Source of the DNA: Lachnospiraceae bacterium
Lineage (GTDB): Bacteria; Bacillota; Clostridia; Lachnospirales; Lachnospiraceae
Assembly: GCA_017557525.1 (NCBI GenBank)
Contig: JAFYYN010000095.1
Location: 1 to 48,233 of the forward strand
Length of the DNA: 48,233 nucleotides
Direction of reading: 5' to 3'
Made by a program: the position numbers and the translations under genes. The first letter of the stretch is position 1; each line of letters begins with the position of its first letter. Below are positions 1-48,233 of the stretch, piece by piece. Below the pieces are notes generated by a model that saw only the letters and a list, made by a program, of their open reading frames with translations, had not been told where the DNA came from and did not search any database.

Positions 1-21
1 TTTACCACTGGCCTGGAGAAA

Positions 22-53
22 AAACAACACAGGTCTTTTTGTCTTGTGTTTTT
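22..53 (+). terminator. Likely intrinsic terminator of an upstream gene
   Basis: An 8-bp stem (26-33 pairing with 43-50, including one G-T pair) with a 9-nt T-rich loop is followed directly by a short T run (49-53). No gene is visible in 1-199, so this probably ends a gene lying left of the window. The stem is AT-rich, so strength is uncertain. Confidence 0.45.
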
Positions 54-137
54 CTAGAAAAATTGATATAATCAAATCGAAAATATATAAGCTTTTATTT
101 CTTTATCGTCTTAATTTGACGTTATTTATACCACATT

Positions 138-189
138 GGGGTCAGTCCCCTCTGCTGCGTTAAAGTACTAAAGTAGTCGAACCTCTCTG
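138..189 (+). repeat. Dispersed GGGGTCAG/TTAAAGTACTAA repeat, copy A
   Basis: This copy begins with GGGGTCAGTCCCCT, continues with GCGTTAAAGTACTAA and ends in a decayed second arm. The same layout recurs at 3506-3591, 7436-7484 and 40742-40791, always on the + strand. The arms are self-complementary and the middle holds the palindrome AGTACT. It lies just upstream of the first gene and shows the most decay at its right end. It resembles REP or small MITE elements; the family is not identified. Confidence 0.75.
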
Positions 190-211
190 AATCGGGGAAA
201 TGGTGTGGTAT

Positions 212-862
212 ATGGGTAAAAAGACAGTAACCTATGTTTTGGCATCTGTGTTTATGCTTATGATGCTTATTCAATTAATAGCTTATGTTGCAAAAAATAA
301 TAGTGAGTATTATAGAGCAGTCAAATATGCGTATGATAAGTGTCATTGGAGTCAGAATAAAGATGATAAAATAATAAAGAATGAAGAGAAAAAGGAAGTT
401 ACGTATAAAATAGTAAAAGATAATCCAGTTGAATATTTTGTAAATGCATATAAAGAATACCTTGATATGCATCCGGAAAGTTTTTTAAATGACGGATACG
501 CTATTCAATTTGATTTTTGTGATTGGTTTGATGGACACAGAGTAAATGAAACTACGTTGAGTTTGTCTAATAAAGATGTGAATGGTAATATACATAAGGA
601 ATTCGATGTAGGTAAGTTTTATTGTGATAGATATAGTTCTTACTCTATTTGCAAAATCACCTGTGTTAAAGAGTTATATTTGGATTTATATTATCCTCAC
701 GCAGATGAATATCTGGGATTATTAAATTATTTTACAGGCGTTGAAAAAGTAATAGTAGAACCTGAATACAATGATCCCGAGTATATTAACAGGATTACTG
801 AATACATCGAAGAAATTTTTCCGGGATGTACGATTGATTTTGTGATCGTGGGCAACGACTGA
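212..862 (+). CDS. Hypothetical membrane-anchored protein
   Basis: I do not recognise this protein. It begins with a short basic N-terminus (MGKKTV) and a hydrophobic segment of about 20 residues (roughly residues 5-26), which fits a signal anchor. About 190 residues of charged, probably extracytoplasmic sequence follow, with Tyr-, Asp- and Glu-rich stretches and three cysteines (FCDW, FYCD, ICKITC). An ATG exists at 200, but the GGGGA stretch touches it; the ATG at 212 has that purine stretch about 13 bases upstream and gives a normal anchor start, so I prefer 212. The next two genes also encode unknown envelope proteins, so the three may act together; that is inference from position only. 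Confidence 0.75.
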   Translation: MGKKTVTYVLASVFMLMMLIQLIAYVAKNNSEYYRAVKYAYDKCHWSQNKDDKIIKNEEKKEVTYKIVKDNPVEYFVNAYKEYLDMHPESFLNDGYAIQFDFCDWFDGHRVNETTLSLSNKDVNGNIHKEFDVGKFYCDRYSSYSICKITCVKELYLDLYYPHADEYLGLLNYFTGVEKVIVEPEYNDPEYINRITEYIEEIFPGCTIDFVIVGND

Positions 863-891
863 TATGGCAAAAAGGAGTGAGGGCTGGGATT

Positions 892-1164
892 ATGATGCAT
901 TTCCTTGATGTTATGAGATTTGACAGAATATTTGATGATATCGGAGATTTTTTTCAATATGGCATGATAATAGCTGCATTTATCATTTTTATATGTATTT
1001 TATGTTATACGATTAATGACTATCATGATTATAAAAATAATAAACTTGATGAAAAAGGAAACCCGTTAGTCACAAAAAAGAAAGTTCAAAAAGCAATAAT
1101 CTTTGATATTATTTTTGTTTTGATAGCTGTGGCTTATATAGTTGTCAGGATTGTATTTGGGTAA
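892..1164 (+). CDS. Small two-helix membrane protein, function unknown
   Basis: This protein of about 90 residues has two strong hydrophobic segments, one in the first half (GMIIAAFIIFICILCY) and one near the C-terminus (IIFDIIFVLIAVAYIVV). A hydrophilic, lysine-rich loop (HDYKNNKLDEKGN...TKKKVQ) separates them and probably faces the cytoplasm. An AAAGGAG site lies at 871-877. A GTG start at 877 would overlap that site, so the ATG at 892 or 895 is more plausible, although 892 leaves a long 14-base spacing. It starts 29 bases after the upstream gene, suggesting co-transcription. No family is recognised. Confidence 0.65.
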   Translation: MMHFLDVMRFDRIFDDIGDFFQYGMIIAAFIIFICILCYTINDYHDYKNNKLDEKGNPLVTKKKVQKAIIFDIIFVLIAVAYIVVRIVFG

Positions 1165-1240
1165 TACGTTAAAAACAAAGTCTTTCAAGATTATTGTATT
1201 TTATAAAACAAATTTACTGAGTTTGGAGGTTATTGTATAA

Positions 1241-2308
1241 TTGAAATACAAAAGTATTATCGTTGCAATTGTCCTTGTTATGGTATTAGTAGGATGTGCA
1301 ACCGAAGATCCCGACTATTCCGGGAAAGTTGAAGATAACCCCTTGAGTGAAAAAGAAATTATAACGTATGTTAAGGATATAATGCTAAATAGATATGAAG
1401 ATGAGGTTGATGTCAAAATTACAGGGAAACACGACTTAGCGCATACGACATATACTCGTCCGGGGCTCGATGGTGGTACAAGTATTTTCGGAAGAAAATA
1501 CGCTAGTATAAAGAAAGGACATAGTTACAGCTTAGAAATAACAAGTTTAAGATATAACATTACTACTACTGGTACATACAGGGATGGATATTATTTAACA
1601 AACAAAAATACTGATAATTCGCAGTTCTTCGACAGATCGTTTGATATTGATTATCACTATTCAATACAAAAAGAAGAATTATTATTTGAAAATGAAGCTG
1701 ATGAGATTCTCCGGAATAAATTCTCAAAATTTAAGTTATACAAAGATCCATCAAATAACAGACATTCCGGAGCTGGCTATTATAATATTTATCTTTACAG
1801 TGTTGATGATAATGATATTAGTGAAGCTATGAGTGAGTTAATTTTGATTGACTATAAAAAATACAATTCTGTAGCTTATAAAATACGTGCATTCATCTTT
1901 AAAGATGAAGCCTTTTATGACTCGTTTGATTTTGATGTATGTAACAATATTGAAATAGTTAATACCAGTTTCGGAGAAAGTGAAAAGGACAATCCCGGTA
2001 AACTTACTGAATCAGATGTACAGTATAGGCCAGAGAAAATAATAGAAAAATATCTAAATACTGAATTGACATATATTACGTCATGTGTAGATTTGGATCA
2101 TGATGTTTTCATAACAGATGGGCTAGCGGGATATTTTAAGGACATAGAAAAAGGATATAATAAAGATATTGATGAATCTACTATAGAGAATTTTGATCAA
2201 GTAATATTTATATATGCGGTTGATCCTCAGATGTATAAGAACAGCATTGAGGATAAAAAGAAAGAAATTCGTTACGGTACTACTACAGTTTATGGGTATG
2301 TGGGCTAA
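1241..2308 (+). CDS. Hypothetical lipoprotein, TTG start
   Basis: The predicted product is a lipoprotein of 355 residues. Its N-terminus has a basic start, a hydrophobic core (SIIVAIVLVMVLV) and a lipobox LVGC, so Cys19 should be lipid-modified after signal peptidase II cleavage. There is no ATG at the N-terminus. A perfect GGAGGT site at 1225-1230 sits 10 bases before the TTG at 1241, which decides the start. The mature part is rich in Asp, Tyr and Asn with no motif I recognise. It follows two other unknown envelope genes in the same direction and may belong with them. Confidence 0.8.
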   Translation: MKYKSIIVAIVLVMVLVGCATEDPDYSGKVEDNPLSEKEIITYVKDIMLNRYEDEVDVKITGKHDLAHTTYTRPGLDGGTSIFGRKYASIKKGHSYSLEITSLRYNITTTGTYRDGYYLTNKNTDNSQFFDRSFDIDYHYSIQKEELLFENEADEILRNKFSKFKLYKDPSNNRHSGAGYYNIYLYSVDDNDISEAMSELILIDYKKYNSVAYKIRAFIFKDEAFYDSFDFDVCNNIEIVNTSFGESEKDNPGKLTESDVQYRPEKIIEKYLNTELTYITSCVDLDHDVFITDGLAGYFKDIEKGYNKDIDESTIENFDQVIFIYAVDPQMYKNSIEDKKKEIRYGTTTVYGYVG

Positions 2309-2335
2309 AATCAAAAGATATTTTATAGGTGTTTT

Positions 2336-3541
2336 ATGATACAAATTACCAAACAGCAGGCAAGACAATTTATTCTTGCAAAGCAAGGTTTACTGGGGAA
2401 ATATAAGTTTGTTGGAAAGCAAGGAGCTTATGATTACATTCGCCAGGCAGGATGCATACAGTATGATCCGGTTGATGTTTGCGGTAAGAATGCAGAACTG
2501 ACACTTCAATCGAGGGTAAAAGGTTTTGAAAAAACAATGCTTTACGAACTGCTGTATAAGGATCGATTACTGGTAGATTATGCCGATAAGGAACTTTCTA
2601 TCTGGCCAACTGAGGACTGGCCGTACTTTTCCTCTTACCGTGATAGAAGTATTGAATTAGGTGAAACATTTAAAGGTTTGGACAAACTAAAACAACAGGC
2701 GCTTGAGTATATCGATAAAAATGGTCCGGTCTGCAGTTCATCTTTGCCTATTGAAGGTGAAATATATTGGCATTCGACAATGCACTGGAGCGGAAACTGG
2801 CATAAAAAATCACCTGCTGCAAGGTCTGTGCTGGAACAGATGTATACTGATGGAGAGCTTATTATCCACCATAAAACAGGTAGCCGGAAGTACTACGATC
2901 TTGCAAAGAAATATATTTCGGCCGAAATCCTTGATGCTGAGAATCCCTGTAATGATGAAGAAAGTTTTACAGCATGGCGTGTTTTACGCAGGATTGGAGC
3001 GTTAGGGATTTTGTGGGATAAAAACAGTACTGCATTTCTTGGTATTAACCTCAACGCAGAACAAAGGAAAAAGACTTTAAACATTCTTGAGAATTCCGGG
3101 AAAATAAAAATGGCTCAAGTTGAGGGACTAAAGCCTGCCTTTTATTATCTTACTCAAGATGATCAGCTAATGCAGATGGTGATTGAAGGTAGTGCAGATG
3201 TTAAAAAACGTATGTCCTTTATTGCTCCGCTTGACCCTTTGATGTGGGATAAGTCATTGATATTGTCATTGTGGGATTTTCAGTATTCATGGGAGATTTA
3301 CACTCCTAAGGACAAGCGTAAATATGGATATTATACCTTGCCAATACTTTGGGGCGATCAATTTGTCGGACGCATAGAAGCTGTCCCTGACAGAAAAGAG
3401 AATATCCTTTATGTTAAAGGGTTATGGTGGGAACCGGAGACCAGACAAACGGAAAAAATAAAACATGAATTAGATAAGACACTTAAGGCTTTTGCAAAAT
3501 TTAATGGGGTCAGCGAGTTCTTTGACGCGTTAAAGTGCTAA
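2336..3541 (+). CDS. YcaQ/AlkX-type winged-helix DNA glycosylase
   Basis: The 401-residue protein matches the HTH_42/YcaQ family, whose studied members (E. coli YcaQ/AlkX, Streptomyces AlkZ) unhook interstrand crosslinks and remove alkylated purines. The family's catalytic Q-x-D/Q motif appears as Q42-Y-D44 in GCIQYDPVDV. Other family-like stretches are DYADKELSIWPTEDWPYF and the MHWSGNWHKKSPAARSVLE winged-helix segment. Length is normal for the family. The last residues (about GVSEFFDALKC) and the TAA stop lie inside a dispersed repeat (3506-3591), so the C-terminus seems to have been replaced or extended by it. The Shine-Dalgarno is weak (TAGGTG). A role in DNA repair is inferred from the family. 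Confidence 0.88.
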   Translation: MIQITKQQARQFILAKQGLLGKYKFVGKQGAYDYIRQAGCIQYDPVDVCGKNAELTLQSRVKGFEKTMLYELLYKDRLLVDYADKELSIWPTEDWPYFSSYRDRSIELGETFKGLDKLKQQALEYIDKNGPVCSSSLPIEGEIYWHSTMHWSGNWHKKSPAARSVLEQMYTDGELIIHHKTGSRKYYDLAKKYISAEILDAENPCNDEESFTAWRVLRRIGALGILWDKNSTAFLGINLNAEQRKKTLNILENSGKIKMAQVEGLKPAFYYLTQDDQLMQMVIEGSADVKKRMSFIAPLDPLMWDKSLILSLWDFQYSWEIYTPKDKRKYGYYTLPILWGDQFVGRIEAVPDRKENILYVKGLWWEPETRQTEKIKHELDKTLKAFAKFNGVSEFFDALKC

Positions 3542-3591
3542 AGGGGCCAGGCTCCTCTGATGCTTTAAAGTACTAAAGAGGTCAGACCCCT
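3506..3591 (+). repeat. Dispersed repeat, copy B (tandem double unit)
   Basis: Two units lie in tandem. The first runs from GGGGTCAG (3506) through GCGTTAAAGTGCTAA to AGGGGCCAGG. The second repeats GCTTTAAAGTACTAA and ends in GAGGTCAGACCCCT at 3591. The first unit encodes the final residues and stop codon of the YcaQ-like gene. The element ends about 20 bases before the start codon of the NUDIX fusion gene. The arms can pair with each other, giving an RNA hairpin if transcribed. Confidence 0.8.
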
Positions 3592-3612
3592 GGATGAAAG
3601 GAAGAAAACAAG

Positions 3613-4647
3613 ATGGAACTATGGGATTTATATGATATTGATGGCAATAGAACCGGGGAAGTAATAGAAAGAAAACCAGGATCGTTTAAGAAAATTCCTG
3701 ACGGTAGCTATCACATGGTATGCGATATACTTGTTCAGCATACCGACGGGACATTTCTGTTAACTAAGCGTCATCCTGAGAAAGATGTGTATCCCGGTTA
3801 CTGGGAGGCTAGTGCAGGTGGGTCTGCCATAGCAGGAGAAAGCCCAGTTGAGGCCGCCAAGAGGGAATTGTTTGAGGAAACAGGTATTAAATCTGACAAT
3901 TTTGAGCTTGTGGGAGTTATACACAGATGCCAAAATCACGGTGTATTTTACTCATATCTGGTAGTTACAGACTGTGCCAAGGATTCCATAGTATTACAGG
4001 AAGGTGAAACCACTGATTATAAATGGGTAAGCAAAAAAGAGCTTATAGAACATGTTGACTCTGAGGAGTCAATTAAAACCCACAATGGCAGATATAAAGC
4101 ACTTTTTAACAGATACAGGGCTGAGTTAGCTTCAGAGCAATATCAAAATGTCCTTTTGGTTAATGCCTGCGTTAGGGAAGAGTCAAGAACCAGGAAGCTC
4201 GCAGAAGAAATACTTAAGGACCTTGGCGGGTTATATACCGAAGTAAAACCTCAGACAGAGGTTTCGTGTATAAGAAATGAGGAGTTTATAACAGCGCGAA
4301 CCCGTGATACTGCTCAAGGCACACTAGACAGGGAAAAGTATTTCTCGGCATATCAGTTTGCAGAGGCTGATGTAATAGTTGTAGCTGCACCATATTGGGA
4401 TCTGTCCTTTCCAGCAATCTTAAAAGCATACTTTGAAAAGATAAATGTGCTCGGGATAACATTTAGGTACAGCCCTGAGGGAGTACCAATAGGGCTTTGC
4501 AAAGCTAAAAAACTGATTTACGTTACCACAGCCGGTGGTCCTATTATTTCAGATGAGCTTGGATTTGGGTACGTTAAGGCACTTGCCGAGAACTTCTATG
4601 GTATAAAAGATGTATCACAGGTGAAGAAAGAGTTTCTGGATATTTAA
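3613..4647 (+). CDS. NUDIX hydrolase fused to FMN-dependent NADH-azoreductase-like domain
   Basis: This is a two-domain protein of 344 residues. Residues 1 to about 170 form a NUDIX hydrolase of the IPP-isomerase-like subgroup (opening WDLYDIDGNRTGEVIER). The NUDIX box is complete: G70, E76, R84-E85, E88-E89 and G91. Residues from about 177 onward resemble AcpD/AzoR flavodoxin-fold enzymes, with LLVNACVREESRT, VVAAPYWDLSFPAILKAYFE and a TTAGG motif near FMN. AzoR proteins are usually near 200 residues; here the domain has about 168 and stops at KKEFLDI, so it appears slightly short at its C-terminus. The two activities are known separately; why they are joined is unclear, perhaps nucleotide or quinone detoxification. 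Confidence 0.88.
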   Translation: MELWDLYDIDGNRTGEVIERKPGSFKKIPDGSYHMVCDILVQHTDGTFLLTKRHPEKDVYPGYWEASAGGSAIAGESPVEAAKRELFEETGIKSDNFELVGVIHRCQNHGVFYSYLVVTDCAKDSIVLQEGETTDYKWVSKKELIEHVDSEESIKTHNGRYKALFNRYRAELASEQYQNVLLVNACVREESRTRKLAEEILKDLGGLYTEVKPQTEVSCIRNEEFITARTRDTAQGTLDREKYFSAYQFAEADVIVVAAPYWDLSFPAILKAYFEKINVLGITFRYSPEGVPIGLCKAKKLIYVTTAGGPIISDELGFGYVKALAENFYGIKDVSQVKKEFLDI

Positions 4648-4763
4648 AGCGTAAATTAGATGTGATTTTTTAAAAAACTTAGCTTCATGAACATAAATGA
4701 ACATAAATAAACTTGAGAATGGACATAGTGACAGAGAACGATAGAGAGAAAGGAATATTATCC

Positions 4764-6101
4764 ATGAAGAAGATTTTTGCAATATTATTTGGTGTAGTAA
4801 TGCTTATTGTATTATCGGCTCCCGTAGCTGCTAACGCAAAGCAGAAGAAGATAAATACAAAGATTTTTAATGACTACGGAGAAGTATTAGACTGCTCATT
4901 TCCATATTACAGTAAATGGAAACTAAACAAAGAAACCTTAGGTACAGACAAGATACTATTTACTACATCGAAAAATGACAGTATTTCTATAGAAGTAATG
5001 TGTAGTTACGATGATGAAGAGGCAAGGATAATCATCGAGGGCTTATCATCGAAGAAAGGCCTAAAAGAGTTTAAAAAATTTCTTCAGGAAAGCTTAGATA
5101 TCCCTGAAGGATATCCCCTTACTTTATCAGACATTTATAAATTTAAGAAGGATGGAAACGGAAGATATCTGGGTATATTCAATCTTGGTTATTACTATTC
5201 AGTAATAAAAGTCCTTGATGATGATCATGTGTTAGTATACACATTTGAAAGTAATTCAGATGAAATTTCCAAAACACAAAAAAAGCGTGTCCTTTCTTAT
5301 GCTAAAAATTCCAAACTTAATGACGTTATAAACGGTATGGAGGGCGATGATATGTCAGAATTGATGCCAAAGGGAAAATGGTTTGACAAAAACGGTGATA
5401 CAATGCTTGAATTTAATGGGGACAAAATGTATGCCAAATGGTGGAGCGGAATGGAGACTCCCGAAGAGTTTAAGGTTAAGATAATAAAAGAGTATGATAA
5501 TTTTTATATCATATGCGTTGACGGAGAGTACGGCTCAAGCTTTGGCATGATGTCAAGGTTAAGAATAGAGAGTGACGGTACTTTAACAGCTTATGAAGAG
5601 ATACTTGACGGAGAAAGCCATAGTTATAAGTTTGTACCTGAGGACAAGATAGAAGCTGAAAGGGCTGTTAAAGATTTTTCAAAGGATCTGCCAAAAACTA
5701 TCGATTCCGAAGATATCTATGCTTTTTCTCTTGTTTTATGTCATTACAATGTTGAAAACCTAGGTAGTGGCACATATTCCTGGGAAATAACCAAAAACGA
5801 TGACGGCAAGTATACCTCAAAATTAAGCGGAATGGGTCCTTCATATGTTATTTTACAGGACACAAAGGAAGTAGACGAAGCATTTGTAAAGAGCTTGATC
5901 AAGCTGCTAAAAGAAGAAAAAATCTATGAAAAAAACGGATTGTTCTTCTCTCATGATAAAAGCGATACAGAGTACTCTTTGTATATCAGGTTTGAAAGTG
6001 ATGAATATATTTCAATCAAAGTTGGAAGCAAGGCGCTTGACAAATGGCCGATAGATAATGAGAAACTTATAGAATATGCCATGAGTGTTCATGAGGTTTG
6101 A
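4764..6101 (+). CDS. Hypothetical secreted protein
   Basis: The start at 4764 is chosen over an upstream ATG because AAAGGA (4749-4754) lies 9 bases before it and the protein then begins with a classic signal peptide (MKKIFAILFGVVMLIVLS...ANA). The mature protein of about 420 residues has no lipobox and no recognised catalytic motif. Residues about 195-285 (LMPKGKWFDKNGDTMLEFNG) suggest a small beta-rich domain of the lipocalin-like or DUF kind found in secreted Firmicutes proteins; this is a guess. It stands alone, with about 115 bases free on each side. Confidence 0.75.
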   Translation: MKKIFAILFGVVMLIVLSAPVAANAKQKKINTKIFNDYGEVLDCSFPYYSKWKLNKETLGTDKILFTTSKNDSISIEVMCSYDDEEARIIIEGLSSKKGLKEFKKFLQESLDIPEGYPLTLSDIYKFKKDGNGRYLGIFNLGYYYSVIKVLDDDHVLVYTFESNSDEISKTQKKRVLSYAKNSKLNDVINGMEGDDMSELMPKGKWFDKNGDTMLEFNGDKMYAKWWSGMETPEEFKVKIIKEYDNFYIICVDGEYGSSFGMMSRLRIESDGTLTAYEEILDGESHSYKFVPEDKIEAERAVKDFSKDLPKTIDSEDIYAFSLVLCHYNVENLGSGTYSWEITKNDDGKYTSKLSGMGPSYVILQDTKEVDEAFVKSLIKLLKEEKIYEKNGLFFSHDKSDTEYSLYIRFESDEYISIKVGSKALDKWPIDNEKLIEYAMSVHEV

Positions 6102-6221
6102 GAATGTAAAACGGTGTTTATTGGAGAAACTGTAAGCAATAATCCTAATCTTGAAGTCAAAATATATGATAATAAGACATAGCTTATAAGCTGACGATTG
6201 TTATAGGAATGGAGGGTTATC

Positions 6222-7445
6222 ATGGCATCGTATGTATTACAGAGAGTGGCTCGGAAACTGCCGGGCATGGTTATAAAACCTATCCCAAAGCCTAAGCCAA
6301 AGGTGACTGAAGGGTTCGGTAAACGTGCAAAGGTCGGTGAAATCTGTAAAAATGCCGGATACAAGAGTGTTATGGTCATAACCGATAAAACACTCTATGC
6401 GCTTGGCTATTACAAGGCGATTGTTGAATCACTTGTTAAAAACGGCATTCACTGCATAGTATATCATGATATATGCACCGAGCCTAATTCCGAGATCATT
6501 GACACCGGTAGGCGTTTGGCTGTAGAGTCAGAAGCGGAGTGTATAGTTGCCATAGGTGGTGGCTCAGTGCTTGATTCTTCTAAGATGATAGCTGCCGGTG
6601 CAAAACTAAGGCATCTAAGTACTCATGCTCTGTTGTTAAAGTTTCTGCCGGTTGATGGCGGGACGCTCCCTATGATCACGATTCCCAGTACCGCAGGGAC
6701 AGGTGCAGAGTTTACTGTAGGAGCTGTAGTCACCAATCACAAAGGGACAAAATGCTCAACCGTAATAGTCGGGCTAAATGTAACCAATGTTATCCTTGAT
6801 AACGAGCTAATGATAAATACGCCAAGCTCTGTAACGGCAGCCTGCGGGATAGATGCACTTAGCCATGGCCTTGAGGGGTGTGTTGCAAGTGTGGATTCAG
6901 GAAAGAGAAACGAAAAGAAGAGCATGGAATGCGTAAAGCTTGTCCTTGAAAACCTTCCTAAAGTTCTTGAAACCCCAAAAGATATAAATGCACGGAAGAA
7001 AATGTGCAGGGCAGCATTCCTTGGAGGTAATGCCATAAATGAGCAGCTTGCAGGCTATGTTCATGCTTTTGCGCATTCTATCGGTGCAATGTATCATGTA
7101 CCTCATGGAAATGCGATAGCAGTCTGCCTGCTACCTGTGATGAATTACCAGAAGAATCAATGCATATACAAATTATCAACACTTTCAAGATTCTGTGGTT
7201 TTGCGGATGAAGAAACGGATGATATAACTGCTGCAGATGCATTACTTGAGAGATTATCCGACCTTTTAAAGCTTTGTGGATTTAAAAAGGCGGACTATAT
7301 AATGAGGGAAGATTATCATGAGCTTGCCTCAAAAATATCGGATGATGCCATAAATTATTCCGCCCCGATAACTTTAAAACATGATGAAATCTTTATGATC
7401 CTAGATAATATCAGAGGTCGTAACAGTCATATTGTGGGGGGCTGA
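6222..7445 (+). CDS. Iron-containing alcohol dehydrogenase
   Basis: This is a group III (Fe-dependent) alcohol dehydrogenase of 407 residues, which should interconvert an alcohol and an aldehyde or ketone with NAD(P)H in the cytosol. The nucleotide-binding GGGS motif is in VAIGGGSVLDSSK. The four metal ligands of the FucO type are present: D211 and H215 in GIDALSH, H281, and H295 in VPHG, with the same 14-residue spacing between the last two as in FucO. GGAGGG precedes the ATG by 8 bases. The TGA stop lies inside a dispersed repeat (7436-7484), so the last two or three residues come from the repeat. The substrate cannot be told from sequence. Confidence 0.92.
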   Translation: MASYVLQRVARKLPGMVIKPIPKPKPKVTEGFGKRAKVGEICKNAGYKSVMVITDKTLYALGYYKAIVESLVKNGIHCIVYHDICTEPNSEIIDTGRRLAVESEAECIVAIGGGSVLDSSKMIAAGAKLRHLSTHALLLKFLPVDGGTLPMITIPSTAGTGAEFTVGAVVTNHKGTKCSTVIVGLNVTNVILDNELMINTPSSVTAACGIDALSHGLEGCVASVDSGKRNEKKSMECVKLVLENLPKVLETPKDINARKKMCRAAFLGGNAINEQLAGYVHAFAHSIGAMYHVPHGNAIAVCLLPVMNYQKNQCIYKLSTLSRFCGFADEETDDITAADALLERLSDLLKLCGFKKADYIMREDYHELASKISDDAINYSAPITLKHDEIFMILDNIRGRNSHIVGG

Positions 7446-7484
7446 CCCCTGCGGCGCGTTAAAGTGCTAAAGGGGTCTAACCCA
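7436..7484 (+). repeat. Dispersed repeat, copy C
   Basis: The copy reads GGGGGCTGACCCCT, then GCGTTAAAGTGCTAA, then AGGGGTCTAACCC. The CTGACCCC arm and the AGGGGTCT arm can pair around the central segment. The arm's TGA is the stop codon of the alcohol dehydrogenase. The element ends about 6 bases before the GGAGG site of the next gene. Confidence 0.8.
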
Positions 7485-7503
7485 GAAATAGGAGGTAAAA
7501 ACC

Positions 7504-9495
7504 ATGAAAAGAAGAAACTTTATTGCATTATTACTGGCATTAGTTATGATCATCTCTCTGGCACCGGTTAAAACCTTTGCAGATGAGGAAATCTATAATG
7601 AAATTGTTGAAGATGAAGTTATTGAAGATGAAGAATTAGTTTTTCAATTAATATATCAAGAAGATATCGATATGGTAATAGATGAGCTAAATTCTATTTC
7701 AACATTATGCAATGATGAAAACAATATTGATGAGATCGGAGATATATTAAATAAAATCAGTGGACAAGTATTACCAATTTTTAATGATGTGTACAACAAT
7801 AATTCATATTATTTTTTGAACTATAGCCGTGATGTATATATTGCAGAAGAATTTAAATATACACTCGAAAATCTTCAGAAAATAGATTCTTTATATAAAG
7901 AAAAACTAATTGAAGTAAGTAATTCTGCATGTAGAGATGCTTTATTCTATGAGTATCCATATGGTTATTATACTGTATGGGATATGTTTGGGCTTGCAGA
8001 AAATGATCCTGAGAAGACTGATCTGTTTGTTATATCCGGAGAGATTACTAAAGATGGCTATCATAAGATTACATGGAACAAATTATGGTATGCTGACAAA
8101 GTAGTATATGAACTATATGGTGCTCCTATAGGTGAAAAATACAAAAAACTGGCAACAATAGATGAAACAGAGGAGCTTTCATATGTAAATGAAGTTAAGG
8201 ATGGGAAAATCTGGAAATACTGCGTTATCCCTTATAAATTTATCGGAAACAGTGGTGCTTTTTGCATATGTGAGAAAAGCACTCAATGTTTCCTTGCCTC
8301 AAAAAACAGTAAGAAATATACAAATGCAGATGCTATAAGCATCCTAGGTGATGAAGAAATAACCTTAACTGAAAACAAAAGTAAAAAGATCAAAACTGAT
8401 TTATCAAAGGTATCAGATAACAAGAGACTTTATTCTGGTAAAAAAATTAAAAATGTTAGATATTATTCATCAGATGATGGTGTAGCAGAGGTTTCCAAGA
8501 AGGGAAAGATTACAGCATTATCAGAAGGATCATGCTATATATATGCCGTCACAGAAAATGGTCTTATTGACTACATTAAAGTTAATGTAAAAGCAGAAAA
8601 TTCCGATATAAAGAAATTTGATTACTCATATGCAACAAAAGAAGAAGGCATAAATTTTCTTATGTCTAATAAAGATTATCTAAATGGTTTTTCACAGTAT
8701 GATCTTGATTACAAGACAAAGAAAAATAATGCAACTATGGATGAATATCTTGAGTATGCAAAAGATCAGGTTATGGAATTTACCGAAATAGATAAATTTA
8801 TTATTGATACTGCCATGGACGATATAGCAGAAAGGCTCGCTTACTATAACCTGACTTTACCGGAAATGGAGCATATTACTTTTATAAAAACTTCCATGCT
8901 TGAAGAAGATTTAGGTGCAGGTGGGTATACACATGGAACACAGATTTATATTGGAATGTTTAATATGGAGTGTTTTAAGTATGATGATTATTATGACGAT
9001 TTATTAGAATTTTTAGCTCATGAAATATTCCATTGCCTTACCAGGAATAATCCTGATTTTAGAAAAGACATGTATAGCTTTATTCACTTTACTGTACAGG
9101 ATGAAGAGTTTGTTATCCCGCCATCTGTAATGGAGCATTTCATAAGCAATCCAGATGTTGGACATCATAATTCTTATGCAACATTTAACATAAACGGAGA
9201 GGATATTGACTGTTTCCTGGCTTTGATAGCTTTGGAACCTTTTGAAAATGCAGGAGATTCTTTCTTCGATTCTATGGCGACAGCTATTGTACCTATAGAT
9301 GGTACTGATATTTTCTATTTACCTGAGGACACGTCAAACTTTTATGATTTACTTGGTTTAAATACCGGATACGTTGTCGATCCTGAAGAGTGCATGGCAG
9401 ACAATTTTAAATTTACAATTATCCATGGTCTTGATTGGGACTATGCTACTCCTGAGATACCTGAGGCTATCTGGGCATATCTTGGTGGAAAATAA
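7504..9495 (+). CDS. Secreted protein with bacterial Ig-like domain and HExxH zinc-peptidase-like domain
   Basis: The 663-residue protein has a clear signal peptide (MKRRNFIALLLALVMIISLAP...FADE) and a GGAGG site 7 bases before the ATG. A bacterial Ig-like (Big_2 style) segment lies at roughly residues 285-365 (VRYYSSDDGVAEVSKKGKIT). The C-terminal third holds H506-E-I-F-H510, a zincin signature, in a context of FLAHEIFHCLT. A candidate third zinc ligand of the gluzincin kind is E628 or E629 in PEECMADNF, about 118 residues later. I therefore call it a putative secreted zinc metallopeptidase; target and family are unknown, and activity is inferred from motifs only. It precedes a large surface protein. 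Confidence 0.8.
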   Translation: MKRRNFIALLLALVMIISLAPVKTFADEEIYNEIVEDEVIEDEELVFQLIYQEDIDMVIDELNSISTLCNDENNIDEIGDILNKISGQVLPIFNDVYNNNSYYFLNYSRDVYIAEEFKYTLENLQKIDSLYKEKLIEVSNSACRDALFYEYPYGYYTVWDMFGLAENDPEKTDLFVISGEITKDGYHKITWNKLWYADKVVYELYGAPIGEKYKKLATIDETEELSYVNEVKDGKIWKYCVIPYKFIGNSGAFCICEKSTQCFLASKNSKKYTNADAISILGDEEITLTENKSKKIKTDLSKVSDNKRLYSGKKIKNVRYYSSDDGVAEVSKKGKITALSEGSCYIYAVTENGLIDYIKVNVKAENSDIKKFDYSYATKEEGINFLMSNKDYLNGFSQYDLDYKTKKNNATMDEYLEYAKDQVMEFTEIDKFIIDTAMDDIAERLAYYNLTLPEMEHITFIKTSMLEEDLGAGGYTHGTQIYIGMFNMECFKYDDYYDDLLEFLAHEIFHCLTRNNPDFRKDMYSFIHFTVQDEEFVIPPSVMEHFISNPDVGHHNSYATFNINGEDIDCFLALIALEPFENAGDSFFDSMATAIVPIDGTDIFYLPEDTSNFYDLLGLNTGYVVDPEECMADNFKFTIIHGLDWDYATPEIPEAIWAYLGGK

Positions 9496-9496
9496 A

Positions 9497-9538
9497 GAGT
9501 TTATGGTGACGTGCACTGTGAACTTCAGAATTAACTGA
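9497..9538 (+). pseudogene. Deletion-scarred remnant related to the 13.8-kb zinc-ribbon fragment
   Basis: Positions 9497-9525 are identical over 29 bases to 13786-13814, and 9524-9538 are identical over 15 bases to 13933-13947. The 118 bases that lie between those two blocks at 13.8 kb are missing here. In the shared frame the two loci read VYGDVHCEL followed by QN and a stop here, or by the zinc-ribbon sequence there. The simplest reading is an old duplicate that lost the zinc-ribbon segment; it starts two bases after the metallopeptidase stop codon. Confidence 0.65.
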
Positions 9539-9539
9539 G

Positions 9540-9564
9540 AAGACAGGGGACGGTTCTCTGTCTT
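9540..9564 (+). repeat. REP-like palindrome (AAGACAG / CTGTCTT)
   Basis: A 7-bp perfect inverted repeat, AAGACAG at 9540-9546 and CTGTCTT at 9558-9564, flanks GGGACGGTTCT. The GGGACGGTTCT core is typical of REP elements seen across Firmicutes genomes that are thought to be moved by Y1/RAYT transposases in trans. A decayed relative lies at 43698-43724. It sits between two secreted-protein genes and could also stabilise the upstream mRNA 3' end. Confidence 0.65.
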
Positions 9565-9590
9565 AAGATTACAAGAGGAGGGTATAAACT

Positions 9591-12500
9591 ATGGGAAAAC
9601 TTTATAAAGTAAGTGTATTTCTTTTGATTATGTCACTAATTATTGGCTACATACCTGTTGATGCCGCGGACACTCTTTCTATGCCACAAGAGAAAGTGCT
9701 CTATTTGGAGGGCTCAAAGGGTACGAAAGCAGATGGAACTCCCTGCAATATTTCTTACAAGAAGTTGGTTTCTAAAATGATAAGTGGATTTGATGCCGAT
9801 ACAATGAGCGTCATCCTTGAGTCTGAAGACAGAAGTATTGTTTCTGCAACCGCTACAGGCCGTATTGTGGCAAAGAGCATAGGTACTGCAAAAGTAAATG
9901 TAAAGGTTATAAATGCAGATGAGAATTTAATATTTGATCAGGATCTTAAGGTTATAGTCAAAAAGAATGCTACCGAGGTTACTGTAAATGGTATTGCCGA
10001 GGGCTGTCATTATACAGTGGGTCAGGTTGTATTGGTATCTCTTCCAAGAGAAGAAGATACTGACGAAAGAGAACTGTCTGTTGATAAGCCGGAAGATGTG
10101 GAGGTATTTGGCGATGATAGGCCCAGAACATGGATGGTATCATTCCTTGAACCCGGGGAATTTACATTTACAGCAAGGGCATATCAGAATGAAGCATATT
10201 CAGGGAGCACGGCTGAAAAGACGATAAAGGTTATTGTTGATTCTGCTGAAGGAACTGAACCAACAGAGGTTATAGAGGTTCCTGATATTGATGAAGTAGA
10301 CGATCCTGCTTTTGACATGGATGATGGTGAGGAAGATGCAGAAGGTGAAAATGAAAAAAAAGAAGTATTTGTTTCCCTTAATGCATATTTAAATGGTGAT
10401 AAATTGATTGTATCACCGGAGTTTGAACTTGAAGAGGGTGCTGTATCGCCGGCAGGAACAATGGATTATTGGTATGGTTTTGAAGGTGGGGAATCCGCTA
10501 CCCAGGTTTTGGCTTCCGGGGTTCCCATTACAGAGCCATTTGTTTGGAATGTCGAAGATGAGTATATAGGCGAGTATATTACTATCAAGTACGCATACTC
10601 CGGTGACGAGAATTATGAAACGTATCCTTTTGATGAATATTTCGATTATGATTATTTTGAAATTGGATTGTTACCTCCGGTGATAACATCGGAACCGAAT
10701 GTGACCAGAGATGGCGATGCTTATTCGTTGTCGTTTGACTTGATAGGAAATTCTTTTGATGAATTAAAGGTAAATGAGTATTATTATCTTTTAACTCCTT
10801 ACGACCCCGAAGGATACGATGCGCTTTCACCTAAAGAGCTGGTTGGTAAAATTAAAGAATGCTATGACAATCGTGAAGCCAACGGGGAAACAAATAACAC
10901 TTATTTTGGATATGGAATAATAGAAGGTAGTGAAGAAATAGGGGATGAGAAGAAGGTTGATATCCAGATAGACGGCAGTCTTTTTGAAGAGGGCTTCTAT
11001 GTTTTGCGTATAGTAATTACAGGCACCTCTTGCAATATTTATGATGAAAAGAATTATAGCAAAATTGTTGAAAGCCATGTTTTTAATACTCCTCTTACGC
11101 CTTCTTTAGAGGTCCATACCGAAGTTGATTCAAATAATGGGAATGTATTATTAAGCGGCATTGTCAGCGGTATTGAAGGGGTTGATGCTCCTACCGGTAC
11201 ATTGAAGTATGAGTATTCAATTGATGGTACTGCATGGAATCCTATAGCAGACAACAAAAGCTTGGGAGATACCAATGCTTACATATGGAGCATTCCGGAA
11301 TCAATACAGAATAAATCTTTTTGGGTAAGAGCAACATATTCAGGAGATGATAATTACAATACGACCGTATCAGAGAGTTACGAACTGTTCTTTGAGGCTC
11401 CTTTAGTTGAATCCACAGCGCCTAAAATGACTGAAACCGGAAGCTTTTCTACAGATACGATGACTGTTGAGATAAGTGCAAATAATGTAGGGGATACGAT
11501 TTATTATATAGTAGGAAACGAAGAAGAAAAAACTTTTGTATGTACTGAAAACACTGCAACAGTAAGTTTTGATATTAACAAAACCACTGTGGTAAGTGCA
11601 TATGTTGTTGAAGTGGGTAAAATAAAAAGTGATACTGTTACAGCTACATATACTTATGTGGAAGCACCTGATAGTAAACCTATTTTAACAGGAGATGTTT
11701 CAACAGATAAGAACATATATATAGTGACGGCAGATGTTTCCGGCATAACCAATGCAGAAGGAAAGACAATTGAATATAGTTGTGATGGTACAAATTATGG
11801 TTCAAAAAATGAATTTGAGGTTGAGGCAGGAAAGGAAATAACAGTATATATCCGATTTGCAGCAACTTCAGATTTAGTTGCCAGTGCTTCTGTCAATGCT
11901 TCATATAAGGCACCAGAAGTTATCACCGAAGAGACCACGGGAGAGACTACAGAAGAGACCACGGGAGAGACTACGGGCGAGACCACGGGAGAGACAACCG
12001 TTGAGACTGTAGAAGAGACCACAGGAGAGACCACGGGAGAGACTACAGAAGAGACCACGGGCGAGACAACGGGCGAGACAACGGGAGAGACTGCAGAAGA
12101 GACAACTGGCGAGACCACAGAAGAAACCACAGGAGAGACCACTGGCGAGACAACGGGAAAGACCACTGGTGAGACAACGGGTGAGACTACAGGCGAGACC
12201 ACTGGTGAGACAACGAACGAGACAACGGGCGGAACAACAAACGAGACCACGGTTGAAACAACGAACGAGACCATTGGCGGAACAACGAACGAGACAACGG
12301 GCAGAACAACTAATGAAACCACGAGTGAAACTACAAACGAGACTACGAGTGGAACTACCGGAGATTCATCAGGTTCAAAAGACAGTGAAGCTAAGGAAGA
12401 AAATAATAATTCTGATGATATCGTTGAAATAGTAGATGTAATAAACAAAGTTACTGAGTCAGAGGATGGGACAAAAACAACTACAATCATAACAAAATAT

Positions 12501-13754
12501 AATGATGGCAAACAAGTAACTGAAAAGATGGTAGAAAAGCCTGATGGTTCATCCACTTCAACAACTACGACTAAGGAAGCTGATGGTACAACGCTGACAG
12601 AAAAGGAAGAAAAAAAGGCTGATGGTACCACTGTTACAACAAATACGATAAAGGAAAAAGATGGATCATCAAAAACTGAAAAGATAGAAGTAAAAACTGA
12701 CGGTACATGCACCACAACAAATACTACAAAAGATTCAGATGGTGCTACAATAACCGAAAAAGTAGTAGAAAAGCCTGATGGAAGCGTAACCACCACCTCA
12801 ACTGAAAAAGATGCTGATGGAAATGTTTTCAGTACATCAAAGGTTATTAAAAAGACTAAGGAGGATGGAACTAAGACTATTACTGCAACAGAAAAAAATG
12901 CGGATGGCAGTACTAGGACGTCAAAGACCACATTATATACAGATGGAAGCAGTAAGATAAGTACTACTACACAGAATGGAGACGGCAGTACCAGTGTATC
13001 TAAGACTACCATTAAGGTTGATGGAAGCAGTAAAACCAATACTGAGACGCAAAATGCGGACGGATCTACAACAACTGAAAAAATCAACAAAGAGAGTGAT
13101 GGATCCCTAACCCGTACTGCGACTACAGTTGACGATGATGGTAATGTGCTTTCTAAAGAAACTGAGAAAGTTACCATAAGTAAAAGCGGAACCTCAACAG
13201 GTACTACTTTTGTTGAAAATGCAGATGGTTCATCTTCAGAAAGCGTAGTCAAAATAAAGACAGATGGTTCTGCTTCAACGACTCTTACGGAAACAGATGC
13301 AGAAGGCAATGTTTCTGTAACTTTGGGAAGCACGAATGCTAAAGGGACTGAAACCAAAAAGAGTTTTGCTGTAGAAGATTATGAAGCGGCTTTAAAAAAG
13401 CTTGAAACTGAAGGTACTACAGCGACGGTACCGTCCACTATAAAAGCAAATGGCCAGACGATTCCGGTTACCAGTATTGGCGATGGGGCAATGAAAGGTA
13501 ATGAAACTGTAAAGACAATTAAAATCGCTGATACGGTTACATCAATTGGAGAAGGTGCTTTTGACGGAGCCAAGAATCTTAAGACCATTAAATTATCGGC
13601 TAATATTACAGAAATCGCACCGGATGCTTTTAAAGGGATAAATAGTAAAGCAACTTTTTATATCACAGCCAATTCAGATGAAGAGTTCGATGCTCTTGTA
13701 GAACTTCTTAAGAAATCCGGTGTTGGCAGTAAGGTGAAATTTAAGAGATCATAA
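9591..13754 (+). CDS. Large repeat-rich secreted surface protein with C-terminal BspA-type leucine-rich repeats
   Basis: This 1387-residue protein has a signal peptide (MGKLYKVSVFLLIMSLIIG...VDAA). An Ig-like Big_2 style region (about 30-125) is followed by an acidic linker (about 220-262). Two similar Ig-like units with a YSGDxNY signature lie near 265-345 and 505-600. A low-complexity ETTG/ETTE/ETTN tract spans about 779-925. A 14-15-residue repeat built on DGS/DGT and TTT strands fills about 960-1250. One to two BspA/LRR_5 repeats (TSIGEGAFDGAKNLKTIKLS) lie near 1290-1357. No LPxTG or transmembrane anchor is visible. It is probably a surface or matrix adhesin; the Thr-rich tract may be glycosylated. 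Function is inferred from architecture only. Confidence 0.88.
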   Translation: MGKLYKVSVFLLIMSLIIGYIPVDAADTLSMPQEKVLYLEGSKGTKADGTPCNISYKKLVSKMISGFDADTMSVILESEDRSIVSATATGRIVAKSIGTAKVNVKVINADENLIFDQDLKVIVKKNATEVTVNGIAEGCHYTVGQVVLVSLPREEDTDERELSVDKPEDVEVFGDDRPRTWMVSFLEPGEFTFTARAYQNEAYSGSTAEKTIKVIVDSAEGTEPTEVIEVPDIDEVDDPAFDMDDGEEDAEGENEKKEVFVSLNAYLNGDKLIVSPEFELEEGAVSPAGTMDYWYGFEGGESATQVLASGVPITEPFVWNVEDEYIGEYITIKYAYSGDENYETYPFDEYFDYDYFEIGLLPPVITSEPNVTRDGDAYSLSFDLIGNSFDELKVNEYYYLLTPYDPEGYDALSPKELVGKIKECYDNREANGETNNTYFGYGIIEGSEEIGDEKKVDIQIDGSLFEEGFYVLRIVITGTSCNIYDEKNYSKIVESHVFNTPLTPSLEVHTEVDSNNGNVLLSGIVSGIEGVDAPTGTLKYEYSIDGTAWNPIADNKSLGDTNAYIWSIPESIQNKSFWVRATYSGDDNYNTTVSESYELFFEAPLVESTAPKMTETGSFSTDTMTVEISANNVGDTIYYIVGNEEEKTFVCTENTATVSFDINKTTVVSAYVVEVGKIKSDTVTATYTYVEAPDSKPILTGDVSTDKNIYIVTADVSGITNAEGKTIEYSCDGTNYGSKNEFEVEAGKEITVYIRFAATSDLVASASVNASYKAPEVITEETTGETTEETTGETTGETTGETTVETVEETTGETTGETTEETTGETTGETTGETAEETTGETTEETTGETTGETTGKTTGETTGETTGETTGETTNETTGGTTNETTVETTNETIGGTTNETTGRTTNETTSETTNETTSGTTGDSSGSKDSEAKEENNNSDDIVEIVDVINKVTESEDGTKTTTIITKYNDGKQVTEKMVEKPDGSSTSTTTTKEADGTTLTEKEEKKADGTTVTTNTIKEKDGSSKTEKIEVKTDGTCTTTNTTKDSDGATITEKVVEKPDGSVTTTSTEKDADGNVFSTSKVIKKTKEDGTKTITATEKNADGSTRTSKTTLYTDGSSKISTTTQNGDGSTSVSKTTIKVDGSSKTNTETQNADGSTTTEKINKESDGSLTRTATTVDDDGNVLSKETEKVTISKSGTSTGTTFVENADGSSSESVVKIKTDGSASTTLTETDAEGNVSVTLGSTNAKGTETKKSFAVEDYEAALKKLETEGTTATVPSTIKANGQTIPVTSIGDGAMKGNETVKTIKIADTVTSIGEGAFDGAKNLKTIKLSANITEIAPDAFKGINSKATFYITANSDEEFDALVELLKKSGVGSKVKFKRS
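11926..12365 (+). repeat. In-gene tandem repeat, 12-bp unit encoding ETTG-like tetrapeptides
   Basis: About 35 units of a 12-base period (GAGACCACGGGA and variants) encode Glu-Thr-Thr-Gly/Glu/Asn inside the large surface protein. Units near the middle are nearly identical, while later units diverge to ETTN and GTTN. Such tracts change length by slippage in whole-codon steps, so the linker length may vary between strains without frameshift. Confidence 0.85.
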
Positions 13755-13772
13755 TAACGCTAAATGGGTTAG

Positions 13773-13943
13773 TCTCCTGTCTTTGGAGTTTATGGTGACG
13801 TGCACTGTGAACTTAAGGAGTGGATTGCTAAAGATATGGCCACATCGGAGTGGACATGTCCAAACTGCCATACCAAAAATTTCGGTAAATTTTGTGATGA
13901 ATGCGGTACAAAAAGAGGTAATATATGTATGTTTCAGAATTAA
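13773..13943 (+). pseudogene. C-terminal zinc-ribbon remnant
   Basis: An open frame with no start codon or ribosome site ends at TAA 13941-13943. It encodes a stretch with a four-cysteine zinc ribbon, WTCPNCHTKNFGKFCDECGT, matching the C-terminal ribbons of SPFH-domain and related Firmicutes proteins. An in-frame stop at 13770-13772 shows that the rest of the gene is gone. Its last 19 bases overlap the start of the DUF218 gene in another frame. A short internal ATG (MATSEW) could express a 35-residue ribbon peptide, but no Shine-Dalgarno supports this. The first 29 bases of its VYGDVHCEL part recur at 9497. Confidence 0.6.
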
Positions 13944-14530
13944 CTGAAGAAAAACTTTCTAACGAAGTCATTGACCATCTGTTATTTGATAAAATTGAGG
14001 ATACAGGTGAAAATGGTGATGTGATTTTGGTTCTTGGCAGCATTAAGGCATCAAAATACAGAGTTCCTGTAGCTGTAAACGCTTATAAATCCGCTCGTGC
14101 AGGAAAGATATTGCTAAGTGGCGGTGCTATGAGAGAGTTTCCCGATGGGAAAAGTATTGAATCCGAGAATATGTATAAAAAGGTACTAGAATTAGGCGTT
14201 AACAAAGAAGATGTCATACTTGAGAAGGAGTCACAAAACACAGTTGAAAACATCTTATGCTCTATGGTGGTTTTACAGAGGGAGTTTTATCTTGACAGAG
14301 TAAAAAAGATTATCCTGGTTACGGCAGAGTACCATATGAGGCGTAGCCTCGCTATAGCACGCTATTTGTTTCCTGATCATATAAAAGTTATACCTTGCCC
14401 TGCAAAAGACGACAACACCAATCGAGATAACTGGTGGAAAACGCCTGAAGGTATTAAGCGGGCAACAAACGAGGCATTAAACCTTATTACATATGTTAAA
14501 AATGAAGTTTTTCCTGATTTTGTTATTTAG
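13925..14530 (+). CDS. YdcF-like DUF218 protein
   Basis: The 201-residue protein fits the DUF218/YdcF family. It shows the family's Rossmann-like opening (DVILVLGSIKASKYRVPVA), a GGA turn (ILLSGGAMRE), EKESQNTVEN and a late TAEYHMRRSLAIARYLFP block. YdcF binds S-adenosylmethionine in E. coli; SanA and ElyC relatives act in envelope maintenance, but biochemical roles are unclear. Unlike many members, this copy has no membrane segment and should be cytosolic. AGAGGT lies 6 bases upstream of the ATG at 13925, within the zinc-ribbon remnant. A strong terminator follows. Confidence 0.88.
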   Translation: MYVSELTEEKLSNEVIDHLLFDKIEDTGENGDVILVLGSIKASKYRVPVAVNAYKSARAGKILLSGGAMREFPDGKSIESENMYKKVLELGVNKEDVILEKESQNTVENILCSMVVLQREFYLDRVKKIILVTAEYHMRRSLAIARYLFPDHIKVIPCPAKDDNTNRDNWWKTPEGIKRATNEALNLITYVKNEVFPDFVI

Positions 14531-14543
14531 TGCTTGCTTTTCT

Positions 14544-14569
14544 GAGTCGGCGTTGCCGGCTCTTTTTTT
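14544..14569 (+). terminator. Intrinsic terminator after the DUF218 gene
   Basis: An 8-bp GC-rich stem, GAGTCGGC at 14544-14551 and GCCGGCTC at 14555-14562 (one G-T pair), with a 3-base loop, is followed by seven T residues at 14563-14569. It starts 14 bases after the stop codon and separates the DUF218 gene from the restriction-modification operon. Confidence 0.92.
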
Positions 14570-14570
14570 G

Positions 14571-14599
14571 TTGCATAAAAATGCGTAATATGCTATAAT
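14571..14599 (+). promoter_or_regulatory. Sigma-A-type promoter of the hsdMS-fic-hsdR operon
   Basis: TTGCAT at 14571-14576 and a perfect TATAAT at 14594-14599 are separated by 17 bases. The pair begins right after the upstream terminator and lies about 58 bases before the hsdM start, so the RM operon has its own transcription start near 14606. Confidence 0.75.
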
Positions 14600-14656
14600 T
14601 TTCAATGGTTTATTATGATTTTAATACGATGAAAATGTTACTAAAGGAGTACTATC

Positions 14657-16252
14657 ATGGCTGAGAGTAAGGACCTCCTCCAGGTACTGTGGAGCGGAGC
14701 AGATGTATTGCGTGGGAAAATGGACGCAAACGAGTATAAAACTTACCTTTTAGGGCTTATATTCTATAAATATCTTTCAGATTCGTACCTTGTAAAAGTA
14801 TATGACCTCTTAAATGACTGTGCTCCCGAAACATTGGATGATGCTCAGGCAGAATATGAGAGCGTTATGAAGTCCGAAGATGCCAAGGACCTTCTTATAG
14901 AGCTTAAGAACTCCCTTCATTATACACTTGAACCGGAAATGACCTATGTCAGCATCCTTAAGGATGTAAAAAACAATGCCTTCAACCGTGAGAAGCTGCA
15001 GGCAGCATTCAACCGTATACAGGAAAGCGATGTACTGTTCAACGGCCTCTTTGCAGATGTTGATCTTTATTCCAACAGGTTGGGCACCGGTGACCAGAAG
15101 CAGAGCGCCACAGTAGCCGAAGTATTGAAGGTTCTGGATGGTGCAGACCTCATTCACGCCAAGGGTGATGTACTTGGAAACGCCTACGAATACCTTATAG
15201 GTCAGTTTGCATCCGAAACCGGAAAGAAAGCCGGCGAATTCTATACACCGCATGGTCCTGCACAGATACTCTGCCGTATAGCCATGCTTGGGCAGGAAGC
15301 CAAGAAAGGGCTACAGGTATATGATCCCTGTATGGGTTCAGGTTCATTGCTGCTTAGCTGCCGTAACTATTCAAAGGAGCCTGATTATATCAAGTATTAT
15401 GGCCAGGAGCTTATGCCTTCCACATACAATCTTGCCAGAATGAACATGTTCCTGCATGGTGTACTACCGGAGAACCAGCATTTAAGGAACGGAGATACCC
15501 TTGATGCGGACTGGCCTACAGATGAAGAAACAGAGTTTGACTGCGTGACCATGAATCCTCCATACTCTGCTAACTGGTCAGCGGCAGAAGGTTTTCTTCA
15601 GGATGAAAGATTTATGGATTATGGCGGGAAGCTTGCACCTAAGTCTAAGGCAGATTACGCCTTCCTTTTGCATGGTTTCTATCACTTAAAACAGTCCGGA
15701 ACCATGGCTATAGTTCTGCCTCATGGAGTACTCTTCAGAGGTGCTGCAGAAGGCACCATCAGAGAGATACTCTTAAAGAATGGTTCAATATATGCGGTTA
15801 TTGGACTTCCTGCGAATATGTTTTATAATACATCCATCCCTACCTGTATAATAGTTCTTAAGAAGCATAGGGAAGGAAGGGATGTTCTTTTTATTGACGC
15901 TTCAAACCTTTATGAGAAGGAAAAGAAGCAGAATGTAATGAATCCGGAACATATTGATAAAGTTGTAGAGCTGTATAGGGAAAGGAAGACCATAGATAAG
16001 CTTACATACCTTGCTTCCTTCGAGGATATAGAGAAGAATGACTTCAACCTGAATATCCCCAGGTATGTGGATACCAGCGAAGAGGAAGAAGAGATAGACA
16101 TAAAGGCTCTGACTCAGAATATGGCGGATACTGATAAAGCGATAAAAAAAGCTAATGATACGCTTGTAAGTATGATGGGTGAGATGACATTCGACAGCAA
16201 AGAAGCTGAAGAGACGATAGGTGCACTCCTTAATGTATTAGGGGAGGTGTGA
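14657..16252 (+). CDS. hsdM: Type I restriction-modification methyltransferase subunit HsdM
   Basis: HsdM methylates adenine at N6 in the bipartite site chosen by HsdS, protecting host DNA, and is part of the restriction complex with HsdR. The 531-residue length is normal. The SAM-binding motif is D223-P-C-M-G-S-G, and the catalytic N6-adenine motif is N300-P-P-Y303. The N-terminal HsdM_N helical domain is visible as LLQVLWSGADVLRGKMDANEYKTYLLGLIF in the first 40 residues, and GEFYTP precedes the SAM motif. AAAGGAG lies 8 bases before the ATG. It heads a four-gene operon; one base separates it from hsdS. Confidence 0.97.
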   Translation: MAESKDLLQVLWSGADVLRGKMDANEYKTYLLGLIFYKYLSDSYLVKVYDLLNDCAPETLDDAQAEYESVMKSEDAKDLLIELKNSLHYTLEPEMTYVSILKDVKNNAFNREKLQAAFNRIQESDVLFNGLFADVDLYSNRLGTGDQKQSATVAEVLKVLDGADLIHAKGDVLGNAYEYLIGQFASETGKKAGEFYTPHGPAQILCRIAMLGQEAKKGLQVYDPCMGSGSLLLSCRNYSKEPDYIKYYGQELMPSTYNLARMNMFLHGVLPENQHLRNGDTLDADWPTDEETEFDCVTMNPPYSANWSAAEGFLQDERFMDYGGKLAPKSKADYAFLLHGFYHLKQSGTMAIVLPHGVLFRGAAEGTIREILLKNGSIYAVIGLPANMFYNTSIPTCIIVLKKHREGRDVLFIDASNLYEKEKKQNVMNPEHIDKVVELYRERKTIDKLTYLASFEDIEKNDFNLNIPRYVDTSEEEEEIDIKALTQNMADTDKAIKKANDTLVSMMGEMTFDSKEAEETIGALLNVLGEV

Positions 16253-16253
16253 T

Positions 16254-17468
16254 ATGGCAACTCCAAAGATAAGATTTAAGGGATTCACTGACGATTGGGA
16301 ACAGCGTAAGTTTGGTGAATTTACAGAACTTAGGTCTGCATCAAGAGTACATAGAGAAGAATGGACTGAATCTGGTGTTCCATTCTATCGATCAAGTGAT
16401 GTTATGTCTGCTATAAATGGTACGGATAATGAGAAGGCATTTATTTCTGAAGAGTTGTATGAAAAATTATCTTCAGTTTCGGGGAAACTTGAGGAAGGTG
16501 ATGTTCTTGTTACGGGTGGCGGCTCAGTCGGGAACCCATATATTGTGCCAAATGACGAACCTTTATATACAAAGGATGCTGATTTATTATGGATAAAAAA
16601 TCAAGGAAGATTTGACGCGTATTTTATATATGAATTCTTCTTTTCGCCCACTTTCAGAAGTTATTTAGGGAGTGTTTCGCATGTGGGTACCATTGCCCAT
16701 TATACTATCACGCAATTATCAGAAACACCTATTTCACTTCCTTCGAAGGAAGAACAAATCAGAATAGGAGACTTTTTTAGAAGGCTCGATAACCTTATCA
16801 CCCTTCATCAGCGTAAGTATGACGACACAAAACAATTAAAGAAATTTATGCTTTCGAAAATGTTTCCACAAAGTGGTTCAAAAAAACCAGAGATTCGTTT
16901 TGAAGAATTTACTGACGATTGGGAACAGCGTAAGTTTGGCGAACTGTTAAACGAGACTCGTGATAAGACAATTGTTGAAAATGAAGATACTTTACTTTCG
17001 TGTGCGATTGATGGTATGTTTCTTAATTCAGAATTGTTTAGTCACTTCCGTGGTTCGTCAAATATCGGATATTTGAAGGTTAAGAAAAATGATTTGATAC
17101 TATCAGCTCAAAATCTGCATTTAGGAAACTGTAATGTAAATCTTCGCTTTGAACACGGGATAATATCGCCTGCCTATAAGGTTTATGAACTTGTGAATTG
17201 TAATCCGCTTTTTATGCAGGCGTGGGTAAAACAAGATAAAACAAAAGATTTCTTTCTTAAAGCTTCTACCGAGGGAGCAAGTGTATGTAGAAAAAATATT
17301 GTCTGGGAAGAATTATATAAGCAAGAACTTCCTGTTCCTAAAATGGAAGAGCAAATTAAAATTGGAGAATTCTTTGATAATCTTGACAACCTTATCACTC
17401 TTCATCAGCGTAAGTGTAATACGCTAAAAGAATTAAAGAAATATATGTTACATAATATGTTTGTTTGA
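16254..17468 (+). CDS. hsdS: Type I restriction-modification specificity subunit HsdS
   Basis: HsdS decides the DNA target of the type I complex. The 404-residue protein shows the usual two-fold layout: target-recognition domain 1 (about 5-165), a conserved helix (EEQIRIGDFFRRLDNLITLH), target-recognition domain 2 (about 215-370) and a second copy of the helix (EEQIKIGEFFDNLDNLITLH). Both halves open with FTDDWEQRKFGE. The ATG follows the hsdM stop after one base, with GGGGAGGTG just upstream, so the two are translationally coupled. The two recognition domains differ strongly, implying an asymmetric split target. Near-identical DNA blocks flank each recognition domain. Confidence 0.96.
   Translation: MATPKIRFKGFTDDWEQRKFGEFTELRSASRVHREEWTESGVPFYRSSDVMSAINGTDNEKAFISEELYEKLSSVSGKLEEGDVLVTGGGSVGNPYIVPNDEPLYTKDADLLWIKNQGRFDAYFIYEFFFSPTFRSYLGSVSHVGTIAHYTITQLSETPISLPSKEEQIRIGDFFRRLDNLITLHQRKYDDTKQLKKFMLSKMFPQSGSKKPEIRFEEFTDDWEQRKFGELLNETRDKTIVENEDTLLSCAIDGMFLNSELFSHFRGSSNIGYLKVKKNDLILSAQNLHLGNCNVNLRFEHGIISPAYKVYELVNCNPLFMQAWVKQDKTKDFFLKASTEGASVCRKNIVWEELYKQELPVPKMEEQIKIGEFFDNLDNLITLHQRKCNTLKELKKYMLHNMFV
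16287..16939 (+). repeat. Direct repeat pair at the start of each hsdS half
   Basis: A 29-base block is identical at 16287-16315 and 16911-16939. It encodes TDDWEQRKFG at the entry to each target-recognition domain. Such exact repeats are substrates for homologous exchange of recognition domains. Confidence 0.9.
16791..17415 (+). repeat. Direct repeat pair at the end of each hsdS half
   Basis: A 28-base block at 16791-16818 recurs with one mismatch at 17388-17415. It encodes NLITLHQRK in the central and C-terminal conserved helices. Together with the other pair it brackets each recognition domain with recombinogenic sequence. Confidence 0.9.
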
Positions 17469-17500
17469 ATAGGTTATATTATTCTAGGAGATTATTATCC

Positions 17501-18301
17501 ATGAGTAAGTTAAAAGATATAATTGAAAAATATATTAAGCTTGGGATACCTGATCAAATTGATTATGATAAGTTTTACCTTTATTCAATAATCACTCATT
17601 CAACAGCTGTGGAAGGTTCAACTGTTACGGAGATAGAGAATCGTCTGTTGTTTGATGAAGGAATCAGTCCCAATAAGCCTATCGCAGAACAGATGATGAA
17701 TCTGGATCTTAAACATGCATACCAAGAAGCAAAGGTTTTGTCTGAGCAACATACAGAGTATAGTGTTGATTTTCTCTGTCGATTATCTGCTATAACTATG
17801 AAAAATACGGGCAAGGAATACAAGACTTTAACCGGAAATTTTGATAGTTCAAAGGGTGATTTGAGAAGAGTAAATGTTACTGCCGGTCGTGGCGGAAAGA
17901 GTTATATGTCTTATCAGAAAGTGCCTATCAGACTGGAGGATTTCTGTAATTGGATTAATGATCAAAGAAAAAATCTTTCTTCTTCTGACATTGACAGAAT
18001 ATATGAGTTAAGCTTTTTGGCACATTATAACTTAGTATATATTCATCCATGGGCTGATGGTAATGGAAGAATGGCAAGACTTGTTATGAATATGATCCAA
18101 ACGGAATTTGGCATGATCCCGTCTTTCGTAAACAAAGATAAAAGGGATGAATATATAAAGAATCTGGCACTATCTCAGGATACTGATGATCCTAAGCCGT
18201 TTATAGAATTTATGTTTGAACATCATTATGAAAATCTAAGTAAAGAAATATCAGAATACTGCGAGTCTATTGAAAAGGATAATTTAAAGTTTGATATTTG
18301 A
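17501..18301 (+). CDS. Fic-family AMP-transferase with built-in inhibitory helix
   Basis: Fic enzymes usually transfer AMP from ATP to a hydroxyl of a target protein. The active-site motif is H182-P-W-A-D-G-N-G-R190, a full match to HPFxDGNGR except Trp for Phe. An N-terminal inhibitory motif of the (S/T)xxxE(G/N) type is present as S34-T-A-V-E38-G39, which places it in the class with intramolecular inhibition. The start at 17501 is chosen because AGGAG lies 10 bases upstream; an in-frame TTG at 17465 would overlap hsdS and has no site. It lies between hsdS and hsdR, co-oriented, 15 bases from hsdR, so it should be co-transcribed. Its target is unknown. Confidence 0.94.
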   Translation: MSKLKDIIEKYIKLGIPDQIDYDKFYLYSIITHSTAVEGSTVTEIENRLLFDEGISPNKPIAEQMMNLDLKHAYQEAKVLSEQHTEYSVDFLCRLSAITMKNTGKEYKTLTGNFDSSKGDLRRVNVTAGRGGKSYMSYQKVPIRLEDFCNWINDQRKNLSSSDIDRIYELSFLAHYNLVYIHPWADGNGRMARLVMNMIQTEFGMIPSFVNKDKRDEYIKNLALSQDTDDPKPFIEFMFEHHYENLSKEISEYCESIEKDNLKFDI

Positions 18302-18316
18302 ATACAAGGGAATATT

Positions 18317-21274
18317 ATGGCGGAATTAGAATCGATTATTGAGAAAAGACTGATAGACCAGCTCTGCTCCGATGAATCACAGTGGACTTACCGTCCGGAT
18401 ATCAGAAATGAAAAGCAGCTCTGGGACAATTTCAAGTATATACTCGAACAGAATAATAAGGCAAAGCTGAATGATATACCGTTATCCGAGTCGGAATTCG
18501 CCAAGATAAAGAATGATGTATCCCATGCCTCGTTCTATGATGCCGGGAAGTGGCTGGTTGGCGAGAACGGAAAGGTATATGTTCATGTACAGCGCGGAAA
18601 TGAGACTCTTCACCTTGTGGTTATGAACAATGAGCACATTGCCGGAGGTACCAGTGTATATGAGGTCATCAACCAGTATCAGGCATTTAAGTCTGAAGAG
18701 GATGAGCGTTCTCTTGACAGAAGATTTGATGTGACACTGCTTATAAACGGTATTCCTTTGATCCATATAGAGCTTAAGAATAAAGAGCACTCATATATGG
18801 ATGGGTACCGGCAGATAAAGAAATATATTTCTGAAGGTAAGTTCCATGGTTTTTTTTCGAATGTCCAGATGTTTGTAGTTAGTAATGCGGTGGATACAAA
18901 GTATTTCTCTGCAGCCAGGGATACGGAACTGAACAAAAAGTTCCTTACAGGCTGGCTTGATTCTGAGAATGAACCGGTAAGTGATTATATTGAGTTTGCC
19001 AAATCTGTGCTAAAGATTCCCGAAGCTCATGAGATGGTAACGAAATATACAGTACTTGATAATGACAGGAAACAGCTGCTTATCCTAAGGCCTTATCAGA
19101 TACATGCCATTGAAGCGATGAGAAAAGCATCAAAAACAGGACAGTCAGGCTTTATCTGGCATACAACAGGTTCCGGAAAGACCATGACTTCCTATAAGGC
19201 TACAAGGAATCTTCTGATGGATATTCCTTCAATCGAGAAGACGGTTTTCCTCATCGACCGCAAGGACCTTGATATGCAGACAAAGGGTGCATTCCAATCC
19301 TATGCCGATAATGATACTATAGATGTTGACGAGACCGAGAATGTTACCAGCCTCATTCAGAAGCTTTCTGATGATAACAGACAGATGATCGTTACAACAA
19401 GGCAGAAGCTCCAGACTATGCTTAATAAAAGGCTTGTTGAAGGTACAAGGCAGTATGAAAAGATAAAGAATCTTAAGGTTGCCTTTGTTGTTGATGAATG
19501 CCATAGGGCAGTTACGCCTCAGACTAAGCGTGATATTGAAAGATTCTTTAGAAGCTCGTTATGGTTTGGCTTTACCGGAACACCGATATTTAAAGAAAAC
19601 AGCTACGAAATGAAGGGTGATCTTGCTCAGACTACTGAGGAACTCTATGGTCCCTGCCTGCACAGTTATACTATAAAAGAGGCTATACATGACGGAGCTG
19701 TATTAGGTTTCAATGTTGAAAATCTCGGACCTAAAGGTATAGACAAAGAAGACGAAGAAAAGTATTACAGTAGTGAAAAGCATATGAGAAATGTGCTAAA
19801 CGTAATACTAAATCAGTCTATGGCTAAGCTTGGTATGCAGAATGGTAAAGGACAGACCTATGAAGCTATGCTTACTGTGGAATCCATTCCGGCAGCGCAG
19901 AAATATTATGATCTTTTGTTAAGAGTTAAGAACGGTGAGGATGAGCTTAAGATCAGTGAGGATGTAAAGAAGGTTCTGCCCGACTTTCCAAGACTTGCTA
20001 TTACCTTTTCTGTATCTGAAAATGAAGATAATTCCATAGCTTACCAGGATGCTATGAGAAGATATCTTGCATATTATAATAAAGTTTATGGAACTAAATA
20101 CGAGCTTGATGGTATAAATGCTTATAATGGTAACTTAAATGACCGTCTTGCCAGAAAAGAAAAGAAGTACAAAGACAGGGAACAGCAGGTGGATCTGGTA
20201 ATTGTTGTTGACAGATTACTGACCGGTTTTGATGCCCCATGTCTTTCGACTTTATTCATAGACAGGCCTCCGATGAGCCCACAGGGTCTGATTCAGGCTT
20301 TTTCAAGAACAAACCGTTTATTCGACCAGAATAAGCAGTATGGTCAGATAGTTACATTCAGAGATCCTGTTCTGTATAAAGAAAAAATAAACGAGGCTCT
20401 TGTTCTGTATTCAAGAGGCGGTATAGGTAAAGCAGTTGCAGAAGACTGGGATACGGTACTTGATCAGTTTACTCTTGCGCTAAATACTCTTAGGACTCTT
20501 GCCCCTACTCCGAATGATGCTTTAAACCTATCTAAACAGCAAAAAAAGACATTCATCAGGCTGTTCAGGGACTTAGACAGGACTTTTGCACATCTTAAGT
20601 CATTCTCAAGGTACCAAGCATCAATGCTTGAGGAGTATGATTTTTCTCAAGAGTCATATGAGGATTATGCGGCTATATACAAGAATATTCTTGAAGAGCT
20701 TAAAACCGAGAAGGATGATGATCAAGATGACGATCCATTACTCGATGATTATGATCTTGTAGCATACAGTAAGTTCAGGATTGACTTTGAGTACATAGTT
20801 GAGCTCTTACAGGGCTTTGTAGATTATCTTGATCAGAAAGCCGGAGATTATGATGAGGTTGAGTTTGACCGCAAGATAAGATATCTGAAGGAAATCACTA
20901 ATGAATTTGCTATAGACTGTCCGGAACTAAGTGAACTTTTCATGCAAATACTTGATGATATCGAAAAAGACAAAGAGAAGTTCCTTGGCAAGGATATAAG
21001 TGTTATTATTAACGAGATGCGTTATTCAGCCATCGATACAGAAATAAAGAAGTTCTCGGACAAATGGTTTGTACCATTCGAAGATGTAAAGTATGAAGCT
21101 TTCAACTTCCGTGATGGAGAACTCGCTAACGAAAACAAGTTGAAGGAAAGTGCTGATTATTCGGCTTATAAAGACTCTACACCGGATGCAATGCCGAAGT
21201 TTAAGTTCAATACAGCTCTTGTGAGGGAGTTTAAGGAGGAACTGATGGCGAAGGTAGGGCCGCTGATGGGGTAG
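18317..21274 (+). CDS. hsdR: Type I restriction endonuclease/translocase subunit HsdR
   Basis: HsdR translocates DNA with ATP and cuts far from unmethylated sites. The 985-residue protein begins with a RecB-like nuclease domain, with D138, E152 and K154 in FDVTLLINGIPLIHIELKNK. The superfamily 2 motor follows: Walker A TTGSGKT at 283-289, DECH box at 393-396, motif III TGTP, and the helicase C-terminal half with LLTGFDAP and QAFSRTNR. The C-terminal helical region is rich in acidic residues (KDDDQDDDP). All key residues are intact, so the enzyme should be active. Its Shine-Dalgarno is weak (AAGGGAATATT), which may keep expression below that of HsdM. Confidence 0.97.
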   Translation: MAELESIIEKRLIDQLCSDESQWTYRPDIRNEKQLWDNFKYILEQNNKAKLNDIPLSESEFAKIKNDVSHASFYDAGKWLVGENGKVYVHVQRGNETLHLVVMNNEHIAGGTSVYEVINQYQAFKSEEDERSLDRRFDVTLLINGIPLIHIELKNKEHSYMDGYRQIKKYISEGKFHGFFSNVQMFVVSNAVDTKYFSAARDTELNKKFLTGWLDSENEPVSDYIEFAKSVLKIPEAHEMVTKYTVLDNDRKQLLILRPYQIHAIEAMRKASKTGQSGFIWHTTGSGKTMTSYKATRNLLMDIPSIEKTVFLIDRKDLDMQTKGAFQSYADNDTIDVDETENVTSLIQKLSDDNRQMIVTTRQKLQTMLNKRLVEGTRQYEKIKNLKVAFVVDECHRAVTPQTKRDIERFFRSSLWFGFTGTPIFKENSYEMKGDLAQTTEELYGPCLHSYTIKEAIHDGAVLGFNVENLGPKGIDKEDEEKYYSSEKHMRNVLNVILNQSMAKLGMQNGKGQTYEAMLTVESIPAAQKYYDLLLRVKNGEDELKISEDVKKVLPDFPRLAITFSVSENEDNSIAYQDAMRRYLAYYNKVYGTKYELDGINAYNGNLNDRLARKEKKYKDREQQVDLVIVVDRLLTGFDAPCLSTLFIDRPPMSPQGLIQAFSRTNRLFDQNKQYGQIVTFRDPVLYKEKINEALVLYSRGGIGKAVAEDWDTVLDQFTLALNTLRTLAPTPNDALNLSKQQKKTFIRLFRDLDRTFAHLKSFSRYQASMLEEYDFSQESYEDYAAIYKNILEELKTEKDDDQDDDPLLDDYDLVAYSKFRIDFEYIVELLQGFVDYLDQKAGDYDEVEFDRKIRYLKEITNEFAIDCPELSELFMQILDDIEKDKEKFLGKDISVIINEMRYSAIDTEIKKFSDKWFVPFEDVKYEAFNFRDGELANENKLKESADYSAYKDSTPDAMPKFKFNTALVREFKEELMAKVGPLMG

Positions 21275-21324
21275 GTTTATAGTGATATAGTTTATGATAG
21301 TTTCTTTAATAGGAGATAGACATC

Positions 21325-23820
21325 ATGAAAAGTGCAGGTAGTAAGAAGGATGGTATCGAACATCTTTCAATATTTTCAAGAATGAGCACCAAGATAGCCA
21401 TTCTGATCAGCTTTATTGTACTTGTAATAGTTCTTGGCGGTGTAATAGTCGCTTCCCAGCGGTCTGCAACGGCCATGGAGAACACATATCTGAATTATAC
21501 TCAAAACCTGGCTGAAGAAGCAGCTATCGGTGTTGACTTTGCGACCGAATTTGGCGAAGAGGCATATGGCGGGTATGCAAAGAATCTGGCACAGGAAGCA
21601 GCAGTTTCCATTAACTTTTCACGCCAGTTCGGTGAGTCTGTTTACAAGGCTTATGCTCAAAACCTTGCAGAAGAGGCAGCGAAAAGTGTTAATATAGCCG
21701 CAGAGAGGAAAGCTCTTGAAAGTAATTCTGAAGATCCTGAAGATACAGAGGTTTTAACAACCGAAGAGCTAGACCAGATACTAAAGAATATCACAATCAT
21801 CAATGTTAACGGCTCCTATGCATATATGGTTTCTCCTACAGGAGAGATGCTCTGGCATCCGAATCCTGATAAGATCGGTCAGCCTGTTGAGAATGCTGCT
21901 GTCAAAGGTATAGTTGCAGACCTTCAGGCAGGCAAAAAGGTTGAAAACGGTTCTATATTATACGAGTACAAAGACGCTTTAAAGCTCGCCGGTTATGCTT
22001 TTACCGCTGAAGGTAATATCATGATCATCACCGCCGACTACAATGAGTTTATGAAAATTGACTACGATACATTGCTTGGCAATATCCATATCGACGGTGT
22101 AGATGGCTCATATGCATACATGGTTTCACCCACAGGTGAAATGCTTTGGCATACAACTACCGAAAAAATAGGTCAGCCGGTCGAAAATGCCGCTGTAAAA
22201 GGACTAGTCGCAGATATCCAGGCCGGTAAGAAGGTTGAAGATGGCTATGTGATCTATGAATATAAGGGTGCTGTTAAGCTCGCCGGTTATTCGTTTACCG
22301 ATACTGGAAACATCGTACTTGTAACGGCAGATTATGATAAGCTGATCGTTATAGATTATGATAAGCTTATTGGTGAGATCGAGATTTCTGATGTTGAAGG
22401 CTCATATGCATATATGGTTTCACCTGATGGCACAATGCTTTACCATAAAAACACAGAAAAGATCGGACAGCCTGTTGAAAACGCCGCTGTTAAAGGTATC
22501 GTTGCAGATATCCAGGCAGGTAAAAAGGTTGAAAACGGTTCCTGCGAATATGAATACAAGGGCGTTTATAAGGTTGCAGGATATGCCTTTACTTCATCCG
22601 GAAATATTGTTATTGTGACCGCTGATAAGGATGTAATGCTTGCTTCCGTATACGAAATGCAAAAGCAGTTGATCATTTATGGATCTATAAGCATCCTTAT
22701 TGCCATATTACTTGTTTCTGTATTTACAATACTTATGATGAAGGGTATCCGTGATCTGGTACCTGTAATCAATAAGACTGCCGCATTTGATTTTTCATCC
22801 GATAAGTCTACCAAGAAACTTGAAAAGCGCCATGACGAGATTGGTGTTATGGCTAGAGCTATTTCGAAGACAAGAGATAATCTGCGTGAGATCGTAGAAG
22901 CAATAACAAATGCAGGAAACAGCATCAATACAAATGTTGATGAACTTAAAGTCACGATAGAAAAGGTCAGCGAGATGTGTATCGATAATTCATCGACAAC
23001 CCAGGAGCTTGTTGCCGGTATGCAGGAGACTTCGAGTTCAACCTCTGCAATTGCTGAAAATGCTGAAAACATAAGGAAGAATGCCATCGATATTGACAAT
23101 ATGGCTGATCAGGGTACTCAGCTTTCAATTGACATACTTTCAAGGGCTAAGGCACTTGCTGAAACTACTGAAAAAGCAGGCAAAAAGACAATTGAGCTAT
23201 ATGAGGATGTTAAAGTTAAGACCGAAGAGGCAATTAATGCTGCACGTGCGGTTGAAAGGATCCACGAGCTTACCGGTACGATCAACTCAATATCTTCTCA
23301 GACCACACTGCTTGCTCTTAATGCATCAATAGAAGCAGCCCGTGCCGGAGAAAACGGAAGAGGTTTCTCTGTTGTTGCATCCGAGATAAGTAATCTTGCA
23401 GGACAGACCTCTGAGGCAGTCAGAAAGATCAGTACCATTATCAAAGAAGTAAATGATGCCGTTAGCAAGATGTCAGAGTGCCTAACTCAGACATCCGATT
23501 TTCTTGAGACAAATGTTATTTCTGATTATGAAGCTTTCTCGAAGGTCAGTGTACAGTACAGAGAGGATGCTGACAATTTTGGATCAAGCATGACTAAGAT
23601 TAAAGAGAATATTAAGCTGCTTAACGAGGACATCCATAATATTTCAAGCTCAATCAACAGTATCGGTAATACAGTATCTGATGAGACTATGGGTGTTGAG
23701 GATATTGCAAACAAGACTTCGCATATCGTAAATGAGACTTCAGGTAGTGCCGACGAGGTAAACGAATGCAGAAAGGCCGTTTCTGACCTGAATGATATTA
23801 TAAAGAAATTTACATTATAA
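21325..23820 (+). CDS. Methyl-accepting chemotaxis protein with triplicated Cache-like sensor
   Basis: The 831-residue receptor has an N-terminal membrane helix (about 18-40), a long extracellular region, a second membrane helix (about 447-470), a HAMP segment and an MCP signalling domain with the conserved tip ([21 protein letters not shown]). The extracellular part is repeated twice over. Three 26-residue helical units (QNLAEEAA...FGE) span about 55-132. Three Cache-like units of 98-residue period start at GSYAYMVSP near residues 163, 261 and 359. Cache domains bind small molecules such as amino or organic acids; the ligand is unknown. AGGAG lies 9 bases before the ATG. The following genes suggest a nutrient-sensing role. 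Confidence 0.95.
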
Positions 23821-23875
23821 AACATGTTTTAATCTGTTTCATCAAGTAGATGCTCTTATGAAAAGGAGACCAGCT

Positions 23876-24355
23876 ATGTCAGATTTGAAAATGGTTAAAT
23901 ATTCCGAAGGTGATGTAATCCTCAGAGAAGGTGAACTGAGTACTGTAATGTACAAGGTCATTTCAGGTCATGCCGAGATTTATATCGATTATGGCAAGAA
24001 ACAGGAAACCTTGATTAAAGTAATCAGTAGGAATGCCTGTTTCGGTGAATATAGTTTCTTACTAAAAAAACCGGCAATCTATACAGTTATCGCCCATGAG
24101 GATATACTTGTCTTAAAAATTTCAGAGGATACTCTTGGTGAATTTATAAAGACCAATCATCAAACTGTAATAGATATAATGAAAAACATGGCTCAGAATA
24201 TGTATACGCTGAGATTTCAGGTTGATCTATTATTAAAAGAGCTTGATGCATCCGACAAATCAGATGAAAAGAAAGTTGCAAATGCAAGAAAGATTTCAAG
24301 AGCATTGGGTATGTACAGGTCAATTGAAGAGGCGATGAGTGAACTGCGTAATTGA
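23876..24355 (+). CDS. Cyclic-nucleotide-binding-fold protein
   Basis: A 159-residue protein made of one cNMP-binding beta-barrel (about 1-115; GDVILREGELSTVMYKVISGHAEIYI, then FGEYSFLLKKP) plus a C-terminal helix. No HTH, kinase or channel domain is attached. The phosphate-binding cassette lacks the arginine that grips cAMP in CRP (KPAIYTVIA instead of PRxAxVxA), so it may not bind cAMP. The start at 23876 is chosen because AAAGGAG (23862-23868) lies 7 bases upstream; the earlier ATG at 23858 overlaps that site. It follows the chemoreceptor by 55 bases and may modulate its signalling, which is inference from position. Confidence 0.88.
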   Translation: MSDLKMVKYSEGDVILREGELSTVMYKVISGHAEIYIDYGKKQETLIKVISRNACFGEYSFLLKKPAIYTVIAHEDILVLKISEDTLGEFIKTNHQTVIDIMKNMAQNMYTLRFQVDLLLKELDASDKSDEKKVANARKISRALGMYRSIEEAMSELRN

Positions 24356-24412
24356 GAAATAGGTATTATTAATGCACGTCATCTTAAAGGTTAATTGAGA
24401 TAATATTAGCAT

Positions 24413-25897
24413 ATGGATAACAATATCAAAAAGTATATAATGTCTTTCGATGCCGGTACGACATCGGAGAGAGCGATCATTTTTAACAAAAACAGTGAGA
24501 TAGTAAGTGTTGCTCAGAAAGAGTTTACACAGATATATCCCCAGCCGGGCTGGGTTGAGCATAACCCGATGGAGATATGGTCAGCTCAGATAGGTGTTGC
24601 TGTAGAGGCAATGGCTAAAGCAGGCATTACTGCAGAGCAGATAGAGGCTATAGGTATCACTAACCAGAGAGAAACCACAATAGTCTGGGATAAAAACACC
24701 GGGCTACCGGTATATAATGCGATTGTTTGGCAGTGCAGGAGAACTACGGAGTATTGTGACACTCTTTCTTCTTTTTCTTCCATAATAAGAGCCAAGACCG
24801 GTCTCATAATCGACCCGTATTTCTCAGCCACCAAGCTTAAATGGATACTTGATAATGTAGAAAATGCCAGAGAACGTGCCGAAAAAGGTGAGCTATTATT
24901 TGGTACTGTAGAAACCTGGCTTATATGGAAACTCACAAAGGGCAAGGTACATGTAACTGATTACAGTAATGCATCCCGTACAATGCTGTTCAACATTAAT
25001 ACATTACAATGGGATGAGGACATATGTAAGCTACTTGATATACCCATGTGTATGCTGCCGAAACCTGTTTCAAATAGTGAAATATACGGAGAATCTGCAC
25101 CGGAGTATTTAGGTGGCAGTATAAAGATCTGCGGAGCTGCCGGAGACCAGCAGGCTGCCCTTTTTGGACAGAAGTGCTTTTCAAAGGGTGATATGAAAAA
25201 TACCTATGGTACGGGGTGTTTCCTTTTGATGAATACCGGAGAACATCCAACATTCTCGGAAAATGGTCTGGTAACTACGATTGGCTGGGGAAAAGAAGGA
25301 AAACTTACATATGCTCTTGAAGGCTCTGTCTTTATGGGCGGTGCAGTTGTACAGTGGTTAAGAGACGAGCTGCATATGATCAATAATGCTTCAGAGACCG
25401 AGGAGATAGCCGGAAAGGTTAAAGATACAAACGGTTGCTATATAGTACCAGCATTTACAGGACTTGGCGCTCCTTACTGGAAACCCGAGGCAAAAGGTAT
25501 CATCTGTGGTCTTACAAGGGGCGTTGGCAGGGATCATATCGTTAGAGCTGCTCTAGACTCAATAGTTTACCAGGTAAATGACATAGTTACTGCTATGGAG
25601 CAGGATGCAGGCTGTAAGGTTGGTACCTTAAAGGTTGACGGAGGTGCAAGTAACAACAACTATCTCTGCCAGACTCAGGCTGATATCAGTGATGCTACAG
25701 TCATCCGTCCTGCTTGTGTGGAAACTACAGCTCTTGGAGCTGCATATCTTGCAGGACTTGCGGTCGGATACTGGAAGGACGAGGCCGATATTGAGAGTTC
25801 CTCTAAGGACTATACTGAGTTTAGTCCTAAAATGCCTGAATTAGATAGAAATAAGAGACTTAAAGGCTGGAAAGATGCCGTAAGTCTACTGGTATAA
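24413..25897 (+). CDS. glpK: Glycerol kinase
   Basis: GlpK phosphorylates glycerol to glycerol 3-phosphate with ATP in the cytosol. The 494-residue protein matches FGGY-family glycerol kinases from end to end: the N-terminal phosphate loop [64 protein letters not shown] and the C-terminal [10 protein letters not shown] block. The usual DQGTTS reads DAGTTS here. The ribosome site upstream is poor, the nearest AAAGG being more than 20 bases away. A lipase-like hydrolase follows after 14 bases, pointing to glyceride use. No glycerol facilitator or glycerol-3-phosphate dehydrogenase is nearby. Confidence 0.96.
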
Positions 25898-25911
25898 AGG
25901 AGAAATTTAAG

Positions 25912-26853
25912 ATGGTAATAAACGAATTCAGATATACTCATATTTCTAAGTCTGATGGACTGCCACTTTCAGTACTTAGGATTGAGCCCGATGGCAGCCG
26001 CAAGATTAAGGGTATTGTTCAGCTGGTTCATGGTATGTGTGAGCACAAAGAAAGATATGTGGATTTTATGAAAATGCTGGCTGAAAAGGGCTATATTTCA
26101 GTCATTCATGATAACAGAGGTCATGGAGAAAGTGTAAAGAGCAAGGATGATTATGGATATTTCTATGAGGGCGGATATAAAGCTTTGATTGAAGATATCC
26201 ATGAGATTACCCTTGAAACAAAAAAATACGCTGAAGATGAGTTAGGTATAGAGGGCATACCTTATATACTTATGGGGCACAGTATGGGTTCTATGGCTGT
26301 CAGATGCTACATAAAGAAATATGACGATGAAATTGACAGACTCGTTGTACTTGGATGCCCTTCCAATAAGCCTGAGATTAAATATGCTTTAAAGCTCATA
26401 CAGCTTATATGTCTCATAAAGGGCGATAAAAGCCATTCGAAATTTGTCGATAAGCTTGTCATGAACAATAATTATTCAAAAAAATTTGCGTCAGAGGGTT
26501 CTACAGCCTGGCTTTTCAGAAATCCGGAAGAAGAGAAGAAAATCATAAATGATCCGCTTTGCAGGATTAAATTTACATTAAGCGGATATGTTAATCTCTT
26601 AAAGCTTACTATCGAAACATATTCTGATGGTGGATATGCGATGAAAAATCCTGGACTTAAGATTAAGTTCTTTTCCGGCAGGGAAGACCCTTGTGCTATA
26701 TCTAAAAAAGCTTTTACCAATGCAATGAAGCTGTTGAAGAAACAGGGATACAAAAATGTCAGCGGTAAGATGTATAAGGGCATGAGGCATGAAATCTTAA
26801 GGGAACTGGATAATGACAGGGTTTATAGGGATATATTTGATTTCATAAAATAA
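25912..26853 (+). CDS. Alpha/beta hydrolase, monoacylglycerol-lipase-like
   Basis: The 313-residue protein belongs to the Hydrolase_4/serine aminopeptidase S33 group that includes monoacylglycerol lipases and lysophospholipases. The oxyanion motif LVHGMCEH is at about 38-45. The nucleophile is S124 in GHSMGS, and the likely acid and base are D259 (GREDP) and H293 (MRHE), giving a full triad. No signal peptide is present, so it acts in the cytosol. AAAGGAG lies 9 bases upstream of the ATG, and it starts 14 bases after glpK. Release of glycerol for GlpK is a natural reading of this pair, but the substrate is inferred. Confidence 0.9.
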   Translation: MVINEFRYTHISKSDGLPLSVLRIEPDGSRKIKGIVQLVHGMCEHKERYVDFMKMLAEKGYISVIHDNRGHGESVKSKDDYGYFYEGGYKALIEDIHEITLETKKYAEDELGIEGIPYILMGHSMGSMAVRCYIKKYDDEIDRLVVLGCPSNKPEIKYALKLIQLICLIKGDKSHSKFVDKLVMNNNYSKKFASEGSTAWLFRNPEEEKKIINDPLCRIKFTLSGYVNLLKLTIETYSDGGYAMKNPGLKIKFFSGREDPCAISKKAFTNAMKLLKKQGYKNVSGKMYKGMRHEILRELDNDRVYRDIFDFIK

Positions 26854-26875
26854 CAGAGAGTTAAGGAGGGGTGCT

Positions 26876-27307
26876 ATGGCTATAAAGTTCAAATATTGCA
26901 GGATACAGGGTAAGGAACTGGCTGCCAATACGATGAAGGGTAAGGGCATCTTTAGCATGCTCAACCAAATGGTGACTAATGGCGTGATGGACGAGGAAGA
27001 CGTTGGCCTTTTCAAGGAAATCGATGCCTGGTTTGCCGAGGAACTGCCATGGCCACCTCAATGCCAGCGCCAGGAGAAGGTTATATGCTACTTTAAAACC
27101 GAAAATTCTGAAATGATGATGAAAATGATCAATCCTCTGTTATGGTTACTGGAAAGATATAAGCATCCTTATAATGTGATCTACACCAATTTTCCCGGTG
27201 AAATAGTCTACGAGGATGATTATCAGGTAGTAGTAAAAGTGGATGAAAATGTGATCATAGAAGATATTCAAAAGCCCTGGGGACCGGGAACTGAAGATCA
27301 GGCTTAA
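26876..27307 (+). CDS. Conserved hypothetical cytosolic protein
   Basis: This 143-residue protein resembles a conserved but uncharacterised Firmicutes family, judging from recurring features I associate with it: MAIKFKYCR at the start, FKEIDAWFAEELPWPP, CYFKTEN and YNVIYTNFPGEIVYEDDYQVVVKV. There is no signal peptide, membrane segment or catalytic motif that I can name. GGAGGGG lies 6 bases upstream of the ATG, so it is well translated. It is 22 bases after the lipase-like gene and is probably the last gene of the glpK operon. I assign no function. Confidence 0.8.
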   Translation: MAIKFKYCRIQGKELAANTMKGKGIFSMLNQMVTNGVMDEEDVGLFKEIDAWFAEELPWPPQCQRQEKVICYFKTENSEMMMKMINPLLWLLERYKHPYNVIYTNFPGEIVYEDDYQVVVKVDENVIIEDIQKPWGPGTEDQA

Positions 27308-27377
27308 ATAAATATGTTGAAAACGGAATTATGATAACAAAGTCAAAAGCACAATTTAGATAATTGGGGTGAATCAC

Positions 27378-29720
27378 TTGAAAAATACTAGAAGAAATTT
27401 TGTATTATTCTTTATAATACTATTTTCTGTTTTATTAGTTTTACCCGGTAGTTTTGTTTCTGCCAAGTCCAAGAAAAATGCAGATAATTTAACTGCATAT
27501 ACAGATATTGCCATTCTTTCAACAACTGACATGCATGGAAAATGTTGGGAAACTAATTTGCTTTATGGATCTGCAGAACCCCACAATATGCTGCGTGTAT
27601 CTACGGCAGTAAACGAGATAAGAAGTGAGTATGGTAAAGAAAATGTAATACTGATAGATAACGGTGATATTTTCCAGGGAACGCATATATCGCAAACTCA
27701 GCTCTTTCAAGCCGTTAAAGGTGAATCAAATGAACCTTTAGCCATGGCTGTGGCTTTGAAAGAAATAGGTTATGATGCCTTTGTTCTCGGAAACCATGAG
27801 TTTAATTACAACTGGGACACCATGAAGGCTTGTTATGACTGGTTAGTTGATAATGGTGTCAGTGTACTTGCTGCAAATGTCAACTATGATGGAACTGACG
27901 GTAATCATAAAGCAGGAAAGGGTGTCGTTGACCCATATATCGTAAAAACTATTACCGTAAATGGTAATGAGCACAAAATCGGTATTATTGGACTCGAAAA
28001 TTGTGATGTTCCTCGTTGGGATTTACCGATGAATTATCCAGGGATCCGATTTTTGCACAGTAAAAACAAAAAGTATTCAATGGCTTATGAAGCAAAGAAG
28101 TATATTAATAAGCTTAAGAAAAAGGGCTGCGAATTTATAATTGTCTCTTATCACGGAGGAATCGGTGATACCAGTTCGAAGCTTAAATATAGTGTTAATA
28201 CTCAAAATCAGGGAAGCAGGATTATAAAAGGGAATACTGATATAGGACTGCTTATTACCGGACATGACCATGTTTCATCATATTCCAACTCATACTATAA
28301 GGATAAAAATGGAAATGATGTACTGGTTGTAAATGGCGGTGGTCAGGAACTTACCAAGAGTGTTTTCAGGTTTTCAGAAGATCCTGAAGGAAAACTTGTA
28401 TGGAGCATTTTGTCAAGTGAAAATCTTTCCTTAGACGGATTTGCTAAAGATGAGGTCTTGGAAGAAAAAATCAGGCCTTATGCGGAGCTTGCATCCGAAG
28501 ATGTGGAAAAACCTGTAGGCACCCTACTGGGCGAGTGGATTAAACCCATAGATTATTATTTCTATCAGACTAATTCCCTAGATCTGGTAAATGCTTCTAT
28601 AATAGATATCTGTACTGAAAAGATTGCTGAAAAATATGATAAAACATCAGCTAAGGCACTAAAGAAAGCTACCGGTCTTAACCATATAGATGTTGATATG
28701 GCTATAAACTCGCCAAGCACATCTACTTATACGATTAAATCCGGAGATATAAGTGTAAAAGATATTTATAAGCTATATAAATTTGCAAACAATATCTTGG
28801 TAATTCCTATGTATGGCAGGGATATCAGAAACATAATAGAAGAAAATGCTTCTGAAAGGTTAATGGTAAGAGTATTTGGAGGCGAACCACATTATTACAC
28901 AATTAATGACAACTACACCCATCTGGCATTCGGTGGACTCAATTTTGAGTATGATATGTCAAAGCCTGAAGGAGAACGTGTAATTATTCATGGTTTTTCA
29001 AACGGGCGAAAGTTTAAGGACAATAAGGTTTACCTTGTAGCTGTTAATAACTATCTGCTCGGAAATGAAGGGTGCGGATTAAGAAAGTTTTCTTCAAAAG
29101 ATGCCATCTGGTCACAAACTGAAGATGACAACGGAAGTACCGTCCAGGATATAATAGAAAATTATATTAGAAAATGTACATCAAAATACGGTGGTGTTTC
29201 TACTGATCTTTTTAAATGGAAATGGGAGATAATCTACTCTGCAGACCCAAGCGAGAAAGTTAAATATGACGGAGAGGTCTTTGCAGAATACTGTGAAAAA
29301 CTACAGGATGGACACAAATACATCATATATCATGATGCAACAGGTCTAACCCTGACTAACGAAAGTATAAATAGCAGTCTTGGCTCTGTTAGTGTTAATG
29401 CTAATGGTGAGTATCTGGTGGATAAAAAGCCTGATGAAGCCATTGTACTTACTGCAATATACAATAAAGACGGCTATGTTTCTTTTAAAGACGAAAAGGA
29501 AAACTATCTGGCTTGTGCGCAGAATGGCAGTCTTTCGTTTGTTTCTGATGCTAACAAGGATTCCATCTGGTGGAAAATCGATAAGACTACAGATGGTAAC
29601 TATATTATAAGCGCCGGAAATGATAATAACCTGGCTCTTCAGGTTTATTTAGGTAAATTTATGACTTACCAGTTATATAACTCCGGATATTTTGTTTTTA
29701 ACTTCTATGAAGTTAAATGA
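27378..29720 (+). CDS. Secreted 2',3'-cyclic-nucleotide phosphodiesterase / 5'-nucleotidase family protein
   Basis: CpdB/UshA-family enzymes release phosphate and nucleosides from extracellular nucleotides. The N-terminus is a signal peptide (NFVLFFIILFSVLLVLPGSF...SAKS). The metallophosphatase domain carries STTDMHG, DNGDIFQGT, GNHEF, SYHGG and GHDH, covering the two-metal site. The 5_nucleotid_C domain follows, with SGDISVKDIYKLYKFANN. The last roughly 150 residues form an extra beta-rich module (HKYIIYHDATGLTL) seen in related Lachnospiraceae proteins. No cell-wall anchor is visible. GGGGTG at 27366-27371 fits a TTG start at 27378; a GTG at 27369 would overlap that site. Confidence 0.92.
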   Translation: MKNTRRNFVLFFIILFSVLLVLPGSFVSAKSKKNADNLTAYTDIAILSTTDMHGKCWETNLLYGSAEPHNMLRVSTAVNEIRSEYGKENVILIDNGDIFQGTHISQTQLFQAVKGESNEPLAMAVALKEIGYDAFVLGNHEFNYNWDTMKACYDWLVDNGVSVLAANVNYDGTDGNHKAGKGVVDPYIVKTITVNGNEHKIGIIGLENCDVPRWDLPMNYPGIRFLHSKNKKYSMAYEAKKYINKLKKKGCEFIIVSYHGGIGDTSSKLKYSVNTQNQGSRIIKGNTDIGLLITGHDHVSSYSNSYYKDKNGNDVLVVNGGGQELTKSVFRFSEDPEGKLVWSILSSENLSLDGFAKDEVLEEKIRPYAELASEDVEKPVGTLLGEWIKPIDYYFYQTNSLDLVNASIIDICTEKIAEKYDKTSAKALKKATGLNHIDVDMAINSPSTSTYTIKSGDISVKDIYKLYKFANNILVIPMYGRDIRNIIEENASERLMVRVFGGEPHYYTINDNYTHLAFGGLNFEYDMSKPEGERVIIHGFSNGRKFKDNKVYLVAVNNYLLGNEGCGLRKFSSKDAIWSQTEDDNGSTVQDIIENYIRKCTSKYGGVSTDLFKWKWEIIYSADPSEKVKYDGEVFAEYCEKLQDGHKYIIYHDATGLTLTNESINSSLGSVSVNANGEYLVDKKPDEAIVLTAIYNKDGYVSFKDEKENYLACAQNGSLSFVSDANKDSIWWKIDKTTDGNYIISAGNDNNLALQVYLGKFMTYQLYNSGYFVFNFYEVK

Positions 29721-29752
29721 TATAAGATAAAAGTACCTAAAGGAGAACAAAC

Positions 29753-31129
29753 TTGAAAAACTATTTATGTTGTGCACTTATATTTGGAATTATCATAGCA
29801 ACTACTGGATGTAGTTCGAAAAATATAGATGAAACTGTATCGCCTACCTCTGTGATTACTTCAATTTCTGAAGTATCAGTAAGTCCTGAGGTTTCAACTA
29901 CTCCTGAACCTACAGCAACACCAGAGGCAACTCCAACACCGGAGCCTACAGCTACACCTGAACCTACACCGACTATGTCTCCTGCAGACTTATATCAGGA
30001 GGCAATAGAAAAATCTCTGCTTGAGACCGGAAACAACTACAGATTAAAACGTGTACTTGAAAAGGCAAGAGCCGGTGAGGATATATATGTCTGTGCTCTT
30101 GGAGGGTCTGTTACCGAAGGAGCACTGGCTAAGACTAATGATTATGGGTATGCATATCTTTTTGCAGATGAATTTAAAACTACATATTGTCCGGGAGATG
30201 GGTCTAATTTTCATTTTGTAAATGCAGGCCTTTCCGGAACGCCATCATGTCTTGGTATAATGAGATATCAAAAAGATGTCGTTGATCTCTTAGGAGCTAA
30301 CCCTGACATACTTATCATTGAATTTGCTATCAATGATTATAACGAACCAACCAAAGGAAAAGCATACGAAAGCCTTATAAGAAAAGCTCTTGAAGCTAAT
30401 GAGGACTGTGCCGTCATCCTGCTATACTCTATAGCCAAAAGTGGCTGGAATATGCAGGACAACTATATCAGGTTAGGAAAGCATTATAGTGTTCAGCAGG
30501 TCAGCATCAAAAATGCATTGTATAAGACAAGTAAAATGATGAGAGTATCAGAAGGCTTATATTTTGCTGATGATTATCATCCGACTACATATGGTCATAA
30601 GCTGATGAAAGACTGTATGATAAATCTCATTAAGGTTGTCGACGAAGAGGAAACCGAACCTCAGATTAAAGTTCCTGAAAAGGATTACTCAGGTTCAGAT
30701 TTTAAGGACTTAATGATGGTAGACAGTAATACTAAAAATGATGATAATCTTACAATTGAGACCGGAAGCTTTTCTGACCGTGATACAGCTGTTGTAAACA
30801 TGTACTTTACGAAGACTGCATCTTTCCCTGATAACTTCTACCATAAAGCCGGAAGTGATAATAAGCCTTTTAAGATGACAGTTAACTGCAAAAACATTTT
30901 GATCAATTATAAAACATCTAACAGTGCCGATTTTGGCATAGCAGAGTTTTACCTTGATGGAGAGCTTATAACAACAGCTGACGGACATTCAAGTGGAGGA
31001 TGGAACAACTGCAATGTTATCATGATCCTTAAACAGGACGAAGCAGCTGAACATATACTTGAGGTCAAGATGGCTGAGGGTAGTGAAAATAAAGCGTTTA
31101 CCATATTGTCTATAGGTTATACGGAGTAG
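29753..31129 (+). CDS. SGNH/GDSL hydrolase lipoprotein, TTG start
   Basis: A surface lipoprotein esterase. The lipobox TTGC puts the lipidated cysteine at residue 20. A Pro/Thr/Glu-rich spacer (about 45-80, TPEPTATPEATPTPEP) lifts the enzyme from the membrane. The SGNH domain (about 85-300) has the nucleophile S119 in GGSVTEG, a glycine block GLSGTPS, the Asn block FAINDYNEP and the catalytic DxxH in DDYHPTTYGH. A beta-rich C-terminal module (about 330-458) could be a carbohydrate-binding or jelly-roll domain. Relatives deacetylate polysaccharides, but the substrate here is unknown. There is no ATG; GGAGAAC lies 8 bases before the TTG at 29753. Confidence 0.9.
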   Translation: MKNYLCCALIFGIIIATTGCSSKNIDETVSPTSVITSISEVSVSPEVSTTPEPTATPEATPTPEPTATPEPTPTMSPADLYQEAIEKSLLETGNNYRLKRVLEKARAGEDIYVCALGGSVTEGALAKTNDYGYAYLFADEFKTTYCPGDGSNFHFVNAGLSGTPSCLGIMRYQKDVVDLLGANPDILIIEFAINDYNEPTKGKAYESLIRKALEANEDCAVILLYSIAKSGWNMQDNYIRLGKHYSVQQVSIKNALYKTSKMMRVSEGLYFADDYHPTTYGHKLMKDCMINLIKVVDEEETEPQIKVPEKDYSGSDFKDLMMVDSNTKNDDNLTIETGSFSDRDTAVVNMYFTKTASFPDNFYHKAGSDNKPFKMTVNCKNILINYKTSNSADFGIAEFYLDGELITTADGHSSGGWNNCNVIMILKQDEAAEHILEVKMAEGSENKAFTILSIGYTE

Positions 31130-31165
31130 TTTTACATTAAAATTTTTTAGGAGGATATACAAATT

Positions 31166-31600
31166 ATGCAGTTCACAACATTACAAAAAGACATGATGCA
31201 GGCAATGAAGGATCACGATAAGGTAAAAAAGGATGCCTTATCGGCACTTGTTTCTGCTACTAAGAAACTCGCTATTGATGCTGGGTGTAGGGAGGATATA
31301 CCTGATACTATGACAGATCAGGCTATACTTAAGGAGATCAAGACTATGAAGGAACAGATTGATACCTGTCCTGACTCACGTATGGAGCTTAAGGAAGAGT
31401 ATAAGGCTAGACTTGCAGTATTTGAAGAGTATGCACCTAAGATGCTTTCTGCAGAAGAAGTTGAGAAGATTATTAGAGAAAAGTTTGCCGATGTAATTGC
31501 TTCGGGCAATAAGGGTATGGTAATGAAGGCAGTTATGGCTGAACTAAAAGGTAAGGCTGATGGTAAAGTTATCAATGAAGTAGTTGGAAAAATTCTATAA
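31166..31600 (+). CDS. yqeY: GatB/YqeY domain protein
   Basis: The 144-residue protein is a full-length YqeY family member (about 148 residues is usual). The family shares a helical domain with the tail of the GatB subunit of Glu-tRNA(Gln) amidotransferase and is proposed to bind tRNA, but its role is not proven. Recognisable stretches are MKDHDKVKKDALSAL, the EEYAPKMLSAEEVEKII region and GMVMKAVMAELKGKADGKVI. It should be cytosolic, unlike the secreted proteins on either side. GGAGG lies 12 bases before the ATG. Confidence 0.93.
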   Translation: MQFTTLQKDMMQAMKDHDKVKKDALSALVSATKKLAIDAGCREDIPDTMTDQAILKEIKTMKEQIDTCPDSRMELKEEYKARLAVFEEYAPKMLSAEEVEKIIREKFADVIASGNKGMVMKAVMAELKGKADGKVINEVVGKIL

Positions 31601-31683
31601 TCATCATTTAGATATATGGAGTAAATGCTATGGGAAAGATCATAGATAATGATCAATAATATGGGTTTGAGGCTAATCATCAT

Positions 31684-34047
31684 ATGTTAAAAAGACTTTT
31701 AGTTTTATTGTTAACAATAGTTATAACTGTGTCTCTGTTCTTAACCGGATGCAGTAAGGATTCAGGATCAAATACAGATGCAGATAACGATACAGCAGCA
31801 ACACCTTCTGCAGAAACAAGCGACATTGTACTGCCAGAAACAACTGATGCACCCGCATCAACTCCCATAACAAGTATCGAATTTGTTAAGCAGAACTACG
31901 AAACATATGGTCGTGACGATGTATATCGCATGACCTTTAGTTGTTTTACAGATAACTACAATATTATGGCATCGAGGTTTGCAGGAGACTATGCACTGTT
32001 TTGGATAACACGTATCGGAGATAATTTTACTGATAAAACTTCATCAAACGAATATCTGATACTGACTAAACCGGCTGTAAGTACAGAGCAATATATGATA
32101 CCCGCAACTTTATATTATGGTTTAATAACAGTACTTGAGGATGGTACTGTCATCACCTCAGACTGGGATACTTCCGAAATATGTGTATATGACGATAAAT
32201 TGACTTTAGTAAAGTCTTTTAAGCCCGGAAACGGCGGCTCTTATAAGAATATCGGATTTACCAAGGATGGTCTGATCTGGTCTGTGGATGAAGGTAAGTA
32301 CAATATAATTGCTACGGATAAAACTGGTGACATTATATATGAATATCAGTATGATCCATCCGTCCGTGTTGTAATGTATGTAAATGAAACAGCCGGTACA
32401 TACTGTTTTGAGACAGCTTCTAACGATGAAAACTATATACATGGCTTTATGTTCATCGATTCATCAAATGGTGAAATAACGTATTCTTTAGTTTCCGATC
32501 CTGAACTTGGAGATGATCTTGCAATGGAGGATCTGCTTGTTGAAGGATATGGTGTTATTGAATCAGATTATACCTGGTTCATACACAAACCCGGAAACGT
32601 TCGTGAAATGGTTGTTTTCCCGAAAAGTGCGATAAAAGAAGAATTTAGCTTTATACAGGGTAACAGATTTTGTGCTCAATCAGGCATTTTAAATGAAGAT
32701 TATAGCCTTTCGCAAAGTTTCAGGATTTATGATTTAGAAAATAATACTGTTTCAGATCCTATAAGTAACACTGAATTCGCAGAGAATAGCTATCTATATG
32801 CAAATGGTATTATAAACGATTCCATTGTTGTTCTTTCTGCATCAGAAACAGCCGGAAACGCAATCCTTTTATGGCTTGTATCTGATAAGGGTTCTGAACT
32901 TAAGAATTTCTGTGATTTTTCAAAGCAGGACCCCAAAGAATATCTGTCTGATCAGTTAGAAAACCTTAAGCAAGATAAGGGCATTGTTATAACTCCCGAT
33001 AAGCTTGATGATGAAAATACCGACTGGTTTGGTAAGTTAGTACTTAATATTGATTTTATCAATACCTTTAAAATCGGACAGCTCTATGATCCTGACGTTT
33101 TAACGGCTAAATCAGGTGATTATATACATCCGGAAAACATGCGGAATAATGACGGTACCAAGCATACCTTTAATCCTCATGTATTTTCCTCTTATTATCT
33201 TGCGGAGCATGGTGAAAAGGCTATGCAGACGTTCTTTAACTATGTGGATGCCGTAAGAGCTGGCGAAGAATATTATGAATGCCTCGACAGGGATGCTGTC
33301 GGATGGGACAGCGGCAGATTTGCTACATATTTTTATCCTGTAATGAATCAGCTGTCAAACACCGAGTATCTTGGTAACGGCAGGGCTAAGATATATTACA
33401 GTATTCCGAAAGAAGAGGTTTTAGAGAAGATCAATGACTTCGAAAAAAGGATATGTGAAATCTTAGATAATGTTATTGAGGAAGATTATACAGACTTTGA
33501 AAAAACTCTTGCCCTCTATGAGTTTATGACAGAATATTGTACTTATGATTATGGTGCTTTAGAAAGTGATGATATCGAATTTTTATCACAAGAGTCAGGC
33601 TACAGAGTCCTTATGGAGAAGAAGGGTATATGCTGGGAAATATCCTGCTTATATAAATATCTGCTGCTTCAGTGCGGTATTGATGTTGAGGAAGCCGGAG
33701 CTGATCCGGTTGACCCGGAAGAAGATCCTCACGCCTGGAATTATATTGTCCTAGATGGACAGGCATATCTTGTTGATGCCACCTGGGGATTAACTGATAA
33801 AAGAAAGCCTGACCTTAAATATTTCCTGTTTACAGATGATGTAAGAGTCAAAAGAGATGGTTTTATATATGAGTCCTTTGACATAGCTGATTATCAAAAT
33901 ACCGGAATGCCCGAGGTGTATCCGTATAATGCTAATGATGATCGCTATAAAGATCTCTGGAATGGAACATATCTGGCATTTGATCAGGATGAAAAATGTA
34001 TTTTCTACCTTGACACAGAAAGTCAAATACACAGATTTGATTATTAA
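31684..34047 (+). CDS. Lipoprotein with C-terminal transglutaminase-like domain
   Basis: The 787-residue lipoprotein has a lipobox LTGC (Cys at residue 21) and a short Ser/Thr/Ala-rich linker. The first 450 residues look like a beta-propeller-type region (repeating strands such as FTKDGLIWSVDEGKYN), which is a tentative reading. The C-terminal transglutaminase-like domain has the catalytic triad C650 (KKGICWE), H683 (DPHAWN) and D698 (VDATWG). Such domains act as peptidases or crosslinkers on cell-surface proteins. TGAGG lies 11 bases before the ATG. An inverted repeat (GATCAT/ATGATC) upstream has no proven role. Confidence 0.88.
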   Translation: MLKRLLVLLLTIVITVSLFLTGCSKDSGSNTDADNDTAATPSAETSDIVLPETTDAPASTPITSIEFVKQNYETYGRDDVYRMTFSCFTDNYNIMASRFAGDYALFWITRIGDNFTDKTSSNEYLILTKPAVSTEQYMIPATLYYGLITVLEDGTVITSDWDTSEICVYDDKLTLVKSFKPGNGGSYKNIGFTKDGLIWSVDEGKYNIIATDKTGDIIYEYQYDPSVRVVMYVNETAGTYCFETASNDENYIHGFMFIDSSNGEITYSLVSDPELGDDLAMEDLLVEGYGVIESDYTWFIHKPGNVREMVVFPKSAIKEEFSFIQGNRFCAQSGILNEDYSLSQSFRIYDLENNTVSDPISNTEFAENSYLYANGIINDSIVVLSASETAGNAILLWLVSDKGSELKNFCDFSKQDPKEYLSDQLENLKQDKGIVITPDKLDDENTDWFGKLVLNIDFINTFKIGQLYDPDVLTAKSGDYIHPENMRNNDGTKHTFNPHVFSSYYLAEHGEKAMQTFFNYVDAVRAGEEYYECLDRDAVGWDSGRFATYFYPVMNQLSNTEYLGNGRAKIYYSIPKEEVLEKINDFEKRICEILDNVIEEDYTDFEKTLALYEFMTEYCTYDYGALESDDIEFLSQESGYRVLMEKKGICWEISCLYKYLLLQCGIDVEEAGADPVDPEEDPHAWNYIVLDGQAYLVDATWGLTDKRKPDLKYFLFTDDVRVKRDGFIYESFDIADYQNTGMPEVYPYNANDDRYKDLWNGTYLAFDQDEKCIFYLDTESQIHRFDY

Positions 34048-34174
34048 ACGTCATAGGCTAATGTCAGGGTATCGGACTATAGGTCTGTATCTTGACTTAA
34101 AAGCTAAAAGTGTCATGGGTGCAGCTGAAGCAGTGGCTGAAGAATACAACGCTAAATGTATCATCGACATATGA
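34048..34174 (+). pseudogene. Short orphan coding remnant
   Basis: Just after the transglutaminase gene a frame reads LYLDLKAKSVMGAAEAVAEEYNAKC and stops at TGA 34172-34174. It has protein-like composition (Ala/Glu helix, hydrophobic spacing) but no start codon with a ribosome site after the upstream stop. It looks like the 3' end of a lost gene; I do not recognise the family. A chance open frame cannot be ruled out. Confidence 0.35.
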
Positions 34175-34195
34175 AAAAAAAAGAAAGGACATTAT

Positions 34196-34375
34196 ATGAA
34201 AAGATTTTCTAAAACATTGGTTCTGTTAGTAGCTATTTCGTTAATTATTGGATCATTTGGAAGCATATGTGTACACGCTGACGAGTCAAAAACTTTATCT
34301 GCAAATGACAATTCGGCCATTAAATCGAAAAAGCCGAAGTTTTCTATCATTTGGGGAAAATGTGGTAATATATAA
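34196..34375 (+). CDS. Small secreted peptide precursor (59 residues)
   Basis: An AGAAAGGA site 6 bases upstream of ATG 34196 supports translation. The product has a basic start (MKRFSKT), a hydrophobic core (LVLLVAISLIIGSFGSI) and a signal-peptidase-like site ending VHA-DE. The mature part would be about 30 residues, basic toward the C-terminus, ending KFSIIWGKCGNI with one Trp and one further Cys. No modification enzyme, exporter or receptor gene is next to it. It could be a signalling peptide, a small antimicrobial, or the decayed 5' end of a longer secreted-protein gene. Below usual gene-length cutoffs, so it is easily missed. Confidence 0.6.
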   Translation: MKRFSKTLVLLVAISLIIGSFGSICVHADESKTLSANDNSAIKSKKPKFSIIWGKCGNI

Positions 34376-34407
34376 TTTTAGATATAAGATATAAGGAGCA
34401 TAAAGAT

Positions 34408-36507
34408 ATGTCTATCTATAAAATAAGTAAATTTCTTAAATCTATACTGTTTGCTCTGGTAGTTACCATGTTTATCGGTTTACTGACTCCCATAGATGTC
34501 AGTGCCGGTGGCAGTCTTTCTCTGTCTGACAAGGGTTATACTTTAAAGCAGGTGGTAGTGCTCAGCCGTCATAATATAAGAGCCCCTATGTCTACCAAGG
34601 GTTCTACGCTGGAGCAGGTGACTCCATATGAGTGGTATAACTGGTCGTCAAATGCGAGTGAGCTGTCTCTCAGAGGCGGTGTTTTAGAGACGGAGATGGG
34701 ACAGTACTTTAAAAAGTGGCTGGAGAGTGAAGGGCTTATCCCTGAAAACTATCATCCAGAGGGCGACGAAGTACGTTTTTATTCAAATTCCAAGCAGCGT
34801 ACCATAGCTACCGCGAAATATTTCTCGGCAGGACTGCTGCCTACCGCAAACATCGATATCGAGTATCATGTGGACTTTGATAAGATGGATCCGACCTTTA
34901 CTCCGGCGTTAAACTTTGTGAGTGACGAGTATATAAAGGATGCGACTGCTCAGACACATAAGCTGTTTGATGCAAAGGTTAAGGATTTAACCGATAACTA
35001 CGAGCTTATCGCCGATGTTATCGATATGGATAAATCTGAAAGCTACAGTGATTATGTATTTAATACTGAGTATGGTTTAAAATATGTTGTAGGGCAGGAG
35101 CCAACTACTGATGGTTCTTTAAAGCTCGGTACCAGTATAAGTGATGCTTTGGTACTTCAGTATTATGAGGAGGCCGACACTGTAAAGGCAGGTTTCGGTA
35201 ATGATCTTACCTTAGATCAATGGAAGGCTATCTCTGAGATAAAGGATGTATACGGAGATGTGCTCTTTACTGCACCTCTTGTGGCTACCAATGTGGCTAA
35301 TCCTCTGATCAAAGAGATCTACTCCGAGATGAATACAAAGGGCAGGATATTTACATTCCTTTGCGGTCATGACTCTAATATAGGAAGTGTCTTAGCAGCT
35401 CTCGGTGTTAAGGATTATGAGCTGCCCGATGCTATAGAGTCCAAAACTCCCATAGGCAGCAAGATTGTTTTCTCAAAATGGGAGAGCAAAAAGGGTAAGA
35501 CCTACTGGTCAGTGGATCTTGTTTATCAATCTGTGGATCAGCTCCGTACACAGCCCCTGCTTGACCTTGAAAATGAGCCTGTTGTTTACCATTTAAGCTT
35601 TAACGGTATAAAGCAGAACAAAGACGGTCTGTATAAGGCTAAGGATATAAAGAAGCTTTTCACCAACTCCATAAGTAAGTATGATGCTCTTTATGAAAAG
35701 TACTGTGATACTGTTGCTTACTTAGGACCTGAGGGTACATATACTCATGAGGCCTGCCAAAAGTTTTTCGAAGATGCAGGAAACACAGTACCATACAAGA
35801 CAGTACCAGAGGCTGTACAGGCATTAGTTGATAAAAAGGCCAAGTACGCAGTTATCCCTCAGGAAAATACTATAGGCGGTGCAGTCATAGATTATGTAGA
35901 TACTCTGATAGCTCAGACAGGTGTTTCGGTTATCGGTGAGGTGGAGCTGCCAATCAGCCAGAACTTACTTGTTTTACCCGGCACAAAGCTTTCGGATATC
36001 AAAACAGTGTATTCCCATAAGCAGGGTATCACCCAGTCCACTGAATGGCTAAAGAAAAATCTTCCTAATGCTCAAGTTGTTGAAGTTTCAAGTACTGCTG
36101 AAGGAGCCAGACTCGTTTCAGAAGGTAAGGATTCAGCCTTTGCAGCTATAGCATCGGCCGGGAGTGCTGATGTATATGGCTTGGAAATACACGCTGCCTC
36201 TATACAGGGTAACGAAAATAATAAGACAAGATTTTATGTTCTTTCAAATGAAAAACCTTCTACTGACAAAGCTCAAAGGCTTGCTTTCATCGCTAAAGGA
36301 AACGCTAATAACCTTCCCATGCTTTTAAGTAGCATGAATGAAAAAGGAATTACTCTGGTAACGCTTCACGACCGTCCTTTGAAGACTGTATTAGGTGAGT
36401 ACTATTATGTGATAGAATGTGAAGACTGTGATTATTCTAATTATCAGTCTATAGCTAAAACTAAAGGGTTTGAATTCAGGTATCTTGGTTCTTTTGATGT
36501 AAAATAG
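34408..36507 (+). CDS. Secreted histidine acid phosphatase fused to prephenate dehydratase
   Basis: The 699-residue protein begins with a signal peptide (SKFLKSILFALVVTMFIGLL...VSAGG). Residues about 45-400 are a clade-2 histidine phosphatase like glucose-1-phosphatase/phytase: R54-H55-N-I-R58-A-P60 and the later H321-D322 in CGHDSN. From about residue 436 (VAYLGPEGTYTHEACQ) to 615 it is a PheA-type prephenate dehydratase, with the catalytic T607-R608-F609 intact, followed by an ACT domain to the end. Prephenate dehydratase makes phenylpyruvate for phenylalanine synthesis and is normally cytosolic. One continuous frame joins them, and I see no internal ribosome site near the junction. AAGGAG lies 9 bases before the ATG. 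Confidence 0.93.
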   Translation: MSIYKISKFLKSILFALVVTMFIGLLTPIDVSAGGSLSLSDKGYTLKQVVVLSRHNIRAPMSTKGSTLEQVTPYEWYNWSSNASELSLRGGVLETEMGQYFKKWLESEGLIPENYHPEGDEVRFYSNSKQRTIATAKYFSAGLLPTANIDIEYHVDFDKMDPTFTPALNFVSDEYIKDATAQTHKLFDAKVKDLTDNYELIADVIDMDKSESYSDYVFNTEYGLKYVVGQEPTTDGSLKLGTSISDALVLQYYEEADTVKAGFGNDLTLDQWKAISEIKDVYGDVLFTAPLVATNVANPLIKEIYSEMNTKGRIFTFLCGHDSNIGSVLAALGVKDYELPDAIESKTPIGSKIVFSKWESKKGKTYWSVDLVYQSVDQLRTQPLLDLENEPVVYHLSFNGIKQNKDGLYKAKDIKKLFTNSISKYDALYEKYCDTVAYLGPEGTYTHEACQKFFEDAGNTVPYKTVPEAVQALVDKKAKYAVIPQENTIGGAVIDYVDTLIAQTGVSVIGEVELPISQNLLVLPGTKLSDIKTVYSHKQGITQSTEWLKKNLPNAQVVEVSSTAEGARLVSEGKDSAFAAIASAGSADVYGLEIHAASIQGNENNKTRFYVLSNEKPSTDKAQRLAFIAKGNANNLPMLLSSMNEKGITLVTLHDRPLKTVLGEYYYVIECEDCDYSNYQSIAKTKGFEFRYLGSFDVK

Positions 36508-36513
36508 TATAAT
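36485..36513 (+). promoter_or_regulatory. Possible promoter for the PAP2 gene
   Basis: TTGGTT at 36485-36490 and a perfect TATAAT at 36508-36513 are 17 bases apart. The -35 half lies inside the end of the phosphatase-dehydratase gene. The -35 match is weak, so this is tentative. Confidence 0.4.
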
Positions 36514-36546
36514 AGAAAATCAATGATTGTAGGAGAAGTCATTACA

Positions 36547-37467
36547 ATGAGTGGAAACACCTTCTATTTTGAATGGGAAATAGCTTTAATAGAGTGGCTG
36601 CAAAGTACTTTAGGTTCTTTTGGGGAAAATGTTTCGACAGTACTTGCTCATTTTGGAGAAGAAATGATCCTGGTTGCTTTGATAGGATTTACTTACTGGT
36701 GTCTGGATAAGAAATTTGGAAGATATCTTGGTGTCAGTATATGTCTAGGTATAATTTCAAATGCACTTATAAAAAACATTTTCTTTAGACGCCGTCCATA
36801 CTTCGATAATCCTAGCATAAAATGTGTAAGGGCTGCTACACCAGATGCTGATATAATGGATGTGTCTGCACAAGGTTTCTCTTTCCCCAGTTGTCATTCC
36901 ACAAATGCGGTATCAACTTATGTTGGTATAGGTGCATATCTAAAAAAGAAAACATTGCTTATTGCAGGAATCATATTTTCACTTCTTATAGGTATTTCAA
37001 GACTTGTACTAGGTGTTCATTATCCTACCGATGTTATAGCCGGATTAGTTCTTGGAACAGTAGTTGCAATATTATCCTCATTTCTTTTAAACAGGGTTAA
37101 GAATCATATGATCCTTTACATTGTGATTTTTATCCTTTCTTGTGTCGGCTTTTTCTACTGTAAGAGTGAGGATTATTATACATCCATTGGAATAATGGGC
37201 GGATTCTTCTTTGGAGATCTGTTTCAAGAGAAGTATGTTAAATTTGAAAATACAAAAGTTTGGTATAAATGTATAATTAGGCTTATTGGTGGATTTGCGA
37301 TATTCTTTGGTTTTAATACTCTCTTAAAACTTCCTTTCTCAAAGGATCTTTTGGAGTCAGGTACTTTTTTAGCTTATTTGATAAGGTCAATAAGATACCT
37401 GATAGTCACATTTATGATAATTGGAGTATACCCAATACTATTTAAAAAGTTTTGCAAAGTATTTTAG
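36547..37467 (+). CDS. PAP2-superfamily membrane phosphatase
   Basis: An integral membrane protein of about 306 residues with roughly six to eight hydrophobic helices. The three PAP2 signature blocks are present in order: KNIFFRRRPYF, PSCHSTNA and SRLVLGVHYPTDVIAG, with the catalytic His in the last. Members dephosphorylate lipid substrates such as undecaprenyl pyrophosphate, phosphatidic acid or phosphatidylglycerophosphate outside the membrane. The start at 36547 is preferred because AGGAGAAG (36531-36538) lies upstream; the ATG at 36523 lies before that site. It follows the secreted histidine phosphatase, but the substrate is not shown by sequence. Confidence 0.92.
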   Translation: MSGNTFYFEWEIALIEWLQSTLGSFGENVSTVLAHFGEEMILVALIGFTYWCLDKKFGRYLGVSICLGIISNALIKNIFFRRRPYFDNPSIKCVRAATPDADIMDVSAQGFSFPSCHSTNAVSTYVGIGAYLKKKTLLIAGIIFSLLIGISRLVLGVHYPTDVIAGLVLGTVVAILSSFLLNRVKNHMILYIVIFILSCVGFFYCKSEDYYTSIGIMGGFFFGDLFQEKYVKFENTKVWYKCIIRLIGGFAIFFGFNTLLKLPFSKDLLESGTFLAYLIRSIRYLIVTFMIIGVYPILFKKFCKVF

Positions 37468-37487
37468 GAAAGAGAATTTTATTTTAA

Positions 37488-37625
37488 ACATTATTGAAAG
37501 AAGTGGACGGCTACTTCTACATCAACTGGTACCAGGGCTTCCACGGTGAAATGTATGCTAAAGCCATGAGAGACATTATGAAAGATGCAGGAATGGAATC
37601 GGTTTCATTGGAGCGCGTAGAATAA
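37488..37625 (+). pseudogene. 3' remnant of an unidentified gene
   Basis: An open stretch of about 45 codons ends at TAA 37623-37625 and reads EVDGYFYINWYQGFHGEMY and onward to AKAMRDIMKDAGM. It has no start codon with a ribosome site, and a stop lies just upstream. Its codon use is richer in G and C than the flanking intergenic DNA, as expected for former coding sequence. It looks like the C-terminal end of a deleted enzyme; I cannot name it. Confidence 0.5.
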
Positions 37626-37656
37626 ATGGTAATGTAACAAATTTGGAGATTAAACG

Positions 37657-38946
37657 ATGTATGTAAAATCGAAAAAACAAATTGTATTTGTGTTATGTAT
37701 GGCGTTATGCCTGACGCTGATATTTACAGGGTGTTCTTCGTCAGATAATAAAGGTAGGGTTTACTGGTTAAATTACAAGCCCGAGTCTGATGAGGCGCTT
37801 AACAAAGTAGCGGAAATTTACGAGGAAAAGACCGGAGTAAAAGTTAAAATCGTAACAGCTGCCTCAGGTACTTACAGCCAGGTACTTAACTCAGAAATGG
37901 ACAAATCAAATCCCCCGTCGCTTATAGTCATGAAAAATATGAATGATATCAATATGTGGGGGGATTGCTGTATTGACCTTAAGGGTACACCCATAGAAAA
38001 GGAGCTTAATACAGACAGTTATAATCTTTATTATAAGGATGGCAGGCTTGCGGCTATCGGATACTGTTATGAGTGTTACGGTATAATAGTCAATAAGGAT
38101 CTTGTTGAAAAATCCGGGCATTCTATGGATGAGCTTATAAACTTTGAAGGCTTAAAGACTGTAGCTGAGGATATACACGCAAGAGCATCTGAACTGGGGT
38201 TTGATGCTTTCTCGGCTTCAGATATGGATGCATCCTCGTCATGGCGTTTTACAGGACATATGGCTAATCTAGAGTACTTTTACGAGGAAAGGGATGACGG
38301 TGGGTGGACGGAATGCCCTGCAACGTTAAAGGGCACTTATATGGACAATTACCGCCTCTTATATGATCTTTGCATAAACAACAGTACCGTAAAGCCTGAA
38401 AGTTTGGCAACCGGAGGACATGACCCTGAAAACGAGTTTAAGACCGGCAAGGCAGTTTTCTTTGTAAACGGTTCCTGGGAATATGAAAGCGTGGCTAAAG
38501 ACGTCCCTTCTGCAGTGATGATACCATATTACTGTGGTGTTGCAGGTGAAGAGAAGGCAGGGCTTAACTGTGGTACTGAAAATTACTGGGCAATTAATTC
38601 ACTTGCCTCAGAAACTGACAGAAAAGCTACTATGGATTTCCTTGTATGGTGTGTGACCGATGCCGAAGCATCAAGAATACTCGTGGATACATTTGGTGTT
38701 ATGCCTTTTATACATTCTGCTGAGTCAAGAAACGGTTTCCTTGCAAATGCAAACAGGTATGCCAATGAAGGGTGCTACATAATGGACTGGGCTACAAGTT
38801 ATCAGCCTAACGTTGATAATTACAGGACAGGGCTGGTTTCAGCTCTCAATGAGTACAATGCTGACAGATCGGATAGTAACTGGGCAAAGGTTGAAACAGC
38901 TTTTATACAGGGCTGGGCTCAGAATTATAAGGCGGCGAATGAATGA
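37657..38946 (+). CDS. ABC transporter sugar-type solute-binding lipoprotein
   Basis: The 429-residue protein has a lipobox FTGC (Cys26) and the fold signature of family 1 extracellular solute-binding proteins: YWLNYKPESDEALNKVAEIYEEKTGVKV at the front, ALNKVAEIYEEKTGVKVKIV typical of carbohydrate binders, and FKTGKAVFFVNGSWE in the second lobe. It should capture a sugar or oligosaccharide and deliver it to the two permeases that follow. The stop overlaps the next gene by ATGA, so translation is coupled. GGAG lies upstream of the ATG at 37657. The ligand cannot be read from sequence. Confidence 0.94.
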   Translation: MYVKSKKQIVFVLCMALCLTLIFTGCSSSDNKGRVYWLNYKPESDEALNKVAEIYEEKTGVKVKIVTAASGTYSQVLNSEMDKSNPPSLIVMKNMNDINMWGDCCIDLKGTPIEKELNTDSYNLYYKDGRLAAIGYCYECYGIIVNKDLVEKSGHSMDELINFEGLKTVAEDIHARASELGFDAFSASDMDASSSWRFTGHMANLEYFYEERDDGGWTECPATLKGTYMDNYRLLYDLCINNSTVKPESLATGGHDPENEFKTGKAVFFVNGSWEYESVAKDVPSAVMIPYYCGVAGEEKAGLNCGTENYWAINSLASETDRKATMDFLVWCVTDAEASRILVDTFGVMPFIHSAESRNGFLANANRYANEGCYIMDWATSYQPNVDNYRTGLVSALNEYNADRSDSNWAKVETAFIQGWAQNYKAANE

Positions 38947-39836
38947 AAAAAGATAATGAACTTACAATTTATCAAAAATCAGTAAAAAAGTGGGGATGGC
39001 TGTTTTTAGGTCCTGTTATGTTAGCTTTTGCTGTTGGGTTTTTATGGCCGTTCTTAAAGGGACTGTATCTTTCATTCTGTGATTTCAGACTGATATCAGA
39101 AGCAAAGCTTTCAGGTTTTGATAACTATGTAAAGGCTTTCTCTGATGAAAGTTTCATGCATTCTTTCCTGTTTACAGCACTTTTTACTGTTGTCAGTATG
39201 ACGGTGATCAATTTACTGGCATTTACAGTAGCATATTTTCTTGCAAAGGAAATAAGGGGTATGAAGATATTTAGGACAGTTTTCTTCATGCCAAACCTGA
39301 TAGGCGGTATAGTACTCGGATATATATGGTCTACGATATTTGACGGATTTCTTTCAATGTATGAAACATCAGTCCTTATGGAAAGCAAATACGGTTTCTG
39401 GGGACTTATCATTATGCTGTGCTGGCAACAGGTAGGCTATATGATGATCATTTATATTGCAGGATTTAAGAATATTGATCCGGCAGTGCTTGAGGCAGCT
39501 CAGATAGACGGAGCAAACGGCAGGCAGACACTGCTAAAGATCATGATCCCGAATATGATCACAACCATATCAATATGTCTGTTTTTAGCACTAACAAACG
39601 GCTTTAAGCTCTTTGACCAGAATCTTGCACTTACTGCAGGCCTGCCGATCTCGATGAATGCGGATGGTACATCAATTAAGACTACTGAAATGATGGCTCT
39701 AAATATCTTTAATACATTCTATGGCCAGAGCAGTTTTGGACACGGTGTAGCACAGGCGAAGGCTGTGATATTCTTTGTACTGGTTTCTGCAATCGGTATC
39801 TTGCAGCTAAAATTCACAGACAGGAAGAAAGGGTAG
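38943..39836 (+). CDS. ABC transporter permease (MalF/UgpA type)
   Basis: First membrane subunit of the importer, 297 residues, with six likely membrane helices. The EAA loop that docks to the ATPase reads EAAQIDGANGRQTLLKIMIPN near residues 182-202. It starts inside the stop codon of the binding-protein gene (ATGA overlap) and is followed by the second permease after 13 bases. Sequence style (WGWLFLGPVMLAFAVGFLWPFLKGLYLSF) matches carbohydrate uptake CUT1 permeases. Confidence 0.95.
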   Translation: MKKDNELTIYQKSVKKWGWLFLGPVMLAFAVGFLWPFLKGLYLSFCDFRLISEAKLSGFDNYVKAFSDESFMHSFLFTALFTVVSMTVINLLAFTVAYFLAKEIRGMKIFRTVFFMPNLIGGIVLGYIWSTIFDGFLSMYETSVLMESKYGFWGLIIMLCWQQVGYMMIIYIAGFKNIDPAVLEAAQIDGANGRQTLLKIMIPNMITTISICLFLALTNGFKLFDQNLALTAGLPISMNADGTSIKTTEMMALNIFNTFYGQSSFGHGVAQAKAVIFFVLVSAIGILQLKFTDRKKG

Positions 39837-39849
39837 GAATGGTAGTTTT

Positions 39850-40683
39850 ATGAAAAAGAAATATAGAGGTGTAATTGCGGTTTTTGCCGTCGTAAGCATT
39901 ATATACGTTCTTCCTGTACTTGCTGTGGCGGTGAATTCATTTAAGAAAAATACTTATGTTAAAACGGAAACCTTTTCTCTGCCGACAGAGGAATCATTTG
40001 CAGGAACGGATAATTTTGTAAAAGGTATGACATTCGGCAATTATCCTTTTGCAAAAAGTGCACTTTATTCAGTGCTGATAACGGTACTGTCTACGGCACT
40101 GATATTATTGTTTGCATCAATGGCGGCATGGTATATTGTAAGGGTCAACAACCTTGTCTGCAAGATTTTCTATTATCTGTGTATTTTTTCAATGGTAGTG
40201 CCTTTTCAGATGATAATGTACACTCTTGTAAGTACCGCAGATAAGCTTAAGCTCAATACTCCGTTTACAATACCGATAATCTACCTTGGTGTAGGAGCGG
40301 GGATGGCAATTTTCCTGTTCAGGGGATTTGTCCAGACAATACCTATTGAAATAGAAGAGGCTGCGGCAATAGATGGTTGCAGTCCTGTAAAAACTTTCTT
40401 TAAGGTTGTGATCCCGATGCTTTCTCCTTCGCTAATCTCTGTGGGGATACTTGAGATCATGTGGGTATGGAATGACTACCTGCTGCCTTTCCTTGTGCTT
40501 GATATCACAGAATACAGGACGATACCTATCCATATACAGTACCTAAAAGGCAGCTATGGAACTATAGATCTCGGTGCAACGATGGCTCTTATACTTGTAA
40601 GCATCATCCCTGTCATAATAATCTACATCATATGCCAGGAAAAGATTGTAGGGGGAGTTGCCGCAGGAGCGGTTAAGGGTTAA
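39850..40683 (+). CDS. ABC transporter permease (MalG type)
   Basis: Second membrane subunit, 277 residues, with about six membrane helices and the EAA loop EEAAAIDGCSPVKTFFKVVIPML near 173-195. It pairs with the upstream MalF-type subunit. No ATP-binding subunit gene follows, so an MsmK-like shared ATPase encoded elsewhere is probably used, as is common for CUT1 importers in Firmicutes. The gene ends this three-gene operon. Confidence 0.95.
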   Translation: MKKKYRGVIAVFAVVSIIYVLPVLAVAVNSFKKNTYVKTETFSLPTEESFAGTDNFVKGMTFGNYPFAKSALYSVLITVLSTALILLFASMAAWYIVRVNNLVCKIFYYLCIFSMVVPFQMIMYTLVSTADKLKLNTPFTIPIIYLGVGAGMAIFLFRGFVQTIPIEIEEAAAIDGCSPVKTFFKVVIPMLSPSLISVGILEIMWVWNDYLLPFLVLDITEYRTIPIHIQYLKGSYGTIDLGATMALILVSIIPVIIIYIICQEKIVGGVAAGAVKG

Positions 40684-40700
40684 TGTTTTACTTGTTTCAT

Positions 40701-40731
40701 TGGACATTTATTGGACATAGCAGGTTATAAT
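40701..40731 (+). promoter_or_regulatory. Possible promoter for the cstA-like gene
   Basis: TATAAT at 40726-40731 is perfect. The best -35 candidate, TGGACA at 40701-40706, lies 19 bases upstream, longer than ideal. TTGGACAT occurs here twice in direct repeat (40700 and 40711), which may be a regulator site. Transcription would pass through repeat copy D. Confidence 0.45.
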
Positions 40732-40741
40732 AAAATAAATG

Positions 40742-40791
40742 AGGGGTCAGACACCTTCAACACGCTAAAGTACTAAAGGGGTCAGCCCCCT
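40742..40791 (+). repeat. Dispersed repeat, copy D
   Basis: This copy reads GAGGGGTCAGACACC, then ACGCTAAAGTACTAA, then AGGGGTCAGCCCCCT. It keeps both GGGGTCAG blocks and lies about 7 bases before the AAAGGAGGAA ribosome site of the cstA-like gene. Because it lies after a promoter candidate it would be in the 5' leader of that mRNA. Confidence 0.8.
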
Positions 40792-40811
40792 AGTAAAAGG
40801 AGGAATTTGAA

Positions 40812-42332
40812 ATGCTTACGTTTATTATTGGTCTTGCGATCCTATTTGTCGGAGGCGGACTATACGGAGCATTTTGCCAGAAGGTATTTTGTCCTGATGA
40901 CAGAAAAACGCCTGCTTACACTAAAAATGACGGTGTTGATTATGTACCAATGAAAAAATGGAAAAATTCATTGATCAATCTGCTTAACATCGCCGGTACC
41001 GGTCCAATCTTAGGTCCTATACAGGGTATACTTTTTGGACCTATAGCATTTATAACCATACCGATTGGCTGTATTTTAGGCGGAGCTATGCATGATTATT
41101 TCGTCGGTATGATCTCGGTAAGAGAGGGCGGCATACAGATGCCTGAACTTGTCAGGATGAATACAAATGCAGCTATACACAAGATATATACTATCTTTGT
41201 ATGTGTAGTTACATTCCTGTGCGCAACTGTTTTTGTTTATACACCGGGAGATATCATGGCTACCCAGCTTTTCGGCTTTGGTGGTACAGCCGGTGAAGCA
41301 TCGACCTGGATCATTTATTCAGCTATAATTATTTACTACCTGATAGCTACCGTGCTGCCTATAGACAAGATTATTGGTAGAATCTACCCTGCATTCGGAG
41401 CAGTACTTATCGTATCCGCGATTGGTATATTTATAATGCTCTTTGTCAATGGTTACAATATGAGTGAGCTTTTTGGCTCATGGAGCTTAAACGGATTTGA
41501 CTTCAGTGAATATTTTACAAGCGAGCGTTTTATACCCAGCTTTTTCGTAACTGTTGCCTGCGGTATCCTTTCAGGTTTCCACTCAACACAGGTTACTCTG
41601 GTTACCAGAACCTTGGAGCATGAAAAGGAAGGCCGTATGACTTTCTATAACATGATGATCGCCGAGGGCTTTATCGCTATGGTATGGGCCGGTGCTACAA
41701 TGGCCATGATCAGCGTAGGTGCAGGTAATGCCGGTATCACTATGCAGCAGGTTGATGGTGTATGGGGATATTTCATGTTAGAGGACGGAGTATTAAAGCA
41801 GATTTCAGCCACGAGTGTGGTCGGCGTTATCTGCAAGAATATGCTGGGCTCCGTAGGCGGTATCATAGCTATTATCGGAGTTATATTACTGCCGATAACA
41901 TCAGGAGATACGGCTTTCCGTTCGCTGAGACTTATGATTGCTGATACCTTTAAGATCAGACAGGATAAAAAGATCAAGAGACTGAGTCTTGCTTTTGCGA
42001 TATTCGCTTTTGCATTTGGAGTACTTATCTTTGCTAAGGTAAATCCAAACGGCTTTAATATCATCTGGAGATATTTCGGATGGTCTAACCAGACTGTAAC
42101 AATATTTGCCACTGCATCGATCCTGGTATGGCTTATGCAGCATGATAAAAAGAAATATTTCTGGGTACCGCTTTTGCCTCTGGCATTTTATGCTTTTATT
42201 ACCTGTGCATATATTATGAGCGCCAAAATCGGTATTGGACTGCCTTACGGCGTTTCACTTGCAATAGGAGCTGTGTTTGCATTTATCGTTTCCGCATATG
42301 CAATTTACAGGGGCAACAAGAAAATGAGATAA
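40812..42332 (+). CDS. cstA: CstA-family peptide/pyruvate transporter
   Basis: The 506-residue membrane protein matches the CstA family, with about 12-14 hydrophobic helices. Family blocks include LLNIAGTGPILGPIQG, GGAMHDYFVGMISVREGG and ISVGAGNAGITM. E. coli CstA (701 residues) and BtsT import peptides or pyruvate; clostridial forms of around 480-510 residues lack the C-terminal extension, so this length fits. AAAGGAGGAA lies 5 bases upstream of the ATG. It stands alone behind a promoter candidate and repeat copy D. Substrate preference is not decidable from sequence. Confidence 0.93.
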   Translation: MLTFIIGLAILFVGGGLYGAFCQKVFCPDDRKTPAYTKNDGVDYVPMKKWKNSLINLLNIAGTGPILGPIQGILFGPIAFITIPIGCILGGAMHDYFVGMISVREGGIQMPELVRMNTNAAIHKIYTIFVCVVTFLCATVFVYTPGDIMATQLFGFGGTAGEASTWIIYSAIIIYYLIATVLPIDKIIGRIYPAFGAVLIVSAIGIFIMLFVNGYNMSELFGSWSLNGFDFSEYFTSERFIPSFFVTVACGILSGFHSTQVTLVTRTLEHEKEGRMTFYNMMIAEGFIAMVWAGATMAMISVGAGNAGITMQQVDGVWGYFMLEDGVLKQISATSVVGVICKNMLGSVGGIIAIIGVILLPITSGDTAFRSLRLMIADTFKIRQDKKIKRLSLAFAIFAFAFGVLIFAKVNPNGFNIIWRYFGWSNQTVTIFATASILVWLMQHDKKKYFWVPLLPLAFYAFITCAYIMSAKIGIGLPYGVSLAIGAVFAFIVSAYAIYRGNKKMR

Positions 42333-42335
42333 GTG

Positions 42336-42365
42336 TTGCTTATCATAGAGTATTAGTGTTATAAT
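42336..42365 (+). promoter_or_regulatory. Promoter of the Gfo/Idh oxidoreductase gene
   Basis: TTGCTT at 42336-42341 and a perfect TATAAT at 42360-42365 are 18 bases apart, starting right after the cstA stop codon. The 5' leader would be about 77 bases. Confidence 0.6.
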
Positions 42366-42448
42366 GTAGAAATTAAACTATTTGTTTATTTAATTACAGT
42401 AAGTATATATGTTCATGTAAAGTATATGAAATTTTGGAAGGAGAGTAA

Positions 42449-43429
42449 ATGGAAAAGGTAAAATGGGGTATTATGGGGACTGCCAACATCGCAAGATGGG
42501 CTACGATCCCCGGCATGAAGCTGGCTGAGAGCTGCGAAATGTATGCTATTGCCGGCAGAAACATTGAGAAAGCAGAAAGATTTAAAGAGGACTATGGTTT
42601 TGAGGTAGCTTATGGCAGTTATGAGGAGCTTGTTAACGACAAGGACGTACAGGCTGTTTATATACCGTTACCAAATGATCTGCACCTGAAGTGGGTTAAG
42701 GACTGCTTAAAAGCAGGTAAGCATGTAATATGTGAAAAGCCTTTGGCTCTTAATGCAGATGAGGCTACAGATATGTTTGCAACCGCTTCCGAGCACGGCG
42801 TACATCTTATGGAGGCTTATGCTTATCTCCACAGCCCTTATGTACAAGCTTTAAAGCAGGATGTAGAGAGCGGTATCATCGGCAAGGTGGACTATATTGA
42901 GTCTGCATTTATCACTCAGGGCTATCAGGAAGACTTCCGACTTCATAAGGAGTTTGGCGGCGGAGCTCTGTACGATCTGGGATGCTACTGCACAACCATG
43001 ATACTTTCTCTGATAGATTCCGAGCCGGAGATGGTTAAGGCTGAGGCAGAGTTTTCAGAGTTGGGCGTTGACGTTAATACTGCAGGCATCATAAGGTTTG
43101 AAAATGGAGCAAGAGCATCATTTAATGTAGGTATGATCTTAGGTACAAATACAAACTCAAGATTTGACCGACTCTATATACACGGCTCAGCCGGCTCTAT
43201 AAGATCTGATGTTGAGTACAATCAGGCAGGAGATGTATCCTATAAGATTTACTATGCAGATGGAGTAATAGAGAGGAAAGTATCCGTACCTCAGAACTAC
43301 TCACTCGAGATTGAAAATATGAGCCGCTGTATACTCTACGGAGAAAAGCCCCATATTTCCCCTGCGTTTTCTATAAAGAATGCAGAGCTTATGGATAGGG
43401 TATTAAAAGAGATACACTATTATGTATAA
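42449..43429 (+). CDS. Gfo/Idh/MocA-family oxidoreductase
   Basis: The 326-residue protein has an N-terminal Rossmann domain (KWGIMGTANIARWATIPG) and the family's EKPLALN motif (CEKPLALNADEA) with the catalytic-type lysine at about residue 97. The C-terminal alpha/beta domain includes GGGALYDLGCYC. Members oxidise or reduce sugars, inositols and related compounds with NAD(P). GGAAGGAGAG lies 5-6 bases upstream of the ATG. It has its own promoter and no operon partner; the nearby sugar importer hints at a sugar substrate, but that is inference. Confidence 0.95.
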   Translation: MEKVKWGIMGTANIARWATIPGMKLAESCEMYAIAGRNIEKAERFKEDYGFEVAYGSYEELVNDKDVQAVYIPLPNDLHLKWVKDCLKAGKHVICEKPLALNADEATDMFATASEHGVHLMEAYAYLHSPYVQALKQDVESGIIGKVDYIESAFITQGYQEDFRLHKEFGGGALYDLGCYCTTMILSLIDSEPEMVKAEAEFSELGVDVNTAGIIRFENGARASFNVGMILGTNTNSRFDRLYIHGSAGSIRSDVEYNQAGDVSYKIYYADGVIERKVSVPQNYSLEIENMSRCILYGEKPHISPAFSIKNAELMDRVLKEIHYYV

Positions 43430-43480
43430 TCCTGCATAATTGTTTGAATATTTAGAATATTTTAAAATTTAAAAAAGTAC

Positions 43481-43509
43481 TTGCATTATTAAAATATATG
43501 TGATAATAT
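43481..43509 (+). promoter_or_regulatory. Promoter of the tRNA-Glu gene
   Basis: TTGCAT at 43481-43486 is followed 17 bases later by TAATAT (43504-43509); GATAAT at 43502 is an alternative -10 with a short spacer and a TGT just before it. The region is very AT-rich. Start would fall about 25 bases before the tRNA. Confidence 0.55.
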
Positions 43510-43539
43510 ATCAATGTTGCGAAAGCGACAGTGAATATT

Positions 43540-43611
43540 GGCGAATTGGTCAAGCGGCTAAGACGCCGCCCTCTCACGGCGGAAACAAGGGTTCGATTCC
43601 CTTATTCGTCA
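43540..43611 (+). tRNA. tRNA-Glu (anticodon CTC)
   Basis: All cloverleaf arms can be drawn. The acceptor stem is GGCGAAT with ATTCGTC (one G-T pair) and discriminator A. The D arm is GTC...GAC. The anticodon stem CCGCC/GGCGG encloses the loop CTCTCAC, so the anticodon is CTC, reading GAG (Glu). The T arm is AAGGG-TTCGATT-CCCTT. The 3' CCA is not encoded and must be added after transcription. Terminator and promoter candidates flank it, so it is a single-gene unit. Confidence 0.96.
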
Positions 43612-43614
43612 GAT

Positions 43615-43644
43615 CCCCGGTAAGTTTTACCGGGGTATTTTTTT
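43615..43644 (+). terminator. Intrinsic terminator of tRNA-Glu
   Basis: A perfect 9-bp stem, CCCCGGTAA (43615-43623) and TTACCGGGG (43627-43635), with a 3-base loop is followed by TA and seven T residues. It begins four bases after the tRNA. Confidence 0.95.
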
Positions 43645-43655
43645 GTAAAAAATTA

Positions 43656-43684
43656 TTGTTTTCCATTGTTTTATCTGATATAAT
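43656..43684 (+). promoter_or_regulatory. Promoter of the yitT-like gene
   Basis: TTGTTT at 43656-43661 and a perfect TATAAT at 43679-43684 have 17 bases between them. This gives a 5' leader of about 100 bases that holds a REP-like palindrome (43698-43724) and an imperfect hairpin with T run (43768-43789: AAGAACCA/TGGTCTT), possibly an attenuator-like structure. Confidence 0.65.
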
Positions 43685-43697
43685 TTTAAACTGTGCT

Positions 43698-43724
43698 AAG
43701 AGCAGAGGATTGTTCTCTGTCTTA
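43698..43724 (+). repeat. Decayed REP-like palindrome
   Basis: AAGAGCAGAGGATTGTTCTCTGTCTTA matches the 9540-9564 element at the right arm (TTCTCTGTCTTA) and partly at the left arm and core. It is the same class of GACAG...CTGTC repeat, here with substitutions in the core. Confidence 0.5.
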
Positions 43725-43791
43725 TCTAAAATGATACTATATAACTATAATCACATCTATAAATACTAAGAACCATCCTTGGTCTTTTTGA

Positions 43792-44643
43792 ATGAGAATG
43801 AAAAAGTTTAGATTTTCTTGGAGCGAATTTGCTTCCTACCTGCTGATAGCTGTCGGGGCTCTGATGGCGAGCTTTTCCGTAGTATGCATATTGATACCCA
43901 ATGATGCTATAGATTACGGTACAGCCGGTATAGCCATTGTGATCAACAAGCTGACGGGTGCAAATCTTTCGTTATGCGTTGCCATGGTCTTTATACCGTT
44001 CCTGATAGCAGGATTTATCGTACTTGGTAAGAAATTTGGTATAAAGGCAATACTTGGGTCTTTCTTTTATACGATAGGCTTGTCCATCTTTGAAGAAATA
44101 CCCTTTGAACTTAACACAGAGCATTTCCTGGCCGTTGTATTCGGTGGAGCGATACTCGGAGCAGGACTGTCACTAATCCTTAGATACGGTGGCTGTATTG
44201 ACGGATCAGAGATCTTTGCGAACATACTGCTTAAAAAGGTTTCTGACAAGACCGGAAACAACTTCAGTATGACGCCTATACTGATCGTGTTTAATGCCTG
44301 CGTATATGCAGCTGTATTTCTGCTGATAAACAGGAATGCGGCACTTATGAGCCTGCTGGTATATGTTGTAGCTACATCGATCATCAATCACTTTACCGAT
44401 CATTTTGAAGCTATAAAGCAGGTAACTATCATAACAAAGAATCCAGAAGAAGTCGTAAAAGCCATAAAGAAAGAGCTAAACAAGACCTGCACGCTTATGG
44501 ACTCCTATGGTGCCATAGCAGGAGAGAACAAGACTCTGATCTGCTATATAAACTACTTCGAGCTTTCCAAGATGAAAGAAATCCTGGCTAACAGCCCGGG
44601 ATGCTTCAGTACAGTGTCAACTATTGATGAGATAATAAAATAA
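43792..44643 (+). CDS. YitT-family membrane protein
   Basis: The 283-residue protein has five or so membrane helices of the YitT (DUF161) domain in the first 190 residues, with the conserved RYGGCIDGSEIFANILLKK block, then a soluble DUF2179 domain (about 205-283; VTIITKNPEEVVKAIKKELN, ending STIDEIIK). YitT proteins are common in Firmicutes and proposed as transporters; their role is not settled. Two ATGs, 43792 and 43798, are possible. Neither has a clear Shine-Dalgarno, and a small hairpin ends just before them, which is odd for this otherwise strong-site region. Confidence 0.9.
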   Translation: MRMKKFRFSWSEFASYLLIAVGALMASFSVVCILIPNDAIDYGTAGIAIVINKLTGANLSLCVAMVFIPFLIAGFIVLGKKFGIKAILGSFFYTIGLSIFEEIPFELNTEHFLAVVFGGAILGAGLSLILRYGGCIDGSEIFANILLKKVSDKTGNNFSMTPILIVFNACVYAAVFLLINRNAALMSLLVYVVATSIINHFTDHFEAIKQVTIITKNPEEVVKAIKKELNKTCTLMDSYGAIAGENKTLICYINYFELSKMKEILANSPGCFSTVSTIDEIIK

Positions 44644-44704
44644 TATCTATTTCTAACCGCCAGACTATAAAGAATACTTTATTTTGGGGAACTTTGATTT
44701 GACA

Positions 44705-44734
44705 AAAAAGCAGTTGTAATAAACTGCTTTTTTT
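44705..44734 (+). terminator. Intrinsic terminator after the yitT-like gene
   Basis: A perfect 11-bp stem, AAAAAGCAGTT (44705-44715) and AACTGCTTTTT (44722-44732), with a 6-base loop and a T run to 44734. The A run on the other side lets it work in both directions. Confidence 0.92.
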
Positions 44735-44742
44735 GGTATACT
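44714..44742 (+). promoter_or_regulatory. Promoter of the AAA-ATPase/nuclease gene, overlapping the terminator
   Basis: TTGTAA at 44714-44719 and TATACT at 44737-44742 are separated by 17 bases. The -35 lies in the terminator hairpin and the -10 just after its T run. A start near 44749 would leave a 47-base leader before ATG 44796. Confidence 0.5.
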
Positions 44743-44795
44743 TTATTTGTGGAAATTTGGGTATAATGGTCAATCAGTGGGACAGGAGGTCTGTT

Positions 44796-46487
44796 ATGGG
44801 AAGAACAGTTTCGATAGGTAATCAGAGCTTTGAAGATATCAGGGAAAAGAATAGTTTTTATGTTGACAAAACCGATTTTATAAAAGAGTGGTGGGAGAAT
44901 CTGGATACGGTAACGCTCATCACCCGTCCGAGGCGTTTCGGGAAAACCCTGAATATGAACATGCTGGACTGTTTCTTCTCAAATAAATATGCTGACAGAT
45001 CTGACCTGTTTGAAGGACTCGATATCTGGAATAAAGAGAAATACAGGGAGCTTCAGGGGACTTTTCCCGTAATATCTTTGACCTTTGCAGGAGTTAAAGG
45101 GAAGGATTATGATTCAACAGTAAAGGGAATAAAAAAAGAGATAGCCGGTATATTTGATAAATTCGATTTCTTAAGGAAATTCAAGGAGCTTACAGAAAAT
45201 GAATTAAAAGCTTTAGAGGCTGTTTCGGAAAATATGAACGATGTTGATGCCGAATATTCCTTGAAGCTGCTTTCGACACTTCTCCACAAATACTACAAAA
45301 AGAAAGTACTTATATTTCTTGACGAATATGACACTCCCATGCAGGAGGCATATGTTAACGGTTACTGGGAAGAGCTGACTGCTTTTATACGCTCCATGTT
45401 CAACAATACCTTTAAAACCAATCCTTCATTGGACAGGGCTGTTCTTACCGGGATAACCAGGGTAAGCAAGGAATCTATATTCTCTGATCTGAATAACCTT
45501 GAAGTAATAACTACTACTTCCAATAAGTATGAGACATGTTTTGGCTTTACAGAAGAAGAAGTATTTGCGGCAATGGACGAACAGGGCATCGATCCAGCCC
45601 AAAAAGAGAATGTAAAAAAGTGGTATGACGGCTTTACATTTGGAAAAGTAAGTGATATTTACAATCCATGGTCGATCATATCATACCTTGATAAGAAAGA
45701 ATTTAATACTTACTGGGCTAATACCAGTTCAAACGGTCTGATAGGCAAGCTCATCCGTGAAGGAGACGAAAATATAAAGACTGAGTTTGAAAAGCTTTTA
45801 AGCGGAGAGTATATAGAAGCAAAAATAGACGAGCAGATAGTTTTCAGCCAGTTGTCAGAAAATATTGATGCCATCTGGAGTCTGCTTCTGGCTTCAGGGT
45901 ATCTGAAGGTATTGGAAGAAGTGAGATCAGGAGCTGAACTTCAGTACTTCAGGCTGATAATTACAAACTTTGAAGTGAAGCAGATGTTTTATGATCTGAT
46001 AGAAAACTGGTTCAAGAAGAGTGGAAAGTTCACCGGTTTTGTAAAAGCACTGTTTACAGGTGACGAGATAGACCTGACTGAATATCTGAATGATCTGATG
46101 CTCAGAACCTTCAGTTCTTTTGATGTTCCCAAGGATCCGGACGGTAAGAAAGAACCTGAACGTTTCTACCATGGTCTGGTGTTGGGACTTATAGTGGACA
46201 GGAACAGGGATTATATGGTCAAGTCTAATCGTGAGAGCGGATACGGCAGATACGACGTAACCTTAGAACCGAAGGACATAAAAAACAAGGCAGTGATCAT
46301 TGAGTTCAAAGTGCTGAGCAAAGCCCGCGGCGAAAAGACATTGGAGGACACTGCGGCTAACGCCTTAAAGCAGATAGAAGATAAGAAGTATGACACTGAC
46401 CTTCTTTCACGTGGAATACCTAAGGAGAATATCCTTAAATATGGGTTCGCATTTGAAGGAGAGCAGTGCCTGATAAAAAGAGGGTAA
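44796..46487 (+). CDS. AAA-ATPase-like / PD-(D/E)XK nuclease domain protein
   Basis: The 563-residue protein has the layout AAA-ATPase-like (PF09820) plus C-terminal PD-(D/E)XK domain (PF08011, DUF1703). It opens with VSIGNQSFEDIREKNSFYVD. The Walker A region reads RPRRFGKTLNMNM and the Walker B region FLDEYDTPM. The C-terminal nuclease-like core is RYDVTLEP...AVIIEFKV. The start at 44796 has a perfect AGGAGGT 5 bases upstream; in-frame ATGs at 44733 and 44769 lie before it. The family is greatly expanded in Lachnospiraceae and Bacteroidetes and its role is unknown; defence or mobile-element links are proposed by others but not shown here. Confidence 0.94.
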   Translation: MGRTVSIGNQSFEDIREKNSFYVDKTDFIKEWWENLDTVTLITRPRRFGKTLNMNMLDCFFSNKYADRSDLFEGLDIWNKEKYRELQGTFPVISLTFAGVKGKDYDSTVKGIKKEIAGIFDKFDFLRKFKELTENELKALEAVSENMNDVDAEYSLKLLSTLLHKYYKKKVLIFLDEYDTPMQEAYVNGYWEELTAFIRSMFNNTFKTNPSLDRAVLTGITRVSKESIFSDLNNLEVITTTSNKYETCFGFTEEEVFAAMDEQGIDPAQKENVKKWYDGFTFGKVSDIYNPWSIISYLDKKEFNTYWANTSSNGLIGKLIREGDENIKTEFEKLLSGEYIEAKIDEQIVFSQLSENIDAIWSLLLASGYLKVLEEVRSGAELQYFRLIITNFEVKQMFYDLIENWFKKSGKFTGFVKALFTGDEIDLTEYLNDLMLRTFSSFDVPKDPDGKKEPERFYHGLVLGLIVDRNRDYMVKSNRESGYGRYDVTLEPKDIKNKAVIIEFKVLSKARGEKTLEDTAANALKQIEDKKYDTDLLSRGIPKENILKYGFAFEGEQCLIKRG

Positions 46488-46516
46488 AGTTCAAAGGTTA
46501 TTTACTGTATAAATAT

Positions 46517-46538
46517 TTGAAATGTATATACAATTCAA
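46517..46538. promoter_or_regulatory. Near-perfect 22-bp palindrome, possible operator
   Basis: The arms TTGAA-A-TGTAT and ATACA-A-TTCAA are complementary except at one position. It lies 30 bases after the AAA-ATPase gene and about 190 bases before the beta-helix gene, in the only long intergenic stretch there (46488-46726). No T run follows, so it is not a terminator. A dimeric regulator binding here is a guess. Confidence 0.4.
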
Positions 46539-46656
46539 ACAAAATGTTCAAAAAGTTAGATATATAATTGTTGAGTAAACACAAATAGATATGGGACTAA
46601 TATATAGAGTCTAAGTAAAAGAAATAATTACAATCATATGGATAGTTGTGCAGCTA

Positions 46657-46685
46657 AGGGGAGATTCAACCGCAGAACCGTCCCG
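46657..46685. repeat. REP-like sequence with GGGACGGTTCTGCGG core (minus strand)
   Basis: Read on the minus strand this stretch is GGGACGGTTCTGCGGTTG followed by AATCTCCCC. The GGGACGGTTCT core equals that of the 9540-9564 palindrome, here in opposite orientation and joined to a different tail. It lies upstream of the ribosome site of the beta-helix gene. The rest of 46488-46726 is AT-rich and shows no gene. Confidence 0.5.
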
Positions 46686-46726
46686 GTGATTGAAAATAGA
46701 AACATCAGAACGAGGAGAACCCAAAG

Positions 46727-48233
46727 ATGAAAAGAGGAGTTTTTAAGAGTTTTGTAGCTGTATTACTTGCAGTTTTGTTAGTAGTTGATACTATACCTGT
46801 ACAGTCAATATCAAATCTATTTAATGATACTGCTGTAAAGGCTGCTACAGGCGAAAAACATACAGTCATTCCCACAAATGATAATAATGGTGTTTTTGTG
46901 TCTAAACCTTCTGATTTTGGAGAATTTACTCCCGGAGAGAATGGTGCAAGTGGATACTATATTCTTGAAAGCAAGAACTACTACCTTAACTGTGATATAG
47001 TTCTTGACGGTTACCTTTATGTTCCGGAAGGTGTGACAGCAACCATATTAATGGCCCTGCACCATTTAAGACGTGAACTTACCGATGCGATTCCTGACGG
47101 TTATGTTATAAAGGTTTCCGGTAACCTTACCATGTTAGATGATAAACCCGGGAATTCAGCAAATGAAGTTGTTTATGGTGACGGTTCGATCATGGGTGGA
47201 AAAAACTCTGGTAATGGTGGCGGTGTATATGTTCATGGTGGAACTCTAAATCTCTGCGGCTTTGATTTGTGTTATAATACATCCGAAAAAAACGGCGGTG
47301 GAGCATATATTGACAACGGCGGCACTTTCAACATGTACGGAGAAAATTTATATGGTAATATTGCTGAAAATGGCGGTGGCGTATATGTTGGAGACGGTAC
47401 TTTTAATATGTACAGCCGTGTTTTATCCTCAAATTCAGCTATAAACGGCGACGGCGGCGGTGTATACATTAGTGAAAACGGAACCTTCAACATGCCTGTC
47501 GGAACTTTAACCGGTAACTCTGCGTCAGGAAAAGGCGGCGGCGTATATGTTGCCGGTACATTCAATGCTTCCAATAATCCTACTATAACTGGGAACAGCG
47601 TAGGTTCAGGCGAAAATGCTGCTGAAAACAATGTGTATTTATTATCAGGAAAAAGTATAAATATTTCCGATACGCTCAACGGTGCCGCTAAAATTGGTTT
47701 AACTATGGCGGATCCGTCTGCGAATGGAGGTGTATTTGCCTCAGACAGCAAAATGTCCGCCGGTATCGCTTCATGCTTTGTATCTGATAATGAAACTTAT
47801 ACTGTTTTATGCAGTGGAAATAATGCTAAAATTTTAGAGAAAGATAACAGCAAACATTTTCATGACACAGTCTTATTCACTACTCCAACCAGCACTATGC
47901 CTACCTCATCGGGTACCTATTATCTGACAGAAGATATAACGCTCGATTCTGATTGGATCGTTCCTGAAGGTGGAGTAGACCTTTGTCTCAATGATCATAA
48001 GATTGACCTTAACGGAGATCATAGGATAATTGTACAAAACAATACAACATTTAGACTGTATGATTGTGGTAGTACATCACACTATTATTCTACAGCTAAT
48101 TCTATTGTTTCCTCAGTTGTAGAAACTCTCAATCAAGCATCACTCAATGATGAGAAAAACGTTTTCACCGGCGGATATATTACCGGCGGTACTAGTGGTG
48201 CTATTTATATTACCAATGGCTCAAGTTTTGAAA
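46727..48233 (+). CDS. Secreted beta-helix repeat surface protein (5' part, runs off the window)
   Basis: The frame is open from ATG 46727 to the window edge, at least 502 codons, without a stop. AGGAG lies 9 bases upstream. A signal peptide is present (MKRGVFKSFVAVLLAVLLVVDT...VKAA). Residues about 150-310 hold several units of a Gly-rich repeat of the form GGGVYV..GTFNMYG.....N.A, typical of right-handed beta-helix (Pmp-like) adhesins in gut Firmicutes. A second unit type follows (TTPTSTMPTSSGTYYLTEDI, then a new GGYITGGTSGAIYI turn). It is likely a very large cell-surface adhesin; the anchor and C-terminus are not visible. Confidence 0.9.
   Translation, partial: MKRGVFKSFVAVLLAVLLVVDTIPVQSISNLFNDTAVKAATGEKHTVIPTNDNNGVFVSKPSDFGEFTPGENGASGYYILESKNYYLNCDIVLDGYLYVPEGVTATILMALHHLRRELTDAIPDGYVIKVSGNLTMLDDKPGNSANEVVYGDGSIMGGKNSGNGGGVYVHGGTLNLCGFDLCYNTSEKNGGGAYIDNGGTFNMYGENLYGNIAENGGGVYVGDGTFNMYSRVLSSNSAINGDGGGVYISENGTFNMPVGTLTGNSASGKGGGVYVAGTFNASNNPTITGNSVGSGENAAENNVYLLSGKSINISDTLNGAAKIGLTMADPSANGGVFASDSKMSAGIASCFVSDNETYTVLCSGNNAKILEKDNSKHFHDTVLFTTPTSTMPTSSGTYYLTEDITLDSDWIVPEGGVDLCLNDHKIDLNGDHRIIVQNNTTFRLYDCGSTSHYYSTANSIVSSVVETLNQASLNDEKNVFTGGYITGGTSGAIYITNGSSFE

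Follow-up and report, generated by a model that had tools for sequence, protein, structure and literature searches.

The gene at positions 34408 to 36507 on the forward strand of the window, as we refer to the whole stretch of 48,233 nucleotides of Lachnospiraceae DNA analyzed here, joins a secreted-type histidine acid phosphatase to a prephenate dehydratase (PDT) and an ACT domain. This confirms the fusion noted in a preliminary description of the DNA, whose interpretation is partly supported by our data. Textbooks place the prephenate dehydratase step inside the cell. Judged from sequence comparisons, the PDT half of the fusion belongs to a distinct clade of exported, mostly lipoprotein-type PDTs, and we document below its architecture, export signals, clade membership, residue conservation and inheritance. 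Taken as a whole, we lean, with modest confidence, toward a secreted two-enzyme protein that would combine a Phe-insensitive prephenate/arogenate dehydratase, serving salvage at the cell surface, with an independently acting phosphatase.

Architecture of the Fusion Gene and Its Product

A single uninterrupted frame of 699 codons extends from the ATG at position 34408 to the stop at 36507 and is preceded by a likely ribosome-binding site (AAGGAG; 34393..34398, forward strand). Directly 5' of the gene lies a 59-residue frame with a signal-peptide-like start (34196-34375). The fusion protein begins with a predicted Sec (type I) signal peptide of about residues 1-33 (34408..34506), whose likely cleavage near VSA-GG was read by eye and whose residues 8-26 form a helix in our structure model. 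This signal peptide lacks a lipobox cysteine, whereas the unfused relatives of the protein mostly possess one.

The phosphatase domain (34540..35496) is of the Agp (glucose-1-phosphatase) type. It matches Pfam His_Phos_2 at residues 45-363 (E 8e-23; 81.8 bits against a cut-off of 23.6), finds the Agp structures 6rmr/1nt4 by phmmer with an E-value of about 4e-72, and scores 322.2 bits over residues 36-421 with the NCBIfam Agp-type model NF007553, below its equivalog cut-off of 425. Alongside the family match, the RHxxRxP and HD motifs characteristic of histidine acid phosphatases (PF00328) are present: in the RHNIRAP motif (residues 54-60; 34567..34587), R54, H55, N56, I57, R58 and P60 are invariant in all nine aligned phosphatases, and the same is true for GHD (residues 320-322; 35365..35373).

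The joint falls at approximately residues 433-435 (35704..35712), where phosphatase-only relatives end and the PDT family begins. It is followed by the PDT catalytic domain (residues 436-616; 35713..36255), which is recognized by Pfam PF00800 (E 3.2e-60; 203.5 bits against a cut-off of 25.2), by the structure model and by Foldseek, and which contains both the active-site pair Glu486-Asn487 (35863..35868) and the catalytic triad TRF (residues 607-609; 36226..36234). His_Phos_2 and PDT are the only Pfam domains above cut-off in the protein; neither a PheC-type solute-binding-protein dehydratase domain nor a chorismate mutase was found by this search. The intact TRF motif and the kept catalytic residues of both halves reported earlier are thus borne out by translation and alignments. 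The ACT domain reported with them (approximately residues 624-697; 36277..36498) finds no separate Pfam match at an E-value of 1 or better; we assign it because the NCBIfam model PRK11898 covers residues 435-697 (220.4 bits against a cut-off of 219) and because its secondary structure appears in the model.

By sequence, the nearest solved structures are Agp for the phosphatase half and the Streptococcus mutans PDT 4lub (E 2.7e-50) for the PDT half. In the structure model, whose mean pLDDT is 60.7 over the whole protein, the PDT-ACT half mostly reaches values of 70-96, and Foldseek ranks PDT structures first (top match 6vh5), with Agp structures lower down. We make no claim about inter-domain geometry, since the phosphatase half, based on a 47-row alignment, is modeled poorly.

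Residues 308-512 contain neither an ATG nor a TTG codon, and the only GTG codons, at residues 369 and 376, both lie within the phosphatase half; hence, the joint offers no usual start codon, in agreement with the earlier statement that no internal ribosome site is seen.

Recurrence and Inheritance of the Fusion

The full-length fusion occurs in 5 of 61 genomes (our own and 60 relatives), all from one genus. Its orthologues in G008, G010, G006 and G013 are 98, 76, 72 and 73% identical to the protein from our own genome (G000), and each starts, as judged by eye, with a signal-peptide-like N-terminus like that of the window protein. The single frame, its Sec signal and the existence of homologues with the same domain order, for which the preliminary description had proposed a search, therefore all stand. 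A genus-wide search of 24 genomes, many of them incomplete, recovered at E-values up to 1e-40 the same five fusions plus one cytosolic-type PDT (G007, 415-residue frame). Three of the other four genomes have the fusion at 72-76% identity, which excludes an origin by chance or by assembly error. All five fused PDTs group as a single clade (SH-aLRT 99 in one tree, 98 in another), so that one fusion event is the simplest reading. Phosphatase-only homologues are found in G007, G004 (two copies), G017 and G030; they stop at the joint or no more than about a dozen residues from it, and the G007 match continues beyond a TGA to residue 454.

Across nine divergent orthologue pairs, the PDT domain shows pN values of 0.12-0.19 against pS values of 0.73-0.85, with synonymous sites near saturation; pN is 0.20-0.25 in the ACT domain and 0.13-0.19 in the phosphatase. 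The signal peptide is more variable (pN 0.42-0.55), yet signal-peptide-like throughout. These values indicate that the fused PDT is under purifying selection. The tenth, close pair (window and G008) yields dN/dS values of 0.38 for PDT (9 changes) and 0.53 for ACT (3 changes), too few changes to judge. Between the two closest orthologues, the window gene (34408-36504) and L004, silent sites have diverged by about 0.17 across the phosphatase half and by 0.03 across the PDT half, an unevenness hinting at recombination within the fusion gene.

A gene for a PAP2-family membrane phosphatase (36523..37467, forward strand) starts 15 bases past the fusion gene and also adjoins the G008 orthologue; no such gene was recognized next to the three remoter orthologues, where approximately 1.5 kb of flanking sequence was viewed. 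Elsewhere, a 779-residue protein (L033, 179-2518, reverse strand; G004:C171) carries a PAP2 membrane phosphatase fused N-terminally to the same kind of Agp-like secreted phosphatase, and the PAP2 protein of the window is 28% identical to it. Another Agp-like phosphatase (L009, 988-2703; G017) has an extra N-terminal region of about 100 residues after its signal peptide.

A Clade of Exported Prephenate Dehydratases

A scan of a genome collection with the PDT half yielded 391 confirmed relatives, and the loci discussed here are the best 80 of these 391. They comprise 4 phosphatase fusions (L042, L043, L044, L110), 1 locus cut by a contig end (L067) and 75 others, 72 of them with a lipobox and 3 (L052, L058, L084) with a plain signal peptide. 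The lipobox call relies on a home-made rule, a hydrophobic stretch followed by a lipobox-like cysteine in frames read 5' of the PDT; a stricter first pattern accepted 58 of the same 75 loci, and the looser rule was falsely tripped by 2 of 52 cytosolic PDTs. Cytosolic PheA has no export signal; in contrast, a signal peptide is present in the window protein and its four orthologues, and a lipobox in 72 of the 75 relatives.

By record title, the carriers include Lachnospiraceae, Oscillospiraceae, Erysipelotrichaceae, Coriobacteriales/Atopobiaceae, Spirochaetota, one Riflebacteria bin and others, although the taxon of single MAG contigs may reflect mis-binning. Among the best 80 loci, 53 bear RUG, RUI, RGIG or Reindeer labels which, like several isolate names, we take to denote ruminant-gut projects. 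In an even class-wide sample of 391 genomes, the exported type was present only in our own genome (E 1.3e-140; next match 1.1e-59), and in a family-wide set of 397 genomes it was present in 6, our own included (E up to 1e-70). Counts this low indicate that the exported family is rare outside the habitats of the best hits. Three of the six (L161-L163) represent a second lipoprotein subtype with SHAQ in place of SHKQ and without C450/C671.

In a quick LG+G4 tree of 81 exported and 52 cytosolic PDTs, the latter from Bacillota relatives only, a single branch with an SH-aLRT of 100 separates the two sets. In a further tree of 80 exported and 4 cytosolic rows (L112 left out), which is mostly Bacillota, all 8 Actinomycetota sequences cluster together (97) and the 2 Spirochaetota sequences sit apart from each other; this placement of phyla suggests lateral transfer. 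A search for plasmid carriage gave no match at 1e-40. A phage search at 1e-20 returned nine records, all below 60% identity; among the five listed, two were annotated as pheA and three were unannotated.

Active Site and ACT Domain Motifs

We compared 85 exported with 52 cytosolic PDTs, near-identical rows being counted individually. Thirteen residues are common to both sets (G440, G443, E486, N487, S536, H537, Q539, Q543, T563, N605, T607, R608, F609), each kept in 84-85 of the 85 exported proteins with gaps as the only exceptions; the search patterns partly enforced conservation at positions 440-454 but not at the other positions compared. The Glu-Asn pair is present in all 85 exported and all 52 cytosolic PDTs, and TRF in 84 of 85 exported PDTs, the remaining one having a gap. 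Residues N487, S536, Q543 and T607 presumably correspond to the mutagenized E. coli catalytic residues N160, S208, Q215 and T278. The PDT domain of the fusion hence combines a significant PF00800 match with the TRF motif and the Glu-Asn pair.

The exported set has, in addition, a signature of its own: Q485 (84/85), G540 (85/85), K538 (77/85), and I489 and G490 (81/81 each), changes that adjoin the active-site motifs in IPQENTIGG and SHKQG. Furthermore, the ACT domain is altered. GALV and ESRP have been named as key motifs for binding the ligand, and TRF as critical to catalysis (PMC10845154). The GALV glycine (Gly634) is present in 51 of 52 cytosolic PDTs but is not one of the four commonest residues at this position in the exported set, which together account for 65 of 85 proteins, so that at least 65 have lost it; the window protein has Asn634. 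Likewise, Glu654 (46/52 cytosolic) becomes His in 83 of 85, and Ser655 (51/52 cytosolic) becomes Asp in 77 of 85. In the window protein, HDRP (residues 654-657; 36367..36378) consequently stands where the Phe-binding ESRP motif would be, and the GALV/ESRP pattern of Phe-regulated PDT-ACT proteins is missing. Because these Phe-binding motifs are changed across the exported set, the case made earlier for binding of aromatic amino acids by the ACT domain becomes weaker. Our prediction is that the exported PDTs are catalytically active and not inhibited by Phe.

A disulfide between C450 and C671, both kept in most exported PDTs, was considered and is unsupported: each cysteine is lost singly in some rows, and the search pattern biased the sample toward proteins with C450. 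That both occupy core positions is judged solely from the hydrophobic residues found there in cytosolic PDTs.

Fusion Partners and Gene Neighborhoods

Most exported PDT loci show no fusion partner. Seven of the 80 loci were searched with Pfam; in the others, wherever we read it, the stretch separating lipobox and PDT measures 15-53 residues. Two further fusions were encountered: a lipobox-GH3-PDT-ACT protein in Lachnospiraceae MC2017 (L083, 966-residue frame) and a lipobox-acetolactate decarboxylase-PDT-ACT protein in Oribacterium UBA4274 (L101, 695 residues). Judged by eye, the former keeps KHFPGHG and the latter HxH...GGH, which we take to be functional motifs of GH3 and acetolactate decarboxylase, respectively. 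The phosphatase is thus one of several partners, since most PDTs are free-standing exported lipoproteins and two are fused to GH3 or acetolactate decarboxylase. Given this distribution, free-standing or with other enzymes, we find no support for consecutive action of phosphatase and PDT on an aromatic precursor in phosphorylated form, as the preliminary description would have it.

No conserved operon emerged from 72 of the 80 loci (in 8, the PDT frame was missed by a simple ORF caller): no neighbor family occurred in more than 5 of the 72, and no transporter or receptor was recurrent. An acetolactate decarboxylase gene lies two genes from the exported PDT in 2 of 72 neighborhoods (L054, L093), and PAP2 genes are present in 3 (a fourth is weak), one of them the window's orthologue; both associations are suggestive only. 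An acetolactate decarboxylase was present in 10 of 22 exported-PDT genomes, some of which were picked because such a gene had already been seen, and was not found in our own genome. Among six such loci viewed, four encode exported forms, one being the L101 fusion.

Several of these loci deserve description in their own right. L164 (788-1651, reverse strand), L165 and L167 (508-2220) encode exported alpha-acetolactate decarboxylases, with lipoprotein-type or other signal peptides, in genomes that also have an exported PDT; in L164, a copy without signal peptide adjoins the exported one. At L054 (4001-7733), the genes after the exported PDT encode a PLP-dependent decarboxylase, an acetolactate decarboxylase and a nucleoside 2-deoxyribosyltransferase, the last beginning with a lipoprotein-type N-terminus. 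At L056 (2519-4592, reverse strand), a gene product with a lipoprotein-type N-terminus, related to the GH3 half of L083 (E 3e-123), is encoded beside the exported PDT.

Cytosolic Pathway in the Same Genomes

A check for a second pheA, as advised in the preliminary description, was positive: our own genome encodes another PDT-ACT protein (PheA, G000:C15) of 372 residues that has no signal peptide and whose N-terminus looks chorismate-mutase-like by eye. A further PDT match is present in 17 of 20 other exported-PDT genomes, and a single PDT in three (G063, G064, G075), for which genome completeness is not given. With a separate PheA in our own genome and a further PDT in 17 of 20 others, the exported PDT does not appear to be needed for cytosolic Phe synthesis. 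No exported CM_2-family chorismate mutase was found in our own genome, the only CM_2 match being a chorismate mutase-shikimate kinase without signal peptide.

Proposed Function and Alternative Explanations

The data lend themselves to the following model, in which the activity, the substrate and the biological role of the exported PDT are what we infer from sequence. An Agp-like phosphatase with a Sec signal peptide bears, at its C-terminus, a PDT-ACT module of the exported family. Outside the membrane, this module probably acts as a dehydratase/decarboxylase, converting prephenate to phenylpyruvate (or arogenate to Phe), with the substrate supplied by lysing or overflowing neighbors and the resulting phenylpyruvate (or Phe) taken up by the cell. 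Given the changed Phe-binding motifs of its ACT domain, it would be freed from Phe feedback. The phosphatase half would work independently on sugar or inositol phosphates, freeing phosphate or sugar, and the fusion would provide both enzymes with one signal peptide and co-localization, not channeling. Several points count against the model: the near-invariant Q485, I489, G490, K538 and G540 of the exported clade possibly indicate another substrate, no neighbor family recurs in more than 5 of 72 loci, no PDT besides the exported one was seen in three of 20 genomes, the only CM_2 match in our own genome has no signal peptide, and dN/dS in the window and G008 pair is 0.38 for PDT and 0.53 for ACT, although on few changes.

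The first of these points leads to the alternative that the exported PDTs use the same cleft to turn over some other released metabolite, be it a different cyclohexadienyl compound or an acyl substrate. The clade-specific changes beside the active-site motifs fit this idea, as does the PDT homologue GqqA, an N-acyl-homoserine lactone (AHL) acylase reported also to complement E. coli pheA (PMC8192741), whose structure 7am0 is among our Foldseek matches. Yet GqqA is described as keeping only two of the four E. coli catalytic residues (PMC8192741), whereas the exported set keeps all 13 compared positions, and the closest solved relative by sequence, 4lub, is an ordinary PDT; we regard this alternative as unlikely, though worth bearing in mind.

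Lipoprotein placement is typical of solute-binding proteins, and the preliminary description had envisaged a re-used binding domain. The PDT fold, which resembles type II binding proteins, could bind an aromatic ligand outside the cell, with catalysis incidental or absent. A sensing role of this kind has been proposed for exported CM-CDT enzymes (PMC10520331). What makes a binding or sensor function less likely, and in our estimate rather improbable, is that the 13 catalytic or structural positions are kept in 84-85 of 85 proteins, that no transporter or receptor recurs in 72 loci, and that the ACT ligand motifs are altered.

Three different exported enzymes end in the PDT module, and GqqA dimerizes through its ACT domains (PMC8192741), so that a mere dimerization or stability module for fusion partners could be imagined; however, enzyme partners were seen only in L083 and L101 among the 72 lipobox loci (Pfam on 7 of 80 loci), and such a role would not require kept catalytic residues, which renders it highly improbable. 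Apart from the rarity of the pairing, we found nothing in favor of an artefact, a pseudogene or a separately expressed cytosolic PDT, and five orthologous frames (four in records of the Tb.RUG, RUI and RGIG series: L042, L043, L044, L110), a frame still open at near-saturated synonymous sites and the absence of a usual start codon at the joint leave this explanation with a negligible probability.

If the salvage model holds, shikimate intermediates would be available outside rumen cells and worth processing. More speculatively, reactions of the shikimate and branched-chain pathways might take place outside the membrane in ruminant-gut bacteria of several phyla. Shared, laterally spread surface enzymes (exported PDT and exported acetolactate decarboxylase, sometimes fused) would there process intermediates leaked by a densely packed community whose cells lyse, whether for cross-feeding, for salvage or to clear signals; this we offer as a tentative possibility. 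Since several carriers look like isolates by record title (Oribacterium sp. P6A1, NK2B42 and KHPX15; Lachnospiraceae MC2017, MA2020 and NK4A144), the question can be tested in culture.

Comparison With Known Systems

Among the papers listed by searches of an open-access library, we found neither an exported PheA-type PDT nor a phosphatase-PDT fusion, and no paper there names both "prephenate dehydratase" and "histidine acid phosphatase," in keeping with the earlier impression that the pairing is undescribed. With the Agp glucose-1-phosphatase and the AppA phytase, the window protein shares the RHNxRAP and HD motifs and a whole-domain match, with 34-36% identity to solved Agp in Foldseek; it differs in remaining below the NCBIfam Agp cut-off and in adding the C-terminal PDT-ACT module. 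Cytosolic PDT/PheA proteins have the same PDT-ACT order, fold and catalytic residues, but the window protein is exported, falls into a separate clade, has replaced GALV/ESRP and has no chorismate mutase domain that we could find. GqqA shares the PDT-ACT fold (7am0; PMC8192741) but is only 22% identical in the Foldseek rows, and the terms "signal peptide" and "secreted" are absent from the main text of its report (PMC8192741).

The closest published analogue is provided by exported CM-CDT fusions (PMC10520331), for which that report describes a fusion without catalytic benefit, an absence of Phe feedback and a suggested role in signaling. Like these proteins and periplasmic PheC, the exported PDTs would be prephenate-to-phenylpyruvate enzymes outside the cytosol, can be fused to another enzyme and occur alongside a cytosolic pathway; freedom from Phe feedback, shown for CM-CDT, is predicted for the exported PDTs. 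The two groups differ in the dehydratase, which is PheC-type in CM-CDT (PMC10520331) and PheA-type PDT-ACT (PF00800) here. Furthermore, CM-CDT fusions are reported from nine Proteobacteria with chorismate mutase as partner (PMC10520331), whereas exported PDTs occur in Bacillota, Actinomycetota and others, are mostly lipoproteins and have a phosphatase, GH3 or acetolactate decarboxylase as partners. An exported PheA-type clade with kept catalytic residues, altered feedback motifs and no fewer than three fusions to other exported enzymes would extend the "enigma" of the exported CM-CDT enzymes (PMC10520331) to the Bacillota and Actinomycetota.
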